Of a stretch of 64,000 nt of DNA, positions 1 to 64,000 are shown piece by piece. Within the stretch, counting starts at the first letter, position 1. Each line of letters begins with the position of its first letter. This DNA comes from Pseudomonadota bacterium (GTDB taxonomy: Bacteria; Pseudomonadota; Gammaproteobacteria; Burkholderiales; Rhodocyclaceae), in NCBI GenBank assembly GCA_018241685.1, contig JAFEDJ010000009.1, positions 248,001 through 312,000 of the forward strand, in the 5' to 3' direction. The notes beneath the pieces were generated by a model. That model saw nothing but the letters and a program-made list of their open reading frames with translations, searched no databases and was not told where the DNA came from. Position numbers and translations under genes: made by a program.

Positions 1-1040
1 ACGTAGAGGTGGCTGCGCGGCCGCTCGCCGGCCCAAGCCTTGATGACGTGGGGGCTGTCCACGCGGCGGGCGACCCATTCCTCCAGCACGAAGCTGTCCA
101 GATAGGCCGCGTCCTCGCGCCGGTCGATGGACGGCGCCTTGAGCACCACCGCTGCGCCGCTGGCGTCATCGACGGCGAGGAAGACGTGGCTGCGGGCGCT
201 GACCTGCAGCTCCCGCACGATGGTGAAGCCTTCGAAGGTCATCCGTGGCGCCAGCGGCGGCGGCAGCGCCAGCCCGTCGCGGCGCAGGTCGGCACGCGGC
301 GCGCCGGCGTCGGGCAGCGCGTCGATGCGCAGCAGCTGCAGCGTGGCGTCGTCGCTGCTGCCGCGCAGGCGGGCCTGCTCCACCAGCCATGCCGCCGCGG
401 CGTCCAGGTCCTGCGGGTCGCGGTGCAGCGCGTCGTGCACCGTGGTTGCGTCGAGCTGGGCATAGGCGCCGTCGGTGGCGAGCAGGTAGAGCTCGCCGGC
501 CTCCGCCTCCCAGCTGCGGTAATCGATCTCGATGTTCGGACCGGTCCCCAGGGCGCGGCCCAGGTAGGACTCGACGGACGACAGCCGGACCCGGTGGTCT
601 TCGGTGAGCTGTTCGAGGGCCTGGGCATGCACGCGGAAGATGCGCGAATCGCCCACGTGGAACAGGTGCAGGTCGCGCCCTTTGAGGATCAGTGCGCTGA
701 AGGTGCACACATAGCCACGGTCCTTCTCGAAGCGGGCGTCGCTGGCGATGGTCTGGGAATGCAGCCAGGAATTGGCCGCACTCAAAACCCGCTCGGCGGC
801 CCGGCGCACCGACCAGGCCTCGGAGGTCGCGTAATAGTCTTCGAGGAAGGAGCGGACGGCGGTCTGGCTCGCCACCTGGCTGACCTGGCTGGAGCTAATG
901 CCGTCGGCAATCGCCAGCGCGATGCCCTTGCCGGCGAGCTGGCTGCCCTTGGGCAGCACGGCGCCGTGGAAGTCCTGGTTGGTGTCGTGGGCCCCGGCCA
1001 GGGAAGCCTGGCCGAGACTCACGCGCAGCGGTGCCGACAT
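1..1040 (-). CDS. PP2C-type phosphatase / Ser-Thr protein kinase fusion (3' end outside window)
   Basis: The visible 346 residues start at the ATG at 1040 and run off the left edge. Residues 1-240 read as a PP2C-family phosphatase: an early Asp in AHDTNQD, ADGISSS, the segment FHVGDSRIFR, LLATDGAY and a final SSDDATL, which supply the metal-binding Asp residues of the family. After a linker the sequence resembles the N-lobe of a protein kinase (FTIVRELQ glycine-loop region, then VVLKAPS with the likely ATP-binding Lys). Bifunctional kinase/phosphatases of this type sit next to nitrate and nitrite assimilation genes in several proteobacteria. Here it follows nirBD-nirC on the same strand with a 28-bp gap, so co-transcription is likely. 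Its substrate cannot be read from the sequence. Confidence 0.85.
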   Translation of the reverse strand, partial: MSAPLRVSLGQASLAGAHDTNQDFHGAVLPKGSQLAGKGIALAIADGISSSQVSQVASQTAVRSFLEDYYATSEAWSVRRAAERVLSAANSWLHSQTIASDARFEKDRGYVCTFSALILKGRDLHLFHVGDSRIFRVHAQALEQLTEDHRVRLSSVESYLGRALGTGPNIEIDYRSWEAEAGELYLLATDGAYAQLDATTVHDALHRDPQDLDAAAAWLVEQARLRGSSDDATLQLLRIDALPDAGAPRADLRRDGLALPPPLAPRMTFEGFTIVRELQVSARSHVFLAVDDASGAAVVLKAPSIDRREDAAYLDSFVLEEWVARRVDSPHVIKAWAGERPRSHLY

Positions 1041-1068
1041 GGGGCGGCGGTCCGTGCGTCCGGGCCGA

Positions 1069-1881
1069 TCAGGCGGCGCGGCGCTTGGGGGCGGTCTTGT
1101 AGTGGGTGGAGTACAGCGTGGCGCCGACGAAGGTCAGGCCGCCGACCACGTTGCCGAGCACGGTGGGGATCTCGTTCCAGATCAGGTAGTCCATGAAGGT
1201 GAAGTTGCCACCCAGCATCAGGCCCGACGGGAACAGGTACATGTTGACCACACTGTGCTCGAAGCCCATGTAGAAGAACACCAGGATCGGCATCCACATG
1301 CCGATGACCTTGCCGGACACGCTGGTGGACATCATCGCGGCGACCACGCCGGTGGACACCATCCAGTTGCACATCACCGCGCGCACGAACAGCGTCAGCA
1401 TGCCCGCCGCGCCGTGGGCGGCGTAGCCGACGGTGCGGCCCTCGCCGATGTGGCCGATCTTCTGGCCGATGGCGTTGGGCGCCTCGGAGAAGCCGTTGGT
1501 GAAGATGATCGCCATGAACACCGCCACCGTCAGCGCACCGGCGAAGTTGCCGGTGAACACCAGGCCCCAGTTGCGCAGCACGCCGCTCCAGGTGGCGCCG
1601 GCACGCTTGTCGAGCACCGCCAGCGGGGCCAGCGTGAACACGCCGGTCAGCAGGTCGAAGCCCATCAGGTAGAGCATGCAGAAGCCGACCGGGAACAGCA
1701 GCGCGCCGATCAGCGGGTTGGCGGTGTTCACCGACACCGTCACCGCGAAGGCGGCGGCGAGGGCCAGGATGGCGCCGGCCATGTAGGCGCGGATCAGGGT
1801 GTCGCGGGTGGACATCAGCAGTTTGGATTCGCCGGCGTCCACCATCTTGGTGACGAACTCGGCGGGAGCGAGGTAAGCCAT
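1069..1881 (-). CDS. nirC: Formate/nitrite transporter family channel (NirC-like)
   Basis: A 270-residue integral membrane protein of the FNT family with about six membrane segments. Family features include the N-terminal amphipathic part ending in TRDTLIRAYMAGAILAL, the central FTGNFAGAL (FNT signature GN-x-x-G) and the C-terminal GNVVGG. FNT proteins form pentameric channels for small monovalent anions. Placement directly behind nirB and nirD argues for nitrite rather than formate, so NirC is preferred over FocA. The start is the ATG at 1881, preceded on the minus strand by an AGGAAC-type ribosome site. The gap from nirD is 30 bp, consistent with one operon nirB-nirD-nirC-kinase/phosphatase. 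Confidence 0.9.
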   Translation of the reverse strand: MAYLAPAEFVTKMVDAGESKLLMSTRDTLIRAYMAGAILALAAAFAVTVSVNTANPLIGALLFPVGFCMLYLMGFDLLTGVFTLAPLAVLDKRAGATWSGVLRNWGLVFTGNFAGALTVAVFMAIIFTNGFSEAPNAIGQKIGHIGEGRTVGYAAHGAAGMLTLFVRAVMCNWMVSTGVVAAMMSTSVSGKVIGMWMPILVFFYMGFEHSVVNMYLFPSGLMLGGNFTFMDYLIWNEIPTVLGNVVGGLTFVGATLYSTHYKTAPKRRAA

Positions 1882-1911
1882 TTCAGTTCCTTTCTGAATT
1901 CGGGCCGGGGC

Positions 1912-2250
1912 TCAGCCCAGGGCGACCAGCACGCGCTGGTCGTCGATGCGTACCGAGTGGGTGCGCACCGAGTGCTCGGGCGCTTCCAGGCAGGCGCCGG
2001 TGGCCAGGTCGAAGTGGTTCTTGTAGAGCGGCGAGGCGACCACGACGTGTTCGCCGAGGTTGCCCAGCAGGCCGCGGGACAGCACGCTGGCGCCGGACTT
2101 CGGGTCCACGTTGTCGATGGCGTAGAAGTCGGACTGGCCGACACGGAAGACCGCCACGTGGCGGTCCTCCACCAGCGCGCAGACGCCGGTATTGGGTAGG
2201 ATTTCATCCACTTTGCAGACGGTGGTCCAGACGAGGGGGGCGATGCTCAT
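1912..2250 (-). CDS. nirD: Nitrite reductase (NADH) small subunit
   Basis: A 112-residue protein that matches the NirD small subunit of assimilatory NADH-nitrite reductase: a Rieske-like beta fold (VCKVDEILPNTGVCALV, VFRVGQSDFYAIDNVDP, SPLYKNHFDLATGACLE). As is usual for NirD, the Cys/His ligands of a true Rieske cluster are missing, so it does not bind [2Fe-2S]. It lies 11 bp downstream of nirB on the same strand, the standard nirBD arrangement. An AGGAG-type site lies just upstream of the ATG at 2250. It is thought to work in the cytoplasm as partner of NirB in reducing nitrite to ammonium. Confidence 0.93.
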   Translation of the reverse strand: MSIAPLVWTTVCKVDEILPNTGVCALVEDRHVAVFRVGQSDFYAIDNVDPKSGASVLSRGLLGNLGEHVVVASPLYKNHFDLATGACLEAPEHSVRTHSVRIDDQRVLVALG

Positions 2251-2261
2251 TGCGGGTCTCC

Positions 2262-4799
2262 TCAGGCGGGAATGGCGGTGTCGTCAAGCTCGGCGGCGGG
2301 GCGTTCGTCGGCGCGGGCGGGGCGGATCTGGCCACGCTCCTGCACGAAGACGATGTGCTCGTCGGCCTTGTCGCTATTGACGAAGGAACGGAAGCGCTGG
2401 CGCACCTCGGGGTTGGTGACGGCGGTCTTCCACTCGCACTGGTAGGTGTCCACCACATGCTGCATCTGGCCCTCCAACTCGGCGGCGAGGCCCAGGCTGT
2501 CGTTCACCACCACGTCCTTCAGGTAGTCGAGGCCACCGTCCAGGTTGTCGCGCCAGGTGCTGGTGCGCTGCAGGCGGTCTGCGGTGCGCACGTAGAACAT
2601 CAGGAAGCGGTCGATCAGCTGCACCAGCTGGGCCTTGGTCAGGTCCGCGGCGAGCAGCTCGGCGTGGCGCGGCTTCATGCCGCCGTTGCCGCACACGTAG
2701 AGGTTCCAGCCCTTCTCGGTGGCGATGATGCCCACGTCCTTGCCCTGGGCCTCGGCACATTCCCGCGTGCAGCCGGACACCCCGAACTTGATCTTGTGCG
2801 GCGCGCGCAGGCCCTTGTAGCGGTTCTCCAGCTCCACCGCGAGGCCGACGCTGTCATCCACGCCGTAGCGGCACCAGGTGCTGCCGACGCAGCTCTTTAC
2901 GGTGCGCAGGGACTTGCCGTAGGCGTGGCCGGATTCAAAGCCGGCAGCGATCAGCTCTTCCCAGATCAGCGGCAGCTGCTCGACGCGGGCGCCGAACAGG
3001 TCCACCCGCTGGCCGCCGGTGACCTTGGTGTAGAGGCCGTACTTCTTGGCCACCTGGCCGACGGCGATCAGGCCGTCCGGTGTCACTTCGCCACCCGCCA
3101 TGCGCGGCACCACCGAGTAGGTGCCGTCCTTCTGGATGTTGCCGAGGAAGTAGTCGTTGCTGTCCTGCAGGCCGGCCAGCTCCTTCTTCAGCACGAACTC
3201 GTTCCAGCACGACGCGAAGATGCTCGCCGCGGCGGGCTTGCAGATGTCGCAGCCGAGGCCCTGGCCGTGCTTGGCCAGCAGCTCGTCGAAGGTCTTGATC
3301 TGGCCGACCTTGATGAGGTGAAAGAGCTCCTGGCGGGAGTAGGAAAAGTGCTCGCAGAGGTGGTTGTTCACCGCCATGCCCAGGCGGCTCATCTCGGCTT
3401 TCATCACCTGCGTCACCAGCGGCACGCAGCCGCCGCAGGTGGCGCCGGCCTTGGTGCAGGCCTTCAGCTCGCCGATGGTGGTGGCGCCGTCGGCCACCGC
3501 CGCGCAGATCTGGCCCTTGCTGACGTTGTTGCAGGAGCAGATCTGGGCGCTGTCGGGCAGCGCATCCACGCCCAGGCCGGGCTTGGCCTTGCCGTCGCTG
3601 GACGGCAGGATCAGGAATTCCGGGTCGGCCGGCAGCGCGATGCCGTTGAGGGCCATCTGCAGCAGCGTGCCGTACTCGTCGGCGTTGCCGACCAGCACCG
3701 CGCCGATCAGCTGCTTGCCGTCGGCGCTGGTGACGATCTTCTTGTAGATCTGCTTCACCTCGTCCATGTAGCGGAAGCTGCGGCAGCCGGTGGTGCGCCC
3801 TTGCGCATCGCCGATGCTGGCCACATCCACGCCCATCAGCTTGAGCTTGGTGCTCATGTCGGCGCCGGCGAAGGCCGCATCCACCTGGCCGGTCATGTGG
3901 CGGGCCGCCACGCGGGCCATGTCGTAGCCGGGGGCCACCAGGCCGAACAGCTGGTCCTTCCACGCCGCGCACTCGCCGATGGCGTACACGTCGGGATCGG
4001 TCGTGCGGCAGTGGTCGTCCACCGCGATGCCGCCGCGGGCGCCGACGGCCAGCGCGTTCTGGCGGGCCAGTTCGTCACGCGGGCGGATGCCGGCGGAGAA
4101 CACGATCATGTCGGTCTCGAGGTAGGTGCCGTCGTCGAACACCATGCGGTGGCGCGCACGGGCGCCGTCGGTGATCTCCGTCGTGTGGCGGCTGGTGTGC
4201 ACATGCACGCCCAGCTCCTCGATCTTGTTGCGCAGGATGCGGCCGCCGTCGTCGTCCACCTGCACCGCCATCAGGCGCGGCGCGAACTCCACCACGTGGG
4301 TTTCCAGGCCCAGGTCGCGCAGGGCCTTGGCGCATTCCAGGCCGAGCAGGCCGCCGCCAATCACCACGCCGCTCTTCGAGCGCTTGCCGGCCTCGGTCAT
4401 CGCTTCCAGGTCTTCGATGGTGCGATAGACGAAGCAGTCGGCCCGGTCGGCACCGCGCAGCGGCGGCACGAAGGGCACGGAACCGGTGGCCAGCACCAGC
4501 TTGTCGTAGGACAGCACCTCGCCGTCGGCGGTGGTCACCGTCTTCTTGCGGCGGTCGATGGCGCTGGCGCGGGTCTTCAGGCGCAGCGCAAAGCCGCTCT
4601 CGTCGAAGAAGCCGGGCGCCACCAGGGACAGCTCGTCGGCGCTCTTGCCGGCGAAGAATTCGGACAGATGGACCCGGTCGTAAGCCGCGCGCGGCTCCTC
4701 GCAGAGGACGCTGACTTCAGTGGGGACGGATGCCAGTTGGTGAAGTTCTTCGAGGAACTTGTGGCCCACCATGCCATGGCCGACAACGATGATTTTCAT
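2262..4799 (-). CDS. nirB: Nitrite reductase (NADH) large subunit
   Basis: An 845-residue NirB, full length for the family. Order of domains: FAD/NAD(P)-binding oxidoreductase (KIIVVGHGMVGHKFLEEL at the start, second dinucleotide loop VVIGGGLLGLE near 150, FAD motif YAIGECA near 275), BFD-like [2Fe-2S] region (CSCNNVSKGQ near 420 and ATCGGCVP near 455), then sulfite/nitrite reductase ferredoxin-like and siroheme/[4Fe-4S] domains with cluster ligands in STWCRYG and GCTRECAEA. It reduces nitrite to ammonium in the cytoplasm with NADH. It is the first gene of the minus-strand nir operon. The leader contains two inverted repeats, one of which overlaps the ribosome binding site (listed separately). 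Confidence 0.97.
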   Translation of the reverse strand: MKIIVVGHGMVGHKFLEELHQLASVPTEVSVLCEEPRAAYDRVHLSEFFAGKSADELSLVAPGFFDESGFALRLKTRASAIDRRKKTVTTADGEVLSYDKLVLATGSVPFVPPLRGADRADCFVYRTIEDLEAMTEAGKRSKSGVVIGGGLLGLECAKALRDLGLETHVVEFAPRLMAVQVDDDGGRILRNKIEELGVHVHTSRHTTEITDGARARHRMVFDDGTYLETDMIVFSAGIRPRDELARQNALAVGARGGIAVDDHCRTTDPDVYAIGECAAWKDQLFGLVAPGYDMARVAARHMTGQVDAAFAGADMSTKLKLMGVDVASIGDAQGRTTGCRSFRYMDEVKQIYKKIVTSADGKQLIGAVLVGNADEYGTLLQMALNGIALPADPEFLILPSSDGKAKPGLGVDALPDSAQICSCNNVSKGQICAAVADGATTIGELKACTKAGATCGGCVPLVTQVMKAEMSRLGMAVNNHLCEHFSYSRQELFHLIKVGQIKTFDELLAKHGQGLGCDICKPAAASIFASCWNEFVLKKELAGLQDSNDYFLGNIQKDGTYSVVPRMAGGEVTPDGLIAVGQVAKKYGLYTKVTGGQRVDLFGARVEQLPLIWEELIAAGFESGHAYGKSLRTVKSCVGSTWCRYGVDDSVGLAVELENRYKGLRAPHKIKFGVSGCTRECAEAQGKDVGIIATEKGWNLYVCGNGGMKPRHAELLAADLTKAQLVQLIDRFLMFYVRTADRLQRTSTWRDNLDGGLDYLKDVVVNDSLGLAAELEGQMQHVVDTYQCEWKTAVTNPEVRQRFRSFVNSDKADEHIVFVQERGQIRPARADERPAAELDDTAIPA

Positions 4800-4803
4800 A
4801 TTC

Positions 4804-4843
4804 GATCCTGCGAGTCCGGCTCCATGGGCAGCCTCACAGGATC
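4804..4843 (-). promoter_or_regulatory. Hairpin over the nirB ribosome binding site
   Basis: Arms GATCCTGCGAG (4804-4814) and CTCACAGGATC (4833-4843) pair over 11 bp in the minus-strand transcript, with one G-U pair and an 18-nt loop. The 3' arm contains the AGGAT that is the best Shine-Dalgarno candidate for the nirB ATG at 4799, so a closed hairpin would hide it. Whether it controls translation or is part of an antitermination leader is not shown by the sequence. Confidence 0.5.
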
Positions 4844-4850
4844 ACCGGCG

Positions 4851-4866
4851 ATTCACTGACGTGAAT
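4851..4866 (-). promoter_or_regulatory. Perfect palindrome in the nirB leader
   Basis: ATTCAC-TGAC-GTGAAT is a perfect 6-bp inverted repeat with a 4-nt spacer, 8 bp upstream of the RBS-masking hairpin. It may be a second leader hairpin or a protein operator. The loop does not fit the hexaloop of ANTAR-type antiterminators. Confidence 0.4.
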
Positions 4867-5205
4867 GGCACGGCGCATCAAGGGCCCCCGCAGAACGCGG
4901 CTCAAACTCGGGTTGGAACTGGCGAGCGGTGCCCAAGGGCATCCTGCTCACTCGAATCCCGCCGTCGTTGGCGGAGGCAAATTCCCCTTCGGCAGCGTTG
5001 CCAGCCGGGGTCTGGTCTCTTCTTAGCAAAAGGCGGGCCAGAAGCGGATCAGGCGGAAAACGGGCGGTGGTTGGGGGGTAGGAGGCGGAAAAGCAGCGGG
5101 GCATGCACTTGGGTGGTGCGTGGGGCACGGGTTTGGAGCAGGGCGGCTCGAGGGGCAGTGCGACACCAAAATTTGCCGGAGTGAGGCAGCACGCAGCGCA
5201 TAATT
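4867..5205. other. Divergent intergenic region between nirB and the binding-protein/GGDEF gene
   Basis: About 340 bp without a convincing gene. It should hold promoters for both divergent transcripts. No clear sigma-70 or sigma-54 element and no TTGAT-N4-ATCAA box was found here by eye. Confidence 0.4.
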
Positions 5206-6816
5206 GTGCAAATGCCTTGTCATGTTTTTTGCTGCCGCCTGTGGCCCCTGCTTTTCACTGCCCTGCTGGGGGCTCCCGGTATGGGCTGGGCGTTGGAAAA
5301 GGTCTCCCTGCAGCTCAAGTGGAGCCATGCCTTCCAGTTTGCCGGCTATTACGCGGCGCTGGAGAAGGGTTATTACCGGGAGGCCGGTCTGGATGTCCAG
5401 TTGCGTGAAGCCACGCCCGGCATTGATCCGTTGCAGGCGGTCCTGACCGACCAGGCCCAGTACGGCGTAGGAACCAGCAGCCTGTTGCTGGCCCGCAGGT
5501 CGGGCAAGCCGGTGGTCGTGCTGGCGGTGATTTTCCAGCATTCCCCGCTGGTGCTGATCGCGCGCCAGAGCGGTGCGGACAGCGGCACTCAGGCCATCCA
5601 TGACATCGTTGGCAAGCGCGTCATGATCGAGCCGCAGTCGGACGAGCTGGTCGCCTATCTCAAACAGGAAGGCATCACGCTGGATCGCCTGGTCCAGCTG
5701 CCCCACAGCTTCAAGCCGGAAGACCTGATCGAAGGCCGCGTCGATGCCATCTCCGCCTACGTCAGCAACGAGCCCTACTACCTGGACCGCGCCAAGTTCG
5801 ATTACCAGGTCTATACGCCGCGGGCCGGCGGCATCGATTTCTACGGTGACAACCTGTTCACCACCGAGCGGGAACTGAAGGCCCATCCGGAGCGCGTACG
5901 CGCCTTCCGGGAGGCCAGCCTGCGCGGTTGGCAATATGCGATGCAGCATCCGGAGGAAATCGCCGATCTGATCCTGGCCAAGTACTCCACGCAACATCCG
6001 CGCGGCTTCTATCTTTTCGAGGCGCAACGCATGACGTCGCTGATGCGCACCGATCTGGTCGAGGTCGGCTACATGAACCGCGGGCGCTGGCGCCACATCG
6101 CCGACACCTATGCCGATCTCGGGCTGCTGCCCGGCAATTACTCCCTGAATGGCTTTCTTTACGAGCCCGATGCCCCGCGCGACCCGACGACGCTGTATAT
6201 CGCGCTAGGGCTGCTGGCCGGTGTCAGTGCGCTGGCCATCTACATCTACCGCATCAACCACCGCCTGCGTCGTGCCCTCGGCGAAAGCCGGGAGGCGGAA
6301 GGGCGCATCCGTCATCTGGCGCAGCACGATCCGCTGACCGATCTGCCCAACCGCGCACTGTTTTCCGACCGCCTCGAGCAGGCGCTGGCCAACGCCAAAC
6401 GCGATGGCCAGCTACTGGCGGTAATGTTCATGGATCTGGATGACTTCAAGCCGATCAACGACAACCTGGGGCACGGCATCGGCGACTGCCTGCTGCAGCA
6501 GGTCGCCCTCCGCCTGCGCCACAGCCTGCGCGAATCCGACACCGTGGCGCGGGTGGGCGGCGACGAGTTCATCCTGCTCCTGCGCAACATCACGGACGCG
6601 CCCGATGCCCTGGCCGTGGCGCAAAAACTTGGCGCGGCCCTCGCCACGCCCTTCGAGATCGCAAGCCACACCATCCAGATCTCCGCCAGCATCGGCATCG
6701 CCCTCTATCCCGATCACGGCCTCGGCAGCATCGAATTGCTCAAGCATGCCGATGAAGCCATGTACGAAGCCAAGCGCGCCGGCCGGAACCGGGTCCAGGT
6801 CTTCGCGCCGGCTTGA
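5206..6816 (+). CDS. NMT1/THI5-like periplasmic binding domain fused to GGDEF diguanylate cyclase
   Basis: A 536-residue protein. Residues 1-30 form a signal or anchor segment (WPLLFTALLGAPGMGWA). Residues about 32-325 match an NMT1/THI5-like substrate-binding domain (VSLQLKWSHAFQFAGYYAAL, EKGYYREAGLDVQL, ISAYVSNEPYYL). A membrane helix lies near 332-352 (LYIALGLLAGVSALAIYIY). The C-terminal third is a GGDEF domain with an intact GGDEF active site (ARVGGDEFILLL) and no EAL. The likely role is an inner-membrane diguanylate cyclase whose periplasmic part senses a small nutrient; related binding domains bind pyrimidines, taurine or nitrate analogues. The ligand is unknown. GTG at 5206 and ATG at 5212 are alternative starts; neither has a strong ribosome site. 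Confidence 0.88.
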   Translation: MQMPCHVFCCRLWPLLFTALLGAPGMGWALEKVSLQLKWSHAFQFAGYYAALEKGYYREAGLDVQLREATPGIDPLQAVLTDQAQYGVGTSSLLLARRSGKPVVVLAVIFQHSPLVLIARQSGADSGTQAIHDIVGKRVMIEPQSDELVAYLKQEGITLDRLVQLPHSFKPEDLIEGRVDAISAYVSNEPYYLDRAKFDYQVYTPRAGGIDFYGDNLFTTERELKAHPERVRAFREASLRGWQYAMQHPEEIADLILAKYSTQHPRGFYLFEAQRMTSLMRTDLVEVGYMNRGRWRHIADTYADLGLLPGNYSLNGFLYEPDAPRDPTTLYIALGLLAGVSALAIYIYRINHRLRRALGESREAEGRIRHLAQHDPLTDLPNRALFSDRLEQALANAKRDGQLLAVMFMDLDDFKPINDNLGHGIGDCLLQQVALRLRHSLRESDTVARVGGDEFILLLRNITDAPDALAVAQKLGAALATPFEIASHTIQISASIGIALYPDHGLGSIELLKHADEAMYEAKRAGRNRVQVFAPA

Positions 6817-6822
6817 ATCGAA

Positions 6823-6842
6823 GCCGGGCGGCAGCGCCCGGT
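6823..6842. terminator. GC-rich hairpin between convergent genes
   Basis: CCGGGCG-GCAG-CGCCCGG (6824-6841) is a perfect 7-bp stem with a 4-nt loop, 7 bp after the stop of the GGDEF gene and just before the yjbR stop. There is no long U-run. It probably terminates both convergent transcripts. Confidence 0.6.
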
Positions 6843-7211
6843 TCAGCTTTCCGGAACGAGAAATTCCGGCTGCCGGTATTTGGGCAGGCGCAGTGCCACC
6901 AACTGGTGGGCCCGTGTCAGCGCGGTCTTCAATTCCGCCTCGCCAAGGGGATAGGGCAGGTCCATCGTGATCCAGCGGGCACGGGCCAGATAGGGCGCCG
7001 GCCGGATTCCGGGGCGGTCGGTGTAGCCCAGGAACAGATCTCCATCGACCTTGAAGGCCAGCCTTTCCACGCCTTTGGCCGGCGCGTTGAGCATGGCGAA
7101 CATCTTTTCGTCCGCAATCGAAAAAACCCGGTTGTTGCCCCATTTGAGAGACTCATGGGTACCCGGCAAGGTCAGGCAGAACTCGGCAACCTGGTTCGGC
7201 GTCATCGACAT
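6843..7211 (-). CDS. MmcQ/YjbR family protein
   Basis: A 122-residue protein starting at the ATG at 7211. It matches the MmcQ/YjbR family (CyaY-like alpha/beta fold): LPGTHESLKWGNNRVFSI, KMFAMLN, AFKVD near the middle, and PYLARARWITMDLP followed by a helix ending LVALRLPKY. These small proteins are presumed DNA-binding from the fold, but their role is not established. An in-frame extension upstream to 7358 is possible but has the look of non-coding sequence, so the shorter start with the weak AAAGAAAG site is preferred. The last codons carry one copy of a 16-nt repeat found again at 14264. Confidence 0.85.
   Translation of the reverse strand: MSMTPNQVAEFCLTLPGTHESLKWGNNRVFSIADEKMFAMLNAPAKGVERLAFKVDGDLFLGYTDRPGIRPAPYLARARWITMDLPYPLGEAELKTALTRAHQLVALRLPKYRQPEFLVPES
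6857..6872. repeat. Direct repeat copy 1, left of the hsd block
   Basis: CGAGAAATTCCGGCTG, identical to 14264-14279. Extended leftwards, the two copies match in 19 of 20 bases. This copy lies in the last codons of the yjbR gene. Confidence 0.6.
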
Positions 7212-7794
7212 GTGTGGTGCTTTCTTTCGGTGGTATCGGCGCTGGGCATCGCGGATCTCCCACACCTGTCCTTGGAGGCTCCATTTTAGTCCCATCGGCA
7301 TCAGCCTCAGGCTGCTCGTCATGACCCGCGGCAATGCGGGTGACGTGTTTCGACGCATGGATGCCGAGTCCTGAGATAACTACCTGTGGGAATGCGGGAT
7401 GATTGCGGATGAGGCGCGGGGGTGGAGGTAGAGCGCTGTACCTCTTGCACTCCAGGTGAAAGGGATGGCAGGACCAGAGCGGTACGGGCCTGTCGTCCGT
7501 TCAATACTTGTCCAAGGGGAGGTGTTACGCATTCTGGGTGTGACGGATCGCCTAAGTGTATGGGTATCAATGGATGTAGTATCGCCATCCATGAATTCCT
7601 TGAATGCCATTAGGATGAAGGTCGTCGAGTTTGCTTGTGGGCATGGCTGCATCACTATGTACGATGCAGTTCGGTCGACCAATGGAAATCGCACAACGCC
7701 CACGCAGTATTTGCGGGCATGAGTAGATGGAGATTGCGTGGACCTTCACGGCACTGCCTTGAGTGTCTGGTGCGAGTTCAGATAAAGGGCATTC
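7212..7794. other. Intergenic region upstream of hsdR, left edge of the restriction island
   Basis: About 580 bp with lower GC than the flanks. Short ORFs occur on both strands, but none has a ribosome site together with a protein-like composition. It should contain the hsd promoter. Nothing else is recognised. Confidence 0.4.
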
Positions 7795-10700
7795 ATGACC
7801 AGTCTTCGCCATCAAAGCAATTTTTCGCAGCTTAAGGCGCACGACGAGCAACTTGAGCGCTTGGGCTTGCTAGCCGAGCGCTACTTCGCCGATGACCCGA
7901 ATACCTGCCTCCTGAAACTTCGCCAACTCGCGGAAGGCATGTCCCAGTCGGTGGCTTCCCAGGTCGGTATATACACTTCAGCGGATGAAAGGCAGATCGA
8001 CCTGCTGCGCCGCCTGCAAGAGCACGGAATCCTGCCCCGTGAGATCGGCGGGCTCTTCCACGAGATTCGCAAAGCTGGCAACGATGCAAACCACAATCTG
8101 GGAGGAGACCATCGTACTGCCCTAATGGCGATGCGCCTGGCTTGGCAATTGGGTGTTTGGTTTCACCGAACGTTCAAGGATCTCGGGTTCAAGTCCGGCC
8201 CCTTTATTCCGCCGCCGCCACCGGCTGATGAAAGCTCTGAGCTCAAGGCTGAGCTTGAGGCCCTGCAGCAGGAGCTTGATGCGTTCCGGGCCGCCCACCA
8301 GGATGCGACGTTGGCGCTGGCGGCAACGCAGGCACGTGTGCAGCAGACCGAGGAAGAGAGCGCCATCTGGGAAGCGATGGCGGCCGAGGCTGAGACAGCC
8401 AAACATGAACTGGTGCAGCGTCTCGAGGCGATGCAGGTGCAGGCTAGCGCCCAGCCGCCGCAGGTGGTGGCGCGACTGGTTGAGGCCGCCAACAATGCGG
8501 CTGCGACGCTCAAATTGAGCGAAGCCGATACCCGCAAGATCATTGACGAACAACTTGCTGCGGCCGGTTGGACTGCAGATTCAACCTATCTGACCTTCAG
8601 TAGAGGCGCCCGGCCGCAACGCGGCCAGAATATGGCGATCGCCGAGTGGCCAACCGAAACTGGGCCGGCAGACTACGTGTTGTTTGTCGGATTGCAGCCC
8701 GTCGCAGTCATCGAAGCCAAGCGCAAACACCTCGACGTTTCCGCCGCCCTACAACAGGCCAAGCGCTATAGCCGTGGTTTCAAACCGTCGTCCGAAACCG
8801 AGCTGCCGCTGACCAACTATGGCGCCGACGGTACTTTTCGTGTGCCGTTTTCCTTTTCATCCAACGGTCGCCCCTATCTTCGCCAGGTGGCGCAGCAGAG
8901 CGGTGTCTGGTTCTGCGACCTGCGCCGTCCAGACAACCTGAGCCACGCTTTGGACGGCTGGTATACGCCCGAAGGCCTCAAGGCCCTGCTGCAGCAAGAT
9001 AGCGCACGCGCGCATGCCGAGCTCGATCGCACAGCCTTCGACTACGGCTTTCCCTTGCGCCCCTATCAGGAGAACGCCATCCGCGCAGCCGAGGCGGCCA
9101 TCGCTGACGGCCAGAGGGCCATTCTGCTGGCCATGGCCACCGGCACCGGCAAGACCAAAACCTGCATCGCGCTCATCTATCGCCTACTCAAGGCTCAGCG
9201 CTTCCGTCGCATCCTCTTTCTGGTCGATCGTTCCGCCCTTGGGGAACAGGCGGCCAACGCATTCAAGGACACGCGAATGGAAAAGCTGCAGACCTTCGCC
9301 GACATATTTGGCATCAAGGAGTTGGAGCATCCGCAACCGGACGACGATACCGCCGTACATATCGCCACCGTGCAGGGCATGGTCCAGCGTGTTCTGTACA
9401 CGGCGGAAGATGTCGCGCCGCCCCCCATCGACCAATACGATTGCATCGTCGTCGATGAATGCCATCGTGGCTATCTGCTGGATCGTGAGTTGTCGGAAAC
9501 GGAACTGAGTTTCCGCGGTTACGAAGACTACATCTCCAAGTACCGGCGTATTCTCGACTACTTCGACGCAGTCAAGATCGGCCTTACCGCCACTCCAGCG
9601 CCGCACACCACGCAGATTTTCAGTGCACCGGCCTACACCTACAGCTACCGCGAAGCGGTGATCGATGGCTATCTGGTTGATTACGAACCACCGGTGCAAA
9701 TCCACACCGAGCTGTCTACGCAAGGGATGACTTGGCGGGTCGGCGAAGCGGTCAAGGTTTACGACACCGGCCGCCAGCAGATCGAGCTCTTCAAGACACC
9801 CGACGAGATCAAACTCAAGGTTGAGGACTTCAACCGCAAGGTCATCACCCGTGCCTTCAATGAAGTCGTCTGCGATTACCTGGCCCAGGAGCTGGACCCG
9901 GCCTCACGCCGCAAGACACTGATCTTTTGCGTCAGCGATAGTCATGCCGATCTGGTGGTCGACCTCCTCAAACATGCCTTCGAAAAGCAATACGGTAGCG
10001 TCGATGACGACGCCGTGATCAAGATCACCGGGGCTGCTGATAAGCCCCTGCAACTGATCCGCCGCTACAAGAACGAGCGCCTGCCCAATGTTGCCGTCAC
10101 CGTGGATCTGCTGACCACTGGCGTGGACGTGCCCGAAATTTGCAACCTGGTCTTCCTGCGGCAGGTGAGCAGCCGCATCCTGTTTGATCAAATGCTCGGC
10201 CGCGCCACCCGACTGTGCGATTTCGGTGGAGCCGAGGACAAGGAGTCCTTCCGCGTCTTCGACGCCGTGCGTATCTTTGAAGCCGTGGGCGAGATGACTG
10301 CCATGCAGCCGGTGGTCGTCAATCCCAAGATCGGCTTTGCCCAACTGGCCCAGGAACTCGCCACCCTCAAGGATGAGGCGGCAACTGTCCTGGCCCGCGA
10401 TCAGTTTCTGGCCAAGCTGCAACGCAAGAAACGCCACCTCTCGGCACAGGACCGCCAGGCTTTCGAAGCCAAGGCGGGCATGGCGCCCCAGGACTTCATC
10501 CAGAAGTTGAAGTCCCTGCCGCTGGCCGACGTGGCCAACTGGTTCATCCAGCGCCCCGGCCTGGGTGAGCTGCTCGACCGTCAATCCGGCGGCCTGCCCC
10601 GCACCATATACGTATCCGATCACCCGGACCGTTTCGAGCGTGCCGAGCGCGGCTATGGCAAGGCACACAAACCGGAAGACTACTTGCGCGAGTTTGGCGA

Positions 10701-11223
10701 TTACCTCAAGAGCCACGGCGACGAAATCCCGGCCTTGCTCACTGTGCTCACCCGCCCCCGCCCCCGAGACCTGACCCGTGCCCAGTTGCGCGAGTTGGTG
10801 TTGGCGCTGGATGCCGCCGGCTTCACTGAAACCAACCTCGCTACCGCCTGGCGCGAACTCACCAACCAGGACATTGCCGCCCGCATCGTCGGCTACATCC
10901 GCCAGGCCGCCATTGGTGACCCCTTGCTGCCCTATGGGGAGCGTGTCGACCGTGCGCTGCAGCACTTGCTGGCCCAGCCGCCCGGTGGTCTGTCCTGGAC
11001 CACGCCGCAACGGGACTGGCTCAAGCGTATCGCCGCCCAGACCAAGGCCAATGTGCTGGTAGACTGCGCCGCCCTGGACGACCCTGACCTCATCTTCAAA
11101 CGCGAAGGTGGTGGTTTCAGTCGCCTCGACAAGATCTTCAACGGTCAGCTCCAGCCCGTGCTGGCCGCTTTCAATGACGCGCGTTGGGCCAACCAGCCCA
11201 AATCTGCCTGCGATACACCGTAA
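7795..11223 (+). CDS. hsdR: Type I restriction endonuclease R subunit
   Basis: A 1142-residue HsdR. Residues about 15-125 resemble a DUF4145 domain (LKLRQLAEGM, IRKAGNDANHNLGGD), followed by a coiled coil (about 145-215). The nuclease domain includes GPADYVLFVGLQPVAVIEAK, the D...E-x-K of the HsdR PD-(D/E)XK fold. The SF2 helicase has Walker A MATGTGKTKT (about 445), DECH box VVDECHRGY, GLTATPAP, and motif VI around MLGRATRL. The DUF4145-plus-HsdR arrangement and EcoEI-like order suggest a type IB-like enzyme. The ATG at 7795 has AAAGGG a few bases upstream. It is followed after 5 bp by hsdM. The subunit looks intact, but it needs HsdS for target recognition and the hsdS downstream is truncated. 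Confidence 0.95.
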   Translation: MTSLRHQSNFSQLKAHDEQLERLGLLAERYFADDPNTCLLKLRQLAEGMSQSVASQVGIYTSADERQIDLLRRLQEHGILPREIGGLFHEIRKAGNDANHNLGGDHRTALMAMRLAWQLGVWFHRTFKDLGFKSGPFIPPPPPADESSELKAELEALQQELDAFRAAHQDATLALAATQARVQQTEEESAIWEAMAAEAETAKHELVQRLEAMQVQASAQPPQVVARLVEAANNAAATLKLSEADTRKIIDEQLAAAGWTADSTYLTFSRGARPQRGQNMAIAEWPTETGPADYVLFVGLQPVAVIEAKRKHLDVSAALQQAKRYSRGFKPSSETELPLTNYGADGTFRVPFSFSSNGRPYLRQVAQQSGVWFCDLRRPDNLSHALDGWYTPEGLKALLQQDSARAHAELDRTAFDYGFPLRPYQENAIRAAEAAIADGQRAILLAMATGTGKTKTCIALIYRLLKAQRFRRILFLVDRSALGEQAANAFKDTRMEKLQTFADIFGIKELEHPQPDDDTAVHIATVQGMVQRVLYTAEDVAPPPIDQYDCIVVDECHRGYLLDRELSETELSFRGYEDYISKYRRILDYFDAVKIGLTATPAPHTTQIFSAPAYTYSYREAVIDGYLVDYEPPVQIHTELSTQGMTWRVGEAVKVYDTGRQQIELFKTPDEIKLKVEDFNRKVITRAFNEVVCDYLAQELDPASRRKTLIFCVSDSHADLVVDLLKHAFEKQYGSVDDDAVIKITGAADKPLQLIRRYKNERLPNVAVTVDLLTTGVDVPEICNLVFLRQVSSRILFDQMLGRATRLCDFGGAEDKESFRVFDAVRIFEAVGEMTAMQPVVVNPKIGFAQLAQELATLKDEAATVLARDQFLAKLQRKKRHLSAQDRQAFEAKAGMAPQDFIQKLKSLPLADVANWFIQRPGLGELLDRQSGGLPRTIYVSDHPDRFERAERGYGKAHKPEDYLREFGDYLKSHGDEIPALLTVLTRPRPRDLTRAQLRELVLALDAAGFTETNLATAWRELTNQDIAARIVGYIRQAAIGDPLLPYGERVDRALQHLLAQPPGGLSWTTPQRDWLKRIAAQTKANVLVDCAALDDPDLIFKREGGGFSRLDKIFNGQLQPVLAAFNDARWANQPKSACDTP

Positions 11224-11228
11224 CAACC

Positions 11229-12812
11229 ATGACCAACCGCACAGCCGCCATCGACATCGGCGCAAAACTCTGGTCGCTCTGCCATGTGCTGCGCGACGAC
11301 GGGGTGACCTACCATCAGTACCTCAGCGAGCTGACCTACCTGCTGTTTCTCAAGATGATGAAGGAAACCGGCCAGGAAGACAGGCTAAAGGTTTGGACGC
11401 GGCCCAAAAAGAATGAAGCGCCAGTCGAACAGCCCGGCACCCGCTGGGACGATCTGCTCAATGCCTCGGCCCCCGAGCGGCTGGATACCTACAAGGAAAT
11501 GCTGCTTGATTACGGCCTGCACGGCCGCGGTGCGGTGCAAGAGGTGTATGCCAATGCCAATACCTTCATCACCAAACCTGCCACGCTCAGCAAGCTGGTT
11601 ACGGATATTGACGCGCTGGACTGGTATAGCGTCGACCGCGATGATCTGGGCCGAATGTACGAGGACCTACTGGAGCGAAATGCCGGCGAGAAGAAGAGTG
11701 GAGCGGGGCAGTACTTCACTCCTCGCGATCTGATTGACAGCATTATTGCGGTGATGAAGCCGCAGTTCAGCGATGTAATCCAAGACCCGGCGGCGGGCAC
11801 CTGCGGCTTTCTGATTGCGGCCAATAACTACCTCCGCAATGCTAAAGATATCTACAGTCTCAGCGAGGCAGACCAGCGTCGGTATCGAAACGAGACCTTC
11901 TACGGCATGGAACTGGTGCAGGACACCCACCGCCTGGCCTTGATGAACATGCTCCTGCATGGCATCGAAGGTGGCGTGATCTACGGCGACACTCTGAGTG
12001 ACGACTACAAGCAACTTCCACCGGCCACGCTGATCCTCTCCAACCCACCCTTCGGCACCAAAAAGGGCGGTGGCCTGCCTACCCGCGGTGATCTCACGTA
12101 CCTCACCAGCAACAAGCAGTTTGCCTTCCTGCAGCATATCTACCGCGGCCTCAAACCCGGAGGTCGTGCCGCCGTGGTCCTGCCTGATAACGTGCTTTTT
12201 GAAAGCAACATTGGCACCGACATCCGCCGTGACCTGATGGACAAGTGCAATCTGCACACCATCCTGCGCCTGCCCACCGGCATCTTCTACGCCCAAGGTG
12301 TCAAGACCAACGTGCTGTTCTTCACCCGTGGCGAGACGGACAAGGACAACACCAAGGAAGTCTGGGTCTACGACATGCGCGCCAACATGCCCCAGTTCGG
12401 CAAGCGCACACCTTTCAGCCGCGATTACTTCCGTACCCTGGCCGACGTGCCCGCCGAAGTTCCCCGCGACAAGTTCGAGGACGTCTTCGGCGATGACCCG
12501 CAGGGTGGTCCCGAGGCGCTGGCTCGCCGTGTGGATACCGGTGAAACTGGCCGCTGGCGCAAATTCTCTCGCGAACAGATTGCCATCCGTGGTGACAACC
12601 TGGACATCAGCTGGCTGAAGGACGGCGGCGCAGAAACCGCCGAAGCCCAACGCGACGAACCTGCCTTGGTTGCCCGGCTTGCTATGCGCGAACTGAATGC
12701 CGCCATATCTGAACTGCGTGCCTTGCTCGACGAACTGGGTGAAGACCCCGACCTGGTGCTGGATGACTTCCTGCCCGACGACGAGGAACGCGATAGCGGA
12801 GTCGCAGCATGA
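11229..12812 (+). CDS. hsdM: Type I restriction-modification system methyltransferase subunit
   Basis: A 527-residue HsdM N6-adenine methyltransferase. An N-terminal helical HsdM_N domain (IGAKLWSLCHVLRDDGVTYH, YLLFLKMM) precedes the catalytic domain. SAM-binding motif I reads DPAAGTCGFL (about residue 184) after GQYFTPRDLI, and catalytic motif IV is NPPFGTKKGG (about 275). The C-terminus is acidic. The chosen ATG at 11229 lies 5 bp after hsdR; an in-frame GTG further up would overlap hsdR and is less likely. The stop overlaps the start of the next gene by 4 bp (ATGA), indicating coupled translation in one operon. Confidence 0.95.
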   Translation: MTNRTAAIDIGAKLWSLCHVLRDDGVTYHQYLSELTYLLFLKMMKETGQEDRLKVWTRPKKNEAPVEQPGTRWDDLLNASAPERLDTYKEMLLDYGLHGRGAVQEVYANANTFITKPATLSKLVTDIDALDWYSVDRDDLGRMYEDLLERNAGEKKSGAGQYFTPRDLIDSIIAVMKPQFSDVIQDPAAGTCGFLIAANNYLRNAKDIYSLSEADQRRYRNETFYGMELVQDTHRLALMNMLLHGIEGGVIYGDTLSDDYKQLPPATLILSNPPFGTKKGGGLPTRGDLTYLTSNKQFAFLQHIYRGLKPGGRAAVVLPDNVLFESNIGTDIRRDLMDKCNLHTILRLPTGIFYAQGVKTNVLFFTRGETDKDNTKEVWVYDMRANMPQFGKRTPFSRDYFRTLADVPAEVPRDKFEDVFGDDPQGGPEALARRVDTGETGRWRKFSREQIAIRGDNLDISWLKDGGAETAEAQRDEPALVARLAMRELNAAISELRALLDELGEDPDLVLDDFLPDDEERDSGVAA

Positions 12813-13867
12813 GCGAACAGGCATCGCCCCCGGCGCATCCGCTGGAGCCCCTGCACGACGAACTGCGCGATCTGATCGCTACCAGTCGTCAACGTCTGGC
12901 TGCCACGGTCAACGCAGAACTCACACTGCTCTACTGGCGCATCGGCCAGCGTCTGGCAACCGAAGTGCTGGGCGGCGAACGTGCCCGCTATGGTGTCCAG
13001 TTGATGGACCGCCTCGGCGAACGCCTGGCCCATGAATTCGGCCGTGGCTTCGAGCCCAAGAACCTGCGCCGCATGGTGCAGTTCGCCCAGGCCTTCCCGG
13101 ATGCCGAAATTGTCGCATCGCTGATGCGACAATTGAGCTGGACCCACTTCCTGCAGTTGTTGCCGCTCAAGACCGAACCCGCCCGCCACTTCTACGCCCG
13201 CCAGTGCGTGGCCGAGCGTTGGAGCGTGCGTGAACTGCACCGGCAGATCGAACGCAAGGCCTTCGAGCGCAGCGAAATTGCCAGCGCACAAGGCGGCGCA
13301 CTCACTGCCCCGAGTGAAGATGCCAGCGCCCCCGCCGTCGTCTTCAAGGACCCGTACTTCCTCGACTTCCTCGGCCTGCGCCAGGGCCACGACGAAGCCG
13401 ACCTGGAAACCGCCATCCTGCGTCAGCTCGAGGCCTTCATCCTCGAACTCGGCCGCGGCTTTGCCTTCGTCGAGCGCCAGAAACGCATGGTCATCGACGG
13501 CGATGATTTCTACCTCGACCTGCTCTTCTTCCACCGCCGCCTGCGCCGACTGGTCGCCATCGAACTCAAGCTCGGCCGCTTCAAGGCCGCCCACAAGGGC
13601 CAGATGGAGCTCTACCTCAAATGGCTGGACAAGCATGAACGCCAGCCGGGCGAAGAGGCCCCCATCGGCCTGATCCTCTGCGCCGAGTCCAGCCGCGAAC
13701 AGGTGGAACTGCTGCAAATGCACAAGGACGGCATCACCGTCGCCGAATACTGGACCGAACTGCCGCCCAAGGCGGAACTGGAGCAGCGCCTGCATGCGGC
13801 GCTGTTGGATGCACGGGAACGGTTGGCGAGGCGTGGGGTGTTGTTGGCGGGGGGCGAGGATGAGTAA
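12809..13867 (+). CDS. DUF1016 / YhcG-type PD-(D/E)XK nuclease-domain protein inside the hsd operon
   Basis: A 352-residue protein of the DUF1016 (YhcG) family. The N-terminal half has the family helical domain (LLYWRIGQRLATEVL, YGVQLMDRLGERLAHEFGRG, NLRRMVQFAQAFP, LSWTHFLQLLPL, FYARQCVAERWSVREL). The C-terminal half is a PD-(D/E)XK nuclease-like fold with the acidic and lysine residues in DDFYLDLLFFHRRLRRLVAI followed by ELKLGRF. It overlaps hsdM by 4 bp and the hsdS remnant by 8 bp, so it is an integral operon member. Members of this family are often found beside type I systems; their exact biochemical role is not settled. Confidence 0.9.
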   Translation: MSEQASPPAHPLEPLHDELRDLIATSRQRLAATVNAELTLLYWRIGQRLATEVLGGERARYGVQLMDRLGERLAHEFGRGFEPKNLRRMVQFAQAFPDAEIVASLMRQLSWTHFLQLLPLKTEPARHFYARQCVAERWSVRELHRQIERKAFERSEIASAQGGALTAPSEDASAPAVVFKDPYFLDFLGLRQGHDEADLETAILRQLEAFILELGRGFAFVERQKRMVIDGDDFYLDLLFFHRRLRRLVAIELKLGRFKAAHKGQMELYLKWLDKHERQPGEEAPIGLILCAESSREQVELLQMHKDGITVAEYWTELPPKAELEQRLHAALLDARERLARRGVLLAGGEDE

Positions 13868-14216
13868 GCTCCCCAGTGGTTGGACACGAGCCCCGATAGG
13901 ATCATTGTGTTCCTTGCTAAATGGACGAGCCTTCAAACCCACTGAATGGAAACCCAGCGGACTCCCAATTGTTCGGATTCAGAATCTCAACAATTCTGCG
14001 GCTCCGTATAACCATTTCGATGGCGAGGTCGATGAGCGAAACCGTTTGCTAGGAGGGGAGCTGCTGTTCGCATGGTCAGGAACACCCGGCACGTCGTTTG
14101 GAGCACATATTTGGCACGGAAATCATGCGGTACTAAATCAGCATATATTTCGCGTCGACTTTGACCAGGGTTCTTCACCCGCCACTCCTCGCACAGAAAA
14201 GTCAGTGCCACGCTGA
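13860..14216 (+). pseudogene. hsdS: Truncated type I specificity subunit (hsdS remnant)
   Basis: The first about 105 residues match the start of an HsdS target-recognition domain (KLPSGWTRAPIGSLCSLLNG, GLPIVRIQNLN, LLFAWSGTPGTSFGAHIW, HIFRVDFD). The reading frame then ends after 118 residues, whereas HsdS is normally about 400-450 residues with two recognition domains and two conserved helices. The last about 12 residues do not look like HsdS, and no other frame between 14160 and 14400 continues it. The break is therefore a deletion or recombination junction, not a simple frameshift. Without a full HsdS the RM subunits here should be unable to recognise DNA unless another hsdS exists elsewhere. 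Confidence 0.85.
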
Positions 14217-14263
14217 ATCAGCAGACAAATTCCCTGAGAACTTCATCAACTCTCCGCTTGGAG

Positions 14264-14279
14264 CGAGAAATTCCGGCTG
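14264..14279. repeat. Direct repeat copy 2, right of the hsd block
   Basis: CGAGAAATTCCGGCTG, identical to 6857-6872. It lies 48 bp after the hsdS remnant in the 314-bp stretch before the next ORF, which otherwise holds only the FNR box at 14454. Confidence 0.6.
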
Positions 14280-14453
14280 TCTGGTGCTGAAGGCTCTTTT
14301 GGCGCTCTGCGTGCTGGCTGGGATGCTTGGGAGGGTGGTCAGCGGCGAGGGTTCTAGCCCGCTAGGCAGGTCACTGGATGTGGCGAATTGAATATTTCAG
14401 GGGCGACTCTTTAAATTCCAAAAACATATCCACGCCTGACCGCGCCGGACGTT

Positions 14454-14467
14454 TTGATTCGCATCAA
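14454..14467. promoter_or_regulatory. FNR/Anr-type box upstream of the globin c-di-GMP gene
   Basis: TTGAT-TCGC-ATCAA is a perfect match to the FNR-family consensus TTGAT-N4-ATCAA. It lies 63 bp before the ATG at 14530 and 200 bp before the globin gene, a suitable place for oxygen-dependent control. Confidence 0.65.
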
Positions 14468-14529
14468 GACAAAACAAGCAATTCCCGAGTAAATTTCTCA
14501 ACATTCCCCGAGTGCTCGCTGGAGGCATC

Positions 14530-14670
14530 ATGCTTGGAAACAATGCAAAACAAGCGCTAGCCGCAGCGCACGCTCTGCTGGGCAAACTCAAGGCAACGCT
14601 GAAGCGTCTGGCCGTGATGGCTGGCATGCAGCGCATCCTGGCGGTAGGCACGGAACGGGGTGGCTCGTGA
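14530..14670 (+). CDS. Small 46-residue ORF translationally coupled to the globin GGDEF-EAL gene
   Basis: An ATG preceded by a strong GGAGG six bases upstream opens a 46-codon frame ending in TGA at 14668-14670. The product is Ala/Leu/Lys-rich (MLGNNAKQALAAAHALLGK, then LKRLAVMAGMQRILAV) and could form an amphipathic helix. Its stop overlaps the GTG start of the next gene (GTGA), so it may be a leader whose translation controls the large gene, or a small partner protein. Part of it could also be the relic of a longer coiled-coil sensor. No family is recognised. Confidence 0.55.
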   Translation: MLGNNAKQALAAAHALLGKLKATLKRLAVMAGMQRILAVGTERGGS

Positions 14671-16907
14671 GCTGCAAGTCCCGCATGCCAGCCCCAACCG
14701 CCGAGGTGGATGGGATTGCCGCCGAAATGGGCATCGATGTCGCCGAGATCGAAGCCCGCAAGGCCTTTCTCGAACTGACCGCAACCGATGCCGAACGCCT
14801 GAGTGCCATCCGCAGCAAGTTGGCCGCCGCCCAGAACGGTTTCGCCGACGGCTTCTACGAGTACCTGCGCCGCCTGCCCGAACTGGCCGCGCTGCTACCC
14901 GATGAAGCGACCGTGAGCCGCCTGAAGGGAGCGCACGGCCGCTATTTCGACAGCCTGACCGCCGGCGACTATGGGGCGGCCTATGTCGCCGGCCGGCTTC
15001 GCGTCGGTATGACGCATGCCCGCATCGGGCTGACGCCGAAATGGTATGTCGGCGCTTTCCGCAAATATCTTTCCGACATGCTGCAGGCGACTTGGACGGC
15101 AACAGATGGCGATTTCGATACCTTTCGGCCAGTCTTCGACGCCTTGCTCAAGGTCGTCATGCTCGACCTCGGTCTCACCCTCGACACTTACATCCATGCC
15201 GACAAACGGGCCATCGCGCTACGCGACCGCGCCATCGAGTCCAGCGTCAATGGCGTGTTCATCGCGGCCGCGACGCCTCCCAGCTACCCGCTGACCTACG
15301 TCAACGCCGCCTTCACCCGCATTCTTGGCCGCTCGCGGGAGACTGTCCTCGGCCAGCCCTGCCTGTGCACAGGCGAAGACGACGGTTTCGATGTCATTCG
15401 CAGCGCCATCGCAGAAGGCCGGGATGGCTACACGACGCTCTCCCGCCAGCGACCCGACGGCTCGCAGCAATGGCTCGAACTCTTCCTGGCCCCGGTGCAC
15501 GGTGAATCCGGCGCCCTCAGCAGCTACGTCGGGGTCATCAACGATGTTACGGCTCGCAAGGCGGCCGAGGCACAACTCGCCTACCTTGCCCACCACGACG
15601 CCCTCACCGAGCTACCCAACCGCATGCGTTTCGACCACCGCTTGCGCGAAGTTTTCGAACGCAGCGATCCGGGTAAGCGTTTTGCCCTTTGCTTCATCGA
15701 CCTGGACCGCTTCAAGCTGATCAACGACAGCCTGGGCCATGGTGCCGGCGATGCCGTCCTCGTCGAAGTGGCGCGCCGCCTCCGTGGCGTTTGCCGCAGC
15801 GAGGACACGCTGGCGCGTCTGGCTGGCGACGAATTCGTCCTCCTCCTCGAAGGTATGGCGGACGCCGCGGCCGCAGCCAGCGCGGCGGTGCGGGTGCTCG
15901 ATGCTTTGTCACCCCCGGTCGTCTTCGGCGGCCGCGAGATCGATGTCGGCGCCAGCCTGGGGCTGGCCCTTTACCCCGGTGATGGCGGCGACATCGAATC
16001 CCTGCTACGCAATGCAGATGCAGCCATGTATGCGGCCAAGGCAGCAGGACGCAACACCTTTCGCTTCTACGACGAAGCGATGAACCGGCGAGCTATGCAG
16101 CGCCTGGCTCTAGAGAGCGATCTGCGCCGGGCCCAGGGCCGCAATCAGCTCGAGCTGTTCTACCAGCCGCAGATTCGGACCGCTGACAACAGCCTGGCCG
16201 GCGCCGAGGCGCTGCTGCGCTGGCGACATCCAGAGCGGGGGCTGGTTTCGCCAGCCGAATTCATCCCGGTCGCCGAGGAACTGGGCATCATTTCCGAACT
16301 GGGCGACTGGGCCTTGCAGGAAGCCGCGCAGCAGATGGTGGAGTGGCGCCGGCGCGGCGTTCCGGTGCCGCGCGTGGCGGTCAACCTTTCCCCTCGGCAA
16401 TTCGACGACCCCGACTTGGTCGATCGTCTCGAACGCATCATCGCCGCTGCCGGTGCGGATAACGCCTGGCTGGAACTGGAAATCACTGAATCCGCCGCCA
16501 TGCAGCGGCCGGAACGGGCGATCCAGATTCTGCGCCAGTTGCGCCAACGGGGCTTGCAGGTCGCGATGGACGATTTCGGTACCGGCCATTCGTCGCTCGC
16601 CATGCTGTGCACCCTGCCCTTGAACGTCCTCAAGCTGGATCGCAGTTTCGTCCAGCAGTTGCCGGATTCGGAAACCGACGCCGCCGTTGCCGGCGCCGTC
16701 GTCTCGCTGGCCCGCCAGCTACGCCTGGCGGTCGTCGCCGAAGGCGTGGAAACCCCGGGCCAGCAACAATTCCTCGCCAAACTGGGCTGCGACATGCTGC
16801 AGGGTTACCTGTACTCCCGCCCCCTGCCGGCAGTGGAATTCGAGGCCTGGATCGGACACGCCGAAACGTCGCTCCGTCGCCCCGCGGTAGAGCTCTCGCT
16901 CAAATAG
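14667..16907 (+). CDS. Globin-coupled sensor with PAS-like, GGDEF and EAL domains
   Basis: A 746-residue multidomain protein. Residues about 15-175 are a globin-coupled sensor domain (FLELTATDAERL, then GMTHARIGLTPKWYVGAF with the probable haem-ligating His). Residues about 190-300 look like PAS (PLTYVNAAFTRILGRSRETV, SYVGVINDVTARKAAE). The GGDEF domain has AGDEF instead of GGDEF, a variant still found in some active cyclases. The EAL domain appears intact: GAEALLRW, ELEITESAAM, MDDFGTGHSSL, KLDRSFV, VVAEGVET. The protein probably makes or breaks c-di-GMP in response to oxygen or NO bound to haem. The GTG at 14667 is preferred because it overlaps the upstream small ORF (GTGA); ATG at 14685 is the alternative. 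The FNR box upstream supports redox control. Confidence 0.92.
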   Translation: MSCKSRMPAPTAEVDGIAAEMGIDVAEIEARKAFLELTATDAERLSAIRSKLAAAQNGFADGFYEYLRRLPELAALLPDEATVSRLKGAHGRYFDSLTAGDYGAAYVAGRLRVGMTHARIGLTPKWYVGAFRKYLSDMLQATWTATDGDFDTFRPVFDALLKVVMLDLGLTLDTYIHADKRAIALRDRAIESSVNGVFIAAATPPSYPLTYVNAAFTRILGRSRETVLGQPCLCTGEDDGFDVIRSAIAEGRDGYTTLSRQRPDGSQQWLELFLAPVHGESGALSSYVGVINDVTARKAAEAQLAYLAHHDALTELPNRMRFDHRLREVFERSDPGKRFALCFIDLDRFKLINDSLGHGAGDAVLVEVARRLRGVCRSEDTLARLAGDEFVLLLEGMADAAAAASAAVRVLDALSPPVVFGGREIDVGASLGLALYPGDGGDIESLLRNADAAMYAAKAAGRNTFRFYDEAMNRRAMQRLALESDLRRAQGRNQLELFYQPQIRTADNSLAGAEALLRWRHPERGLVSPAEFIPVAEELGIISELGDWALQEAAQQMVEWRRRGVPVPRVAVNLSPRQFDDPDLVDRLERIIAAAGADNAWLELEITESAAMQRPERAIQILRQLRQRGLQVAMDDFGTGHSSLAMLCTLPLNVLKLDRSFVQQLPDSETDAAVAGAVVSLARQLRLAVVAEGVETPGQQQFLAKLGCDMLQGYLYSRPLPAVEFEAWIGHAETSLRRPAVELSLK

Positions 16908-17136
16908 ACAGGCCCGGCTCGGGAGGCTGCTGGCAGGCGCAGTCAACAAAAATTACCACCGCCCCACGGATCGGTTTTGACACTTCCAATTTTGGTGACC
17001 GACTCTGGTCGCAAGAACATAAAGTGTCTTCAAGATAGCGGAGCCGAAGGTTTCGAAAAAGTGTCAGCCGTTCCGTTTTCATGCCCAAGCTGGCCGACAG
17101 TCGATTCTGCCGGAGCGGCTGCTCAGGGCCCCCGGA
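16908..17136. other. Intergenic region after the globin gene
   Basis: No gene recognised. Together with the remnants to 17720 it forms an 800-bp stretch of mobile-element debris between two c-di-GMP genes. Confidence 0.35.
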
Positions 17137-17235
17137 GCCATGCGCTCATGGAGAACCGCTGCGGCCTGTGTATCGATCTGCTCATCACCGATGCCGCCCT
17201 GGCAGAACACCAGGCTGCCCGCCAAACCGGGCAGG
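17137..17235 (+). pseudogene. IS5-family transposase fragment
   Basis: The frame translates to SHALMENRCGLCIDLLITD followed by AALAEHQAARQ, which resembles the conserved ALMENR-x-GL-x-VD segment of IS5-group transposases. Only about 33 codons are recognisable; the catalytic DDE regions on both sides are missing. No terminal repeats were found. Confidence 0.5.
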
Positions 17236-17429
17236 ACATTCGCCGGGCTCCGGATTGCTTGTGTGGAGTGAGTCGGTGGGGGACGAGCGGATGGCAGCGC
17301 AAGGGGGCTGTGGCCTCCGTACTGGGGCGACCGTCCCTTGACGCTCCTCGAACACCCGGCCGATACTCCCCGCCGTCGCTGCAACAACAGCGAACGGGTT
17401 TGGCGACCTGACCGACAAAGGCGGACCTC

Positions 17430-17450
17430 AGCCGCAATGCGGCTTTTTTT
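17430..17450 (+). terminator. Rho-independent terminator
   Basis: AGCCGC-AAT-GCGGCT followed by seven T residues. It lies about 195 bp after the transposase fragment and has no intact gene directly in front of it, so it is probably a relic of a lost transcription unit. Confidence 0.75.
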
Positions 17451-17451
17451 G

Positions 17452-17716
17452 TCCGTGCACCCTTGGTGCGCCCATGATCAATGGCGGGCCGGGTGGGGAG
17501 GGCTTCGGCCCTGCCGGTTCCTTTGTCCCGGTTCGCCAACCCCGCTTTGGCCCGCCCCCCGTTTGGCGACGGGGAGCGGAAATGCCCTTTGACAAAGGAG
17601 TTTCGCACCATGGCTGTCCGTGTCCTGGCGTGCGCATGCCCGCACGCGTCTGTTTCTGTTGCGATTGATGATCTGGAGGCTGCTTCTCGGCCTTTGCTGC
17701 CGTTCAGTTTGAAGTA
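17452..17716 (+). other. Possible satellite-phage (Ash/Icd-like) leader remnant
   Basis: Overlapping short frames read VHPWCAHDQWRAG, FVPVRQPRFGPPPVWRRG and KCPLTKEFRTMAVRVLACAC. Similar strings recur in front of P4-like satellite prophage genes annotated as Ash or Icd-like. A ribosome-site-like AAAGGAG precedes the ATG at 17610. No integrase, AlpA or att site is present, so this is at most a remnant. Confidence 0.3.
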
Positions 17717-17720
17717 AAAC

Positions 17721-18896
17721 TCAGTCAGCCATTACGCAGTTTCTACCATTTTCCTTGGCGCGATAAAGTGCCTTATCGGCTCGGATAAGCCAGGTATCGA
17801 TCGATTCGTTGGCCTTTATTTGTGCAATGCCGAATGAGGCAGTAATCGTCAAGGGCCGAGGATGCTCTAGCAGAGGCGTACTCGCCAAATGGCCACGTAT
17901 GCGCTCGGCGAGACTCAGTGCAGAGGGTAATTCTGTCATCGGCAATACCAGCAAGAACTCTTCGCCTCCATAGCGTCCGAAAGTATCGCCTAATCGTATG
18001 TTCGACTCAGTCCGCCGGCTGAAGGCAACCAGTACCTCATCGCCCGAGGCATGCCCAAACTGGTCGTTGACCTGTTTGAACCGATCGATATCAATCAAAA
18101 CGATGCTGCATGGATTTCCATAGCGCCTAAAAAGATCCAGTTGCTGCTTCAATTGATCAACGATGAAATGCCGGTTGTACAGGTCAGTCAAACTGTCGTG
18201 AGTGGCTGTAACACTGAGCTGTCTATTCAGTTCATTAAGCTCCTTGTTCCGCATTTCCAGCTGTAGGGAGATTCGTCGATTCAACACTAACTGTTTCGCA
18301 CCATCGACAAACTGTTGGTAGGCATCCCACCCAAATTGGAGTGTGACCAGCAGCAGTATGGCGGAGCCAGTAGCCAGCTTGATATAGATCGGGTCGCCCA
18401 ACCAGAAGTAATAGCAGATCGGGATTATTAGTACGCAGAAGGTAAAACCGAACGAGGTACGAAATGAAGGTGCCGTATTGACAATGCCTGCGGAGGAGAC
18501 GGCAACCAAAACCACCAAGATGGTCATGTCGTGAACCAAGGAAACAGGCCACGCCACATGGAAGAAGATTACAGCGGATCCCCAGCACAATCCCTGCAAG
18601 GAACGAAGGGCGGTCTGCAAGTTGTGCCAATAGCTTATCTGCTGGTTGGGGAGTGGGCGCTTTATCAGACGCGAAGTCAGAACGAAGGTAATGGTATCTG
18701 GCAAGGTATTGATGATGATCCAGGCCAGCACGAGCTTCGCCGCCACGATCTCGTGTACCAGCCAGAAGATGAATCCTGTGCCTATCGGCGACAACATCGT
18801 CGCCTTGCGAGCACGCTCAAACAGAGCAGTCACGCAAATAGCGTCAACCTCCAATTGATCTTCCTGGGTGAGGCTGACGGCTGGTTCCTTGTCCAT
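17721..18896 (-). CDS. Membrane diguanylate cyclase (GGEEF)
   Basis: A 391-residue protein. An N-terminal cytoplasmic stretch is followed by five to six membrane helices between about residues 37 and 195 (for example TGFIFWLVHEIVAAKLVLAW, MTILVVLVAVSSAGIV, FTFCVLIIPICYYFWL). A linker leads into a GGDEF domain starting at THDSLTDLYNRHFI, with an intact active site YGGEEFLLVLP. It should make c-di-GMP at the inner membrane. GC content and codon use are lower than in core genes such as hom or phoH, suggesting acquisition. No ligand-binding domain is recognised in the membrane part. Confidence 0.9.
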   Translation of the reverse strand: MDKEPAVSLTQEDQLEVDAICVTALFERARKATMLSPIGTGFIFWLVHEIVAAKLVLAWIIINTLPDTITFVLTSRLIKRPLPNQQISYWHNLQTALRSLQGLCWGSAVIFFHVAWPVSLVHDMTILVVLVAVSSAGIVNTAPSFRTSFGFTFCVLIIPICYYFWLGDPIYIKLATGSAILLLVTLQFGWDAYQQFVDGAKQLVLNRRISLQLEMRNKELNELNRQLSVTATHDSLTDLYNRHFIVDQLKQQLDLFRRYGNPCSIVLIDIDRFKQVNDQFGHASGDEVLVAFSRRTESNIRLGDTFGRYGGEEFLLVLPMTELPSALSLAERIRGHLASTPLLEHPRPLTITASFGIAQIKANESIDTWLIRADKALYRAKENGRNCVMAD

Positions 18897-19665
18897 TTTT
18901 GTTGATTCTTGCGATAACAGTCAGGAGTCTAATCGGTTATTCTCGTCCGGAGCCAACACAAATCAACGAGGTTGCTGGACTCCGTGAAGCTAACCGGGTG
19001 ATTTAGTCGTCCTGACCGAACCGGCGCAAAGACAGTTCCTGTATTGGGATCGACTCACGCCAAGTCAGCGAAAATGGCCACCACAGCCACGAATGGCAGC
19101 TTTTTCTTCCGACAAACGCGAACTTCATAGGCCCGTTGGCATAGCGGACGTTCGGCAACTAATTTGCAGCACTCGCGTTCGCGTAAAACGCCGAATTAGG
19201 AATTATTTGCTCCACATAGACAATTTTTTCGCTAGGCACTGTGGCCCTGCCACCATCGAAGCAAGTGTTGGCAAAGCCACGCAACTCCAAATATCAAAAT
19301 TGCAGAAAAACCGCTGAATTGCATTTGGGTCAGCATCGTAAATTTCTGCGATGGATTCCAGAGCAGTTGCCGGGCTTTCACTGTCGAGATAAGCCATAGG
19401 ATTTCCTAAGGTTGAAGTAAACGTCGATTTTGCAGGGGTTCTCTGGTTCGCAATGAGATAGGGCTCTGCTCAACGCTGCTCCAAGTAGCAACTGAACTGC
19501 CCGCAGGTTCTTTGTGCGCTTGTAGATCAGGGGGCGACTCTCGAGGCCGTTCCTCTAGACGGGCCAGCGCCCCATAATTGCCATGCAATTTGAATTGCAG
19601 CAAGATGCGCGCATGCACTGCAGCTATCGTCCGATAAACATTCAGACAATTCGAGGGATTTTGCC
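18897..19665. other. Long mostly non-coding stretch between diguanylate cyclase and muiA-like gene
   Basis: About 770 bp. It contains one small candidate gene at 19203-19397 and otherwise no convincing ORF, terminator or repeat. The low GC and lack of structure suggest decayed accessory DNA. The promoter of the 19666 gene must lie at its right end. Confidence 0.4.
19203..19397 (-). CDS. Small hypothetical protein, possibly a truncated gene start
   Basis: A 64-residue frame with a good ribosome site (TTAGGAAA six bases before ATG at 19397). The first 35 residues are protein-like (MAYLDSESPATALESIAEIY, DADPNAIQRFF), whereas the remainder (CNFDIWSCVALPTLASMV) reads as drifting sequence. It may be the N-terminal stump of a larger lost gene. 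No family recognised. Confidence 0.35.
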   Translation of the reverse strand: MAYLDSESPATALESIAEIYDADPNAIQRFFCNFDIWSCVALPTLASMVAGPQCLAKKLSMWSK

Positions 19666-21276
19666 ATGGGACAATTTACGTGGGCGTGGATGAAGACTGG
19701 TGCCGTCGTCTCTGCGCTCGCTGCACCGGTGGCTTGCCTCGGGGCCGAACTCGCAGCCCCGATCACGGCTGTAGCCCTTTACCCTGGCAGCGCAACGGTA
19801 GTGCGCACAGCGCAGGTTGCACCGGGCATGACACAGCTTGTAGTCGCCGGCCTCTCCGCACAACTGGACCGTCAGACGCTGAGGGTGAAAGCCGGATCTG
19901 GTATTCAAATCGGTGAGATCGTCGTGCAGGAGACCGCGACGCTCCAAGCAGCCAATCCGGCCGAGGCGGACCTGGAAGGCAAGATACAGATGCTCCAGGA
20001 TCAGGTGGCTATCCTCGATGCTGAAGCCAAATCGGCGGAAATCGTGACGGGTTACCTGGAGCGATTCGGCAGCAACGGAACGGCGAGGGATCACCCGACC
20101 ACAATCATCGACGGCAAGACACTGGGCGCCATCATCGATACCTTGGGACGGGGCGCTCAGGAGGCGTTTGCCAAGATGCAGCGCATCGCAGTGCAAAAGC
20201 GCGAACTCACCAAAAGGATCGATGCACTGCAACGGGACTTGGCGCGGCTTCGTACAGGCGCCAAGGACACTCGGGTGGTCACGGTCAGCCTAGTGGCGGA
20301 TCGACCAGGCACCCTGAAGATCTCCTACCAGGTCAATAACGCTGGATGGAAGCCCGCATATCGTGCGGGGCTGGATTCCGCATCATCTAAGGTTGAACTG
20401 GAACGCTTGGCAACCATTTCTCAAAAGACAGGTGAGGACTGGCGCAACGTCAAACTCTCTCTATCGACGGCCCAGCCCGAACTCTCGCCACAAGGCATCG
20501 CACCCCAGCCTTGGCTGCTGTCCTACTCGCCACCGCAGAAGTTTTCAGAATATCGGGCTGCTCCCGCCGCCGTTGCGGCCCTTGCACCGATGGCGGCAAG
20601 ACGAAAAGAGGGGGATCAGGAAGAAGGCTATAGCCCGCCGACCTTCGAGACCAACAGCACCTTTGCGACCGAATTTGAAGTGCCGGTGCGGGTGACTCTA
20701 GCGGCTGATGGGCGCGAAACCTCCGTCGTCTTGTCAAAGCAAACCTTGCCGGTTCGGCAGGAAGTGCGGGTGGTGCCGCGGTTCGACCGCGCTGGCTTTG
20801 TCAGTGCCGAAGCCGAGCGGCCACCAGGCGTCTGGTTGCCTGGCAACATGCAACTTTACCGGGATGGCAGCTATGTCGGATCGAGCCATTGGGACCCCAA
20901 GGCAGCGGAGCCCTTTGTAATTCCTTTTGGTCGAGACGAACTGCTGCGGGTGACGGTTAATCCGGTGAAAAGCATCTCCGGGGCAACGGGAATATTGGAA
21001 AAGCACAACGAGCGTCGTACAGGCGATGTATTTGCGCTCAGTAGCGCCCATAAGACACCAGTGGATGTGCTGGTTCTGGAGTCGTCCCCGGTGAGTACGG
21101 CGGACGAGATCAAAGTGAAAGCAATGTTTGATCCGAAACCGACCGTGGAAGCTTGGGAGCAGCGACAGGGGGTGGTCGCCTGGAAGAAGACTCTGGCCCC
21201 ATCTGAAACCGCAACCTTTAAGGTCGAGTACAACATCGAATACCCGAGGGAGGGCAGCATCTATGGGTTGCGCTAG
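19666..21276 (+). CDS. DUF4139/DUF4140 (MuiA-like) exported protein
   Basis: A 536-residue protein with a signal peptide (about residues 1-27, cleaved near CLGAEL). Residues about 33-130 match the DUF4140 N-terminal domain (ITAVALYPGSATVVRTAQV, LVVAGLSAQLDRQTLRV), a coiled coil spans 105-205, and the rest is DUF4139 (ISYQVNNAGWKPAYRAGLD, GEDWRNVKLSLSTAQP, VLVLESSPVS, KVEYNIEYP). This is the mucoidy-inhibitor MuiA family, exported proteins of unclear function. The ATG at 19666 is followed by a typical n-region. The gene ends 158 bp before the first attC-like site and is not itself an obvious cassette. Confidence 0.85.
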   Translation: MGQFTWAWMKTGAVVSALAAPVACLGAELAAPITAVALYPGSATVVRTAQVAPGMTQLVVAGLSAQLDRQTLRVKAGSGIQIGEIVVQETATLQAANPAEADLEGKIQMLQDQVAILDAEAKSAEIVTGYLERFGSNGTARDHPTTIIDGKTLGAIIDTLGRGAQEAFAKMQRIAVQKRELTKRIDALQRDLARLRTGAKDTRVVTVSLVADRPGTLKISYQVNNAGWKPAYRAGLDSASSKVELERLATISQKTGEDWRNVKLSLSTAQPELSPQGIAPQPWLLSYSPPQKFSEYRAAPAAVAALAPMAARRKEGDQEEGYSPPTFETNSTFATEFEVPVRVTLAADGRETSVVLSKQTLPVRQEVRVVPRFDRAGFVSAEAERPPGVWLPGNMQLYRDGSYVGSSHWDPKAAEPFVIPFGRDELLRVTVNPVKSISGATGILEKHNERRTGDVFALSSAHKTPVDVLVLESSPVSTADEIKVKAMFDPKPTVEAWEQRQGVVAWKKTLAPSETATFKVEYNIEYPREGSIYGLR

Positions 21277-21376
21277 CCCTCATGCTTTGGATGTCAGCTC
21301 ACGGGGAAATCGAGGAATCTTAATGGGCGTCTGCCGACTTCTGAACTCGGCCAGGAGCAGCCGCTCGCTGCCCCGT

Positions 21377-21395
21377 CCGGATAGCAGCCATCCGG
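21377..21395 (+). terminator. Hairpin downstream of the muiA-like gene
   Basis: CCGGAT-AGCAGCC-ATCCGG, a perfect 6-bp stem with a 7-nt loop, 100 bp after the muiA-like stop. There is no U-run, so termination is only probable. Confidence 0.35.
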
Positions 21396-21433
21396 GCGAA
21401 GCGGTATGCTATCAACCTATCGGTCAACACCGC

Positions 21434-21500
21434 CTCCAACTTGCGCTTGAAGGTTCCCTCCGCGCTTCGCCCCGGCGGAGGGTTACTTCAAACGTCGGGC
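21434..21500 (+). repeat. attC-like site 0 (degenerate core)
   Basis: CTCCAAC at 21434 and GTCGGGC at 21494-21500 sit where the R'' and R' core sites belong; the usual GTT reads GTC. Between them is a long hairpin: TTGAAG (21447) with CTTCAA (21486) and CCCTCCGC (21456) with GCGGAGGG (21475). The architecture is attC-like; the altered core may make it inactive. Confidence 0.6.
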
Positions 21501-21509
21501 CTGAAAACT

Positions 21510-21941
21510 ATGCTTTCGTGGCACGATTTCCACATCATCGGGTATTCGGTAGAGAGTAAGCGCCAGACGCTCACCTTCAATCTGGAGTGGCCGTATGAAA
21601 CGGCCACGGACATCCAGAAAGTCAAACTGTATTTCTCGGGTATCGAATCCTACTATTTGGAGCACGACCTTGGCGGGAACATTGTCTACTCTTTTGCCGA
21701 GGTGCCTCTTCGTCCGTTCCTGGAGCACTGGGCAAATCGTTTTGAGAACGAATGTAAGTGGGGTTGGCCAAGATTCTGGCGTTCAAAGCCCTATCCGGTT
21801 CGGCCTGCCGAAATAGAGCTTGAAGAGGCATTCGAATATCTAACCCAGAGACAGCTCAAATGCGTTGAGCTCTCAAGTTCGTATGGGCTCAGCGGCTGGG
21901 TCCTGGCACAATCCAGTCATCATGTACCTGTTGAAGCCTGA
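21510..21941 (+). CDS. Integron cassette 1 hypothetical protein
   Basis: A 143-residue protein (MLSWHDFHIIGYSVESKRQ onward) with a mixed alpha/beta composition and several Trp and Tyr residues, no signal peptide and no membrane segment. It starts 16 bp after the attC-0 core and is followed by attC-1, the layout of a cassette gene. No family is recognised. Its middle (VKLYFSGIESYYLEHDLGG) resembles small cytoplasmic proteins of the immunity or ligand-binding type only in a general way. A longer in-frame start at 21441 lies inside the attC-like site and is rejected. Confidence 0.65.
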   Translation: MLSWHDFHIIGYSVESKRQTLTFNLEWPYETATDIQKVKLYFSGIESYYLEHDLGGNIVYSFAEVPLRPFLEHWANRFENECKWGWPRFWRSKPYPVRPAEIELEEAFEYLTQRQLKCVELSSSYGLSGWVLAQSSHHVPVEA

Positions 21942-21968
21942 CCTCCGGTCCGGCGGATCTGCCGAATA

Positions 21969-22029
21969 CCCAACCTGGCTTGTTCTGTGCCACCCGTCGC
22001 TGCAGTCTGCTTACCTATAACGTTGGGCA
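21969..22029 (+). repeat. attC-like site 1
   Basis: ACCCAAC (21969-21975) and GTTGGGC (22023-22029) match RYYYAAC and GTTRRRY. The total of 61 bp fits attC sizes. The internal stem is weaker than in the neighbouring sites. Confidence 0.65.
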
Positions 22030-22068
22030 TCACATTCGGAGCGCTCGTTCATCCGATAGAGAACAAAC

Positions 22069-22332
22069 ATGTCGAATCCATTTCTCGGCCGGGCCGCCAT
22101 CGTAGACATCATCAAAAGCCGCGAGCGGACGAACGCGATCCAAAAGCGAGAAGGTCTGACGGAGCACCCGGTGCGGTTCACGGTGTGCGGCTGTCCCGAC
22201 CCGAACTGCGGCGGTTGGCACACGATCGAAACGGATCGACAGGTCCCGACATCAGATGAATGCGTGCAAATCCTCAAGGCGGATAACGCGGCGCGGAAAC
22301 GCATGAGGCGTAAGAGCGTCAAGGCTCCGTAG
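22069..22332 (+). CDS. Integron cassette 2 hypothetical protein
   Basis: An 87-residue, positively charged protein starting 40 bp after the attC-1 core. A CGCPDPNCGG segment (about residues 41-50) with CxC-x3-C spacing and a nearby His could bind a metal, and the C-terminus is basic (ARKRMRRKSVKAP), so nucleic-acid binding is conceivable. The family is not recognised. The gene is flanked by attC-1 and attC-2 on the same strand, typical of a single-gene cassette without its own promoter. Confidence 0.65.
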   Translation: MSNPFLGRAAIVDIIKSRERTNAIQKREGLTEHPVRFTVCGCPDPNCGGWHTIETDRQVPTSDECVQILKADNAARKRMRRKSVKAP

Positions 22333-22368
22333 GACTATGCAGGTGGTTGTTCTTGTCCAAGCGGTGAG

Positions 22369-22425
22369 GCCCAACCAGTTGCTGCAGCGGACGGCTACGC
22401 CGCCCGCTGAGCGCGAACGTTATGC
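22369..22425 (+). repeat. attC site 2
   Basis: GCCCAAC (22369-22375) and GTTATGC (22419-22425) enclose a strong imperfect stem in which CAGCGG pairs with CCGCTG and ACGGC faces GCCGC around a TAC loop. Length 57 bp. This is a canonical-looking attC. Confidence 0.85.
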
Positions 22426-22823
22426 CTATTAGAACCGTCCCAATTGCCCCCGCGCTAGCCGTCCCAAGCGAATCGGACATTGCTTCCGTGCGCTTCAACG
22501 GCCAAAGCCTCTCAATAGCGGTTGCTCGCGAGCCACTCGAGGGTGATCGGTTCCGTGGCCTTCGCGTAACTTTTCAATCCGTCCAGGGCTTCCGCTTTCT
22601 CGATGAATCGGACTTGGCGCAGTACTGGGTAGCCCCAGGTTTTGTTCACGGTCATCATGTTCTGCTCGTTACGTCTGGTGGTTGGGGTGCCGAGGAGGAT
22701 CTGAGGCAGGGCCTTGAAGTTCGCCGTCGCGAATGGCTCGTAGTAACCGGAAATCTCTGCCTGAACGTCTTTGCGAGTGAGGATCCCCAAATCGATGAAG
22801 GCGTCTACGATGCTGAGGCATAA
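22422..22823 (+). CDS. Integron cassette 3 hypothetical protein
   Basis: A 133-residue acidic protein whose ATG (22422) lies inside the GTTATGC core of attC-2, so the insertion point delivers the start codon. The stop TAA is shared with the GCATAAC core of attC-3. The sequence alternates beta-rich segments (IASVRFNGQSLSIAVAREP, FRGLRVTFQSVQGFRFL, HHVLLVTSGGW) like many small cassette-encoded proteins. No signal peptide or membrane segment is seen and no family is recognised. A frame on the opposite strand covers much of the same DNA but does not respect the cassette boundaries. Confidence 0.7.
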   Translation: MPIRTVPIAPALAVPSESDIASVRFNGQSLSIAVAREPLEGDRFRGLRVTFQSVQGFRFLDESDLAQYWVAPGFVHGHHVLLVTSGGWGAEEDLRQGLEVRRREWLVVTGNLCLNVFASEDPQIDEGVYDAEA

Positions 22824-22874
22824 CCATTCATTCCAGCGGACGCCTAACAGCGCCGCTGAATTCAAACGTTAGCC
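22818..22874 (+). repeat. attC site 3
   Basis: GCATAAC (22818-22824) and GTTAGCC (22868-22874) enclose a stem in which ATTCCAGCGG faces CCGCTGAAT with CGC/GCG inside and a six-base loop. Length 57 bp, very similar in design to attC-2. Confidence 0.8.
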
Positions 22875-22879
22875 GCCAT

Positions 22880-23284
22880 ATGTCAAAGTCTGCGACTCAG
22901 TATCCCTTTGCTCCAAAGTCCACCCGGCTACTCAGACGCGGTCAATTCTGGGCCATCCCCTTGGCATTCGGACAATTTGGCGCCGGTTGCGTGGTAGGAA
23001 TGCACTCAAGAGCAGGCAAGGCCAGCCAACGCATGTTCATCGCTGGCGTAGTTCGCTGGGTCGGTACGCATGCGCCATCCGCAACTGACATCGAGAACCG
23101 CCCGCTGGTCGAGTTTGCATTTGCTCATCTAAAGGCAATCACCGAATCCGGCGGGCTAGTCCTCGGCGAAGCCCACCTTCAGTTCGCCGAGGCTCCGGCT
23201 ACAGCTGAGTCGCTGTCTTTGCCTACGTGGGGCTTTGGCGCATTGCGTTCTACACAACGCCCCCTGCATTCCCGGCTTCGATGA
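22880..23284 (+). CDS. Integron cassette 4 protein, truncated by the IS
   Basis: The gene starts 6 bp after the attC-3 core. Residues 1-119 read as a real protein (RLLRRGQFWAIPLAFGQFGA, VVGMHSRAGKAS, ESLSLPTWGFG); the early FWAIPL-x-x-GQFG stretch is reminiscent of Imm26-type immunity proteins, a tentative similarity. From 23238 the frame runs into the left end of the IS4 element, and the last about 15 residues (ALRSTQRPLHSRLR) are IS-derived. The original 3' end and its attC are lost. Confidence 0.65.
   Translation: MSKSATQYPFAPKSTRLLRRGQFWAIPLAFGQFGAGCVVGMHSRAGKASQRMFIAGVVRWVGTHAPSATDIENRPLVEFAFAHLKAITESGGLVLGEAHLQFAEAPATAESLSLPTWGFGALRSTQRPLHSRLR
23238..23258 (+). repeat. IS4 element left inverted repeat
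   Basis: Begins GCGCATTGCGTTCTACACAA; one mismatch to the reverse complement of 24634-24654. It overlaps the transposase stop codon. Confidence 0.8.
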
Positions 23285-24584
23285 GGGGTAGCGCTTGAAT
23301 CACCGTGCGAATCTTCTGCAGCCCGAGCCAGATGCTCTTTACGCCCGGCTCGCCGTCGCCCTTGCGCCCGATGAAGCCGCCGAGCATGGCGATCAGGCGC
23401 AGAACCTGATTGACCTTGGGTTTGGGCGGCGGGCGTTTGCCGTGCAGCGCGTAAGCGACGCGGATTTCGTCGGGCGCGAACGCGATGCCGGCATCCAGTT
23501 CTGGATGGGTTCGCCCGAGGCGCATCAAGTGGCCGATCCGCCAGGCCACGACCAGATACAGCGCGATGGCCCGCTCCAGCTTCGCGTAGGAGTCGAGTTG
23601 CAGGGCTTCGACGCGACAGCCGTTTTTCAAGGTGTTGAAGAGAAGCTCCACTTCCCAGCGCGCCCGATACCAATCTATCAGCATGATCGCCTCGTCGAGC
23701 GTGGCCACCTCGCGATTGCTCAGGAGGCGCCACTGGACGGGTTTTATGCCGCTCGGCGCACCGACCTCGCTCGCCAGCACCACGCTCACGCTCACCGTTC
23801 CGCCCGCGCCATCGGGCAGCGCCTGGCGCAGCACGCGGATCTCCTGACGCACCCTGCGCGCCGCCTGGCCCTGGCGCGAGGCCATCTGGAACTGCACTTC
23901 ACCCAGCACGGGCGCCGCCGCCAGCGCCGCGCTGAGCTTCGGCGCTCCCTTGCCCAGCGAGCGGTCGTACTGCGAGCGGATCAGCCAATCGGCCGGTGTG
24001 CCCAGGTCACGTGCCCGGCGCATCAGTTCCACGATATCCGCTTCCCGGTCCGCCACATACACCAGGCGCGTCTCGGGCAGGGTCTGCGCCTGCTCGGCCA
24101 CCCGGGCGTAGCCTTCGAGCCAGCGCAGACTCTCGGGAATCCCCTCCCGCGGTGCCTCGCCCCGTTTGAACGCCCGCGCCCACATCCACGCATCGATCAC
24201 CCCAAGGGGTTCCCGGGCGGGCGTCACCGCGTAGGTCGGATGCACGTACATCCCGCGCTGAGCCTCGTAATTCAGGGGGCCCAGCCCCCGCGCCGACTTG
24301 CCCTCGAAGTCCAGTTCGGTCGTGTCCTGAATGCACAGCACTACCGGATGCATCTGCATGCGCCGCGCACTGGCATCCCAGTGCGGCTGCATGAGTTCGC
24401 GCCAGTCCACCGCCTCGCGGCCCAGGAAACGATACGCTGCATGCATTTCCGCCGAACCACGGCAGGCCTCCGGGATACTTGCCGAAGGCTGCTCCCCGAG
24501 CCGATCGGCCAGCAGCACCAGCCGCTTGTTCAAACGTTTGTCGCCCAGGTCCGCGCCGCCAAATTCCTCTTCCGCCCAAATCAT
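23250..24584 (-). CDS. tnp: IS4-family transposase
   Basis: A 444-residue transposase. Residues 1-60 match the IS50/Tn5-type N-terminal DNA-binding domain (WAEEEFGGADLGDKRLNKRL, ACRGSAEMHAAYRFL). The catalytic core has the first Asp in IQDTTELDF (about 107), the second in VYVADREADI (about 190) and the YREK-type signature in WYRARWEVELLFNTLKNGC with its Glu (about 318), completing a DDE triad. The C-terminal region (LRLIAMLGGFIGRKGDGEPG) is typical of this group. All motifs look intact, so the enzyme may be active. Confidence 0.95.
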   Translation of the reverse strand: MIWAEEEFGGADLGDKRLNKRLVLLADRLGEQPSASIPEACRGSAEMHAAYRFLGREAVDWRELMQPHWDASARRMQMHPVVLCIQDTTELDFEGKSARGLGPLNYEAQRGMYVHPTYAVTPAREPLGVIDAWMWARAFKRGEAPREGIPESLRWLEGYARVAEQAQTLPETRLVYVADREADIVELMRRARDLGTPADWLIRSQYDRSLGKGAPKLSAALAAAPVLGEVQFQMASRQGQAARRVRQEIRVLRQALPDGAGGTVSVSVVLASEVGAPSGIKPVQWRLLSNREVATLDEAIMLIDWYRARWEVELLFNTLKNGCRVEALQLDSYAKLERAIALYLVVAWRIGHLMRLGRTHPELDAGIAFAPDEIRVAYALHGKRPPPKPKVNQVLRLIAMLGGFIGRKGDGEPGVKSIWLGLQKIRTVIQALPLIEAGNAGGVV

Positions 24585-24616
24585 CGCTGGTCCGAAAAAT
24601 CACTCAGAACTGGAGT

Positions 24617-25465
24617 CTAAGAGGACTGGAAGAGTTGTGTACAACGCAATGCGCTAAACCCTCTCGTGTTTGCGAGATCGTAATACAGTCCAGCAGTCAC
24701 TCGCCGTAACCAGAGCACAGGGAGTGGGCAGTAGAGATGCTCTGGCTTTTTAGGGTCAAGTCCAACTAGCGGATGGGCTTCGAGCTCATTCCAGGTGTAT
24801 TGCCAGAGACCATCGTACTGAGTTGCTGCGTTAAAGCGCTCACGAAGCTCAGACACAGGAAGAGCTAAGCGCCGAAAAAAGTCACTCGATGCTTCGCGTG
24901 AGATGCCAAATTCGCCGTAATTCTGGGCAGCATTAACGCGTGGCGAATGCAGGAGATGTCCTGCTACAGCCATTCCAAGAAAGTAATACTGAGCAGTGGC
25001 TAGTCCGGTAGAAGCAAGCATTATTTTGTCGAACTCAACCTGTCCGAAAACCAGCAGGTAACGCCCCATGGCGCTTAAATCGTGGTTGCCCTGAAAGCGG
25101 AACTGTTGATGCGCAAGGCGGTGGATGCCAATAAGGACGTCTTCCTGATCCAGCTTTAGTCTTGTGGCGGCATCCGATGCGTCACGCATCGCATTAACTA
25201 CTGGGCCAAGGCTAGTCATTGTGTCGAGACGATTTTGCCCACAGTTGGATGCGTGGAGAATTAGTTCTCGAGCTAATAACAGTAAATCCCAAGGGTATAG
25301 CAGAGTCCGCAAGCTGTTGGCGTTGTAGCCAAACCTACCGGGTGATGGGGCGTCGTTGTTCGAAAGATAGCGTGCGAGTTGCCATACGTCGATTAACGAT
25401 GCTTCGAGATGTTGCTTGCGCAACATATTGCGAAACGGTTTGTAGTCTTGATAGATGTCAGTCAC
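24617..25465 (-). CDS. Hypothetical protein, C-terminally truncated by the IS
   Basis: A 282-residue frame starting at GTG 25465. It is rich in helices and aromatic residues (YKPFRNMLRKQHLEASLIDV, LYPWDLLLLARELILHASN, YYFLGMAVAGHLLHSPRV, PVLWLRRVTAGLYYDLA) and lacks a signal peptide. The last about 13 residues (from ALRCTQLF) come from the right end of the IS4 element, so the true C-terminus is missing. The surviving part looks like the N-terminal portion of a larger cytoplasmic protein, perhaps with a lost C-terminal catalytic domain. Family not recognised. GC content is clearly below the window average. Confidence 0.55.
   Translation of the reverse strand: MTDIYQDYKPFRNMLRKQHLEASLIDVWQLARYLSNNDAPSPGRFGYNANSLRTLLYPWDLLLLARELILHASNCGQNRLDTMTSLGPVVNAMRDASDAATRLKLDQEDVLIGIHRLAHQQFRFQGNHDLSAMGRYLLVFGQVEFDKIMLASTGLATAQYYFLGMAVAGHLLHSPRVNAAQNYGEFGISREASSDFFRRLALPVSELRERFNAATQYDGLWQYTWNELEAHPLVGLDPKKPEHLYCPLPVLWLRRVTAGLYYDLANTRGFSALRCTQLFQSS
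24634..24654 (-). repeat. IS4 element right inverted repeat
   Basis: On the minus strand it begins GCGCATTGCGTTGTACACAA, facing inwards towards the transposase start. Confidence 0.8.
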
Positions 25466-25570
25466 GTGGAGTCTTGATCAGGCAAGGATTGAATCGCTCC
25501 GATTTGTCTTAAGCGGCTGCTTTTACTTGAGCTTCAGCCATAGTAAGTCAACCGCTCTATAGTCTGCTCC

Positions 25571-25603
25571 GGCCGAGGAGGAGCCCCTCGGGTCAGCGGC
25601 TGG
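25571..25603. repeat. 33-bp dispersed repeat, copy 1
   Basis: Starts GGCCGAGGAGGAGCCCCTCG and ends TCAGCGGCTGG; 29 of 33 bases match 27109-27141 in the same orientation. It contains the small palindrome CCGAGG...CCTCGG. It lies in a 354-bp gene-free stretch (25466-25819) that also holds the promoter region of the small gene at 25820. Confidence 0.55.
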
Positions 25604-25819
25604 ACCTCAGCCAGAGCCGCCATGCGTTGGCTAACGCCGATAGGTCAGCACTGCGTCAGTTACCCGCGGATCAAGGCTGGAAGGGGCGCGCGTAACTGCG
25701 TCGCTTACAGCGCTTCGCGATATCTAGAAGTATAATGAAATTATCATCAAAATATCAGTAGCATAAATTTTTGGTATTGGCAAAATGAGCGCTCCTTAAT
25801 AAACTCGTAGGAGTGAGAA

Positions 25820-25960
25820 ATGTCGAACCATGAAGCGGATATCGTGAACAAGAACAAGGGAACTCCGGGAACCAACAAGACTTACGACCAGAATCAGGGT
25901 AACCGAGGGAAGCAGATTCAGCAGCATCAACAAAAGCAGCAGACAGTTAAGAAAAAATAA
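25820..25960 (+). CDS. Small hydrophilic protein (46 residues)
   Basis: An ATG at 25820 with an excellent ribosome site (TAGGAGTGAG) opens 46 codons ending in TAA. The product is almost entirely Asn, Gln, Lys and Gly (NKNKGTPGTNKTYDQNQGNR and QQHQQKQQTVKKK), without hydrophobic core, so it is predicted to be disordered. Small proteins with the same NKGT-x-GTNKTYD-like pattern seem to be common in proteobacterial chromosomes and plasmids, but no function is known to me. It is followed by a hairpin at 25981 and then the HTH gene. Confidence 0.75.
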   Translation: MSNHEADIVNKNKGTPGTNKTYDQNQGNRGKQIQQHQQKQQTVKKK

Positions 25961-25980
25961 CTGTCTCAGCAACATTGGCC

Positions 25981-25996
25981 GGCGGGGCAACCCGCC
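25981..25996 (+). terminator. Hairpin after the small protein gene
   Basis: GGCGGG-GCAA-CCCGCC, perfect 6-bp stem with a tetraloop, 20 bp after the stop and 8 bp before the next ATG. It lacks a U-run and could act as attenuator or block the next gene's ribosome site. Confidence 0.5.
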
Positions 25997-26003
25997 TTCG
26001 AGC

Positions 26004-26708
26004 ATGAACGTAATGGACGAAAATAAGAAGTACCGCTACACCAAGCAGCTAATCAATATGGCATTGCGTGACGGCTGGACGCAAAAAGATATTGCCGATG
26101 CCTGCCGAACCCAGCAATCAGTGGTAAGCAACTGGAAGAACGGCTCTGCTCTGGCAAGAGAAGGTCAGTTGCAAAAATTGATGGAGATATATGGCCCGAA
26201 GTTGCGCAGGCGTACTTTCAAGGTCTATCACCGTCTGTTGCAAGATAGTCAGGGTGCTTACCGCATCCAGATGATCAAGGTTGAGGGTGAAGTGTTGCTC
26301 TCATTTCCATACCGCAATAAAGAATTCTGCGCAAAATGCCACACGCTCGCATCGAGCGGAACCTATTCTTGTCGCTGCGGCTCGAAAATCCTTAAGGCTT
26401 TGCCTACGAGAAAATTACTCGTGCACTCAATGGGTAAACGGGAGTTTTGTTTGGTGTATCAGCATCGTCTTATTAAAGACGAATGTCAGATGCAGTTTCC
26501 TGAAACCAATATTTTTGCGAGTAAGGTAGTTGGTCGCTACGATGCCAAGGGGCTGCTGAGTCACATCGATGACATGCACAATCAGGACAGCGACGCCGAC
26601 GAAATGAATTGGACCGAAAATATCATGCTACAGATGCTGGCGAGGAAGGCTCTGCTAGAGCATGGCTATCCTATCGAAGGGGTTGAAGAACATACCGCAG
26701 CTTGGTAG
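26004..26708 (+). CDS. HTH protein with zinc-ribbon-like cysteines
   Basis: A 234-residue protein. Residues about 10-60 form a helix-turn-helix domain of XRE/Cro type (QLINMALRDGWTQKDIADAC, QQSVVSNWKNGSAL). A central region has four Cys in FCAKCH...YSCRCGSK (about residues 109-128), arranged like a small zinc ribbon. The C-terminal part is mixed helical (ENIMLQMLARKALLEHGYP). It probably binds DNA and may be a regulator of mobile or defence genes; whether it controls the neighbours is unknown. ATG at 26004 or 26013 could start. The gene sits alone between two copies of a 33-bp repeat. Confidence 0.7.
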   Translation: MNVMDENKKYRYTKQLINMALRDGWTQKDIADACRTQQSVVSNWKNGSALAREGQLQKLMEIYGPKLRRRTFKVYHRLLQDSQGAYRIQMIKVEGEVLLSFPYRNKEFCAKCHTLASSGTYSCRCGSKILKALPTRKLLVHSMGKREFCLVYQHRLIKDECQMQFPETNIFASKVVGRYDAKGLLSHIDDMHNQDSDADEMNWTENIMLQMLARKALLEHGYPIEGVEEHTAAW

Positions 26709-26888
26709 TCTTCTGCTACCAACCCACTAAAGCGTTACGGCCACGCCAAGGTCGATCGCAAAAGATCATGATTGATCGTAGGGTTTCCTCGGGTTCGCCC
26801 AGCCTTGCAGATTAGCCTTTTGCTACTGTGATGCCTTGCAGGAAATCATCAGGGGAGTGAACCGCCTGCTGACATGGTCAGCTAGGCT

Positions 26889-26987
26889 GCAGCAGCGGTA
26901 TGCTGCGGGCGAAAAGCGCTAAGCTTCAATAGGGAATGGGGCGGGACGAGAGCCGGGCCACCTTGAAGAAGGTCGCCCGGTTTTCAC
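26889..26987 (+). ncRNA. Possible structured RNA ending in a terminator
   Basis: In the 540-bp gene-free stretch 26709-27251 a stem GCAGCA-GCGGTA-TGCTGC (26889-26906) is followed about 45 bp later by a strong terminator hairpin. The nearest upstream gene stops 180 bp earlier, which leaves room for a small RNA with its own promoter. No known RNA family is recognised. Confidence 0.3.
26953..26984 (+). terminator. Rho-independent terminator
   Basis: CCGGGC and GCCCGG form the base, a C-C mismatch follows, then ACCTT pairs with AAGGT around a GAAG loop; the stem is followed by TTTT. It may end the HTH transcript or a separate small RNA. Confidence 0.75.
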
Positions 26988-27108
26988 TTTAGGGATTTAT
27001 TGGGCCGTCTGCGTAGCTGAATCGTCTTGGTTTTAATCGACATTCGACAGAGTGCATCCATTCCCAAAGTGAGCGTTATCTGTAAATGGAGTTGAATGAA
27101 CGCTAAGG

Positions 27109-27141
27109 CCGAGGAAGAGCCCTTCGAATCAGCGGCTGGCC
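27109..27141. repeat. 33-bp dispersed repeat, copy 2
   Basis: Direct repeat of 25571-25603 with four substitutions. The two copies enclose a 1.5-kb module with the 46-residue protein gene, the HTH/zinc-ribbon gene and the terminator. Confidence 0.55.
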
Positions 27142-27251
27142 CCCAATCCTGCCAGTGACGAATGAGCTAGGCAGTCGCTCAATTTTGGAGCCGAGGGCAT
27201 GAGTGCTCGGCCGTGAGGCGTCCTTATCGACTTGCGTGTTTAGAGCCTATG

Positions 27252-27560
27252 TCATCGAAGCCGAGTACCGTCAGGATTGACCGCCTCTTCATCTCGACGT
27301 GTTGGGTAGTACTGCATTTTATGGTCCAGTTCATAAAACAATATGCCGTGGATCCCCATCGCATCGCGTTTGGGGATACGTCGCTTCCATATACAAACGA
27401 ACGCTTCGCGAAGCTCCTTTTCCGGTCCCCGCGCCATGACTTCCCCAATAAAGGCAACATCCTCGCCTTTGGGATAAATTAGAGCGAACTCCTCTTCGGT
27501 TGCCGCGAAGATGTCGTAAACGGAATTGTTGGCTCCATCGATAACCTGGATATTCTTCAT
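27252..27560 (-). CDS. Conserved small hypothetical protein
   Basis: A 102-residue protein starting at ATG 27560, with AGGG a few bases upstream. It begins MKNIQVIDGANNSVYDIFAA and continues with TEEEFALIYPKGEDVAFIGE and a conserved-looking IPKRDAMGIHGILFY segment. I recall near-identical small cytoplasmic proteins in many proteobacteria, often annotated only as hypothetical. No membrane segment or signal peptide is seen. An upstream start at 27599 is possible. It stands alone, downstream of the SUFU-domain gene on the same strand with a gap of about 115 bp. Confidence 0.65.
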   Translation of the reverse strand: MKNIQVIDGANNSVYDIFAATEEEFALIYPKGEDVAFIGEVMARGPEKELREAFVCIWKRRIPKRDAMGIHGILFYELDHKMQYYPTRRDEEAVNPDGTRLR

Positions 27561-27674
27561 ACACCCTAAAGTCTTTCGGGAGATTGACATGATGCGCAAG
27601 ATCGGCCTCGGTCCGTCACATTAGACCGCGCGTGTTCAAGGCGCTCCATTGGGACCACATCTCACGTCATTTAG

Positions 27675-28406
27675 TCAGAAAAAACCAAATCGCCTCTTCG
27701 CAACGTTACGGCGCTTAGGATCAATGATGTCATTTATACCTACTCGATCGAGGCGGTCGAGTAGCCTCCCGGAACCCGCGTTGAGTTTTAACTGCATCTC
27801 TTCCTCATACAGGGGCAGTACCGAGTAAAAGGTTATTTTCTTGTCTTTGTCGATTTGCAGTTCGTGGAATCCGTCGGGCACAGTAATCGACGGCAAGATG
27901 ATTGCTCCGCACAACGACGTACCTGGCGCATAGGGCGCAGGTGGATCACCGTTGGGAATGGTATGCCCCCATCCAAGCCACGTGGCATGTTTGTGGGGAA
28001 ACCTTGCCAGAGTCTTGATGAGACGAACTGGCCAGTACCAGCTTTCATCTTTGAAGGAGGCTTGATCAAGCCTCCAGCTCTTGGGGAGGGTGACAAGCAA
28101 CTCGGTATAACGAGGGACGTCTGCCCCCTCAGGAACAGGCATCGGCAGATCGCTCATTCCGGAGGTAACCAGCCGAGCAAACGGAAAGTGCTCTGTGGGT
28201 TTCACGAAATGAACGTCAACGTGTACGGTATCAGAAGCAATCTCGTGAAAGACAGTCTCGACCGGCCCTAGATGAGCCTCGATGTGATTCGAAATCTCCT
28301 CAATACACTCCTCCCCCAGGGGCACCTTCCAGGAGTCTTCTTCTCCATGCCGGAGAAGAAGGCTTCCGCCCCGTGAGACAGCGCCTTCATCGCTTTTCGA
28401 ACTCAT
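27675..28406 (-). CDS. Suppressor-of-fused (SUFU) domain protein
   Basis: A 243-residue cytoplasmic protein. The block from about residue 100 to 180 is typical of the SUFU domain: YTELLVTLPKSWRLD, YWPVRLIKTLARFPH, TWLGWGHTIPNGDP and LCGAIILPS. Bacterial SUFU proteins are repeatedly found as candidate immunity proteins in polymorphic toxin loci. Here no toxin gene is adjacent; the neighbours are a small hypothetical protein and, 128 bp upstream, the large helicase gene on the same strand. It could be an orphan immunity gene or an accessory of the helicase locus. The start at 28406 is preferred, as no better internal ATG exists. Confidence 0.8.
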   Translation of the reverse strand: MSSKSDEGAVSRGGSLLLRHGEEDSWKVPLGEECIEEISNHIEAHLGPVETVFHEIASDTVHVDVHFVKPTEHFPFARLVTSGMSDLPMPVPEGADVPRYTELLVTLPKSWRLDQASFKDESWYWPVRLIKTLARFPHKHATWLGWGHTIPNGDPPAPYAPGTSLCGAIILPSITVPDGFHELQIDKDKKITFYSVLPLYEEEMQLKLNAGSGRLLDRLDRVGINDIIDPKRRNVAKRRFGFF

Positions 28407-28534
28407 GGATTTTTTCCTTCAAGATAGCCATGATCACCACCAGAGTGAATCAAAGGCGACCTGAGCGCTAACGGCAAAGGAGCCAAGCCCTCCTCGCTGC
28501 CAGCCCTAAAGCGCCTCTTCGATACGCGACACCC

Positions 28535-31500
28535 TCAGCTCGAAGCCTGCGCCAGCACCGCCTCCAACCGTCCCCTGCTTGCAGCTCTCAACTTCATCAA
28601 ACCAATTTCCCGCGCCATCGCAATCAGCGCCTCCTCACCTGACTTTCCAGAATCGACAACCCCCAACGCGAGCGACAGCAATTCCTGCTCGCAGATCTCA
28701 TCCACTCCGCGTGCGCTGTCCTCATCAAAAGGCCATCTGAAGGCAACTTCGGTACCGGGTATAACGCCATCGGGCCAGTAAAAGACTCCAGCGGCTTCTT
28801 CCGTGGCGCCGACGCATTGCCGAGCAATTTGTGCGACACGTTCCTGAATGCGGCTGCCGGTGCGCTGAAAACCATGCGCACGAGCAATGCGGCGAGCGAG
28901 TACTGCGTCGAGCACAGGGCCTTCATGCCGGACAACCCATTCAACCATCAGTCTTAAAACTTCGTCATAAGCTGGCTCGTAGAACTGTTCGACCGAGATA
29001 ACTCCTGCCTCTACAGCGTCTTCTGGCAGCGATGCACGGAACTGACGATCCGCGTTGTTGGTGACGCTGAACGCAGTCATAGCAGACGTAGTTGCGGCAC
29101 GGACCTCAAGCGCCTCAGGGGATTCGTTCATGGCCTCCTGCGATGACACCAGCGGCTTTACCGCCGCACTGGCGATGGTCAGCGCAGCCTCCTCCAATGC
29201 CTTGTCAGTATCCGGCACGCCCTCGTCGACAGTTTGAGCTTCGGCACTTGCTGCGTGCGTACTGGCTTCGAGTGCCCGGCGCTCGCGGTCCTGGGTAAGC
29301 AAGTCATTCAAGCGCACATGCACGCGCTCCAGCGTGCCGCCTGGGTTAACCCACCAGTCGGTGGACCAGATCCGTTCAATCTCCCAACCCAAGCCACGCA
29401 GCACTTGTTCGCGCAGTTTGTCGCGGTCACGTGCAGTGGCTGAACGGTGGTAGGTGGCGCCATCGCACTCGATGCCGGCCAAGTAACGCCCAGCGTGATC
29501 GGGATGAACCACGCCCAAGTCGATGCGGAATGAAGATGCACCGATCTGGGTATGCACTTGCCAACCCTTGCGCCCCAGCGCCGCGGCGACAGCGCCTTCA
29601 AAGGGGCTGTCGAAATCACCTTGACTGCCGTGATGTGCTTCGGCCAGGGCACGGGCACCGCGTTCGGCGAATTCGAGGAAGTGCTTAAGATCGCGCACAC
29701 CGATTGCCTTGGTGCGGGAGAGGTCCATTTGCTCCCCTTGTAGGCTGGAGAACACGCGCAGTTCATGGCGCGCGCGCGTCACCGCGACATTGAGCCGGCG
29801 TTCACCACCATCGCGATTCAGCGGGCCGAAGTTCATCGACAGCGCGCCACTGATGTCGGGCCCGTAAGTGATGGAGAAATACATGATGTCGCGCTCGTCG
29901 CCCTGCACGCTTTCCAGGTTCTTGACGAACACGGGTTCGAGTTCTACTTCGGAAAAGAAGGGTTCCAGACCTGGATCCTTACGACGCTCCGCGTCGAGAA
30001 GGTCTTCGATCAGACCTTGCTGTTCAGAGTTGAAGGTAACCACGCCGATGGTAAGGCCTGACTGCCGGAAGCCCGGCGACTTGAGGCGCGCCACAAGGTC
30101 GGCAACCAAAGCACGTGCTTCGAGCTGGTTGATGCGGGCACCACCCTTTTCATATTGTCCATTGACAAGATGGAAGCTCACAGCACGATCTTCGGTGACC
30201 GGTGATGGGAAAGTAACCAGACTACCGTTGTAATAGCGATGGTTACTGAAAGCGATCAAGCTTTCGTGACGGGAGCGGTAGTGCCAAGAGAGGTTACGTG
30301 TGGGCAGGCTCGCTCCCAAGCATTCGTCGAGGATGCTCTCAAGATCGCCTTCCACGTCTTCCGAGTCCAGAGCTTCGGCTCGATCGAAGAAATTGGTGGG
30401 AGGCAGTTGCTTAGGGTCACCAACCATCACCACTTGCTTGCCACGCGCCATGGCTCCGATAGCGTCCCACACCGGAATCTGCGAGGCCTCGTCGAAGATG
30501 ACGATGTCGAAGCTACTGGCATTTGCCGAGAGGTATTGGGCAATGGAAAGCGGGCTCATCAACAGGCAAGGCGTGAGCCGCAACACCACGGAGGGAATAT
30601 CCTCAAGCAATTGGCGTAGAGGTTTGTGCTGTTTTTTCTTGGTGATCTCGTGGCGCAGCACGCCCCACTCGCTGTTGCGCTGCAGGTTTTCCGATGACGG
30701 GAGCCCCGCGCAGAGCTTGGCGCGGATCCATTGACGAGTCACCTTTGTGAACTCCTCGTCAAGAGCCCGGAATTCGATGATGCGGCGTTCGTGTTCAGCC
30801 GAAACGAAGCGCTTGAGTACGTCGTCTTCATCGACGGCCTCGGCCAGCCACCAGCGAGCGTAGTTCACCTCGAAAGCTGCGGGTACGCGGGCAGGTTCAA
30901 TATCACCAGCAACGATAGAATCGACCAATGCCGCCAATCCAGCACCACGAGCCGCAGTTTGAGCATTACGCCAAGCACACCAAGCATGCAAACCAGCGTG
31001 TGCGCTGTCCAGTTGGAGGGCGACACCGCCCATCTCATCAGGAGTAAGGTCAGCAAATGCGCGCTTCACCTCCTCAGGCTGGCCTGCGTAGCTACTGAAA
31101 GCGGTGACGGCAGCGTTCAATTCCGCAAGTCTCGCAAGCATCTGTTGGCAGGCATTACTGATAGCGCCTCCTTCGCTCAGCTCAGTTGCGTGTTCAGCCA
31201 GCACGCGGTGCAGCGCCTGGCGAATGGCATCGAGTGACATTGCGGGTAGGCAAAGCCCGGAGAGCGCAGCATGCAGTAACGAATGGAAGCGCAAGGCATC
31301 GGTAATGGCATCGGTGTCGGAGTCCAGACCTGCCCATACACCAGCGCAATGGGTATCGACAGCTGTGAGACCAGCCAACCTGATCTCAAGTGCTGCACGC
31401 TCTTGCAGCCGGGTATACGCCTGGAGCAATCGAGAACCACAACGACCTTCGGCGACAGCCGGATGCGCAACTTGAAGGGCACCGTGCACCTTCAGGCGCA

Positions 31501-34500
31501 GGCGCTCCTGCTCGAAGGCCAACGCAGCACGGAGTAGCTCAATATCGGTTTCATGCCCCCGCCAGAGACCGTCGCTGACTTCCGTCAGCGGCGCGCAATC
31601 GGCAATCTGCCTATCTAGATCCTGTAAGGCTTTTAGCCGGCGCACCTCAGCAACCCAACGCTCCCCACAGTAGCCCTCGGCAGCTGGAGTCAGTCCATCC
31701 AGCGAGTAAGGGCGTTGAGCACGTGCGGCTTGCAGGCTAGCGTTGGCCAGCAGAGCGCTACGGGCATAGTCGGTGCGGGTCTTCTCTCCCGCCCACAGGC
31801 CCTCGACAGCCGCCCCCGGATTCACCTCGCCCACTTCGTCACGTAGACTCTTGATCCGCACCAGCGCCGCCAGATCCTCGGCGATGCGGGGTTCGTCAGT
31901 GCTTTCAATGACGGACTCCAGCGTGCTACGAACTTTACGTTTCCCTAACCAAGCCAGCGGCCAGAGAGCCTTTTCTGCCTTGGCCCAGTCGCGCTGAAGC
32001 AGCGTGATATTGAGTTGCGCGACGCCCGAGCCATACTTCACTGACAGACCATCTCGCAGTTGCGCGATCTCCTCGATGCGCTGAATACCGTGCTGTAGCT
32101 CATCGCTCACGGCAGTGGGCCATGCCGTACCCAGCTCAGCATGCACACGGCGATGCTGGTCCAGCAGATCCAGCGCATGACGCAGTTGGGCCTGTTGCTC
32201 GGGGGGCCAGACCGAGGGAATCCGGCTTGAGCTTTCGCGATGTTGGCCGAGTATCTCGGCTCCAGCCTTCAGCTCCGAGCAGAGTTCGGCACTCTGCGGC
32301 AAGACACTGAAACTCCAAGCTTTACCAGCCGCTTGCGGTAAGGCCTTGGCGATGACACCGAGCGATGAACGGACGTTGCGGTGCAGAACCGGAGTCTCAA
32401 ACCCCAGTTGCTCGCACAACTGACGAGAGGCAACGATGAGACGGTCGCAGGATTCACTGAGAATCTGTGCAGCGCGCACCATCTCCTGCTGCCAGCGCGC
32501 AGACCATTCGCTCAAATGTACTGGGGTCAGTGGTCCTGCATGGAGTGTCTGAGCCCCAACTGCCATGGCGTTGGCCTGCAATCTGCCCGCTAACTCGCGC
32601 AATGCAGCCAGAGCCTCTTCGTCGTGCTCCCGTGGCGAAGGCCATGAGAAACGGAGATCGGGAATAGCTTCACCACCGACCACACTACCAATGGCCCGGT
32701 ACACAGTCAGGCCATTGCCGTGTCTGTGGTGCAGGCGTTCGACGTAAGTCGACAGGTGTTCACGCACACGACTGAGTTGGTGGGCTTTAGCCGCCCAGTC
32801 AGCTGCATCCTCGCTGCGAGAGTCCCAGGATTTTTGCAACTGAGCCAATACATCAAGCTTGCGAGTCTTGTTGGAGTGCAGTTCGAGGCAGAACTCACCC
32901 AGGCCGACTTCACGAAGACGGCGGTAGACAACATCCAGTGCAGCAATCTTTTCGGCCACGAAAAGCACGCGTTTGTCTTCGGCCAAGCATTGGGCGATGA
33001 GATTGGCGATGGTCTGACTCTTGCCGGTACCCGGTGGGCCGATGAGCACGAAGTCCTTGCCTCTGGCTGCGGCCATCACGGCCGAGAGTTGAGAGGAATC
33101 GGCTGGCAGAGGGCTGAATACCTGCTGGGGCGTATAGTCAACATCAAGTCGGTGTGCATCCGGAAAGGGCACGGTCGACTGGTAGGGCTCACGTGGCGTA
33201 TCGATCAAGTGAGCCACCACGGGGGACTTGCGCAGGTCTTCAGCGCGCTCTGCCAGATCCTTCCACATCAGGTACTTGGCGAAGGAGAACATCGACAGCA
33301 CAACGTCCTCGCTGACCTCCCACCCCCGGATATCCTTGATGGCGGCACGCACACGCTTCCAGATGTCAGCGATGTCCAGCCCGGAATCATCACGCGGGAG
33401 ATCGCCCTGCGGCACGCCAAGTTCGAGTTGGAAGTCCTGGCGCAGCATTTCGACGAGCGTGGGGTTGAAACGCGGCTCGTCATCGTGCGCATGCAACGAA
33501 AATCCCGATCGAGCACTCTTGCGATCCAGCGTCACGGGCAGCAGGATCAACGGGGCCTTGACACGGTGGTCCGGCTTGTCGGGCCGTGTCCAGACCAGGA
33601 AACCCAATGCAAGGAAGAGCGTATTGGCACCACCTTCCTGCAGAGCATTGCGGGCACCACGATAGAGATCGACAAGGCGATTCTCAAGCTCCTGCGCCTC
33701 GAGGCGAATGAAAACCTCGCGACGCTTCAAAGCGTCGGCCGCATGCGCCTTGCGCAAGTCCTCCAAGCTACGGGCTTCGTGCAATTGGAGGCTTCGTGGA
33801 TCGCGGCCCTGCATCAAATCAGGACTGGGCAGTAATTTGAGTGTTTGCCCCTCGGCTACCGCATCTTCAAGGGCCGGCGCCGCCGCATCGAGTTGTAGCG
33901 CATTCTTGCCGCCCTTGAAATTGAGCAGAGCATTACGCAACGACAGGTCTAGTAGTTTGCGCTGCCAACGGGCCAGCCGATCCTTCGGATCCAATTCTGT
34001 ACTAGGGACTTCCTGCACCACCTCGTCGGGCAGGTCGGGAGCATCCTCGAACGTGACTACTGCTTCGGCTTCATGAATAGGCTGGGCTTGTTCGGCCACT
34101 ACCTGCCCCAAGGCCAGCGGCTTGATGCGCGACATGCGGGCACGCTTCACATCCACTACCAATTCAAACTTGTCGTCCTCACCCTCGGATAGCTGACGAT
34201 CACCTTGAGATATGGCTTGGCTGAAGCTGACAGGGTGGCCTTGAGCTGCCAAGGTTGTCTCAAAAACAAGCATCTCCTGAAGCTGGAGGCGCTTGCGGAC
34301 CGCCGTGATGTCGTCAACGACTACAGTAGAGAACGTTTCATCCCGCAACCACAGCCCCACAAAAGCATGACCATGTGTGACGATCAAGAGCGGATTGAGG
34401 TTTGCCTGTTCCAAGCACGATGCAAACAGCAGCGTAAGGTCCAGACACGTAGCCAAGCCAGCATCAAGGATCTGTCCCGGGCTTCGCACCTTCTGCCCCC

Positions 34501-35176
34501 GGTGCTCAAAACTGGCTGGCGGCAGAGCATAGTGAAGCTTTCGTTGCAGAACGGCAGTCCATATCCCGGAGGCCAATTCCCAAGCGCGTTTGGCGCCGTG
34601 GGTATAACCATCAATGGAACCAGACTTGCCACCAGCCTGCAAAGCCTGAGCCGCAGCTTTGAGTACGTGATCGACGGCAGGATCATTGGGCTGCACGAAG
34701 GCAGCCACCATCTCCGGGGCATAGCCAATACCGCCCCACTGATTACGGGCCAACAGTTCGACCACACGATCGTGCTGGGCAATAATCGTCTCGGGTTCCT
34801 TACGGCTTCTAAGCTCGAAACACAGTGTTGCGGGTTCAGCCTCAGTAAGGCGAGACAGCAGGGAGCCATCCAGTTGAACGTCCAAATCAGCGATGTGAAA
34901 GGTCTCGCCGGCACCGATCGTATCAATACTCCAAGTCCGAGGCTTCAGGAATGCAGGCTCGGAGGTTATGGTGATAGTCAATTCACTGATAGGAGCCAGT
35001 GTCTCATTGACAATTGCCAGCTCATGCAGCGCGGGGACCGAATTTTGGAAGTCGGCAAGATTTAACTTGTCAACAACAGCGACCTTTAGGTGAATTCCTG
35101 GCGCCGGCGAGACTGGGGTCGAGGATGTTTCGATGATTGGAGCTACCTCTTGCAGCTGACCCACTTCTTCGTTCAT
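28535..35176 (-). CDS. DUF4011-helicase-Vsr-like-DUF3320 defence protein (Hhe-like)
   Basis: About 2213 residues. Order: N-terminal beta-rich region; a transglutaminase-like segment (ATCLDLTLLFASCLEQ, THGHAFVGLWL, about 220-270); DUF4011 (DRLARWQRKLLDLSLRNALL, about 410); an SF1 UPF1-like helicase split by a very long insertion, with Walker A GPPGTGKSQ (about 712), Walker B DEASQIPVWD (about 1558), GDPKQLPPT and NVAVTRARHELRV; a Vsr/DUF559-type PD-(D/E)XK region (SPFEGAVAAALGRKGW, GIECDGATYH, about 1845-1915); and a C-terminal DUF3320 (LRLMVEWVVRHEG). This matches the single-gene DUF4011-helicase-Vsr architecture reported as anti-phage (Hhe). All helicase motifs look intact. ATG 35176 (weak GAGAGAA site) is preferred; an ATG at 35350 overlaps the upstream stop as ATGA and would add 58 residues. 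Confidence 0.88.
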   Translation of the reverse strand: MNEEVGQLQEVAPIIETSSTPVSPAPGIHLKVAVVDKLNLADFQNSVPALHELAIVNETLAPISELTITITSEPAFLKPRTWSIDTIGAGETFHIADLDVQLDGSLLSRLTEAEPATLCFELRSRKEPETIIAQHDRVVELLARNQWGGIGYAPEMVAAFVQPNDPAVDHVLKAAAQALQAGGKSGSIDGYTHGAKRAWELASGIWTAVLQRKLHYALPPASFEHRGQKVRSPGQILDAGLATCLDLTLLFASCLEQANLNPLLIVTHGHAFVGLWLRDETFSTVVVDDITAVRKRLQLQEMLVFETTLAAQGHPVSFSQAISQGDRQLSEGEDDKFELVVDVKRARMSRIKPLALGQVVAEQAQPIHEAEAVVTFEDAPDLPDEVVQEVPSTELDPKDRLARWQRKLLDLSLRNALLNFKGGKNALQLDAAAPALEDAVAEGQTLKLLPSPDLMQGRDPRSLQLHEARSLEDLRKAHAADALKRREVFIRLEAQELENRLVDLYRGARNALQEGGANTLFLALGFLVWTRPDKPDHRVKAPLILLPVTLDRKSARSGFSLHAHDDEPRFNPTLVEMLRQDFQLELGVPQGDLPRDDSGLDIADIWKRVRAAIKDIRGWEVSEDVVLSMFSFAKYLMWKDLAERAEDLRKSPVVAHLIDTPREPYQSTVPFPDAHRLDVDYTPQQVFSPLPADSSQLSAVMAAARGKDFVLIGPPGTGKSQTIANLIAQCLAEDKRVLFVAEKIAALDVVYRRLREVGLGEFCLELHSNKTRKLDVLAQLQKSWDSRSEDAADWAAKAHQLSRVREHLSTYVERLHHRHGNGLTVYRAIGSVVGGEAIPDLRFSWPSPREHDEEALAALRELAGRLQANAMAVGAQTLHAGPLTPVHLSEWSARWQQEMVRAAQILSESCDRLIVASRQLCEQLGFETPVLHRNVRSSLGVIAKALPQAAGKAWSFSVLPQSAELCSELKAGAEILGQHRESSSRIPSVWPPEQQAQLRHALDLLDQHRRVHAELGTAWPTAVSDELQHGIQRIEEIAQLRDGLSVKYGSGVAQLNITLLQRDWAKAEKALWPLAWLGKRKVRSTLESVIESTDEPRIAEDLAALVRIKSLRDEVGEVNPGAAVEGLWAGEKTRTDYARSALLANASLQAARAQRPYSLDGLTPAAEGYCGERWVAEVRRLKALQDLDRQIADCAPLTEVSDGLWRGHETDIELLRAALAFEQERLRLKVHGALQVAHPAVAEGRCGSRLLQAYTRLQERAALEIRLAGLTAVDTHCAGVWAGLDSDTDAITDALRFHSLLHAALSGLCLPAMSLDAIRQALHRVLAEHATELSEGGAISNACQQMLARLAELNAAVTAFSSYAGQPEEVKRAFADLTPDEMGGVALQLDSAHAGLHAWCAWRNAQTAARGAGLAALVDSIVAGDIEPARVPAAFEVNYARWWLAEAVDEDDVLKRFVSAEHERRIIEFRALDEEFTKVTRQWIRAKLCAGLPSSENLQRNSEWGVLRHEITKKKQHKPLRQLLEDIPSVVLRLTPCLLMSPLSIAQYLSANASSFDIVIFDEASQIPVWDAIGAMARGKQVVMVGDPKQLPPTNFFDRAEALDSEDVEGDLESILDECLGASLPTRNLSWHYRSRHESLIAFSNHRYYNGSLVTFPSPVTEDRAVSFHLVNGQYEKGGARINQLEARALVADLVARLKSPGFRQSGLTIGVVTFNSEQQGLIEDLLDAERRKDPGLEPFFSEVELEPVFVKNLESVQGDERDIMYFSITYGPDISGALSMNFGPLNRDGGERRLNVAVTRARHELRVFSSLQGEQMDLSRTKAIGVRDLKHFLEFAERGARALAEAHHGSQGDFDSPFEGAVAAALGRKGWQVHTQIGASSFRIDLGVVHPDHAGRYLAGIECDGATYHRSATARDRDKLREQVLRGLGWEIERIWSTDWWVNPGGTLERVHVRLNDLLTQDRERRALEASTHAASAEAQTVDEGVPDTDKALEEAALTIASAAVKPLVSSQEAMNESPEALEVRAATTSAMTAFSVTNNADRQFRASLPEDAVEAGVISVEQFYEPAYDEVLRLMVEWVVRHEGPVLDAVLARRIARAHGFQRTGSRIQERVAQIARQCVGATEEAAGVFYWPDGVIPGTEVAFRWPFDEDSARGVDEICEQELLSLALGVVDSGKSGEEALIAMAREIGLMKLRAASRGRLEAVLAQASS

Positions 35177-35346
35177 GCGCGGTTCTCTCTGAATCGTGTA
35201 CTTAAGCGTGGAGAAAGAGGCCATCAGGAAGTCATGAATGCCGGCATGACTGGATTGCCTGGCAGGCCGTCGCCCGAAGATGCTCTGGCCAAATCCCTGC
35301 TCCTTCGAATCTCGGCCCCCTCGGACAAACGCACCGGTTTTTTCGA

Positions 35347-37014
35347 TCATCGCATGCGCGCTTCATCCCCCCTATGCAACAGATCACTCGCCTCCAACAA
35401 CGAAAACGTCAGCTTCGCTTTATTCCGGTCAAACACGTAGATAGCGCCCAAGGGCACTGCCGTCACTACCATTCCGCTCAGCACGGCAGTTACTTGGCTA
35501 TTGAAGACATTGAGCATCGGGACGGGTCGAATTGCCTTGGAGATGACGTTGGCCACATAGACGCCCAGCACCGCGGATGCGGTTCCGAGCATGACGACTT
35601 TGATGCTTTCGAATTTGTTCTCGTCGTCGCTCAGGATCACTCGCACCGAACGCACCACTGACAATGTGCATTCCCGAATGATCGAGAGCATGAATGCGGG
35701 CATCTTCACGATGAGGGAGATGAGTATTTGCGGGATGGCGCTGAGGGCTCCGGCCACGCCTCCGTCGATGCCCGCCTCTTTGGCTCGCGCCCAGATTTTC
35801 CGCTCATCGAAGCGGCGGGCCAGCTTGTCGGAAATGTTTTGCTTGCGCGCCTGTATATTGGCGAGCAGGCCGTTCTCGTCGAAGAACCGCCCGTTCTTCA
35901 CGATGTCCTTGATCTCATCGACAAAAATGTCGATGGTCTCAATGACGATGAGGCCGGCGATCTGTTGTGCTGCCATGCGCATACCCGCGCTGGCGCAAGT
36001 CAAACCGACTTCTTTCAGTGCTTCCCGATGCTGCTGGTGCAGGCGCTCCTGGGCTTTTTCGTAGCGTGCCATGGCGTCCGACTCGCGAATGGAATACTCG
36101 TCATCGCCGATGGTGAGATGCAGCAGATCCGGGTTGTCTGCGTCGGCACGAAGCTCGCCTTTTTCCTTCTTGTACGCCAGGTAGTCGAGCAGATCTTTTG
36201 AATTCTTCGAGCCATTAACATGCTCATCCGCAAACGTCAGGTTGTCCCCGTTGTTCAGCAGTTCGATGATTTCATCGTCGTTTGTGGCAACGCGGAGCAG
36301 CCAGTCGTCGTAATACTGCTGCTTCGGGATGATGTGCTCGATATCCGTATCGTAGGGATTAAGCGGGGAATCCCTGTTGTAGCCATTTTCCAGGGGCTCC
36401 ATCCCGTTCGCGCGAGCAGCAGCCCGTTCGTTGTTCATGCGCGCGAAGTTGGGATCGTCATGCAGGTTGTTTTCGGATTTGAACGTCGTGTAGCTATCCG
36501 ACAGATTGGCGTAGCGGGCTTCGAGCTTGTTATCGAGTCCGGCCATTACAGGGGCCAGACAAAATGCGGAGATGGCGCGCTGGAAAGCCTCGCGCTTGCA
36601 CTGCTCGAAGATGTCGTCGATGTCTTGTGGTCGCGAAGGAAGCCGGTTGCGAATCCCTTCCACCATCTCGGCGGTGGTCTTGTCCACCTCAAATGTGGAC
36701 TTGAAGTAGCTCGTGACCTTTTCTGCGCCGAGGTCCTTGTACTTACCGAATGTGCGCGCGTAGGTCTCGGGGCGCTTCAGCGCTTCTACATCGACCTCGG
36801 CAAGCTTCTTGTTGGCTGCTCTCACCAGCTCGGAGGCTCTGTCCTTGCCCGCAGTGAGATAGTCCCCTCCCCGCTCCAACACGCCATCCTTGAGGCCCGA
36901 AAGCTTGGCGCCCAGGTGTGCCTCACTGGCAGCCCCGATCGCTTTTTCAGTGGTCGACGCAATGGACTCCTTCAACCCAGCCCCCAGGTCCGCAATCTTT
37001 CCAAGTAGCCCCAT
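35347..37014 (-). CDS. HNH-like protein with C-terminal membrane segments
   Basis: A 555-residue protein. Residues 1-110 are amphipathic helices rich in Ala, Lys and Gly. An HNH-type motif follows: DTDIEHIIPKQ (about 222-232) and NNGDNLTFADEHVNGSK (about 254-270), with the His pair, Asn and final Asn/Lys in the usual spacing. A helical linker leads to about three hydrophobic segments: SAIPQILISLIVKMPAFML (about 420), VVMLGTASAVLGVYVANVI (about 475) and AVLSGMVVTAVPLGAIYVF (about 510). It lies directly upstream of the giant helicase on the same strand, so the two are probably co-transcribed. A nuclease tethered to the membrane is one reading; HNH-related non-catalytic proteins are another. No named family is recognised. 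Confidence 0.75.
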   Translation of the reverse strand: MGLLGKIADLGAGLKESIASTTEKAIGAASEAHLGAKLSGLKDGVLERGGDYLTAGKDRASELVRAANKKLAEVDVEALKRPETYARTFGKYKDLGAEKVTSYFKSTFEVDKTTAEMVEGIRNRLPSRPQDIDDIFEQCKREAFQRAISAFCLAPVMAGLDNKLEARYANLSDSYTTFKSENNLHDDPNFARMNNERAAARANGMEPLENGYNRDSPLNPYDTDIEHIIPKQQYYDDWLLRVATNDDEIIELLNNGDNLTFADEHVNGSKNSKDLLDYLAYKKEKGELRADADNPDLLHLTIGDDEYSIRESDAMARYEKAQERLHQQHREALKEVGLTCASAGMRMAAQQIAGLIVIETIDIFVDEIKDIVKNGRFFDENGLLANIQARKQNISDKLARRFDERKIWARAKEAGIDGGVAGALSAIPQILISLIVKMPAFMLSIIRECTLSVVRSVRVILSDDENKFESIKVVMLGTASAVLGVYVANVISKAIRPVPMLNVFNSQVTAVLSGMVVTAVPLGAIYVFDRNKAKLTFSLLEASDLLHRGDEARMR

Positions 37015-37139
37015 CTGCTAAACCCTTGAATCGTGATCTCTTGAGGCTCCCACGGAATAACACATGAAAGCTATGAGGATTGTCCATGTTGGGCAGTGCG
37101 GAACTTCATTTTTGACAGCCATACCTCCTTGATGTGACA

Positions 37140-37162
37140 AGGCCCGGCGGATTGCCGGGCCT
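37140..37162 (-). terminator. Terminator downstream of the small basic protein gene
   Basis: GGCCCGGC-GGATT-GCCGGGCC is a perfect 8-bp stem extended by an A-T pair. It lies 47 bp after the stop of the 37209 gene and 125 bp before the start of the next minus-strand gene, so it separates core from accessory transcripts. Confidence 0.7.
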
Positions 37163-37208
37163 GCCAAGTTGGGCGTCAAACCTGTACTTTTGGCTTCAGC
37201 GTGCGTAC

Positions 37209-37586
37209 CTAGGTCGCTGTCGCCTCCTCCGCCTTCCCCGCCCTCGCCCGCGATTTCCGTTCCGACTTCTTCTTCAAGCCCAGCGCCGCGACTTGGTCGG
37301 AGTCCACGCCGTATTGGGCCTTGAACTGGTTCTTCACGCCGAGGATGGCGGCGTGGAATTCGTGCTGGATGGCGACGGCCGCATCGCGGGCGGCGGCGTA
37401 GGTGTTCTGGGTGTGCAGTTCGGCGTCGAGGGCGGCCTGCAGTTTGTTGAACAGGGCTGAGACGACGTCGAAGCTGTAGTCGGTGTTGGCCGGCTTGTAG
37501 TCGGGGATGGCCTTGAAGGCGCGGTAGGTTTCGAGGTCAGCCAGGGTCACCTGACTGGGGAGCCGTTTCGAGAGCGGGTTTGCCAT
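37209..37586 (-). CDS. Hypothetical small protein with basic tail
   Basis: A 125-residue protein with a strong AGGAGG ribosome site 5 bases before ATG 37586. The body is helical (LADLETYRAFKAIPDYK, ALFNKLQAALDAELHTQN, AAILGVKNQFKAQYG) and the last 25 residues are basic and Ala-rich (LKKKSERKSRARAGK). No signal peptide or membrane segment. It may be a nucleoid- or surface-associated small protein; the family is not recognised. It has its own terminator and stands alone. Confidence 0.7.
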   Translation of the reverse strand: MANPLSKRLPSQVTLADLETYRAFKAIPDYKPANTDYSFDVVSALFNKLQAALDAELHTQNTYAAARDAAVAIQHEFHAAILGVKNQFKAQYGVDSDQVAALGLKKKSERKSRARAGKAEEATAT

Positions 37587-37659
37587 GAGTCCTCCTGCGT
37601 GTGGTTTGGAAGGGAATGCGAGGCTTGTTGCATTTATGTTAAATACCTATTTCTTATAA

Positions 37660-37912
37660 CTCAATAGCATATTTCATGTTGCGCGGTGCACGGTCGATGT
37701 TGTCGCGTCCACATTCCATGTTCACCGCGTCGCATTCGATGTGGCGGTGTGAACATGCTTTGTTGTCAGGTGAACATGGCACCTTGAGCAGGCTGGTATC
37801 GAATGTGGCGGCAGGCACATCGATCAAGGCGTTGTGCACATGAGATGTTGCGCTGGCATTGTTCGACGCACCGGTCGCCACGTCGTTTGTGCACGCCGCA
37901 CTCTTTACCGTG
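37660..37912 (-). repeat. Degenerate 21-bp tandem repeat encoding heptapeptide units
   Basis: ATGTT-like cores recur at 37676, 37697, 37718, 37739, 37760 and again at 37845, a 21-bp period. On the minus strand one open frame (stop at 37654) reads as about 12 seven-residue units such as RHIECDA, VNMECGR, DNIDRAP and RNMKYAI. An 11-bp inverted repeat (CCATGTTCACC at 37716, GGTGAACATGG at 37769) lies within it. A protein on this strand would have to start inside or antisense to the HAD gene, so a real gene is uncertain. Confidence 0.5.
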
Positions 37913-38011
37913 CACGCAGCTTGGCGTAGTCTGCGCGGCCAATCCTTTCGGCATACTCGGTCGACATCGACCGAGCGCCTTTCACTTTCGTCTGTTCCGG
38001 CCTTCTCCATC

Positions 38012-38653
38012 ATGTCGCAGCGCCTCGCGGTTTTCGATTTCGACGGCACGCTTGCCGATTCCTTCGATGCTTTTCTTGTGTGCCTCAACGAGGCGGCCAA
38101 GCGGCATGGCTTTCGCGGTATTGCGCCGGATGCAACGGAAGAGCCACGCAAGATGTCGGGGCGGCAGTTGATGGATCACCTGGGGATTCCGTTCTGGAAG
38201 GTGCCGGCGATTGCGGTGGACATGCGGCAGCGGGTGCTGGCGCATATCGACATGGTGCAGCCCTATCCGGGCACGGCGGAGGCCTTGCGGGCAATTGCAG
38301 GCCAGGGCACGGCGCTGGCGCTGGTGACGTCCAATTCCCGCGAGGCGGTACATGCGGTGCTGGGGGCCGAGACCCTGGCGCTGTTTGCCCAGGTGCATTG
38401 CGGCGCATCCCTGTTCGGCAAGCGTTTCAAGCTGCAGGAGTTGTTGTGGTCGAGCCGTTTGAAGCCGCAGCAGGTGGTGTACGTGGGTGACGAGATCCGC
38501 GATGCGGAAGCCGCGGCGGCGGTGGGCATGGCCTTCCTGGGCGTGGCCTGGGGTTTTACACGGGCGGCGGAGTTCCAGAAGTATTGCCGGCATCCGTTGG
38601 TGGCGCGCATGGCCGATTTGCCGGCAGCCATTGCGGACGTGCTGCCGGGCTAG
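38012..38653 (+). CDS. HAD-family hydrolase (phosphatase-like)
   Basis: A 213-residue HAD-superfamily protein. Motif I FDFDGTLADSF gives the nucleophile Asp at about residue 9; motif II is LALVTSNS; motif III Lys lies in GKRFKLQEL; motif IV is YVGDEIRDAEAA. The small helical cap between residues 20 and 85 is of the phosphoglycolate phosphatase type, so it is a cytoplasmic phosphatase of unknown substrate. ATG 38012 places the first motif directly at the N-terminus; an upstream in-frame start at 37859 would add 51 non-conserved residues from the repeat tract and is rejected. It is followed by a short leader ORF and a penicillin-binding protein gene. Confidence 0.88.
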   Translation: MSQRLAVFDFDGTLADSFDAFLVCLNEAAKRHGFRGIAPDATEEPRKMSGRQLMDHLGIPFWKVPAIAVDMRQRVLAHIDMVQPYPGTAEALRAIAGQGTALALVTSNSREAVHAVLGAETLALFAQVHCGASLFGKRFKLQELLWSSRLKPQQVVYVGDEIRDAEAAAAVGMAFLGVAWGFTRAAEFQKYCRHPLVARMADLPAAIADVLPG

Positions 38654-38732
38654 AACTGGCCCGTGGGGCTGCCGGACTTCCGCCTGGAAGTTTAAGCCGG
38701 CACCACCGTCGTTCCGCAACACAAGCCCAGGA

Positions 38733-38762
38733 AGATCGATGATGTTCAAATTCAATCGATCT
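38733..38762. promoter_or_regulatory. Inverted repeat overlapping the leader ORF start
   Basis: AGATCGAT (38733-38740) and ATCGATCT (38755-38762) form a perfect 8-bp inverted repeat with a 14-nt spacer. The left arm covers the ribosome site and start codon of the small ORF at 38739, so it may be an operator or a translational switch. Confidence 0.4.
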
Positions 38763-38801
38763 GGCCGCGCGCGGAGCGATCCCCCTATACTGGCGCCGTG
38801 A
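38739..38801 (+). CDS. 20-residue leader ORF coupled to the PBP gene
   Basis: ATG-ATG preceded by AGGAAG opens a 20-codon frame (MMFKFNRSGRARSDPPILAP) whose TGA overlaps the GTG start of the penicillin-binding protein (GTGA). The arrangement suggests translational coupling. The peptide is basic and short; nothing else can be said of it. Confidence 0.45.
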   Translation: MMFKFNRSGRARSDPPILAP

Positions 38802-41800
38802 GGTCAGACAACGGATCCCAAGTGCAAGAAGACCAGCCCAAAAGCTTGCTGCACCGCCTGCGTTGGCCCCTCGGCGGGTTACTGGTGGTCATTGTTGTCG
38901 GTGGCGGCGTGTTCGTCGCCGACGAGGTGAGGACGTCGCGCTTGCAGGCGCATTACCTGGCACGCTACGCCGCCGACCTCAGCTATGCGGTGGTCGATGG
39001 CAGCAGTGACGCCATCCGCACACCGGCGCACGGCCCCTTCGACGAGCGCATGGGCTACAGCGAACTGCCCAAGATCAGCACCCGCCTCGCGGCGCACGGC
39101 TTCCGGCTGACGCGGCAGGCGCACTTCTCCAACGCGCTGCTCGATTACACCAACCGCGGCTACTTCCCGCCCTACCGGGAAAAGACCTCGGCCGGCCTCA
39201 CCGTTACCGATTGCCGCAACGAGACGCTGTACCGCTTCCGCTATCCCTTCCGGGCCTATGCGGACTTCGCGGCGGTACCGCCGCGCATCGCCCAGGCCCT
39301 GACCTTCATCGAGAACCGCGATCTGCTCGACGACGCCCGCCCCTTGATGAACCCGGCGGTGGACTGGGTGCGCTTCGGCCGCGCCGTGCTCGGCCGGGTC
39401 GGCCGCCTGGTCAATGAGGATTTCGATGCGCCGGGCGGCAGCACGCTGGCCACGCAGATCGAGAAGTTCCGCCACTCGCCAGACGGCGTGACGCCCAACA
39501 GCAGCGAAAAGCTGCGCCAGATGGTATCGGCCAGCGTGCGTGCCTACCGGGACGGCGAGCAGACCCTGCCCCAGCGCCGCGACCTGCTGGTGGACTACCT
39601 CAACACGGTGCCGCTGTCGGCGGCGCCCGGCTTCGGCGAGGTCAACGGCCTCGGTGATGGCTTGTGGGTGTGGTTCGCCGCCGATTTCAACGAGGTCAAT
39701 GCACTGCTCGCTGCGCCCGAGGATAGCGGCCCGCGCCTCGCTGCCCAGGGCCGTGCGCTGCGCCAGGTGGTGGCGTTGATGATCGCCCACCGCCGGCCGT
39801 CCTACTATCTCGCCCCCAAGGGCCGCGACAACCTCGGCCAGTTGTCGGCGAGCTACATCCGGTTGTTTGCCGACAACGGCATGATCGGGGCTGCGCTGCG
39901 CGATGCGGCCCTGGCCGAACCGTTGAAGTTCCGCGACATGGTGGCCAACCCGGCCCTGCTGCCGGCCGATGCGGGCAAGGGGGCAACGGCGATCCGCAAC
40001 CGCCTGGCGGGCCTCCTCGACGCGTCGCTGTACGAGCTCGACCGCTACGATGCGGACGTGTCCACCACCCTCGACGGCACGCTGCAGCAGCGTGTGAGCA
40101 CCTTCCTCGGGCGCCTCGACGAGCAGGAGTTCGCCCGCCAGCAGGGCCTGATCGGTGAACACATGCTCGAGACCGCCAACTGGGGCAAGGTGCGCTACAG
40201 CTTCAACCTGGTCGAGGGCACGCCGGGCAGCAACCGCGTGCGCGTGCAGACCGACACCACCGACCAGCCCCTCGACATCAACGAAGGCAGCAAGCTCGAA
40301 CTCGGCTCCACCGCCAAGCTGCGTGTGCTGACCACCTATCTCGAGATCGTCGCCGAGTTGCATCAGCAACACGTGACCAAGACGCCGGCCGAGCTGCGCA
40401 AGCTGCAAGTGGACCCGCACGACCGCATCAGCCAATGGGCCCTCGACTACCTGGCCCACGCCACCGACCGCAGCCTGCCGGCCATGCTGCAGGCGGCCCT
40501 GGCACGCAACTACTCGGCCAGCCCGGGCGAGAGCTTCTTCACCGGCGGCGGCGTGCATACCTTCAACAATTTCCGCAAGGAAGACAACGGCCGCATGCCC
40601 ACCGTGCGTGAGGCCCTGCAGGGTTCGATCAACCTGCCCTTTGTCCGCCTGATGCGCGATGTCGTGCGCCACGCCATGTACCAGGTGTCCGGCAGCACGG
40701 CGCAGTTGCTGCAACAGGCCGACGACCCGCGCCGCGCGGACTATCTGGCCCGCTTTGCAGACAAGGAGGGGCAGGTCTTCCTGCGCCGCTTCTGGCACAA
40801 GTACCGGGGCAAGAAGGCCGCCGACATCCAGGACGATTTCCTCGACGGCCTGCATCCCAGTGCCGAGCGCCTCTCCGCGGTCTTCCGCTACCTGTCGCCG
40901 CAGGCTTCGCCAGAAGCCCTTGGCACCTTCCTGCAGCAGCGCCTGGAAGGCAGCAAGCTGAGCGCCGAACAGATCGGCAAGTTGTACACGCGCACGGCAC
41001 CGGAGGCCTATGACCTGACCGACCGCGCCTATGTCGCCCGCGTCCATCCGCTCGAGCTGTGGCTGGTGAGCTATCTTTCAGCCAAGCCGGAAGCCAGTTG
41101 GGACGAGTTGGTCAAAGCCAGCACCGCCGAACGCCAGGCTGTCTATCGCTGGCTGTTCCGCACTCGCTTCAAGGGCGCCCAGGATTCACGCATCTTCACG
41201 ATGCTGGAGGTCGAGGCCTTCCTCGATATCCACCGCCGCTGGGCGCGCCTCGGCTATCCCTTCGGCCATCTCGTGCCCTCGCTGGCCACCGCCCTCGGCA
41301 GCTCGGGCGACCGCCCGGCGGCGCTGGCCGAGCTGATGGGCATCATCGAGAACGACGGTATCCGCCAGCCCACGCTGCGCATCGACAGCTTGAACTTCGC
41401 CATCGGCACCCCCTACGAAACCCGTTTCGCCAGCGGTGGCGAACAAGGCGAACGGGTGATGGCACCGGAGGTTGCAGCGGCCCTGCGCAGCGCACTGTCG
41501 GAGGTTGTGGAAGGCGGTACGGCGCGGCGCCTGGCCGGCGCCTTCAAGCTCTCCGACGGCAGCACACTGGCGGTCGGCGGCAAGACCGGCACCGGTGACA
41601 ACCGCATCGTGCTCGGCCGCGGCGCGGCCCGCGGTGTTGCACTGAACCGGACGGCGACTTTCGTGTTCTATCTTGGCCCCCGCCATTTCGGCACGCTGAC
41701 TGCCTATGTGATCGGTCCGGACGCTGCCCGCTACCGCTTCACGTCGGCGCTACCGGTGCAGATCCTGAAGTCGATGGGGCCGCTGCTGCTGCCGATGCTG

Positions 41801-41920
41801 GAACCCGGGGCGAGCAATCGCTGCCCCGCCCCGCCGACCGCGCCCCGCAACGTGGTGGTTGCCTCAACGAACGCAGCAGCCTCCGGCACGGCGGATAGCG
41901 CACCTCCGGCAAAGCCGTAA
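38798..41920 (+). CDS. Class A penicillin-binding protein (transglycosylase/transpeptidase)
   Basis: A 1040-residue protein with one N-terminal membrane anchor (about 23-42, LRWPLGGLLVVIVVGGGVF). The GT51 glycosyltransferase domain is seen in IAQALTFIENRDLLDD with the catalytic Glu and in GGSTLATQIEKF (about 215). The transpeptidase domain has SxxK as GSTAKLR (about 500), SxN as QGSINLPF (about 610) and KTGT as GGKTGTGD (about 928). It is longer than PBP1a or PBP1b and carries extra sequence between the two domains and before the KTGT box. It builds and cross-links peptidoglycan in the periplasm. GTG 38798 is chosen because of the overlap with the leader ORF. A nos operon follows but is functionally unrelated. 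Confidence 0.93.
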   Translation: MRSDNGSQVQEDQPKSLLHRLRWPLGGLLVVIVVGGGVFVADEVRTSRLQAHYLARYAADLSYAVVDGSSDAIRTPAHGPFDERMGYSELPKISTRLAAHGFRLTRQAHFSNALLDYTNRGYFPPYREKTSAGLTVTDCRNETLYRFRYPFRAYADFAAVPPRIAQALTFIENRDLLDDARPLMNPAVDWVRFGRAVLGRVGRLVNEDFDAPGGSTLATQIEKFRHSPDGVTPNSSEKLRQMVSASVRAYRDGEQTLPQRRDLLVDYLNTVPLSAAPGFGEVNGLGDGLWVWFAADFNEVNALLAAPEDSGPRLAAQGRALRQVVALMIAHRRPSYYLAPKGRDNLGQLSASYIRLFADNGMIGAALRDAALAEPLKFRDMVANPALLPADAGKGATAIRNRLAGLLDASLYELDRYDADVSTTLDGTLQQRVSTFLGRLDEQEFARQQGLIGEHMLETANWGKVRYSFNLVEGTPGSNRVRVQTDTTDQPLDINEGSKLELGSTAKLRVLTTYLEIVAELHQQHVTKTPAELRKLQVDPHDRISQWALDYLAHATDRSLPAMLQAALARNYSASPGESFFTGGGVHTFNNFRKEDNGRMPTVREALQGSINLPFVRLMRDVVRHAMYQVSGSTAQLLQQADDPRRADYLARFADKEGQVFLRRFWHKYRGKKAADIQDDFLDGLHPSAERLSAVFRYLSPQASPEALGTFLQQRLEGSKLSAEQIGKLYTRTAPEAYDLTDRAYVARVHPLELWLVSYLSAKPEASWDELVKASTAERQAVYRWLFRTRFKGAQDSRIFTMLEVEAFLDIHRRWARLGYPFGHLVPSLATALGSSGDRPAALAELMGIIENDGIRQPTLRIDSLNFAIGTPYETRFASGGEQGERVMAPEVAAALRSALSEVVEGGTARRLAGAFKLSDGSTLAVGGKTGTGDNRIVLGRGAARGVALNRTATFVFYLGPRHFGTLTAYVIGPDAARYRFTSALPVQILKSMGPLLLPMLEPGASNRCPAPPTAPRNVVVASTNAAASGTADSAPPAKP

Positions 41921-42068
41921 TCGACGGAATCCTGCTTCGGAGAGGTCGGCGACGGCCCCTGCCGTGCACTACGCGGGCGCCAACTTCACCTACATCAAGG
42001 CCAGCTGCGACATTCCGCCGCAGACTGGCGCCCAGAGTCACTTCCCGTCAGCTGCTTCCATTCCATCC

Positions 42069-43355
42069 ATGCTGCTTTCTCGTTTCACCCTTCGTTCTGT
42101 CGTCCGCAGTGGCCTTGCCACCCTGCTGGCCGTGCCAGCGCTGGCGGCCCATGGGGCCGACTGGCTGGTGAAGCCGGGCGAGTCGATCCAGGCCGCGCTC
42201 AACCGCGCAGCCGCCGGCGACACGGTGCACGTGGCCCGCGGCACTTACGCGGAGAACCTGCGTATCGAAAAGCCAGTGAAACTGGTCGGCGACAGCCGCC
42301 CGACCCTCGATGGTCAAGGCCACGGCGACACGATCCGCGTGGTGGCCACCGATGTGAATATCGAGGGCTTCATCATTTCCAATTCCGGCGCCGACCTGGG
42401 CGCCCAGAACGCCGGCGTGTACATCCAGCCGGGCGCCGACCGGGCCCGCGTGGCGCATTGCGATTTCAGCTACACCCTGTTCGGGCTGTGGATCGAGAAG
42501 GCCCGCGACGTGCGGGTGGAATACAACATCATCACCGGCAAGCGGGATCTGGATTCAGCCCAGCGCGGCAACGGCATCGAGCTCTACAACAGCGCCGGGG
42601 CACAGATCATCGGCAACCAGATCAGCTTCGTGCGCGATGCGATCTATGTGGACATCAGCAACCACGCGGTCTTCCGTGGCAACAAGATGCACCACAGCCG
42701 CTATGGCACCCACTACATGAACTCCCACTACAACCTGTGGGAGGACAACGAGAGCTACCTCAACCGTGGCGGCCTGGCCTTGATGGAGGTGCGCAACCAG
42801 GTGGTGCGCAATAACCGGGCGTGGGGCAATTCAGACCACGGCATCATGCTGCGGACGATCCAGGACTCCGTCGTGGAGAACAACGTGGTGGCCGGCAATG
42901 CGCGCGGCTTCTTCATCTACGACGCCGAGTACAACACCCTGCGCAACAACCTGGTGGTGGATAACCAGGTGGGCGTGCACCTGTGGGCGGGCTCGGTGCG
43001 CAACACGGTGGAGGGCAACGACTTCATCTCCAACCGGGAACAGATCAAGTACGTGGCCACCAAGGATGAGCCCTGGGGTGGCAAGGTGGGTAACCACTGG
43101 AGCAACTACGTGGGCTGGGACCGCAACGGCGACGGCCACGGCGACGTACCTTATGAGGCCAACGACATGGTGGATCGCCTGTCGTGGCGACATCCGATGG
43201 TCAAGCTGCTGCTGGCCAGCCCGGCTATTCAAACTTTGCGCCTGATCGCCCAGCAGTTTCCGCTGCTGCGCGCCCCCAGCATCGTGGACAAGAATCCACG
43301 CATGCGCCCCGAACATTCCGACTGGAGAAACTGGCTTGGCAAGCACTATCGTTGA
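42069..43355 (+). CDS. nosD: Nitrous oxide reductase maturation protein NosD
   Basis: A 428-residue periplasmic protein with a signal peptide (SGLATLLAVPALAAHGAD). It is a right-handed beta-helix of the NosD/carbohydrate-binding type with many N-x-V/I repeats (VEYNIITGK, IELYNSAGAQIIGNQISF, HYNLWEDNESYLNRGG, GNHWSNYVGWDRNGDGHGD). NosD works with NosF and NosY in delivering sulfur for the Cu-Z centre of nitrous oxide reductase. The ATG at 42069 gives a clean signal peptide. The 3' end overlaps nosF by 20 bp. nosZ and nosR are not in this window. Confidence 0.95.
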   Translation: MLLSRFTLRSVVRSGLATLLAVPALAAHGADWLVKPGESIQAALNRAAAGDTVHVARGTYAENLRIEKPVKLVGDSRPTLDGQGHGDTIRVVATDVNIEGFIISNSGADLGAQNAGVYIQPGADRARVAHCDFSYTLFGLWIEKARDVRVEYNIITGKRDLDSAQRGNGIELYNSAGAQIIGNQISFVRDAIYVDISNHAVFRGNKMHHSRYGTHYMNSHYNLWEDNESYLNRGGLALMEVRNQVVRNNRAWGNSDHGIMLRTIQDSVVENNVVAGNARGFFIYDAEYNTLRNNLVVDNQVGVHLWAGSVRNTVEGNDFISNREQIKYVATKDEPWGGKVGNHWSNYVGWDRNGDGHGDVPYEANDMVDRLSWRHPMVKLLLASPAIQTLRLIAQQFPLLRAPSIVDKNPRMRPEHSDWRNWLGKHYR

Positions 43356-44247
43356 AGCCCGCGGCGTGACCAAGGACTTCGGCTCCGTACAGGCGGTGAA
43401 GGGGGTCGACCTTTCCATTGCCGCCGGCGAGCTGTTCGGCCTGATCGGCCATAACGGCGCCGGCAAGAGCACGTTGTTCAAGATGATGCTCGGGCTGATC
43501 CCCGCCACCCGCGGCGAGATCCGCCTGGACGGGGAGTCCGTGACCGGACCGCGCTTTCGGGATACGCGCCGCAAGATCGGCTACCTGCCGGAAAACGTCG
43601 TCCTCTACGACAACCTGACCGGCATCGAAACCCTGTATTTCTTCGCCGACCTGAAGGCGGTGCCGCGCAGCAGCTGTGCCGCGCTGCTGGAGAAAGTGGG
43701 CCTCGCCCACGCCGCCGGCCGGCGCGTGCGCGAATACTCGAAGGGGATGCGCCAGCGCCTCGGCTTTGCCCAGGCCCTGCTCGGCAAGCCGCGTCTGCTG
43801 TTCCTCGACGAGCCGACCACCGGCCTCGATCCGGGGGCGATCCGCGACTTCTACCGCATCCTGCGGGAGCTGCGCGACGAGGGGGTGACGATGGTGCTCA
43901 CCTCCCACATCCTCGCCGAGATCCAGGAGCGCGTGGATCGGCTGGCGATCATGGAGGGCGGTGTGATCCGCGCCACCGGCACGGTGCAGTCCCTGCGTGA
44001 GGCGATGAACCTGCCGCTGACGCTGGAGATTGCCGGCGGCGCTGGCCTGCGCGAGCAGGTGGCGCGGGTGCTCGAAGGCCTCGCCATCGACGGCATCGAC
44101 GATTCAGGCCACAGCCTGCACATCCGCCTGCCCCGCGAAGCCAAGATGCCCGCCCTCGCCCGCCTCGCCACCCTGGGCGAGACGCTGCGCGACCTCCATG
44201 TGCGTGAGCCGTCCCTCGAGGACGTGTTCTTCGGCTACCGGACCTGA
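43336..44247 (+). CDS. nosF: Copper/sulfur-processing ABC transporter ATPase NosF
   Basis: A 303-residue ABC ATPase: Walker A GHNGAGKST (about 41), signature YSKGMRQRLGFAQALLGKP, Walker B LLFLDEPTTGLDP and the H-loop in TSHILAEI. The C-terminal 90 residues form the extra domain seen in this ABC-2 subgroup. It energises NosY for NosD. The best start is TTG at 43336, with GGAGAAA six bases upstream, overlapping nosD by 20 bp. It is followed after 3 bp by nosY. Confidence 0.94.
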   Translation: MASTIVEARGVTKDFGSVQAVKGVDLSIAAGELFGLIGHNGAGKSTLFKMMLGLIPATRGEIRLDGESVTGPRFRDTRRKIGYLPENVVLYDNLTGIETLYFFADLKAVPRSSCAALLEKVGLAHAAGRRVREYSKGMRQRLGFAQALLGKPRLLFLDEPTTGLDPGAIRDFYRILRELRDEGVTMVLTSHILAEIQERVDRLAIMEGGVIRATGTVQSLREAMNLPLTLEIAGGAGLREQVARVLEGLAIDGIDDSGHSLHIRLPREAKMPALARLATLGETLRDLHVREPSLEDVFFGYRT

Positions 44248-44250
44248 ACC

Positions 44251-45075
44251 ATGTTCTCCATCGACTTCAGACAGATCGGCATCGTCGCCGGCAAGGAATT
44301 CTGGGACCGCATCCGCAACCGCTGGGTGCTGGCCGTGGCCGTGGTGTTCACCGTGTTCGCGCTGGTCATCGCCTATTTCGGCGCGGCCCAGCAGGGCACG
44401 GTGGGTTTCCACTCCATCGACGTGACCATCGCCTCGCTGGTCAGCCTGGTGATCTACCTGATCCCGCTGATCGCCTTGATTCTCGGTTTCGACGCCATCG
44501 TCGGCGAGCGGGAACGGGGCTCGCTGGACCTGCTGCTGACGCTGCCGATCACCCGCAAGGAGCTGATCCTCGGCAAGTACACGGGGCTGGCCGGCGCGCT
44601 GGCTTTCTCCACCATCGCCGGCTTCGGCGCGGTGGGGGTGATCCTGTCGCCGCAGCTGGACCTCAACGCGCTGTTTCACTACGCCGGCTTCATGGCCTCG
44701 GCGATCCTGCTCGGCTTCGCCTTCCTGAGCCTGGCGGTAATGCTGTCGGTGTTCGCCGGCGACCGCACGCGGGCCTCGGGCATGGCCATCGGCACGTGGT
44801 TCTTCTTCGTGCTGGTGTTCGACCTGCTGATCCTCGGTGCGCTGGTGGTCACCGCCGGCGACTACGGCGGCACGGTCTTCCCCTATCTGCTGCTGCTCAA
44901 CCCGGCGGACGTGTTCCGCGTGCTCAACGTGTTCAGCCTGGACGAGGTGCGTACGCTGTACGGCCTCGCCACCGTGTTCCCCGAAGCCCTCAGCCATCCG
45001 GCCACCCTGGGCGGCGTGATGCTGGCGTGGATCGCCGGCCCGCTGATGGTGGCCATCTGGAGATTCGAACGATGA
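44251..45075 (+). CDS. nosY: ABC transporter permease NosY
   Basis: A 274-residue ABC-2 permease with about six membrane helices (VLAVAVVFTVFALVIAYFG, LVSLVIYLIPLIALILGF, GLAGALAFSTIAGFGAVGV, ILLGFAFLSLAVMLSVF, FFFVLVFDLLILGALVV, GGVMLAWIAGPLMVAIW). The cytoplasmic loop GERERGSLDLLLTLPITRKE is typical of the NosY family. Its stop overlaps the nosL ATG by 4 bp, so the operon is tightly coupled. Confidence 0.94.
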   Translation: MFSIDFRQIGIVAGKEFWDRIRNRWVLAVAVVFTVFALVIAYFGAAQQGTVGFHSIDVTIASLVSLVIYLIPLIALILGFDAIVGERERGSLDLLLTLPITRKELILGKYTGLAGALAFSTIAGFGAVGVILSPQLDLNALFHYAGFMASAILLGFAFLSLAVMLSVFAGDRTRASGMAIGTWFFFVLVFDLLILGALVVTAGDYGGTVFPYLLLLNPADVFRVLNVFSLDEVRTLYGLATVFPEALSHPATLGGVMLAWIAGPLMVAIWRFER

Positions 45076-45605
45076 AACGCCCCTCCCCCTTCCGCGCTCT
45101 ACCGCGCCTGGCCGCCGTGCTGCTGGCCTGCGGCCTGCTGACGGCCTGCGGCCAGAGCGTCGATAGCAAGGTCGCCCCGACGGAGATCGGCAAGGACACC
45201 TACTGCGCCCTCGACGGCATGCTGCTCGGCGACTATCCCGGTCCCAAGGCGCAGATCCACTTCGCCGGCCAGCCGGAGCCGGAGTTCTTCTGCGACACGA
45301 TGGAGATGTTCTCGATCTACCTGAAGCCGGAGCAAGCCCGCAAGGTGGCCGCGATCTACGTGCAGGACCTCGACAAGACGACCTGGGAGGAGCCGAAGGG
45401 CGCGTGGATCGACGCCAAGACGGCCTTCTACGTGGTGGGCTCGAAGAAGCGCGCCGCGATGGGCCCGACACTGCCCTCCTTCGGCACCCGCGAGGGGGCG
45501 CAGAAGTTTGCCGCCGCCGAAGGCGGCAAGGTCGTCGCGTTCTCCGAAGTCACCCCCGACATGGCCCGCCTGGACGGCGGCGCGTTGCACGATCAAAGGA
45601 TGTAA
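45072..45605 (+). CDS. nosL: NosL copper-binding lipoprotein
   Basis: A 177-residue lipoprotein: signal peptide with lipobox LLTACGQ (Cys about 26). The mature part has the NosL fold (YCALDGMLLGDYPGPKAQIH, FFCDTMEMFSIYL, IYVQDLDKTTWEEPKGAWID, FYVVGSKKRAAMGP). The usual C-x-x-C-G-M copper site is changed to CALDGM, with Cys and Met kept and the second Cys missing; a further Cys and Met follow in FFCDTMEM. NosL is a Cu(I) chaperone for NosZ. A second NosL-like gene with the standard CPVCGM lies 660 bp downstream. Confidence 0.9.
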   Translation: MKRPSPFRALPRLAAVLLACGLLTACGQSVDSKVAPTEIGKDTYCALDGMLLGDYPGPKAQIHFAGQPEPEFFCDTMEMFSIYLKPEQARKVAAIYVQDLDKTTWEEPKGAWIDAKTAFYVVGSKKRAAMGPTLPSFGTREGAQKFAAAEGGKVVAFSEVTPDMARLDGGALHDQRM

Positions 45606-45610
45606 GCCCG

Positions 45611-45883
45611 ATGGACAATTTCTACGACAAGGTTCCCGCCGAGCACGCATTGGAGATCCAGCGCGTGTCGCGCCTGATGTACGAAGTGCGCGCCGCCCGC
45701 GACGACATGCTGGCACGCCTCGGCGCGGCGGATGCCGAGCAGGCGCTGGCTTGCATCGTCGACGGCCAGCTACCCGAGCATCCGGGCTACGAACACTATC
45801 TGTCGGTGCGCGTCCTCAACGGGCTGCACAACCAGGTGCGCGCCGAGCTGGCCGCCCTCGTCAAGGAGGCCCAGGAACAATGA
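45611..45883 (+). CDS. Small hypothetical protein in the nos operon
   Basis: A 90-residue acidic, helical cytoplasmic protein (MDNFYDKVPAEHALEIQR, LMYEVRAARDDMLARLGA, YLSVRVLNGLHNQVRAELAA). It starts 5 bp after nosL and its stop overlaps the next gene by 4 bp (ATGA). No family is recognised. Position between two nosL-like genes suggests a role in nitrous oxide reductase maturation or in regulating it, but this is inference from context only. Confidence 0.7.
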   Translation: MDNFYDKVPAEHALEIQRVSRLMYEVRAARDDMLARLGAADAEQALACIVDGQLPEHPGYEHYLSVRVLNGLHNQVRAELAALVKEAQEQ

Positions 45884-46245
45884 ACCTGCATCTGGAACTC
45901 GCCGCCCGCGTGGAAGAAGACTTTGGCGCCCATCTGGAATCGGCGCCGGAGATCAAGCTGGATGCGCTGATCCTGCGCCTGGACAACGGCGTGGTGATGG
46001 AGGCCCGCATCGCCGCCCCCGACGCCTATGCCATCGCGTGGGCCTGGGGCGAGGCAGAGCTGCGCATCGACACCGCGCCGGTGCACAAGGATCTGGCCAC
46101 CTGGCCCAACCACCTGCACGCCGCCGACGGCAATCTGCAGCACGATCCGCTGACGGTGTGCGGCGCGGCCCCGTGGGACAACCTGCGCGCGGTGCTCGAC
46201 GCGGTGCTTGCCGACCCGCTGCTCGAACGCAAGTCCGCCCCTTAA
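45880..46245 (+). CDS. Small hypothetical protein in the nos operon (TumE-like?)
   Basis: A 121-residue cytoplasmic protein coupled to the upstream gene by an ATGA overlap. A beta-rich N-terminus (KLDALILRLDNGVVMEARI, YAIAWAWGEAELRI) is followed by PNHLHAADGNLQHDPLTV and WDNLRAVLDAVLADPLLE. The H-x-H-x-x-DG...PW-NL-x-x-LL pattern recalls the DUF6516/TumE family of small proteins found in toxin-antitoxin-like pairs; this is a weak resemblance. Together with the 90-residue protein it forms a two-gene unit inserted between the nosL paralogues. Confidence 0.65.
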   Translation: MNLHLELAARVEEDFGAHLESAPEIKLDALILRLDNGVVMEARIAAPDAYAIAWAWGEAELRIDTAPVHKDLATWPNHLHAADGNLQHDPLTVCGAAPWDNLRAVLDAVLADPLLERKSAP

Positions 46246-46263
46246 GCCCCAAGGAGCTTCGTC

Positions 46264-46770
46264 ATGCTTTCTCGCTTGTCCCCTGCCCGCCTCGCCGCAC
46301 CGCTGCTGGCGCTGGCCCTGTCGGTGCCGGCCTTCGCCGTCGATCTCGCTGCCCAGGCGATCCCGCGCGCGGCGCGCTGCCCGGTGTGCGGCATGTATCC
46401 GGCACGCACGCCCCAGTGGGCGGCACAGATCGTCTTCAATGACCAGAGCGCCAGCCATTTCGATTCGCCGGTGGACCTGTTCCGATTCCTCAACAACATG
46501 GTGTTGTTCGACAAGCAGCACAAGCCGGCGGACATCGGCGCGATCTATGTGGCGGACTACGAGCGCAAGACGCCGGTGGATGCGAAGAAAGCCTTCTTCG
46601 TGCTCGGCTCGAAGGCCACCGGGCCGATGAACGATCCCAACCTGCCGGCATTCGCTACCCGCGAGGCGGCGGAAGCCTTTGCCAAGGCCCAGGGCGGCAA
46701 GGTGCTGGCCTTCGGCGAGGTGACGCGGGACGTGATCAAGAGCCTGAACAGCGGCGGGCACCACCACTAG
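46264..46770 (+). CDS. nosL2: Second NosL-like copper protein
   Basis: A 168-residue exported protein with a signal peptide ending near AFAVDL (no lipobox Cys). It carries the complete copper motif RCPVCGMYPAR (about residues 38-48) and the NosL segments IYVADYERKTPVDAKKAFFV and FATREAAEAFAKAQGGKVLA, and ends in GGHHH, a possible extra metal-binding tail. It is the last gene of the nos operon, followed by a hairpin shared with the convergent gene. Unlike the first NosL it is probably soluble in the periplasm. Confidence 0.88.
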   Translation: MLSRLSPARLAAPLLALALSVPAFAVDLAAQAIPRAARCPVCGMYPARTPQWAAQIVFNDQSASHFDSPVDLFRFLNNMVLFDKQHKPADIGAIYVADYERKTPVDAKKAFFVLGSKATGPMNDPNLPAFATREAAEAFAKAQGGKVLAFGEVTRDVIKSLNSGGHHH

Positions 46771-46773
46771 GCG

Positions 46774-46790
46774 CCGCCCACCGCGGGCGG
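46774..46790. terminator. Hairpin between convergent operons
   Basis: CCGCCC-ACCGC-GGGCGG, perfect 6-bp stem, exactly between the stop of the nos operon and the stop of the minus-strand lysozyme-like gene. No U-run. Confidence 0.55.
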
Positions 46791-46791
46791 A

Positions 46792-47937
46792 CTACAACAG
46801 GTATTGCTCGATGCGGCTCACCGGTGCGTTGCGCAGCAGGTAGAGCTGCGGATTGACGCGCTCCGCCGATTTGCCGTTGAGGGTGATCGGCACCGGCTCC
46901 CGGTCGAGGATGCACAGGCGGCGGCTGACGCAGTCGGCGCGCCACGGGGGCAGCGCGGTCTTGCCACGCTCCTCCACCGCGATGCGGGTGAGGTGGAACT
47001 GGTCGGCGGGCTTCTCCTTGTCCACGCGGGCGCGGATGGCGTCGCGCGCCTTGTCGAGGCTGCCTTGCTGTACGCACAGGTCGTACAGCGCCGCCAGGCA
47101 GCGCACATTGTCGATGCGGATCGGGTTGAGGCCGTGAAGCCACGACAGCGCGGCGATGAGCTTGCGGCCATACACGTCATAGGCGTACTGCAAGGTCTCG
47201 GTATAGAAGGCCGGGACGCGGCCCACCGCCTGCAGCGCAGCCTTCCAGGCCGGGTCGAAGTCGGTCTTGCGCCCACCACGGGACAGGGCGTCGGCCCAGG
47301 CGACCTGCTTGGCCAGGCTGGGCAGCTTGAGCATGGCCTGCCATTCGGGCCACAGCTTTCCGAAACAGGCCTTGAGCGCCGCCTCGTCGCGCACCGCGAA
47401 GCGTTTGAAGAGTTCCTGCAGCGTGCCGGTCTTGAGATTGACCTGCAGCGGCCCGAAAGACAGGCCGGCGCCGTCGAAATTGCCGGTGACCTGCTGGAAG
47501 GGATCGCCGCTGGTCTCGAAGGCGGCGGTGACGCGCAGCGCGTTGGCGATGGCGAGTTCCGGGCGCACCGCCGGCAGCGCGGCGGGATCGGGCATTTCCA
47601 GATACACCAGCTTGCCTTCCTGCTCGACGCGCTGGAAATGCCCTTCCTGCGCGAGGCGTGAGGCGGACTTGGCGAGTTCTTCCGGCTTGGCACAGGTGAC
47701 CCACACGAAGCGCCCTTCCAGCCCGGCACCGTGGCCGTCCACCGGCAGCACCGAGGCGATCTTCAGCGGCATGCCGATCGCGTCGCGCAGCACCTGCACG
47801 GAGCCGACCAGCTCCCGGTGGATGTGCACGCTACCGTCCGGCCGGGCGTACTCGCGCAGCTGAAAACTCGGCGTCACGCTGCCCGCCGCCGGGCCGCCCA
47901 CCAGGAAATCGTTCTCGTACTTGAATCGTGTCGCCAT
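46792..47937 (-). CDS. Lysozyme/chitosanase-like hypothetical protein
   Basis: A 381-residue protein starting at ATG 47937, with GAGGGCGAG in front. Residues 1-125 are of unknown fold (FKYENDFLVGGPAAGSVTPS, VHIHRELVGSVQVLRDAIGM). From about 125 the sequence resembles lysozyme-like hydrolases: FETSGDPFQQVTGNFDGAGL then SFGPLQVNLKTGTL, with candidate acidic residues in the FETSGDP and FDGAGLSFGPLQ segments. No signal peptide is present, which would fit an effector exported by a contact-dependent system. It lies 96 bp downstream of the exported small protein and the M23 peptidase on the same strand. Function is inferred. Confidence 0.55.
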   Translation of the reverse strand: MATRFKYENDFLVGGPAAGSVTPSFQLREYARPDGSVHIHRELVGSVQVLRDAIGMPLKIASVLPVDGHGAGLEGRFVWVTCAKPEELAKSASRLAQEGHFQRVEQEGKLVYLEMPDPAALPAVRPELAIANALRVTAAFETSGDPFQQVTGNFDGAGLSFGPLQVNLKTGTLQELFKRFAVRDEAALKACFGKLWPEWQAMLKLPSLAKQVAWADALSRGGRKTDFDPAWKAALQAVGRVPAFYTETLQYAYDVYGRKLIAALSWLHGLNPIRIDNVRCLAALYDLCVQQGSLDKARDAIRARVDKEKPADQFHLTRIAVEERGKTALPPWRADCVSRRLCILDREPVPITLNGKSAERVNPQLYLLRNAPVSRIEQYLL

Positions 47938-48033
47938 CTCGCCCTCATCCGGTTGGTACCGGCACGCTAGGCCGGCGTCATCCAAAATTAGACGAGACGC
48001 ATCGAAGTGCCAAGAAATATGCGCGTTGTTTTG

Positions 48034-48531
48034 CTATGGGGTGTCGTTGGAATGGACGACGCGGAAGCGCCGCCCGTCCCAGTACAGCAGCATGTCGATG
48101 CCGGCCTCGCTGCCGAGCAGGATGCCGTCGCCCCGCCAACGCGGCGCAAAGGCGCGCCATGCCTCAGCCTGCGGCGCATCCTGGGGCAGCACCTGCAGCG
48201 GCGCAGGGCTCTCTTGCCAGATCGGGGTGGAGAAGAAGCGGCGGTTCTGGATCAGCGTACAGCCGGCGTGGCGATCCACCACCAGCATGAAGGCCACGCC
48301 GGCATTGCGGCGCAGGCGGGCATTCCACGGGTCCCAGGCCAGCGCAGGGATGGCCGCGCGGGACTGGCGGCGCACCCACAGGCGGTCGGGCGTGCCGTCG
48401 CCGTCGAAGTCGCCGGTCAATACGCTGGTGCCGTCCGGCGGGCCGGCCTTGCACGGCGTGGCGGCGTGGGTGGGAACAGAGATCGTCAACAGGGCGGCCA
48501 GGCCGCCGCACAGCAGCGTTCGATATGTCAT
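48034..48531 (-). CDS. Exported small protein, candidate immunity partner of the M23 peptidase
   Basis: A 165-residue protein with a clear signal peptide (TYRTLLCGGLAALLTISVPT, cleavage near THAATP) and therefore periplasmic. It contains TGDFDGDGTPDRLWV, a calcium-binding-like loop of FG-GAP type. Its ATG overlaps the stop of the M23 peptidase gene (ATGA), so the two are translated together. A periplasmic protein coupled to a signal-less cell-wall peptidase is the usual layout of effector and immunity genes of type VI secretion. No direct family match is recognised. Confidence 0.6.
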   Translation of the reverse strand: MTYRTLLCGGLAALLTISVPTHAATPCKAGPPDGTSVLTGDFDGDGTPDRLWVRRQSRAAIPALAWDPWNARLRRNAGVAFMLVVDRHAGCTLIQNRRFFSTPIWQESPAPLQVLPQDAPQAEAWRAFAPRWRGDGILLGSEAGIDMLLYWDGRRFRVVHSNDTP

Positions 48532-49337
48532 GCCTTGGGCAGGTGCAGCTTCCATTTGTCCAGATAGGGCGTCGGGTCGATGAGGTCGGCTCTACGCAGG
48601 AAGGGGATGCCATCCGCACGTCGGGCGGACTCGTCCTCCCCCACGGTCAGGCGGCCGCTGGCGGTACCTGCGTACATCTCCAGGTGCAGCATGGCGCTCG
48701 GTACGCTGACGCCGACCAGGTGCCCGACCTTGGCGATGAACTGGCCGGCAGTCACCCGCTCGCCCTTGCGCAGCGGCGAGCCGGGCTGGATCTCGCCATA
48801 GCGGATCAGGAAATCCCCATGGTCGATCTCCAGCGCTTCGGTTTCCGCGTAGAAGGCGTAGGGGTCGCGCACCACCACGCCGGCGCAGACCGCATGGACG
48901 GTGGTGCCGATGGGTGCATACAGGTCGCAGCCGGCATGGGCGCGGGCGCCACTGCTGCGATTCGACCCATAGGCACGCGGCGGCTGGATCCAGTCCGCCC
49001 TGGGCAGGATCGGCAGCGGAAAATACGCTTCATCGGATGCACCGCCGCCGCCATCGACGCGGCCGGCGGCCATCAGCAGGCGCTGCCAGTCCTGACTCTG
49101 CACAACAATCAGCCCCGTCGGCGCCAGACCGGACAGGCGCTGGAAGACCTTGATCGCTGCGACCGTGGCGGAGTCCTTCGGTGGCCGGGCAATGCCGCCG
49201 TCGATGCCCCTGGGGTCGATGGCCGGCTGGGCCAGCCGGCCGGCGGCTCCGGTCAGCAGGGTCTGGACGACGATCACATCGTCCTTGTGGTTCTGGGCGC
49301 CCCGCTCCCACGCCCCGACCGATGCACTGATATCCAT
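48528..49337 (-). CDS. M23 metallopeptidase with N-terminal peptidoglycan-binding-like domain
   Basis: A 269-residue protein. Residues about 1-95 look like a peptidoglycan-binding domain (VGAWERGAQNHKDDVIVVQT, AIKVFQRLSGLAPTGLI). Residues about 140-260 are an M23 (LytM) peptidase: HAGCDLYAPIGTTVHAV supplies the H-x3-D zinc site and MLHLEMY the H of the H-x-H pattern (only one His of that pair is seen). It cleaves peptidoglycan cross-bridges or stems. No signal peptide is present. A strong AGGAGG precedes the ATG at 49337. The coupled exported gene downstream is a candidate immunity gene. Confidence 0.8.
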   Translation of the reverse strand: MDISASVGAWERGAQNHKDDVIVVQTLLTGAAGRLAQPAIDPRGIDGGIARPPKDSATVAAIKVFQRLSGLAPTGLIVVQSQDWQRLLMAAGRVDGGGGASDEAYFPLPILPRADWIQPPRAYGSNRSSGARAHAGCDLYAPIGTTVHAVCAGVVVRDPYAFYAETEALEIDHGDFLIRYGEIQPGSPLRKGERVTAGQFIAKVGHLVGVSVPSAMLHLEMYAGTASGRLTVGEDESARRADGIPFLRRADLIDPTPYLDKWKLHLPKA

Positions 49338-49460
49338 ACGGCTTTCCTCCTGGTCCGTCCGGCGGCACGCAGAGTGCCCACGCCACCATCCGAGTACTCA
49401 GCATAGCCTGCCCGACAAGGCTGTCACCCATCGGCACCGTGCCGGGGCCCTGTGCATGCG

Positions 49461-49491
49461 AAAAAAAAGCCACGACAGTGCGTGGCTTTTT
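49461..49491 (-). terminator. Rho-independent terminator after hom
   Basis: GCCACG-ACAGTG-CGTGGC with eight A on one side and five T on the other, so it can work in both directions. It lies 22 bp after the stop of homoserine dehydrogenase. Confidence 0.9.
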
Positions 49492-49512
49492 CTGGTGAGA
49501 CGCGAAACCCGA

Positions 49513-50820
49513 TCAGAGGTTCTCGAGACGCAGGCGAATCACCTTGCCGGCCACGGAATCGAGGCTCTCGATCTTGGCGATGGCGGTGTCCACGTTCTTC
49601 TCGATGGTCAGGTGGGTCAGGATGATGATGTCGGTCTGGGACTCGCCCTCTTCCGGCTCACGCTGCAGCATGGCGTCGATGGAGATGCCCTGATCGGCCA
49701 GGATGCGGGTGATGTCGGCCAGCACGCCCGGCTTGTCGAGCACGCGCAGGCGCAGGTAGTAGCTGGTCTCGACTTCGTCGATCGGCAGCACCGGCACGTC
49801 GGTGATCTGGTCCGGCTGGAAGGCCAGGTGCGGCACGCGGTGTTCCGGATCGGCGGTGTGCAGGCGGGTGACGTCGACGAGGTCGGCGATCACGGCGCTG
49901 GCGGTCGGCTCGGCACCGGCGCCCTTGCCGTAATACAGCGTGGCGCCGACGGCGTCGCCCTGCACCAGCACGGCATTCATCGCGCCTTCCACGTTGGCGA
50001 TCAGGCGCTTTTCGGGGATCAGCGTGGGGTGCACGCGCAGCTCGATGCCCTGCGGACGGCGGCGGGCGATGCCCAGCAGCTTGATGCGGTAACCCAGTTG
50101 CTCGGCGTACTTGATGTCGGCCGCTTCGAGCTTGGTGATGCCTTCCACGTAGGCCTTGTCGAACTGGACCGGCACGCCGAAGGCGATGGAGGCCATCAGG
50201 GTTGCCTTGTGGGCAGCGTCCACGCCTTCGATGTCGAAGGTGGGGTCGGCTTCGGCGTAGCCGAGGCGCTGGGCTTCCTTGAGCACGTCGGCGAAGGGCA
50301 GGCCCTTGTCGCGCATCTCGGACAGGATGAAGTTGGTGGTGCCGTTGATGATGCCGGCCAGCCACTGGATGCGGTTGGCCGAGAGGCCTTCACGCAGCGC
50401 CTTGATGATGGGGATGCCACCGGCGACGGCAGCTTCGAACGCAACCATCACGCCCTTCTTCTGGGCGGCGGCAAAGATCTCGTTGCCATGCACGGCCAGC
50501 AGCGCCTTGTTGGCGGTGACCACGTGCTTGCCGTTCTCGATGGCCTTCAGCACCAGTTCCTTGGCGACGCCGTAACCGCCGATCAGCTCGACGACGATGT
50601 CGATCTCGGGGTCGGTGACCACCGAGAAGGCGTCGTCGGTGATGCGCACGTCGGCGCCCGCCACGCTCTTCGCCAGTTCCAGGTTCTTGTCGGCCACCGC
50701 AGTAATTCGGATCGGCCGGCCGGCACGGCGGGTAATTTCTTCTTCGTTGCGCTTGAGAACGGTAAAGGTGCCACCGCCTACGGTGCCGATGCCCAGGAGG
50801 CCAACATTGATGGGTTTCAT
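49513..50820 (-). CDS. hom: Homoserine dehydrogenase
   Basis: A 435-residue monofunctional homoserine dehydrogenase, full length. N-terminal Rossmann domain NVGLLGIGTVGGGTF binds NAD(P); the catalytic segment includes EAAVAGGIPIIKALREGL and INGTTNFILSEM, and AEADPTFDIEGVDAAHK. The C-terminal ACT domain (YYLRLRVLDKPGVLADITRI) probably gives threonine feedback. The enzyme reduces aspartate semialdehyde to homoserine on the way to threonine and methionine. It lies 33 bp downstream of an aminotransferase gene on the same strand, probably one operon, and ends in a strong terminator. Confidence 0.97.
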   Translation of the reverse strand: MKPINVGLLGIGTVGGGTFTVLKRNEEEITRRAGRPIRITAVADKNLELAKSVAGADVRITDDAFSVVTDPEIDIVVELIGGYGVAKELVLKAIENGKHVVTANKALLAVHGNEIFAAAQKKGVMVAFEAAVAGGIPIIKALREGLSANRIQWLAGIINGTTNFILSEMRDKGLPFADVLKEAQRLGYAEADPTFDIEGVDAAHKATLMASIAFGVPVQFDKAYVEGITKLEAADIKYAEQLGYRIKLLGIARRRPQGIELRVHPTLIPEKRLIANVEGAMNAVLVQGDAVGATLYYGKGAGAEPTASAVIADLVDVTRLHTADPEHRVPHLAFQPDQITDVPVLPIDEVETSYYLRLRVLDKPGVLADITRILADQGISIDAMLQREPEEGESQTDIIILTHLTIEKNVDTAIAKIESLDSVAGKVIRLRLENL

Positions 50821-50853
50821 GTGTCTGGTGAAGGTAAGGGTCTAGGGGTGAAA

Positions 50854-52158
50854 TCAGGTGCCGTGCCGTTTGCGGTAGCTTTCGAGGAAGCGGGCGATGC
50901 GGGCGATGGCGAGTTTGAGGTCTTCCTCGTGGGGCAGGAAGACCAGACGGAAGTGGTCCGGGCTCGGCCAGTTGAAGCCGGTGCCCTGAACCAGCAGCAC
51001 GCGCTCGGCCTCCAGCAGTTCGGCGATGAACTGCTGATCGTCCTCGATCGGGTAGATCTTGGGATCGAGGCGCGGGAACATGTATAGCGTGGCCTTCGGC
51101 TTGACGCAGCTGACGCCTGGGATGGCGGTGATCAGCTCGTGGGCCAGGTCGCGCTGGCGACGCATGCGGCCGCCGGGAGAAACCAGGTCTTCGATGCTCT
51201 GGTAGCCGCCGAGGGCGGTCTGGATCGCATGCTGGCCGGGCACGTTGGCACACAGGCGCATCGAGGCCAGCATGTTGAGGCCTTCGATGTAGTCGGCCGC
51301 CGGACGCTTGTCGCCGGAGACCACCAGCCAGCCGGCGCGGTAGCCGCAGGAGCGATAGTTCTTGGACAGGCCGTTGAAGGTGACGGTCAGCACGTCTTCC
51401 GACAGGGAGGCGATGGAGGTGTGCTCGACGCCGTCGTACAGCACCTTGTCGTAGACCTCGTCGGCGTAGATGATCAGGCCGTGCTCACGGGCGATCTGGA
51501 CGATGGCCTTGAGGGTTTCGTCCGGATAGACGGCACCGGTCGGGTTGTTCGGATTGATCAGGACGATGGCGCGGGTGTGCGGGCTGATCTTGGCGCGGAT
51601 ATCGGCCAGGTCGGGCAACCACTCGTTGGCCTCGTCGCAGATGTAGTGCACGGGGGTGCCGCCGGAGAGGCTCACCGCGGCGGTCCACAGCGGGTAGTCG
51701 GGGGCTGGGACGAGCACTTCGTCGCCGCTGTTGAGCAGCGCGTTCATGGCCATCACGATCAGTTCGGAAACGCCGTTGCCGACGTAGATGTCTTCCAGCG
51801 TCACACCCTTGATGCGCTTCTGCTGGGTGTAATGCATGATCGCCTTGCGAGCCGAGAAGATCCCCTTGGAGTCCGAGTAGCCTGCTGCGTTGGGCAGGTT
51901 GCGGATCATGTCGAGCTGGATTTCTTCGGGGGAGTCGAAGCCGAACGCGGCCAGGTTGCCGATGTTCAGCTTGATGATCTTGTGGCCCTCGTCCTCCATC
52001 TGCTTCGCCTTTTGCAGCACGGGGCCGCGGATGTCGTAACAGACGTTGGCGAGCTTGTCGGACTTGCGGATAGGTTGCACGGCGGTTTCCGTTTCCTTAC
52101 TGGTGAGCGCGGGCTGCTCGTTGACAACCCGCAATTTGGCTTGGCGGCTCATGGTCAT
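50854..52158 (-). CDS. alaA: PLP-dependent aminotransferase (AlaA-like)
   Basis: A 434-residue class I aminotransferase. PLP-binding residues are visible in YVGNGVSELIVMAM, INPNNPTGAVYP, YADEVYDKV and the Schiff-base Lys in FNGLSKNYRSCGYRAGW; the substrate Arg lies in PDHFRLVFLP. The sequence is close to the AlaA/YfbQ group that makes alanine from pyruvate and glutamate, and an orthologue precedes hom in many betaproteobacteria. ATG 52158 or 52152 are both possible. The region upstream to 52260 reads open but is not protein-like. Confidence 0.93.
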   Translation of the reverse strand: MTMSRQAKLRVVNEQPALTSKETETAVQPIRKSDKLANVCYDIRGPVLQKAKQMEDEGHKIIKLNIGNLAAFGFDSPEEIQLDMIRNLPNAAGYSDSKGIFSARKAIMHYTQQKRIKGVTLEDIYVGNGVSELIVMAMNALLNSGDEVLVPAPDYPLWTAAVSLSGGTPVHYICDEANEWLPDLADIRAKISPHTRAIVLINPNNPTGAVYPDETLKAIVQIAREHGLIIYADEVYDKVLYDGVEHTSIASLSEDVLTVTFNGLSKNYRSCGYRAGWLVVSGDKRPAADYIEGLNMLASMRLCANVPGQHAIQTALGGYQSIEDLVSPGGRMRRQRDLAHELITAIPGVSCVKPKATLYMFPRLDPKIYPIEDDQQFIAELLEAERVLLVQGTGFNWPSPDHFRLVFLPHEEDLKLAIARIARFLESYRKRHGT

Positions 52159-52297
52159 GGCCCCGTCAGGGACGATCGGTGATGAAACCCGGTCGGGTGC
52201 CCGGCGACGCAAAGCTATAATGTTACCCAAGCCACCCGGACCGGGCAAATCCGCGTCCAATCAATCAGTAAGAGTGCCCACTGCAGAGAAGCCGCCC

Positions 52298-52675
52298 ATG
52301 AAACTCCACCTCGACAAGAGCGAGCAATACAACACCATCGCCCGCTACGACGCCCGCCACGTGATGGTTTCCGATACCCGTTACGAAGCCAGCGTGATCG
52401 TAATGCCCGAGCGCATCGAAACCGACTGGCACGCCGGCGGTTTCGATGCGCTCGACGAAGCCGCCTTCCAGCGCCTGGCCACGCTGGGCTGCGAGATCCT
52501 GATCCTCGGCACCGGCATGAAGCAGCGCTTTCCACAGCCGCGCCTGATGCGCGCGCTGATCGAGGCCCGCATCGGGCTGGAGGTGATGGATCTGGGCTCC
52601 GCCTGCCGGACCTACAACATCCTGGTAGCGGAACATCGTAACGTGGCCGCAGCGCTTCTGTTCGATCCGGAGTGA
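52298..52675 (+). CDS. Mth938/DUF498 family protein
   Basis: A 125-residue protein of the Mth938-like (DUF498, PF04430) family: YEASVIVMPERIETDW, ILILGTGMKQRFPQPRLM and LEVMDLGSACRTYNILVAE. It is a small cytoplasmic protein with an alpha/beta fold whose role is not settled; homologues include the human mitochondrial NDUFAF3. It is transcribed divergently from the aminotransferase. A hairpin follows at 52689. Confidence 0.85.
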   Translation: MKLHLDKSEQYNTIARYDARHVMVSDTRYEASVIVMPERIETDWHAGGFDALDEAAFQRLATLGCEILILGTGMKQRFPQPRLMRALIEARIGLEVMDLGSACRTYNILVAEHRNVAAALLFDPE

Positions 52676-52688
52676 ATACCCTTCATAT

Positions 52689-52708
52689 GCCTGGATGCAT
52701 TGCCAGGC
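52689..52708 (+). terminator. Hairpin after the DUF498 gene
   Basis: GCCTGG-ATGCATTG-CCAGGC, 6-bp perfect stem, 14 bp after the stop. No U-run. A second inverted repeat (CCGGAA 52733, TTCCGG 52747) overlaps the ribosome site of the next gene. Confidence 0.45.
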
Positions 52709-52759
52709 CTGCATCTTGGGATTAGGCTGACGCCGGAATAGTCAATTTCCGGAGAAACC

Positions 52760-53215
52760 ATGCTTGACCAGGCCGCACCCGATTTCAGCCTGCCCGCCAC
52801 CGGCGGGCAGACGCTCACCCTTTCCGCGCTGAAGGGCAGCAAGGTGGTGCTGTATTTCTACCCGAAGGACAGCACGCCCGGCTGCACCACCGAGAGCCAG
52901 CAGTTCCGCGACCTGCACCCCGAGTTCCTGGCCGCCGGCACCATCGTGCTGGGCCTGTCGCGGGACGGCCTCAAATCCCACGAAAACTTCCGCACCAAGC
53001 AGGCCCTGCCCTTCGACCTCGTCTCCGACCCGGACGAGACCGCCTGTACGCTGTTCGGCGTCATGAAGCTGAAAAACATGTATGGGAAACAGGTGCGCGG
53101 GATTGAACGCAGCACTTTCGTCATTGACGCCGACGGCGTGCTGCGCCGCGAATGGCGCGGCGTCAAGGTCCCCGGCCATGCCCAGGAGGTGCTCGACTAC
53201 GTGAAAACCTTGTAA
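52760..53215 (+). CDS. bcp: Thioredoxin-dependent peroxiredoxin (BCP type)
   Basis: A 151-residue atypical peroxiredoxin of the BCP/PrxQ family. The peroxidatic Cys is in FYPKDSTPGCTTES (about 42). The second Cys five residues on, found in E. coli BCP, is missing; another Cys lies in ETACTLFGV (about 95), so it is either a one-Cys type or uses this distant Cys. It reduces peroxides in the cytoplasm. A GGAGAAA ribosome site precedes ATG 52760. The phoH-like gene follows after 49 bp. Confidence 0.93.
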   Translation: MLDQAAPDFSLPATGGQTLTLSALKGSKVVLYFYPKDSTPGCTTESQQFRDLHPEFLAAGTIVLGLSRDGLKSHENFRTKQALPFDLVSDPDETACTLFGVMKLKNMYGKQVRGIERSTFVIDADGVLRREWRGVKVPGHAQEVLDYVKTL

Positions 53216-53264
53216 GGCAGGAACTGCTCCATCCCCTTCCACGACCGACGAGAAGACCGACATC

Positions 53265-54683
53265 ATGGCTACCCGACGCCCTGCGAAGTCCAAGACCCCC
53301 GCTACCAAGCTTTTCGTCCTCGATACCAACGTGCTGATGCACGACCCGACGAGCCTTTATCGCTTCGAAGAGCACGACATCTTCGTGCCGATGATGACCC
53401 TCGAGGAGCTCGACTCCAACAAGAAGGGCATGTCCGAAGTTGCCCGCAACGCACGCCAGGCCAGCCGCACCCTTGATGAGATCGTGCAGAGCTGCCCGGA
53501 GGGCATCGAAGCCGGCATCAGCCTGCTCGGCCCTTCCAGCGAGCTCGCCAGCGGTCGCCTGTTCCTGCAGACCGAGGCCATCAACAGCCAGCTGCCGGCC
53601 GCGCTGCCCACCTCCAAGGGCGACAACCAGATCCTCGCGGTGGTGATGTACCTGTTCGAGAAGTTCGACCGGAAGCGTTCGGTGATCCTCGTCTCGAAGG
53701 ACATCAACATGCGCATCAAGGCCCGTGCGCTGGGCCTGGAGGCGCAGGACTACTTCAACGACAAGGTCCTCGAAGACACCGACCTGCTGTACACCGGCAC
53801 CAAGGAGATCGATACCGCCTTCTGGGACGCCAACGGCAAGGACATGGAGTCGTGGAAGCAGGAAAGCCGGACCTATTACAAGATCAAGGGCCCGGACGCA
53901 CCGGACATGCTGGTCAACGAGTTCGTCTACCAGGAGGGCGAGCAGCCACTGCAGGCCTGGGTCAAGGACAAGGCCGGCAAGACCGTCACCCTCGAGACGC
54001 TCATCGATTACTCCCACCAGAAGAACAACGTGTGGGGCATCACCGCCCGCAACCGGGAGCAGAACTTCGCCCTCAACCTGTTGATGAACCCGGAGATCGA
54101 CTTCGTCACCCTGCTCGGCCAGGCCGGCACCGGCAAGACGCTGCTGACGCTGGCCGCCAGCCTGACCCAGGTGCTGGAGACCAAGCGCTACTCCGAGATC
54201 ATCATGACCCGCGTCACCGTGCCGGTGGGCGAGGACATCGGCTTCCTGCCGGGCACGGAAGAAGAGAAGATGGCCCCGTGGATGGGCGCGCTTGAAGACA
54301 ACCTGGACGTGCTCAACGGCACCACCGGCGAGGGCGGCGAATGGGGCCGCGCAGCGACCCGCGACCTGATCCGCAGCCGTATCAAGATCAAGTCGCTGAA
54401 CTTCATGCGCGGGCGTACCTTCATCAACAAGTTCCTGATCATCGACGAGGCGCAGAACCTGACGCCGAAACAGATGAAGACGCTGATCACCCGTGCCGGC
54501 CCCGGCACCAAGGTGGTGTGCCTGGGCAACATCGCGCAGATCGACACGCCCTACCTCACCGAGGGTTCGTCGGGCCTGACCTATGTGGTGGACCGTTTCA
54601 AGGGCTGGCCGCACTCCGGCCATATCACGCTGCAGCGCGGGGAACGCTCGCGGCTTGCGGACCACGCGGCGGAAGTCCTATAA
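53265..54683 (+). CDS. PIN-domain/PhoH-family ATPase
   Basis: A 472-residue two-domain protein. Residues about 15-150 are a PIN nuclease-like domain (KLFVLDTNVLMHDP, LEELDSNKKG, ILVSKDINMRIKARALG). Residues about 260-470 are the PhoH/RecD-like ATPase with Walker A LLGQAGTGKTLLTL (about 287), TRVTVPVGEDIGFLPG and Walker B FLIIDEAQNLTP. This PhoH2-like fusion is linked to RNA unwinding and cleavage. It is full length and intact, and ends in a strong tandem terminator. Confidence 0.93.
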   Translation: MATRRPAKSKTPATKLFVLDTNVLMHDPTSLYRFEEHDIFVPMMTLEELDSNKKGMSEVARNARQASRTLDEIVQSCPEGIEAGISLLGPSSELASGRLFLQTEAINSQLPAALPTSKGDNQILAVVMYLFEKFDRKRSVILVSKDINMRIKARALGLEAQDYFNDKVLEDTDLLYTGTKEIDTAFWDANGKDMESWKQESRTYYKIKGPDAPDMLVNEFVYQEGEQPLQAWVKDKAGKTVTLETLIDYSHQKNNVWGITARNREQNFALNLLMNPEIDFVTLLGQAGTGKTLLTLAASLTQVLETKRYSEIIMTRVTVPVGEDIGFLPGTEEEKMAPWMGALEDNLDVLNGTTGEGGEWGRAATRDLIRSRIKIKSLNFMRGRTFINKFLIIDEAQNLTPKQMKTLITRAGPGTKVVCLGNIAQIDTPYLTEGSSGLTYVVDRFKGWPHSGHITLQRGERSRLADHAAEVL

Positions 54684-54697
54684 GTAGTACGCTGTAC

Positions 54698-54730
54698 GCG
54701 GGACGAACTGCTTGCTCCGGTTCGTCCCGC
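54698..54730 (+). terminator. Long perfect hairpin after the PhoH gene
   Basis: GCGGGACGAAC and GTTCGTCCCGC form an 11-bp perfect stem with an 11-nt loop, 15 bp after the stop. Confidence 0.75.
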
Positions 54731-54734
54731 CATG

Positions 54735-54750
54735 CCCCATCCGGGGTTTT
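54735..54750 (+). terminator. Second terminator, with U-run
   Basis: CCCC-ATCC-GGGG followed by TTTT, directly behind the 11-bp hairpin, giving a tandem terminator. Confidence 0.65.
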
Positions 54751-54791
54751 CACAAAAATAACGCGGATCCGGCTACGGGGAGAAAAATCCG

Positions 54792-55544
54792 ATGAACGAG
54801 ACAACACAAGACATTTCCGCCACGCCCCGCCTGACGGGCATCACGGTTCTCGCCGCGGAGGACGACGAGATCAACCAGATCGTATTGGACGATGTCCTGC
54901 GCTACGAGGGTGCCCAGGTGGAGATCGTCGGCACCGGGCGCGCCGCAGTGGACCGCGTCACCGAAGCCGGCCCCAAGGCCTTCCAGTTGGTGCTGATGGA
55001 CATCCAGATGCCCGAAATGGACGGCTATGAAGCGGCCCGGCGCATCCATGCCCATTCACCGGACTTGCCCATCATCGGCCAGACGGCCAATTCGGGCGCC
55101 GAAGAACAGGCGCGCTGCCGTGCCGCCGGGATGAGTGCCCAGATCAGCAAACCCATCGACCCGGAAGCCCTGGTCACATTGATCCGCCGGCACACCCTGG
55201 AGCGCTCGGCCGGGACGATAGACTGGCAGGCGCTGGAGGCGCGCTTTCCGGGCAAGGCCGACTTCATCCGCCGCCTGCTCGGCGTGTTCATCCAGAGCCA
55301 GACCCCGACGGTGGCGACGCTGCGCGCAGCCGCAGCCAGCGGTGATATCAGCGCGATCGCGCCCATTGCCCATCCGCTCAAGAGCTCGTCCGGCAACATC
55401 ATGGCCAATGCGCTGATGGCCCTGGCACTACGCGCCGAACAGGCCTCCCGTCAGTCCCAGCCCGAGGCGCTGACGCTCGCCGAAGAGCTTGCCACGGCCC
55501 TCGAGGCGACATTGGCCGAAATCACCGTCCGCCTGGACTCGTGA
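54792..55544 (+). CDS. Response regulator with C-terminal Hpt domain
   Basis: A 250-residue protein. Residues 17-135 are a receiver domain: acidic pocket AAEDDE, phospho-acceptor Asp in LVLMDIQMPEMDG and the Lys in AQISKPIDP. Residues about 150-245 are an Hpt domain with the His in IAHPLKSSSGNIMA. There is no output or kinase domain, so it probably acts as a phosphorelay intermediate between a hybrid kinase and another regulator. No kinase gene is adjacent. The gene ends 9 bp from the convergent selU. Confidence 0.88.
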   Translation: MNETTQDISATPRLTGITVLAAEDDEINQIVLDDVLRYEGAQVEIVGTGRAAVDRVTEAGPKAFQLVLMDIQMPEMDGYEAARRIHAHSPDLPIIGQTANSGAEEQARCRAAGMSAQISKPIDPEALVTLIRRHTLERSAGTIDWQALEARFPGKADFIRRLLGVFIQSQTPTVATLRAAAASGDISAIAPIAHPLKSSSGNIMANALMALALRAEQASRQSQPEALTLAEELATALEATLAEITVRLDS

Positions 55545-55553
55545 ATCCGCAGT

Positions 55554-56624
55554 TCAGGCATCCGCCTGAACTGCCCCGTCCCTCAGACTGCAGGCCACGC
55601 TGGCCAGCGTGGCCCGATCCAGCTTGTTCACAGGTTGCACGCGGGCCTGATCGGCCCGCCGGTACAGCCCCTCACCACCACGCCGGTAGGCCGGATCATA
55701 GTGATCGACGATCAGCTTTTCGGCCAGCTGCCGCCATTCACCGGCCATCACCAGCGCCTGCCATTCGCCGACCTGCTTGTGCCCGTGCTGCCCCACCAGG
55801 CGCTCCAGCTTTGCGTTGAAATCGACGGGATCGGCGATCAGGCTGGTGTAACGCTCGAGCAGATGATCCACCCGCGCCGGCAGCGCGGCTTCGATGCGCA
55901 CGCAATCGCCGTCACGCAGACGTTCGAAGAGTTCAGGCGGAACATGCAGCCGGCCGACGCGCCGGCTTTCCGACTCCGCCCACACCGGGCGGGCCGGATC
56001 GAAAGTCCGTAGCTGCGTCCACAGGGCCGTTTCGAATGCCTTCTGGCCGGGCTGCTCACTGTTCGGCTCGGCACCGAGCACCGAACCCTTGTGGTTGGCC
56101 AGCGCCTCCAGATCGATGACCTGCTCCCCCGTCGCCGCCAGCGCCTCCAGCAGCGCCGTCTTGCCGCTGCCCGTCGGGCCGCACAGAATGCGGAACCCCA
56201 ACTTTTCGGGAAGACTTGCCAGGTCTTCCAGCACGCGCAGACGGAAACTCTTGTAGCCACCGTCGAGGCGCCGCGCGCCCCAGCCGACCTGCCCGAGCAC
56301 CAGCGTCATCGCGCCGCTGCGCTGGCCACCCCGCCAGCAGTAAATCAGAGGTTTCCAGCCCTTCGGCTTATTGAGAAAATGGGTCTCGATGTGCTGCGCG
56401 ATATTGCGCGACACCAGTGCCGCCCCCACCTTCCGCGCCTCGAAGGGCGAGACCTGCTTGTAGAGCGTGCCGACACGGACCCGCTCCTCGTCATCCAGCA
56501 CCGGGCAATTGATCGCCCCCGGAATATGGTCTTCGGCGTATTCGGCCGGCGAACGGACGTCGATGATCTCGTCGAACTCTTCGAGCCGGTCGAGGCTGGC
56601 GGAAAATGGGGCGGGATGGGACAC
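55554..56624 (-). CDS. selU: tRNA 2-selenouridine synthase (SelU/MnmH)
   Basis: A 356-residue protein. The N-terminal rhodanese domain (EFDEIIDVRSPAEYAEDHIP) has the active Cys in LIYCWRGGQRS (about 95), and the C-terminal half is a P-loop domain (LCGPTGSGKTALLEAL). The enzyme converts 2-thiouridine to 2-selenouridine in the wobble position of tRNA, using selenophosphate. The GTG at 56624 is the best start, because upstream sequence is the antisense of selD. It is divergent from selD with a 33-bp gap, so one short region controls the synthesis and the use of selenophosphate. Confidence 0.95.
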   Translation of the reverse strand: MSHPAPFSASLDRLEEFDEIIDVRSPAEYAEDHIPGAINCPVLDDEERVRVGTLYKQVSPFEARKVGAALVSRNIAQHIETHFLNKPKGWKPLIYCWRGGQRSGAMTLVLGQVGWGARRLDGGYKSFRLRVLEDLASLPEKLGFRILCGPTGSGKTALLEALAATGEQVIDLEALANHKGSVLGAEPNSEQPGQKAFETALWTQLRTFDPARPVWAESESRRVGRLHVPPELFERLRDGDCVRIEAALPARVDHLLERYTSLIADPVDFNAKLERLVGQHGHKQVGEWQALVMAGEWRQLAEKLIVDHYDPAYRRGGEGLYRRADQARVQPVNKLDRATLASVACSLRDGAVQADA

Positions 56625-56657
56625 GTTGGAAACGACTGGAAAAGACAGGAAACAGAG

Positions 56658-57707
56658 ATGACCGAAGCCCCCCTGCGACTTACCGAATTGTCTCACGGCG
56701 GCGGATGCGGCTGCAAAATCGCCCCCGCCGTACTGAGCGAAATGCTCGCCCACATGCCGGCCGCCCAGCCCTTCGCCAACCTGCTGGTGGGCACCGAAAC
56801 GGCCGACGACGCCGCAGTGTGGCGCCTCAACGACGAGCAGGCCTTGATCGCCACCACCGACTTCTTCATGCCGATCGTGGACGATCCTTACGACTTCGGG
56901 CGCATCGCCGCCACCAACGCGCTGTCGGACGTCTATGCGATGGGCGGCACGCCGATCATGGCGCTGGCCATCGTCGGCATGCCGGTGAACAAACTGCCGC
57001 TGGCGGCCATCGGACGCATCCTCGAAGGCGGCGCGGCGGTCTGCGCGGACGCCGGCATTCCGGTAGCAGGCGGCCACAGCATCGACTCGCCGGAGCCGAT
57101 CTACGGCCTCGTTGCCCTCGGCATCGCCCATCCGGACGTGATCAAGCGCAACCGGGACGCCCGCGAGGGCGACGTGCTGATCCTCGGCAAGCCCCTTGGC
57201 GTCGGCATCCTCGGCTCAGCGATGAAGAAAGGCGTACTGGATACCGACGGCTACGCGCAGATGGTTGCCACCACCACCCGCCTCAACAAGGTGGGTCCGG
57301 CGCTGGCCAAGCTGCCGGGCGTACATGCGTTGACCGATGTCACCGGCTTCGGCCTGCTCGGCCACCTGCTGGAGGTGTGCCGCGGCGCCGGCCTGGGTGC
57401 GACGGTGGAAGCCGGCGCCCTGCCCATCATGCCGGCGGCAATCCCGTTCGCGAAGCAAGGCATCGGCCCCGGCGCCATCGCCCGCAACCTGGCGAGCTGT
57501 GGCGACGACGTGCTGTTTGCCGATGGCGTAGCGGAGTGGCAGCGTAGCGTGATGGCCGACGCGCAGACCAGCGGCGGCCTGCTGGTGGCCTGCTCGCCCG
57601 AGACCGTCGATACGGTGCTTGCGACCTTCCGTGATGGCGGCTTCACGGAAGCCGCCATCATCGGGCAGGTTCATTCAGGGGCTGCTCAGGTTACCGTGCG
57701 CCCCTGA
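56658..57707 (+). CDS. selD: Selenophosphate synthase (selenide, water dikinase)
   Basis: A 349-residue SelD. The active site is SHGGGCGCKIAP, with Cys (not Sec) at the catalytic position and the following Lys; the ATP-binding signature includes DDAAVWRL, TTDFFMPIVDDPYDFG and AGGHSID. It makes selenophosphate from selenide and ATP for SelU. No selenocysteine insertion genes (selA, selB, selC) are in this window. ACAGGAAACAGAG in front of ATG 56658 is a good ribosome site. Confidence 0.96.
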   Translation: MTEAPLRLTELSHGGGCGCKIAPAVLSEMLAHMPAAQPFANLLVGTETADDAAVWRLNDEQALIATTDFFMPIVDDPYDFGRIAATNALSDVYAMGGTPIMALAIVGMPVNKLPLAAIGRILEGGAAVCADAGIPVAGGHSIDSPEPIYGLVALGIAHPDVIKRNRDAREGDVLILGKPLGVGILGSAMKKGVLDTDGYAQMVATTTRLNKVGPALAKLPGVHALTDVTGFGLLGHLLEVCRGAGLGATVEAGALPIMPAAIPFAKQGIGPGAIARNLASCGDDVLFADGVAEWQRSVMADAQTSGGLLVACSPETVDTVLATFRDGGFTEAAIIGQVHSGAAQVTVRP

Positions 57708-57725
57708 TGTACAACCGGCGCATGG

Positions 57726-59066
57726 TCAGGGTTCGCGAATCGACTCGTCGAGTGCCTTGACCAGCGGCCAGACCAGATAGGACATGACGCTGCGCTTGCC
57801 GACCACGATTTCGGCGCTCAGCGTCATGCCCGGCAGGAGTCGGGCATGCTCGGGCATCCTCTTGAGTTGCCCGCCGTCGAGACGCAGCCGACTGGTATAA
57901 AACGCCGTGGCAGAGCCCGCCGCTTCCTTACGGAAGGCATCTTCGCTGATGGTCCGCAACTGCGCCGGCACCGTTCCATGGCGCTGGAACGGATAAGCGT
58001 CGAACTTCAGATGCGCCGTATCGCCCACCTTCAGATAACCCACATCCATGGAGTCCACCTCCACCTCGGCCTCCAGCGCAGCGCCCAGGGGCACCAGGGT
58101 GAACAGCGGCTCGGCCTCCTTGGCGACCGATCCCTGGGACAGCTTGGCGATCTCCAGCACCACCGCATCCGACGGGGACGACAACACGACCATCCGGTGG
58201 CGTTTCCCGGCCTTCTGCAACTGCTCGGCGACGGCATCCCGCTCGCGCGAGACGGCCAGAACCTCCTCCATCAGTTTCTGACGCCAGCCCGTTTCGAAGG
58301 AGGCCTTCTCCGCCTCCTGGGCCGCCAGCTCTCTCCTCAGCTCGGCATCTTTGTTGGTGGCGAGCTGGAGGCTCCGCTCCGCCTCCAGCAACCTGTCCTG
58401 AGCGTCGAGCAGACGCGAGCGCACCGCGTACTTCTCCGCGACGAGTTGCTCCTGCATCGCGGCCATGTCCTTCAGCACCTTGACCCGCGATGCCAGGACC
58501 TGTTGGTCACGGCGATTCGTCTCCATTGCCGCGCGGGTCTGTTCGATCGTTTCGCGCAGCTTGCGAACCTGCGCGCCATAACTCGCCTGCCGCTCGCCCG
58601 AGAGGTCGACCTGAAGCCGGCTGTCCGCATCAGCGCCTTCGGGCTTTCCGACCTTGCGGCCGGCGAGGCTGCCCTCCAGTTGCTCCAGCTGATTGTTCAG
58701 GCTGTGCAGACGGGTCCGCAATTCGGCTTCGTCCGCGGCGGTGAAGGTCGGATCCAGGGTCGCCAGCGGCTCGCCCTTCCTGACGATCTGTCCCTGGCGC
58801 ACGTTGATTTGCTGGATGATCGACGTCTCCAGGGGTTGCACCACGATGTTGGGCAACGGCGTCACGAGGCGACCACGGGCCACCACCACCAGATCGACGT
58901 CGGAAACCATCGCCCACACGACGAAGCACAACAGCGCGGCGAGCAGCGCGTGCAGCGTGATACGGGCGCTTCTGGGAAGCGGCCGCTGCTCGACCTCGTC
59001 CGCATCGGGTAGAAAATCGACGGCGGCCTCTTCCGAGCCGGCCTGTTTCTTGCGCATCCAGCTCAT
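57726..59066 (-). CDS. Type I secretion membrane-fusion protein (HlyD family)
   Basis: A 446-residue HlyD-type adaptor. One membrane helix near residues 40-58 (LHALLAALLCFVVWAMVSDV) is followed by the lipoyl-like half PLPNIVVQPLETSIIQQINV, a long coiled coil (about 110-290) and the C-terminal lipoyl half and beta-barrel (DAVVLEIAKLSQGSVAKEAE, DVGYLKVGDTAHLKFDAYPF). It bridges the ABC exporter and an outer membrane channel. ATG 59066 overlaps the stop of the ABC gene (ATGA). A longer in-frame start would lie inside the ABC gene and is rejected. Confidence 0.92.
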   Translation of the reverse strand: MSWMRKKQAGSEEAAVDFLPDADEVEQRPLPRSARITLHALLAALLCFVVWAMVSDVDLVVVARGRLVTPLPNIVVQPLETSIIQQINVRQGQIVRKGEPLATLDPTFTAADEAELRTRLHSLNNQLEQLEGSLAGRKVGKPEGADADSRLQVDLSGERQASYGAQVRKLRETIEQTRAAMETNRRDQQVLASRVKVLKDMAAMQEQLVAEKYAVRSRLLDAQDRLLEAERSLQLATNKDAELRRELAAQEAEKASFETGWRQKLMEEVLAVSRERDAVAEQLQKAGKRHRMVVLSSPSDAVVLEIAKLSQGSVAKEAEPLFTLVPLGAALEAEVEVDSMDVGYLKVGDTAHLKFDAYPFQRHGTVPAQLRTISEDAFRKEAAGSATAFYTSRLRLDGGQLKRMPEHARLLPGMTLSAEIVVGKRSVMSYLVWPLVKALDESIREP

Positions 59067-61207
59067 AGGTGGCTTGTCTGTTGATTCCAAAGTTGCTGAT
59101 AGGTCGTGCAGCGCGTCAGCAGTTCCTCGTGGCGCCCGCAATCCGTCAGACGCCCCTGGTGCATCACCAGAATGGCATCGGCGTTCACCAGGGTAGAGAG
59201 ACGGTGAGAGATCATGATCACCGTACGTCCGACGACAATCTGGGAAAGATTGCGGATGAAGATGGCCTCGCTCTCGGGATCGAGGGCGCTGGCCGCCTCG
59301 TCGAGAATGAGGATGCGCGGCTTGGGCAGCAGGGAACGGGCAATGGAGAGGCGCTGCTTCTGACCACCGCTGAGGTTGGAGGCGTTCTCCTCGAGCATCG
59401 TGTCATACCCTTGCGGCAGGCGTTCGATGAACTCGTCGGCACCGGCCGCAACGGCCGCCGCGACGATCTCCTCGAAGGAGGCATCGGGCTTGGTCATGGC
59501 AATGTTGTCGCGCACCGTACCGCGGAACAGGAAATTCTCCTGCAGCACGACGCCGATCTGCCCACGCAGGTGCGCCAGATCGATCTCCCGGGCATCCAGG
59601 CCATCGAAACGCACGAGCCCTTCCTGCACGGGATACAGTCCCTGGATCAGCTTGGTGAGCGTCGTCTTGCCCGATCCGCTGCGCCCCACCACCCCGACCA
59701 CGGCCCCGGCCGGAATACGGAAGCGGGCACGGTCGAGCGCATTGATGCTGGCCCCCGGATAGCGAAAGGTCACGTCTTCGAAGGCGATGTCACCCTTCAG
59801 TTGCGGACGCACACCGCCAGCCCCCAGCCGCCCCTCCGATGGGCGGTTCATCACCTCGCCCAGCATCCGGACGGACAGCGCCGTCTGCTGGTATTCGTTG
59901 ATCAGCCCGACGATCTGGATCAAGGGCTGCACCACGCGTCCGGAGAGCATCTGGAAGGCGATCAACACACCGGCGGTGATGGTCTGGTCGAATACGTCCT
60001 GCGCCCCGACGACGATGATCGTGACCGGCAGCAACTTGCCGAGAAAGTCGGTGATCGTGCCGCCGGAAATGGAGATCTGGCCGACCCTGAAATGGGTCGT
60101 GATGGCCTCCGCCGACAACTGATCCCACATGCGGCGCTGCATCGGCTCGATGGCCAGCGCCTTCACGGTACGCATGCCGTGAATCGTCTCCACGAGCAAG
60201 GCCTGGCGTTTGCCCTCCGCGCTGTACAGCGCGTCCAGACGCCGCCGATAGGTCGGCAGCAGCGCCGCGATAATGCCGGCCAGCACGAGCGTAAAGCCGA
60301 GCACGATCAAGGCCAGTTTGAACGAGTACGCAAACAGCAGGGGCAGGAAGATCAGCAGCGCCGTCGTATCGAGCGCCGTGAAGAACAAGCGGCCCGTCAG
60401 GAAGTGCCGGATGCTCTCGAGCTGCTGCATATGCCGCGTGATGACGCCGGCCGTCGTCGTCTCGAAATAATCGATCGGAAGCGACAACAAGTGTCCGAAA
60501 GTCCGTCGGGTCAGACGCATGTCGATCTTGTTGGTCGCCGCCAACATCAACAGTTGGCGCACATAGCCGAACACGGCATCGAAGACGAGCGCAATGACGA
60601 CCCCGGCCGCGAGCACCGACAGGGTGGACATGGTCCGGTGCACCAGGACCTTGTCGATGACCAGCTGGAAGAACATCGGGGCCGCCAAGGCGAGGACATG
60701 CATCGCAACGGCGGCCAGCGCCATGTCCCGGAAAGCCGTCTTCTGCTTGAGGATCTCGGGAATGAACCAGCGGAGCCCGAAGGGCTGGTGCGGATCACTC
60801 AACGCATAACTGCGCTTGAGAAAGACAACGGCCCCCTGCCAGCGGGCACAAAATGCCTCACGCTCATAGAGTTGCACACCGGCGGTCGCCGCCAGCGGAT
60901 CGACCACCGCCACCCGAGCCCCCCCCTCACCCGGCTGGACCCCGACAACGATCACCGAGACCCCATCCTGGAAACGCGCCAGCAACGGGAAAACCCCCTG
61001 CTGGGCACACAAGCCGTCCCAGGAGAGCCGGTCGGACCTCGCCTTCAGGCCGATCTCGGATGCGATATGGAGAAGCAGGCTGTCAGCCGGTTCTTCATCG
61101 GCCAGCGCGTACTCGTGGATCACCCGCTCAGGATGGATCTGGATGCCATGGTGCTGGGCGATCGCGGTCAGGCACTGAATCGCCGCATGAGGAAATTTGG
61201 CGTCCAT
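59063..61207 (-). CDS. Type I secretion ABC transporter with C39-like domain
   Basis: A 714-residue half-transporter. Residues about 1-125 are a C39-like domain (AAIQCLTAIAQHHGIQIHPE); it resembles the HlyB type that binds RTX substrates without cleaving them, as the full peptidase motif is not seen. Residues 150-440 form the membrane domain (PIDYFETTTAGVITRHMQQL). The ATPase has Walker A GRSGSGKTTLTKLI, signature NLSGGQKQRLSIARS, Walker B ILILDEAAS and H-loop ISHRLS. The likely substrate is a large RTX-type protein or adhesin, not in the window. A start at 61225 would add six residues. Confidence 0.93.
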   Translation of the reverse strand: MDAKFPHAAIQCLTAIAQHHGIQIHPERVIHEYALADEEPADSLLLHIASEIGLKARSDRLSWDGLCAQQGVFPLLARFQDGVSVIVVGVQPGEGGARVAVVDPLAATAGVQLYEREAFCARWQGAVVFLKRSYALSDPHQPFGLRWFIPEILKQKTAFRDMALAAVAMHVLALAAPMFFQLVIDKVLVHRTMSTLSVLAAGVVIALVFDAVFGYVRQLLMLAATNKIDMRLTRRTFGHLLSLPIDYFETTTAGVITRHMQQLESIRHFLTGRLFFTALDTTALLIFLPLLFAYSFKLALIVLGFTLVLAGIIAALLPTYRRRLDALYSAEGKRQALLVETIHGMRTVKALAIEPMQRRMWDQLSAEAITTHFRVGQISISGGTITDFLGKLLPVTIIVVGAQDVFDQTITAGVLIAFQMLSGRVVQPLIQIVGLINEYQQTALSVRMLGEVMNRPSEGRLGAGGVRPQLKGDIAFEDVTFRYPGASINALDRARFRIPAGAVVGVVGRSGSGKTTLTKLIQGLYPVQEGLVRFDGLDAREIDLAHLRGQIGVVLQENFLFRGTVRDNIAMTKPDASFEEIVAAAVAAGADEFIERLPQGYDTMLEENASNLSGGQKQRLSIARSLLPKPRILILDEAASALDPESEAIFIRNLSQIVVGRTVIMISHRLSTLVNADAILVMHQGRLTDCGRHEELLTRCTTYQQLWNQQTSHL

Positions 61208-61271
61208 TACTCTTCGAGGAAACAAGGAAACATAGTTCTATCGGGAATAGCGGCTCATGCCGGAAGAAGGC

Positions 61272-63119
61272 TCACGGCGTCTGAAGCGGAAGCACGCGAC
61301 AACGCTGCTGGTCCGCCTGCAAGGTACGGCAAAACGCCTCAGCGTCGGAGGCAAGCGCAAACGGTGCGACGTACAGACGGTACCAAGCCTCCTGGGTATC
61401 CTTCGACATTTCGACGCGACCGACCTGCACCGGATGCAGCTCGCGGGTTTCGAGCTGCGCGGAATAACGTGAACGCAGATCTCGCCACACGGCAGGGACC
61501 GTCGACTGGAGATAGAGCGCCGGCAATTCCACCCGCCACGCCGCCTCCACGGAACGGCCGGCGGCATTCTCCCATACGATTCCTGCAGGGGAACTCGACG
61601 GGCCTGCAACGGAACGCCCTTGCTGTGGCGCCTGAGCCGCAAGCGCCCCCTCATTGCCCGGTGGCGTCGGCTCAGACACACCTCCTCCACCCAAGGCCTG
61701 GAACAAATTGATGTAGGCCCGGTAGCGCTCCATGCGCATCCGCAAGAGCTCATCCAGATGCCGGTGGTAGGTTCGTTCCGCGTCCAGCAGTCCGAGATAG
61801 TCCAGGCCGCCGGCGGCATAGACCTTGAGACTGATCTCCCATGCCCGGCGCGCCGCTTCCGCCGCTTCGCGCTGGGCAAGCACGCGCCTCTCCAGCAGTC
61901 GAATGCCCGCCAGCCCACTTTCCACTTCACGCAATGCCTGGTGAATCGTTCGAATATACGTTTCGACCAATTCTTCGTGAATGGCCTGCGAAAAGTCCTC
62001 TTCCTTGGCGCGACGCCCCCCATCGAAAATACTCGCGGAGGTACTGGCCACCATGTTCCAAAACAAGGTCTGCGGCTGAAACATCTGGGACAGGAACAAG
62101 CTGCTGTAGCCGATCTGCGCCGACAAATCGAGCGTAGGGAACAGACGCGCCCGTGCCACATCGATATCCGCATCAGCGGACAGCAGGCGGGCCTCCACCG
62201 CCCTCACATCGGGGCGCCGCAACAGCAGCGCCGACGGCAGACCGGCATTGATCGTGGGCACCGCCAGCGAATCCAGCCCCCCGGACGACAGCGCAAGGGT
62301 CGACGGGACCGTTCCGACCAGGAAAGCCACCGAGTTGAGCGCCTCTTCGCGCTGCTGCTCCAAGGCCGGGATTGTGGCCCGCAGCGAAAAGATCGCTGCG
62401 CGTTGCTGTTCCAGTTCCCCAAGAGTCGCGTCCCCCACGGCAACGCGCCTTTCCACCGTCGCCAGCGTCGACTTCAAAGCGGCCTCGGTTTCCCGCGCCA
62501 GCCCCAGTCGATCATTCAGCGAAACAAACTCGATGTAGCTCGACGCCAGACTGGCAACGAGCGTCCGCTGCACATTGTCGCGTTCGAATGCCGCACGCCA
62601 CAGCTGAAACTCCGCCGACTCGGCCAAGGCGCCCATCTCGCCCCACAGGTCGACACGCCATTGCCCCTGCACGCCCGCCTGATAGGAGCGCTGCGACTGA
62701 TGCACGTCGCCGCCCACCGGAACCGAACCCACGGTCCCTCCTGGCGCCTGCTTGGCGGTCAAGGCCTGCGCCGTCACGGACGGCAGCCGGCCAGCCCGGG
62801 CCTGATCCGCACGGGCCTTGGCCTGCGCGATGCGTAATGTGGCGATGCGGATATCCGGGTTGTTCGCAAGCGCCCGATCCACCAGGCGATCGAGCTCCGG
62901 ATTGCCGAAGGAATGCCACCAGCTGACCACGTCGAGCGGTAGCGCAGCCGCCTCCGGCACGGACCGCAGCTCATCCCCCGCCGTCACCGGCATCGAATTG
63001 CGGTACTCAGCCGGCAAGGGCACCGCCGGCAGGTCGTAATGCGGACGCTTGACCGCACACGCACTCAACACGGCCGCCATCAGCAGGCTTACAGCCGAAC
63101 GATGCACCTTATTCAACAC
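61272..63119 (-). CDS. Outer-membrane factor lipoprotein (NodT/TolC type) fused to SPOR-like domain
   Basis: A 615-residue protein. Signal peptide with lipobox LSACAVK (Cys about 21). Residues about 60-480 match the outer-membrane efflux family ([78 protein letters not shown]). After a Pro/Gly-rich linker a C-terminal region of about 75 residues ([40 protein letters not shown]) reads as a SPOR-type domain, which would tie the channel to denuded septal peptidoglycan. The TolC part is of normal length, so the SPOR region is an addition. It overlaps the stop of gmd by 11 bp. Confidence 0.88.
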
Positions 63120-64000
63120 TCACATTCACGTGATAGCCATGCTTCTTCAACAGGGCATTGCGCTGGGCATCGGCGAGATCTCCCGCCACCATCTCGGCAC
63201 ACATCTCCTGCACGGTAATCTCGGGCTCCCAGCCGAGTTTCTCCTTGGCTTTCGTCGGATCCCCCAGCAGCGTCTCCACCTCGGTCGGACGGAAATAACG
63301 GGGATCAACCCTGACAATGATCTGCCCGGGCTTCATTTCCGGCGCCTTGTCACCCTCGATACTCTCCACGACGGCAACCTCGTCCACGCCGTTTCCTTCA
63401 AAACGCAGCCTTACCCCCAGTTCCTCCGCGCTCCATTGAATGAACTGGCGGACGCTGTACTGCTTGCCCGTCGCGATCACGAAATCTTCTGGCTGCTCCT
63501 GCTGCAGCATCAGCCACTGCATCCGCACATAATCCTTGGCGTGGCCCCAGTCCCGAAGGGCATCCATGTTGCCCATGTACAGGCATTGCTCAAGCCCTTG
63601 GGCGATGTTGGCCAATCCGCGGGTGATCTTCCGGGTGACGAACGTTTCGCCACGACGCGGGCTTTCATGGTTGAACAGGATTCCGTTGCAGGCGTAGATC
63701 CCGTAAGCCTCCCGGTAATTCACCGTAATCCAGTAGGCGTAAAGCTTGGCCACCGCATAGGGGCTGCGGGGATAGAACGGCGTACTCTCCCGCTGCGGCA
63801 TCTCCTGGACAAGGCCATACAGTTCACTCGTCGACGCCTGATAGAAGCGGGTCTTCTTTTCCAGTCCCAGGATGCGAATGGCCTCAAGGATGCGCAATGT
63901 GCCAATGGCATCCACATCTGCCGTGTATTCCGGGCTTTCGAAGCTCACCGCCACATGGCTCATCGCGCCCAGGTTGTAGATTTCATCCGGACGCGTTTCC
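63109..64000 (-). CDS. gmd: GDP-mannose 4,6-dehydratase (5' end outside window)
   Basis: About 297 residues of the C-terminal part are visible; the frame is open to the right edge. Catalytic features of this extended short-chain dehydrogenase are present: the Tyr-x3-Lys in [41 protein letters not shown] and KDYVRMQW. It converts GDP-mannose to GDP-4-keto-6-deoxymannose, the precursor of GDP-fucose, GDP-rhamnose or perosamine used in surface polysaccharides. It precedes the type I secretion genes on the same strand with an 11-bp overlap. Confidence 0.95.

Follow-up and report, generated by a model that had tools for sequence, protein, structure and literature searches.

Proteins of the Hhe type combine a DUF4011 domain, an SF1 helicase and a Vsr-like nuclease. 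A similarly built family carries the NCBI name "anti-phage protein ProA" (NF058533) and is represented in PADLOC by PDC-S37, in which we take the S to denote a single-gene system. For HNH proteins with a membrane part, the closest described set is the PADLOC candidate PDC-M40, which consists of the components A (SMI1/KNR4-like), B (membrane HNH) and C and is exemplified by a Klebsiella grimontii plasmid (L024). The publication in which the name ProA originated was not found in the literature searched, and the accessible part of PMC13092281 contains neither DUF4011 nor ProA. In the accessible part of PMC10250203, a defence hotspot is described as flanked by a large DUF4011 gene, the flanking genes being present in every Pseudomonas aeruginosa isolate.

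Here, we analysed a stretch of 64,000 nucleotides from a member of the Rhodocyclaceae (the window), in which two open reading frames, 28535-35350 and 35347-37014, are indeed present on the minus strand as originally predicted. They had been read as a possible two-component defence system composed of an Hhe-like helicase-nuclease and a membrane-bound HNH partner. Both products look like defence proteins, the second with a conserved HNH motif and membrane-type segments, but the pairing was not supported. We consider it probable that the two genes are independent single-gene phage-defence modules that adjoin each other within a region of low GC, one for a predicted helicase-nuclease of the ProA family and one for a lone predicted membrane HNH protein, because relatives of either gene examined never carry the other alongside. 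The features of both genes are collected in Table 1.

Table 1. Features of the two genes and their products (positions in the window).
Feature	Position	Strand	Basis or remark
ProA-family helicase-nuclease	28535..35176	-	likely 2213 aa; ORF open from 35350; NF058533 match
DUF3320	28841..28987	-	PF11784, 70.5 bits
MTES_1575/Vsr-like nuclease domain	29312..29602	-	PF18741, 115 bits
Walker B (DEAS)	30482..30493	-	invariant, 33 rows
Long insertion separating the helicase halves, limits approximate	30557..32725	-	domain search
Walker A (GPPGTGKSQ)	33014..33040	-	kept in at least 90% of 33 rows
DUF4011	33443..33958	-	PF13195, 163 bits
Transglutaminase-like stretch, conserved Cys/His/Asp	34310..34447	-	alignment; putative fold
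Gap between helicase and membrane genes, if M59 is the start	35177..35346	-	promoter/terminator scan
Predicted membrane HNH protein, 555 aa, putative distant branch of PADLOC PDC-M40B	35347..37014	-	ORF, profile match
Four hydrophobic segments, residues 347-365, 418-436, 473-491, 510-528	35431..35976	-	hydropathy
Invariant Arg-Glu pair R447-E448, membrane part	35671..35676	-	12/12 rows
HNH core; H227 36334-36336, N258 36241-36243, N267 36214-36216	36190..36378	-	alignments; model mac84ff57ac12

Against NF058533 (NCBIfam release 20), the large protein scored 2292.4 bits, well above the curated cut-off of 1500 bits, and the match covered positions 1-1902 of the 1903 in the model; against PDC-S37 it scored 1257 bits. 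The Hhe model NF042953 yielded 831.2 bits, below its cut-off of 2000 bits. The assignment to Hhe was therefore rejected, although the protein shares DUF4011, an SF1 helicase and a Vsr-like nuclease with that family, and the ProA model fits instead. Nearly the whole of this model is matched, and no feature was found that distinguishes the protein from it; as judged from its sequence, the large protein is a predicted helicase-nuclease of the ProA family, already named by NCBI. The ProA-like family is large: of 7993 candidates that were scored, 5637 reached E ≤ 0.001. Domain searches recovered the whole predicted architecture, namely DUF4011, two SF1 helicase halves, the MTES_1575/Vsr-like nuclease and DUF3320, and the helicase halves are separated by a long stretch that corresponds to the helicase insertion proposed before. 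A sequence search against solved structures returned helicases of the Upf1, SMUBP-2, Sen1, DNA2 and NAM7 types. In 33 aligned rows, the Vsr-like nuclease residues D1886, E1903 and D1905 (numbering from the likely start) were invariant. The suggestion of a transglutaminase-like segment was borne out in part: C244, H270 and D288 in the N-terminal part of the protein (same numbering) are kept in at least 90% of the 33 rows, but a Pfam search of the large protein gave no transglutaminase match. From these features we infer a DNA-translocating nuclease, in which the SF1 (Upf1-like) motor would load on phage DNA or replication intermediates, the C-terminal Vsr-like nuclease would cut the loaded DNA, and the N-terminal transglutaminase-like part together with the long insertion may serve sensing.

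Counted from its first ATG, the large reading frame encodes 2271 amino acids in the ORF list of the window. The identical database protein comprises 2213 amino acids, and 93 of 120 listed homologues measure 2190-2230 amino acids, while four of them reach at least 2260. The gene thus most likely starts at M59 (35176), directly upstream of which lies the stretch AGAGAGAA, and not at 35350. With this start, a gap of about 170 bases separates the two genes. The ATGA overlap with the membrane gene, on which the original prediction had drawn, exists in the sequence but belongs to the start at 35350, which is probably unused, and the overlap is probably accidental. A scan of the minus strand in the gap found no promoter-like or terminator-like sites and gave nothing decisive.

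Turning to the second protein, the motif EHIIP...DNLTF...N..K proved to be real: H227, N254, N258 and N267 did not vary in any of 38 close sequences, nor did H227, N258 and N267 in any of the 12 sequences of a wider set spanning 18-60% identity. The AlphaFold model of the HNH domain (pLDDT 92.4) showed a predicted HNH-type fold, and strands 223-227 and 259-263 with helix 264-270 formed a predicted beta-beta-alpha metal fold in the AlphaFold models. The best ten Foldseek rows and the best nine VIA rows for this domain were, at low Z, HNH/His-Me nucleases or HNH-bearing Cas proteins. For the whole membrane protein the PDB rows from Foldseek mean little; its efflux-pump rows were read as a common helical arrangement and set aside. 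A sequence search of the 555-residue protein against solved structures gave two matches only, with E 0.36 and 0.47. Motif and model together indicate that the protein carries an HNH/His-Me finger nuclease motif with the corresponding predicted fold. Its membrane location is predicted from hydropathy, the C-terminal hydrophobic segments being present as proposed but numbering four rather than three, with residues 347-365 the weakest. The GmrSD C-terminal nuclease (PF07510) was tried and rejected at 14.9 bits versus a gathering cut-off of 23, which sets the protein apart from GmrSD_C proteins such as BrxU; BrxU, unlike the protein studied here, is not known to have a membrane part. The C-terminal helices may anchor the 555-residue protein in the inner membrane so that its HNH domain faces the cytoplasm, where it would act as a tethered DNase and cut foreign DNA on entry; a possible trigger is the Arg-Glu pair that is invariant within the membrane part.

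The membrane gene is rare. It was found in two of 150 genomes of the Rhodocyclaceae and, by profile search, in three of 398 genomes of the phylum; both counts include the genome studied here. Its close relatives sit among defence genes. When 83 of the 111 neighbouring ORFs at the compared loci were scanned, they matched 116 PADLOC families (E ≤ 1e-10), versus four families, from three proteins at most, for 83 control ORFs drawn at random from 117 at a single fixed position in 13 other genomes; this comparison counts families rather than genes, one gene can match many families, and species and least length differ between the two sets. Among the first 25 of the 116 families that were listed are matches to Lamassu (LmuA, LmuB), Thoeris (ThsB), ZorD, Avs1a, DpdE and DRT-type proteins. 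A second look at chosen neighbours gave matches for four of ten (LmuB, PDC-S11, PDC-M01A/PtuA and ThsB). Antisense shadows of the gene itself aside, no neighbour family was common to more than two of 12 close membrane loci. LysR-type regulators (L019, L020), a 450-507-residue protein (L014, L018) and AMP-binding-type proteins (L017, L020) were each common to two, and none of these three types occurs in the window. The 125-residue ORF at 37209-37586 was considered as a partner and rejected, as it has no relative beside the other membrane loci compared. The main rival to our reading of the membrane protein is an abortive effector that, once triggered, would cut the host's own DNA instead of incoming DNA. 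No conserved sensor partner was seen in the close family, and on balance we regard abortive action as less likely.

Our preferred reading, a lone module, concerns the close family, and the wider relationships of the membrane protein are more varied. PDC-M40B matched residues 222-517 with 67 bits (model positions 132-426 of 547; PADLOC sets no cut-off here), compared with 928 bits for the PDC-M40B protein of the K. grimontii plasmid. The model was matched by 37 of 38 aligned relatives of the 555-residue protein, and the H, N, N and Arg-Glu residues are kept. In the PDC-M40 branch, the relative sits between an SMI1/KNR4-like gene, which matches PDC-M40A, and a third gene, which matches PDC-M40C; neither component was matched by the seven window proteins scanned with PADLOC. 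On a Duffyella plasmid, the relative is preceded by a "chemotaxis protein" gene that matches PDC-M09A and LeoBC, and in Aeromonas phage LAh10 the relative likewise follows a "chemotaxis protein" gene by annotation. The gene after the Variovorax relative matches ZorA weakly (18.8 bits). Partners thus change from branch to branch, and none was seen for the close family. The relatives in LAh10 (L116, 96388-97962) and in phages D3, D6 and D9 are related to the Duffyella plasmid member and are labelled cobalamin adenosyltransferase or hypothetical; because the equally annotated plasmid protein matches no NCBIfam family, the former label looks like a wrong name.

Relatives of the membrane protein were found in 22 plasmid records, all large plasmids and only one of them close, and in seven records of Aeromonas jumbo phages, the 555-residue protein itself being without a match in the phage records. 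This distribution would fit a protein that serves conflict between mobile elements, for instance by excluding other phages or plasmids, instead of defending the cell. Set against the position of close relatives among defence genes, such a role appears improbable. No published description of the membrane HNH protein was found in the literature searched, where it may exist under another name. Tentatively, we propose that it represents a superfamily of HNH nucleases, so far undescribed, that are anchored in the membrane and share an Arg-Glu pair in their membrane part. One branch would stand alone, others would have varied partners (in PDC-M40 SMI1/KNR4 and a third gene; elsewhere, by weaker matches, ZorA-like or LeoBC-like proteins) and jumbo phages would have their own copies, and the proteins might act at the membrane, cutting foreign DNA as it enters.

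The neighbours of homologues of the 555-residue protein were listed, as had been suggested for checking the pair. The helicase was present beside none of 13 relatives (41-60% identity; 11 of 11 genome loci, the one close plasmid of 22 plasmid records and the one viral contig, with 0.9 to 12 kb of downstream DNA). The closest relatives, of 79-98% identity, lie on metagenome contigs of 2-11 kb outside this set. Conversely, the membrane gene was beside none of 39 helicase relatives, and a search for it at these loci with E up to 1 gave a single 74-residue match (E 0.29). The 39 helicase loci comprised seven plasmid loci, chosen from 30 listed of 442 records, and 32 genome loci, i.e. all genomes above the cut-off minus the one studied here, G1212 and G1081 (internal stop), plus the broken, under-cut-off G404. 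DNA upstream of the helicase match, where the membrane gene would lie, was at least 3 kb long at 36 of these loci and shorter at L028 (0.4 kb) and at L128 and L130 (1.3 kb each). With linkage seen in 0/13 and 0/39 loci, the proposed two-component system is not supported by the loci examined, in which the adjacency is not conserved. Homologues away from DUF4011 helicases had been named beforehand as an outcome that would speak against the pair; the other such outcome, HNH residues that vary among the homologues, was not seen. A two-component version limited to a small clade, with the membrane HNH protein as effector and the helicase as sensor, is very improbable. The shared strand, the short gap (about 170 bases at most) with no terminator-like site and the position of the closest membrane relatives outside the loci compared would suit it. 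Against it, besides the absence of linkage, the helicase relative at L126 (84.6% identity) has no adjoining membrane gene, and G137, which belongs to the same family, contains a broken relative of the membrane gene and, about 3 Mb away on the contig, a ProA-like match that stays below the cut-off with 1425 bits.

The two modules lie in a region of about 17-38 kb in which GC is 0.50-0.63, compared with 0.59-0.69 around it. SUFU-domain proteins often serve as immunity proteins, and one (163 bits) is encoded at 27675-28406, starting 128 bases beyond the stop codon of the helicase gene on its downstream side. As helicase neighbours, the SUFU, 125-residue, 115-residue and GapS1-like ORFs were rejected, with relatives in 0/39 other helicase loci. 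An insertion sequence occupies 23225-24667 (inverted repeat arms 23225-23258 and 24634-24667). The ORF at 24617-25465 extends at its end into the inverted repeat; it has a weak GapS1 match (31 bits, cut-off 320) and looks like a defence-gene fragment. A transposase gene related to that at 23250-24584 of the window interrupts the membrane-gene relative in G137 (C1:3406776-3409661; L003, L004, L102). Among three genomes of the same genus (G036, G094, G133), inspected for an empty site, two have the right-hand penicillin-binding-protein gene and none the left-hand gene, and the insertion boundary could therefore not be set. No DNA match for 33500-37100 was found in E. coli genomes.

Other helicase loci showed arrangements of their own. 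At four of the 39 (L058, L059, L061, L062), all on plasmids of rhizobia or Paraburkholderia, the ProA-like helicase has a Mre11/SbcD-like exonuclease and a YhaN/Rad50-like ATPase as neighbours, possibly as a conserved defence cluster. Another AAA ATPase lies on the other side of the helicase in L058, L059 and L062, where the two scanned match PDC-S06, and a 76% relative of it is located about 3 kb from the broken helicase of L092. In Klebsiella and Rhizobium plasmids, an IS21-type element lies inside the helicase match (CP094888.1 99417-107709, CP095469.1 99417-107709, NZ_CP018231.1 131013-139408).

Taken as two separate modules, the locus no longer supports the proposed two-part defence system, and the helicase moves to an already named family. 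There remains a predicted membrane HNH protein that stands alone. Its active-site residues persist down to 18% identity, and it occurs among defence genes and, in distant form, in jumbo phages. If it is indeed a membrane-held nuclease, it would be a compact means of cutting phage DNA at entry.
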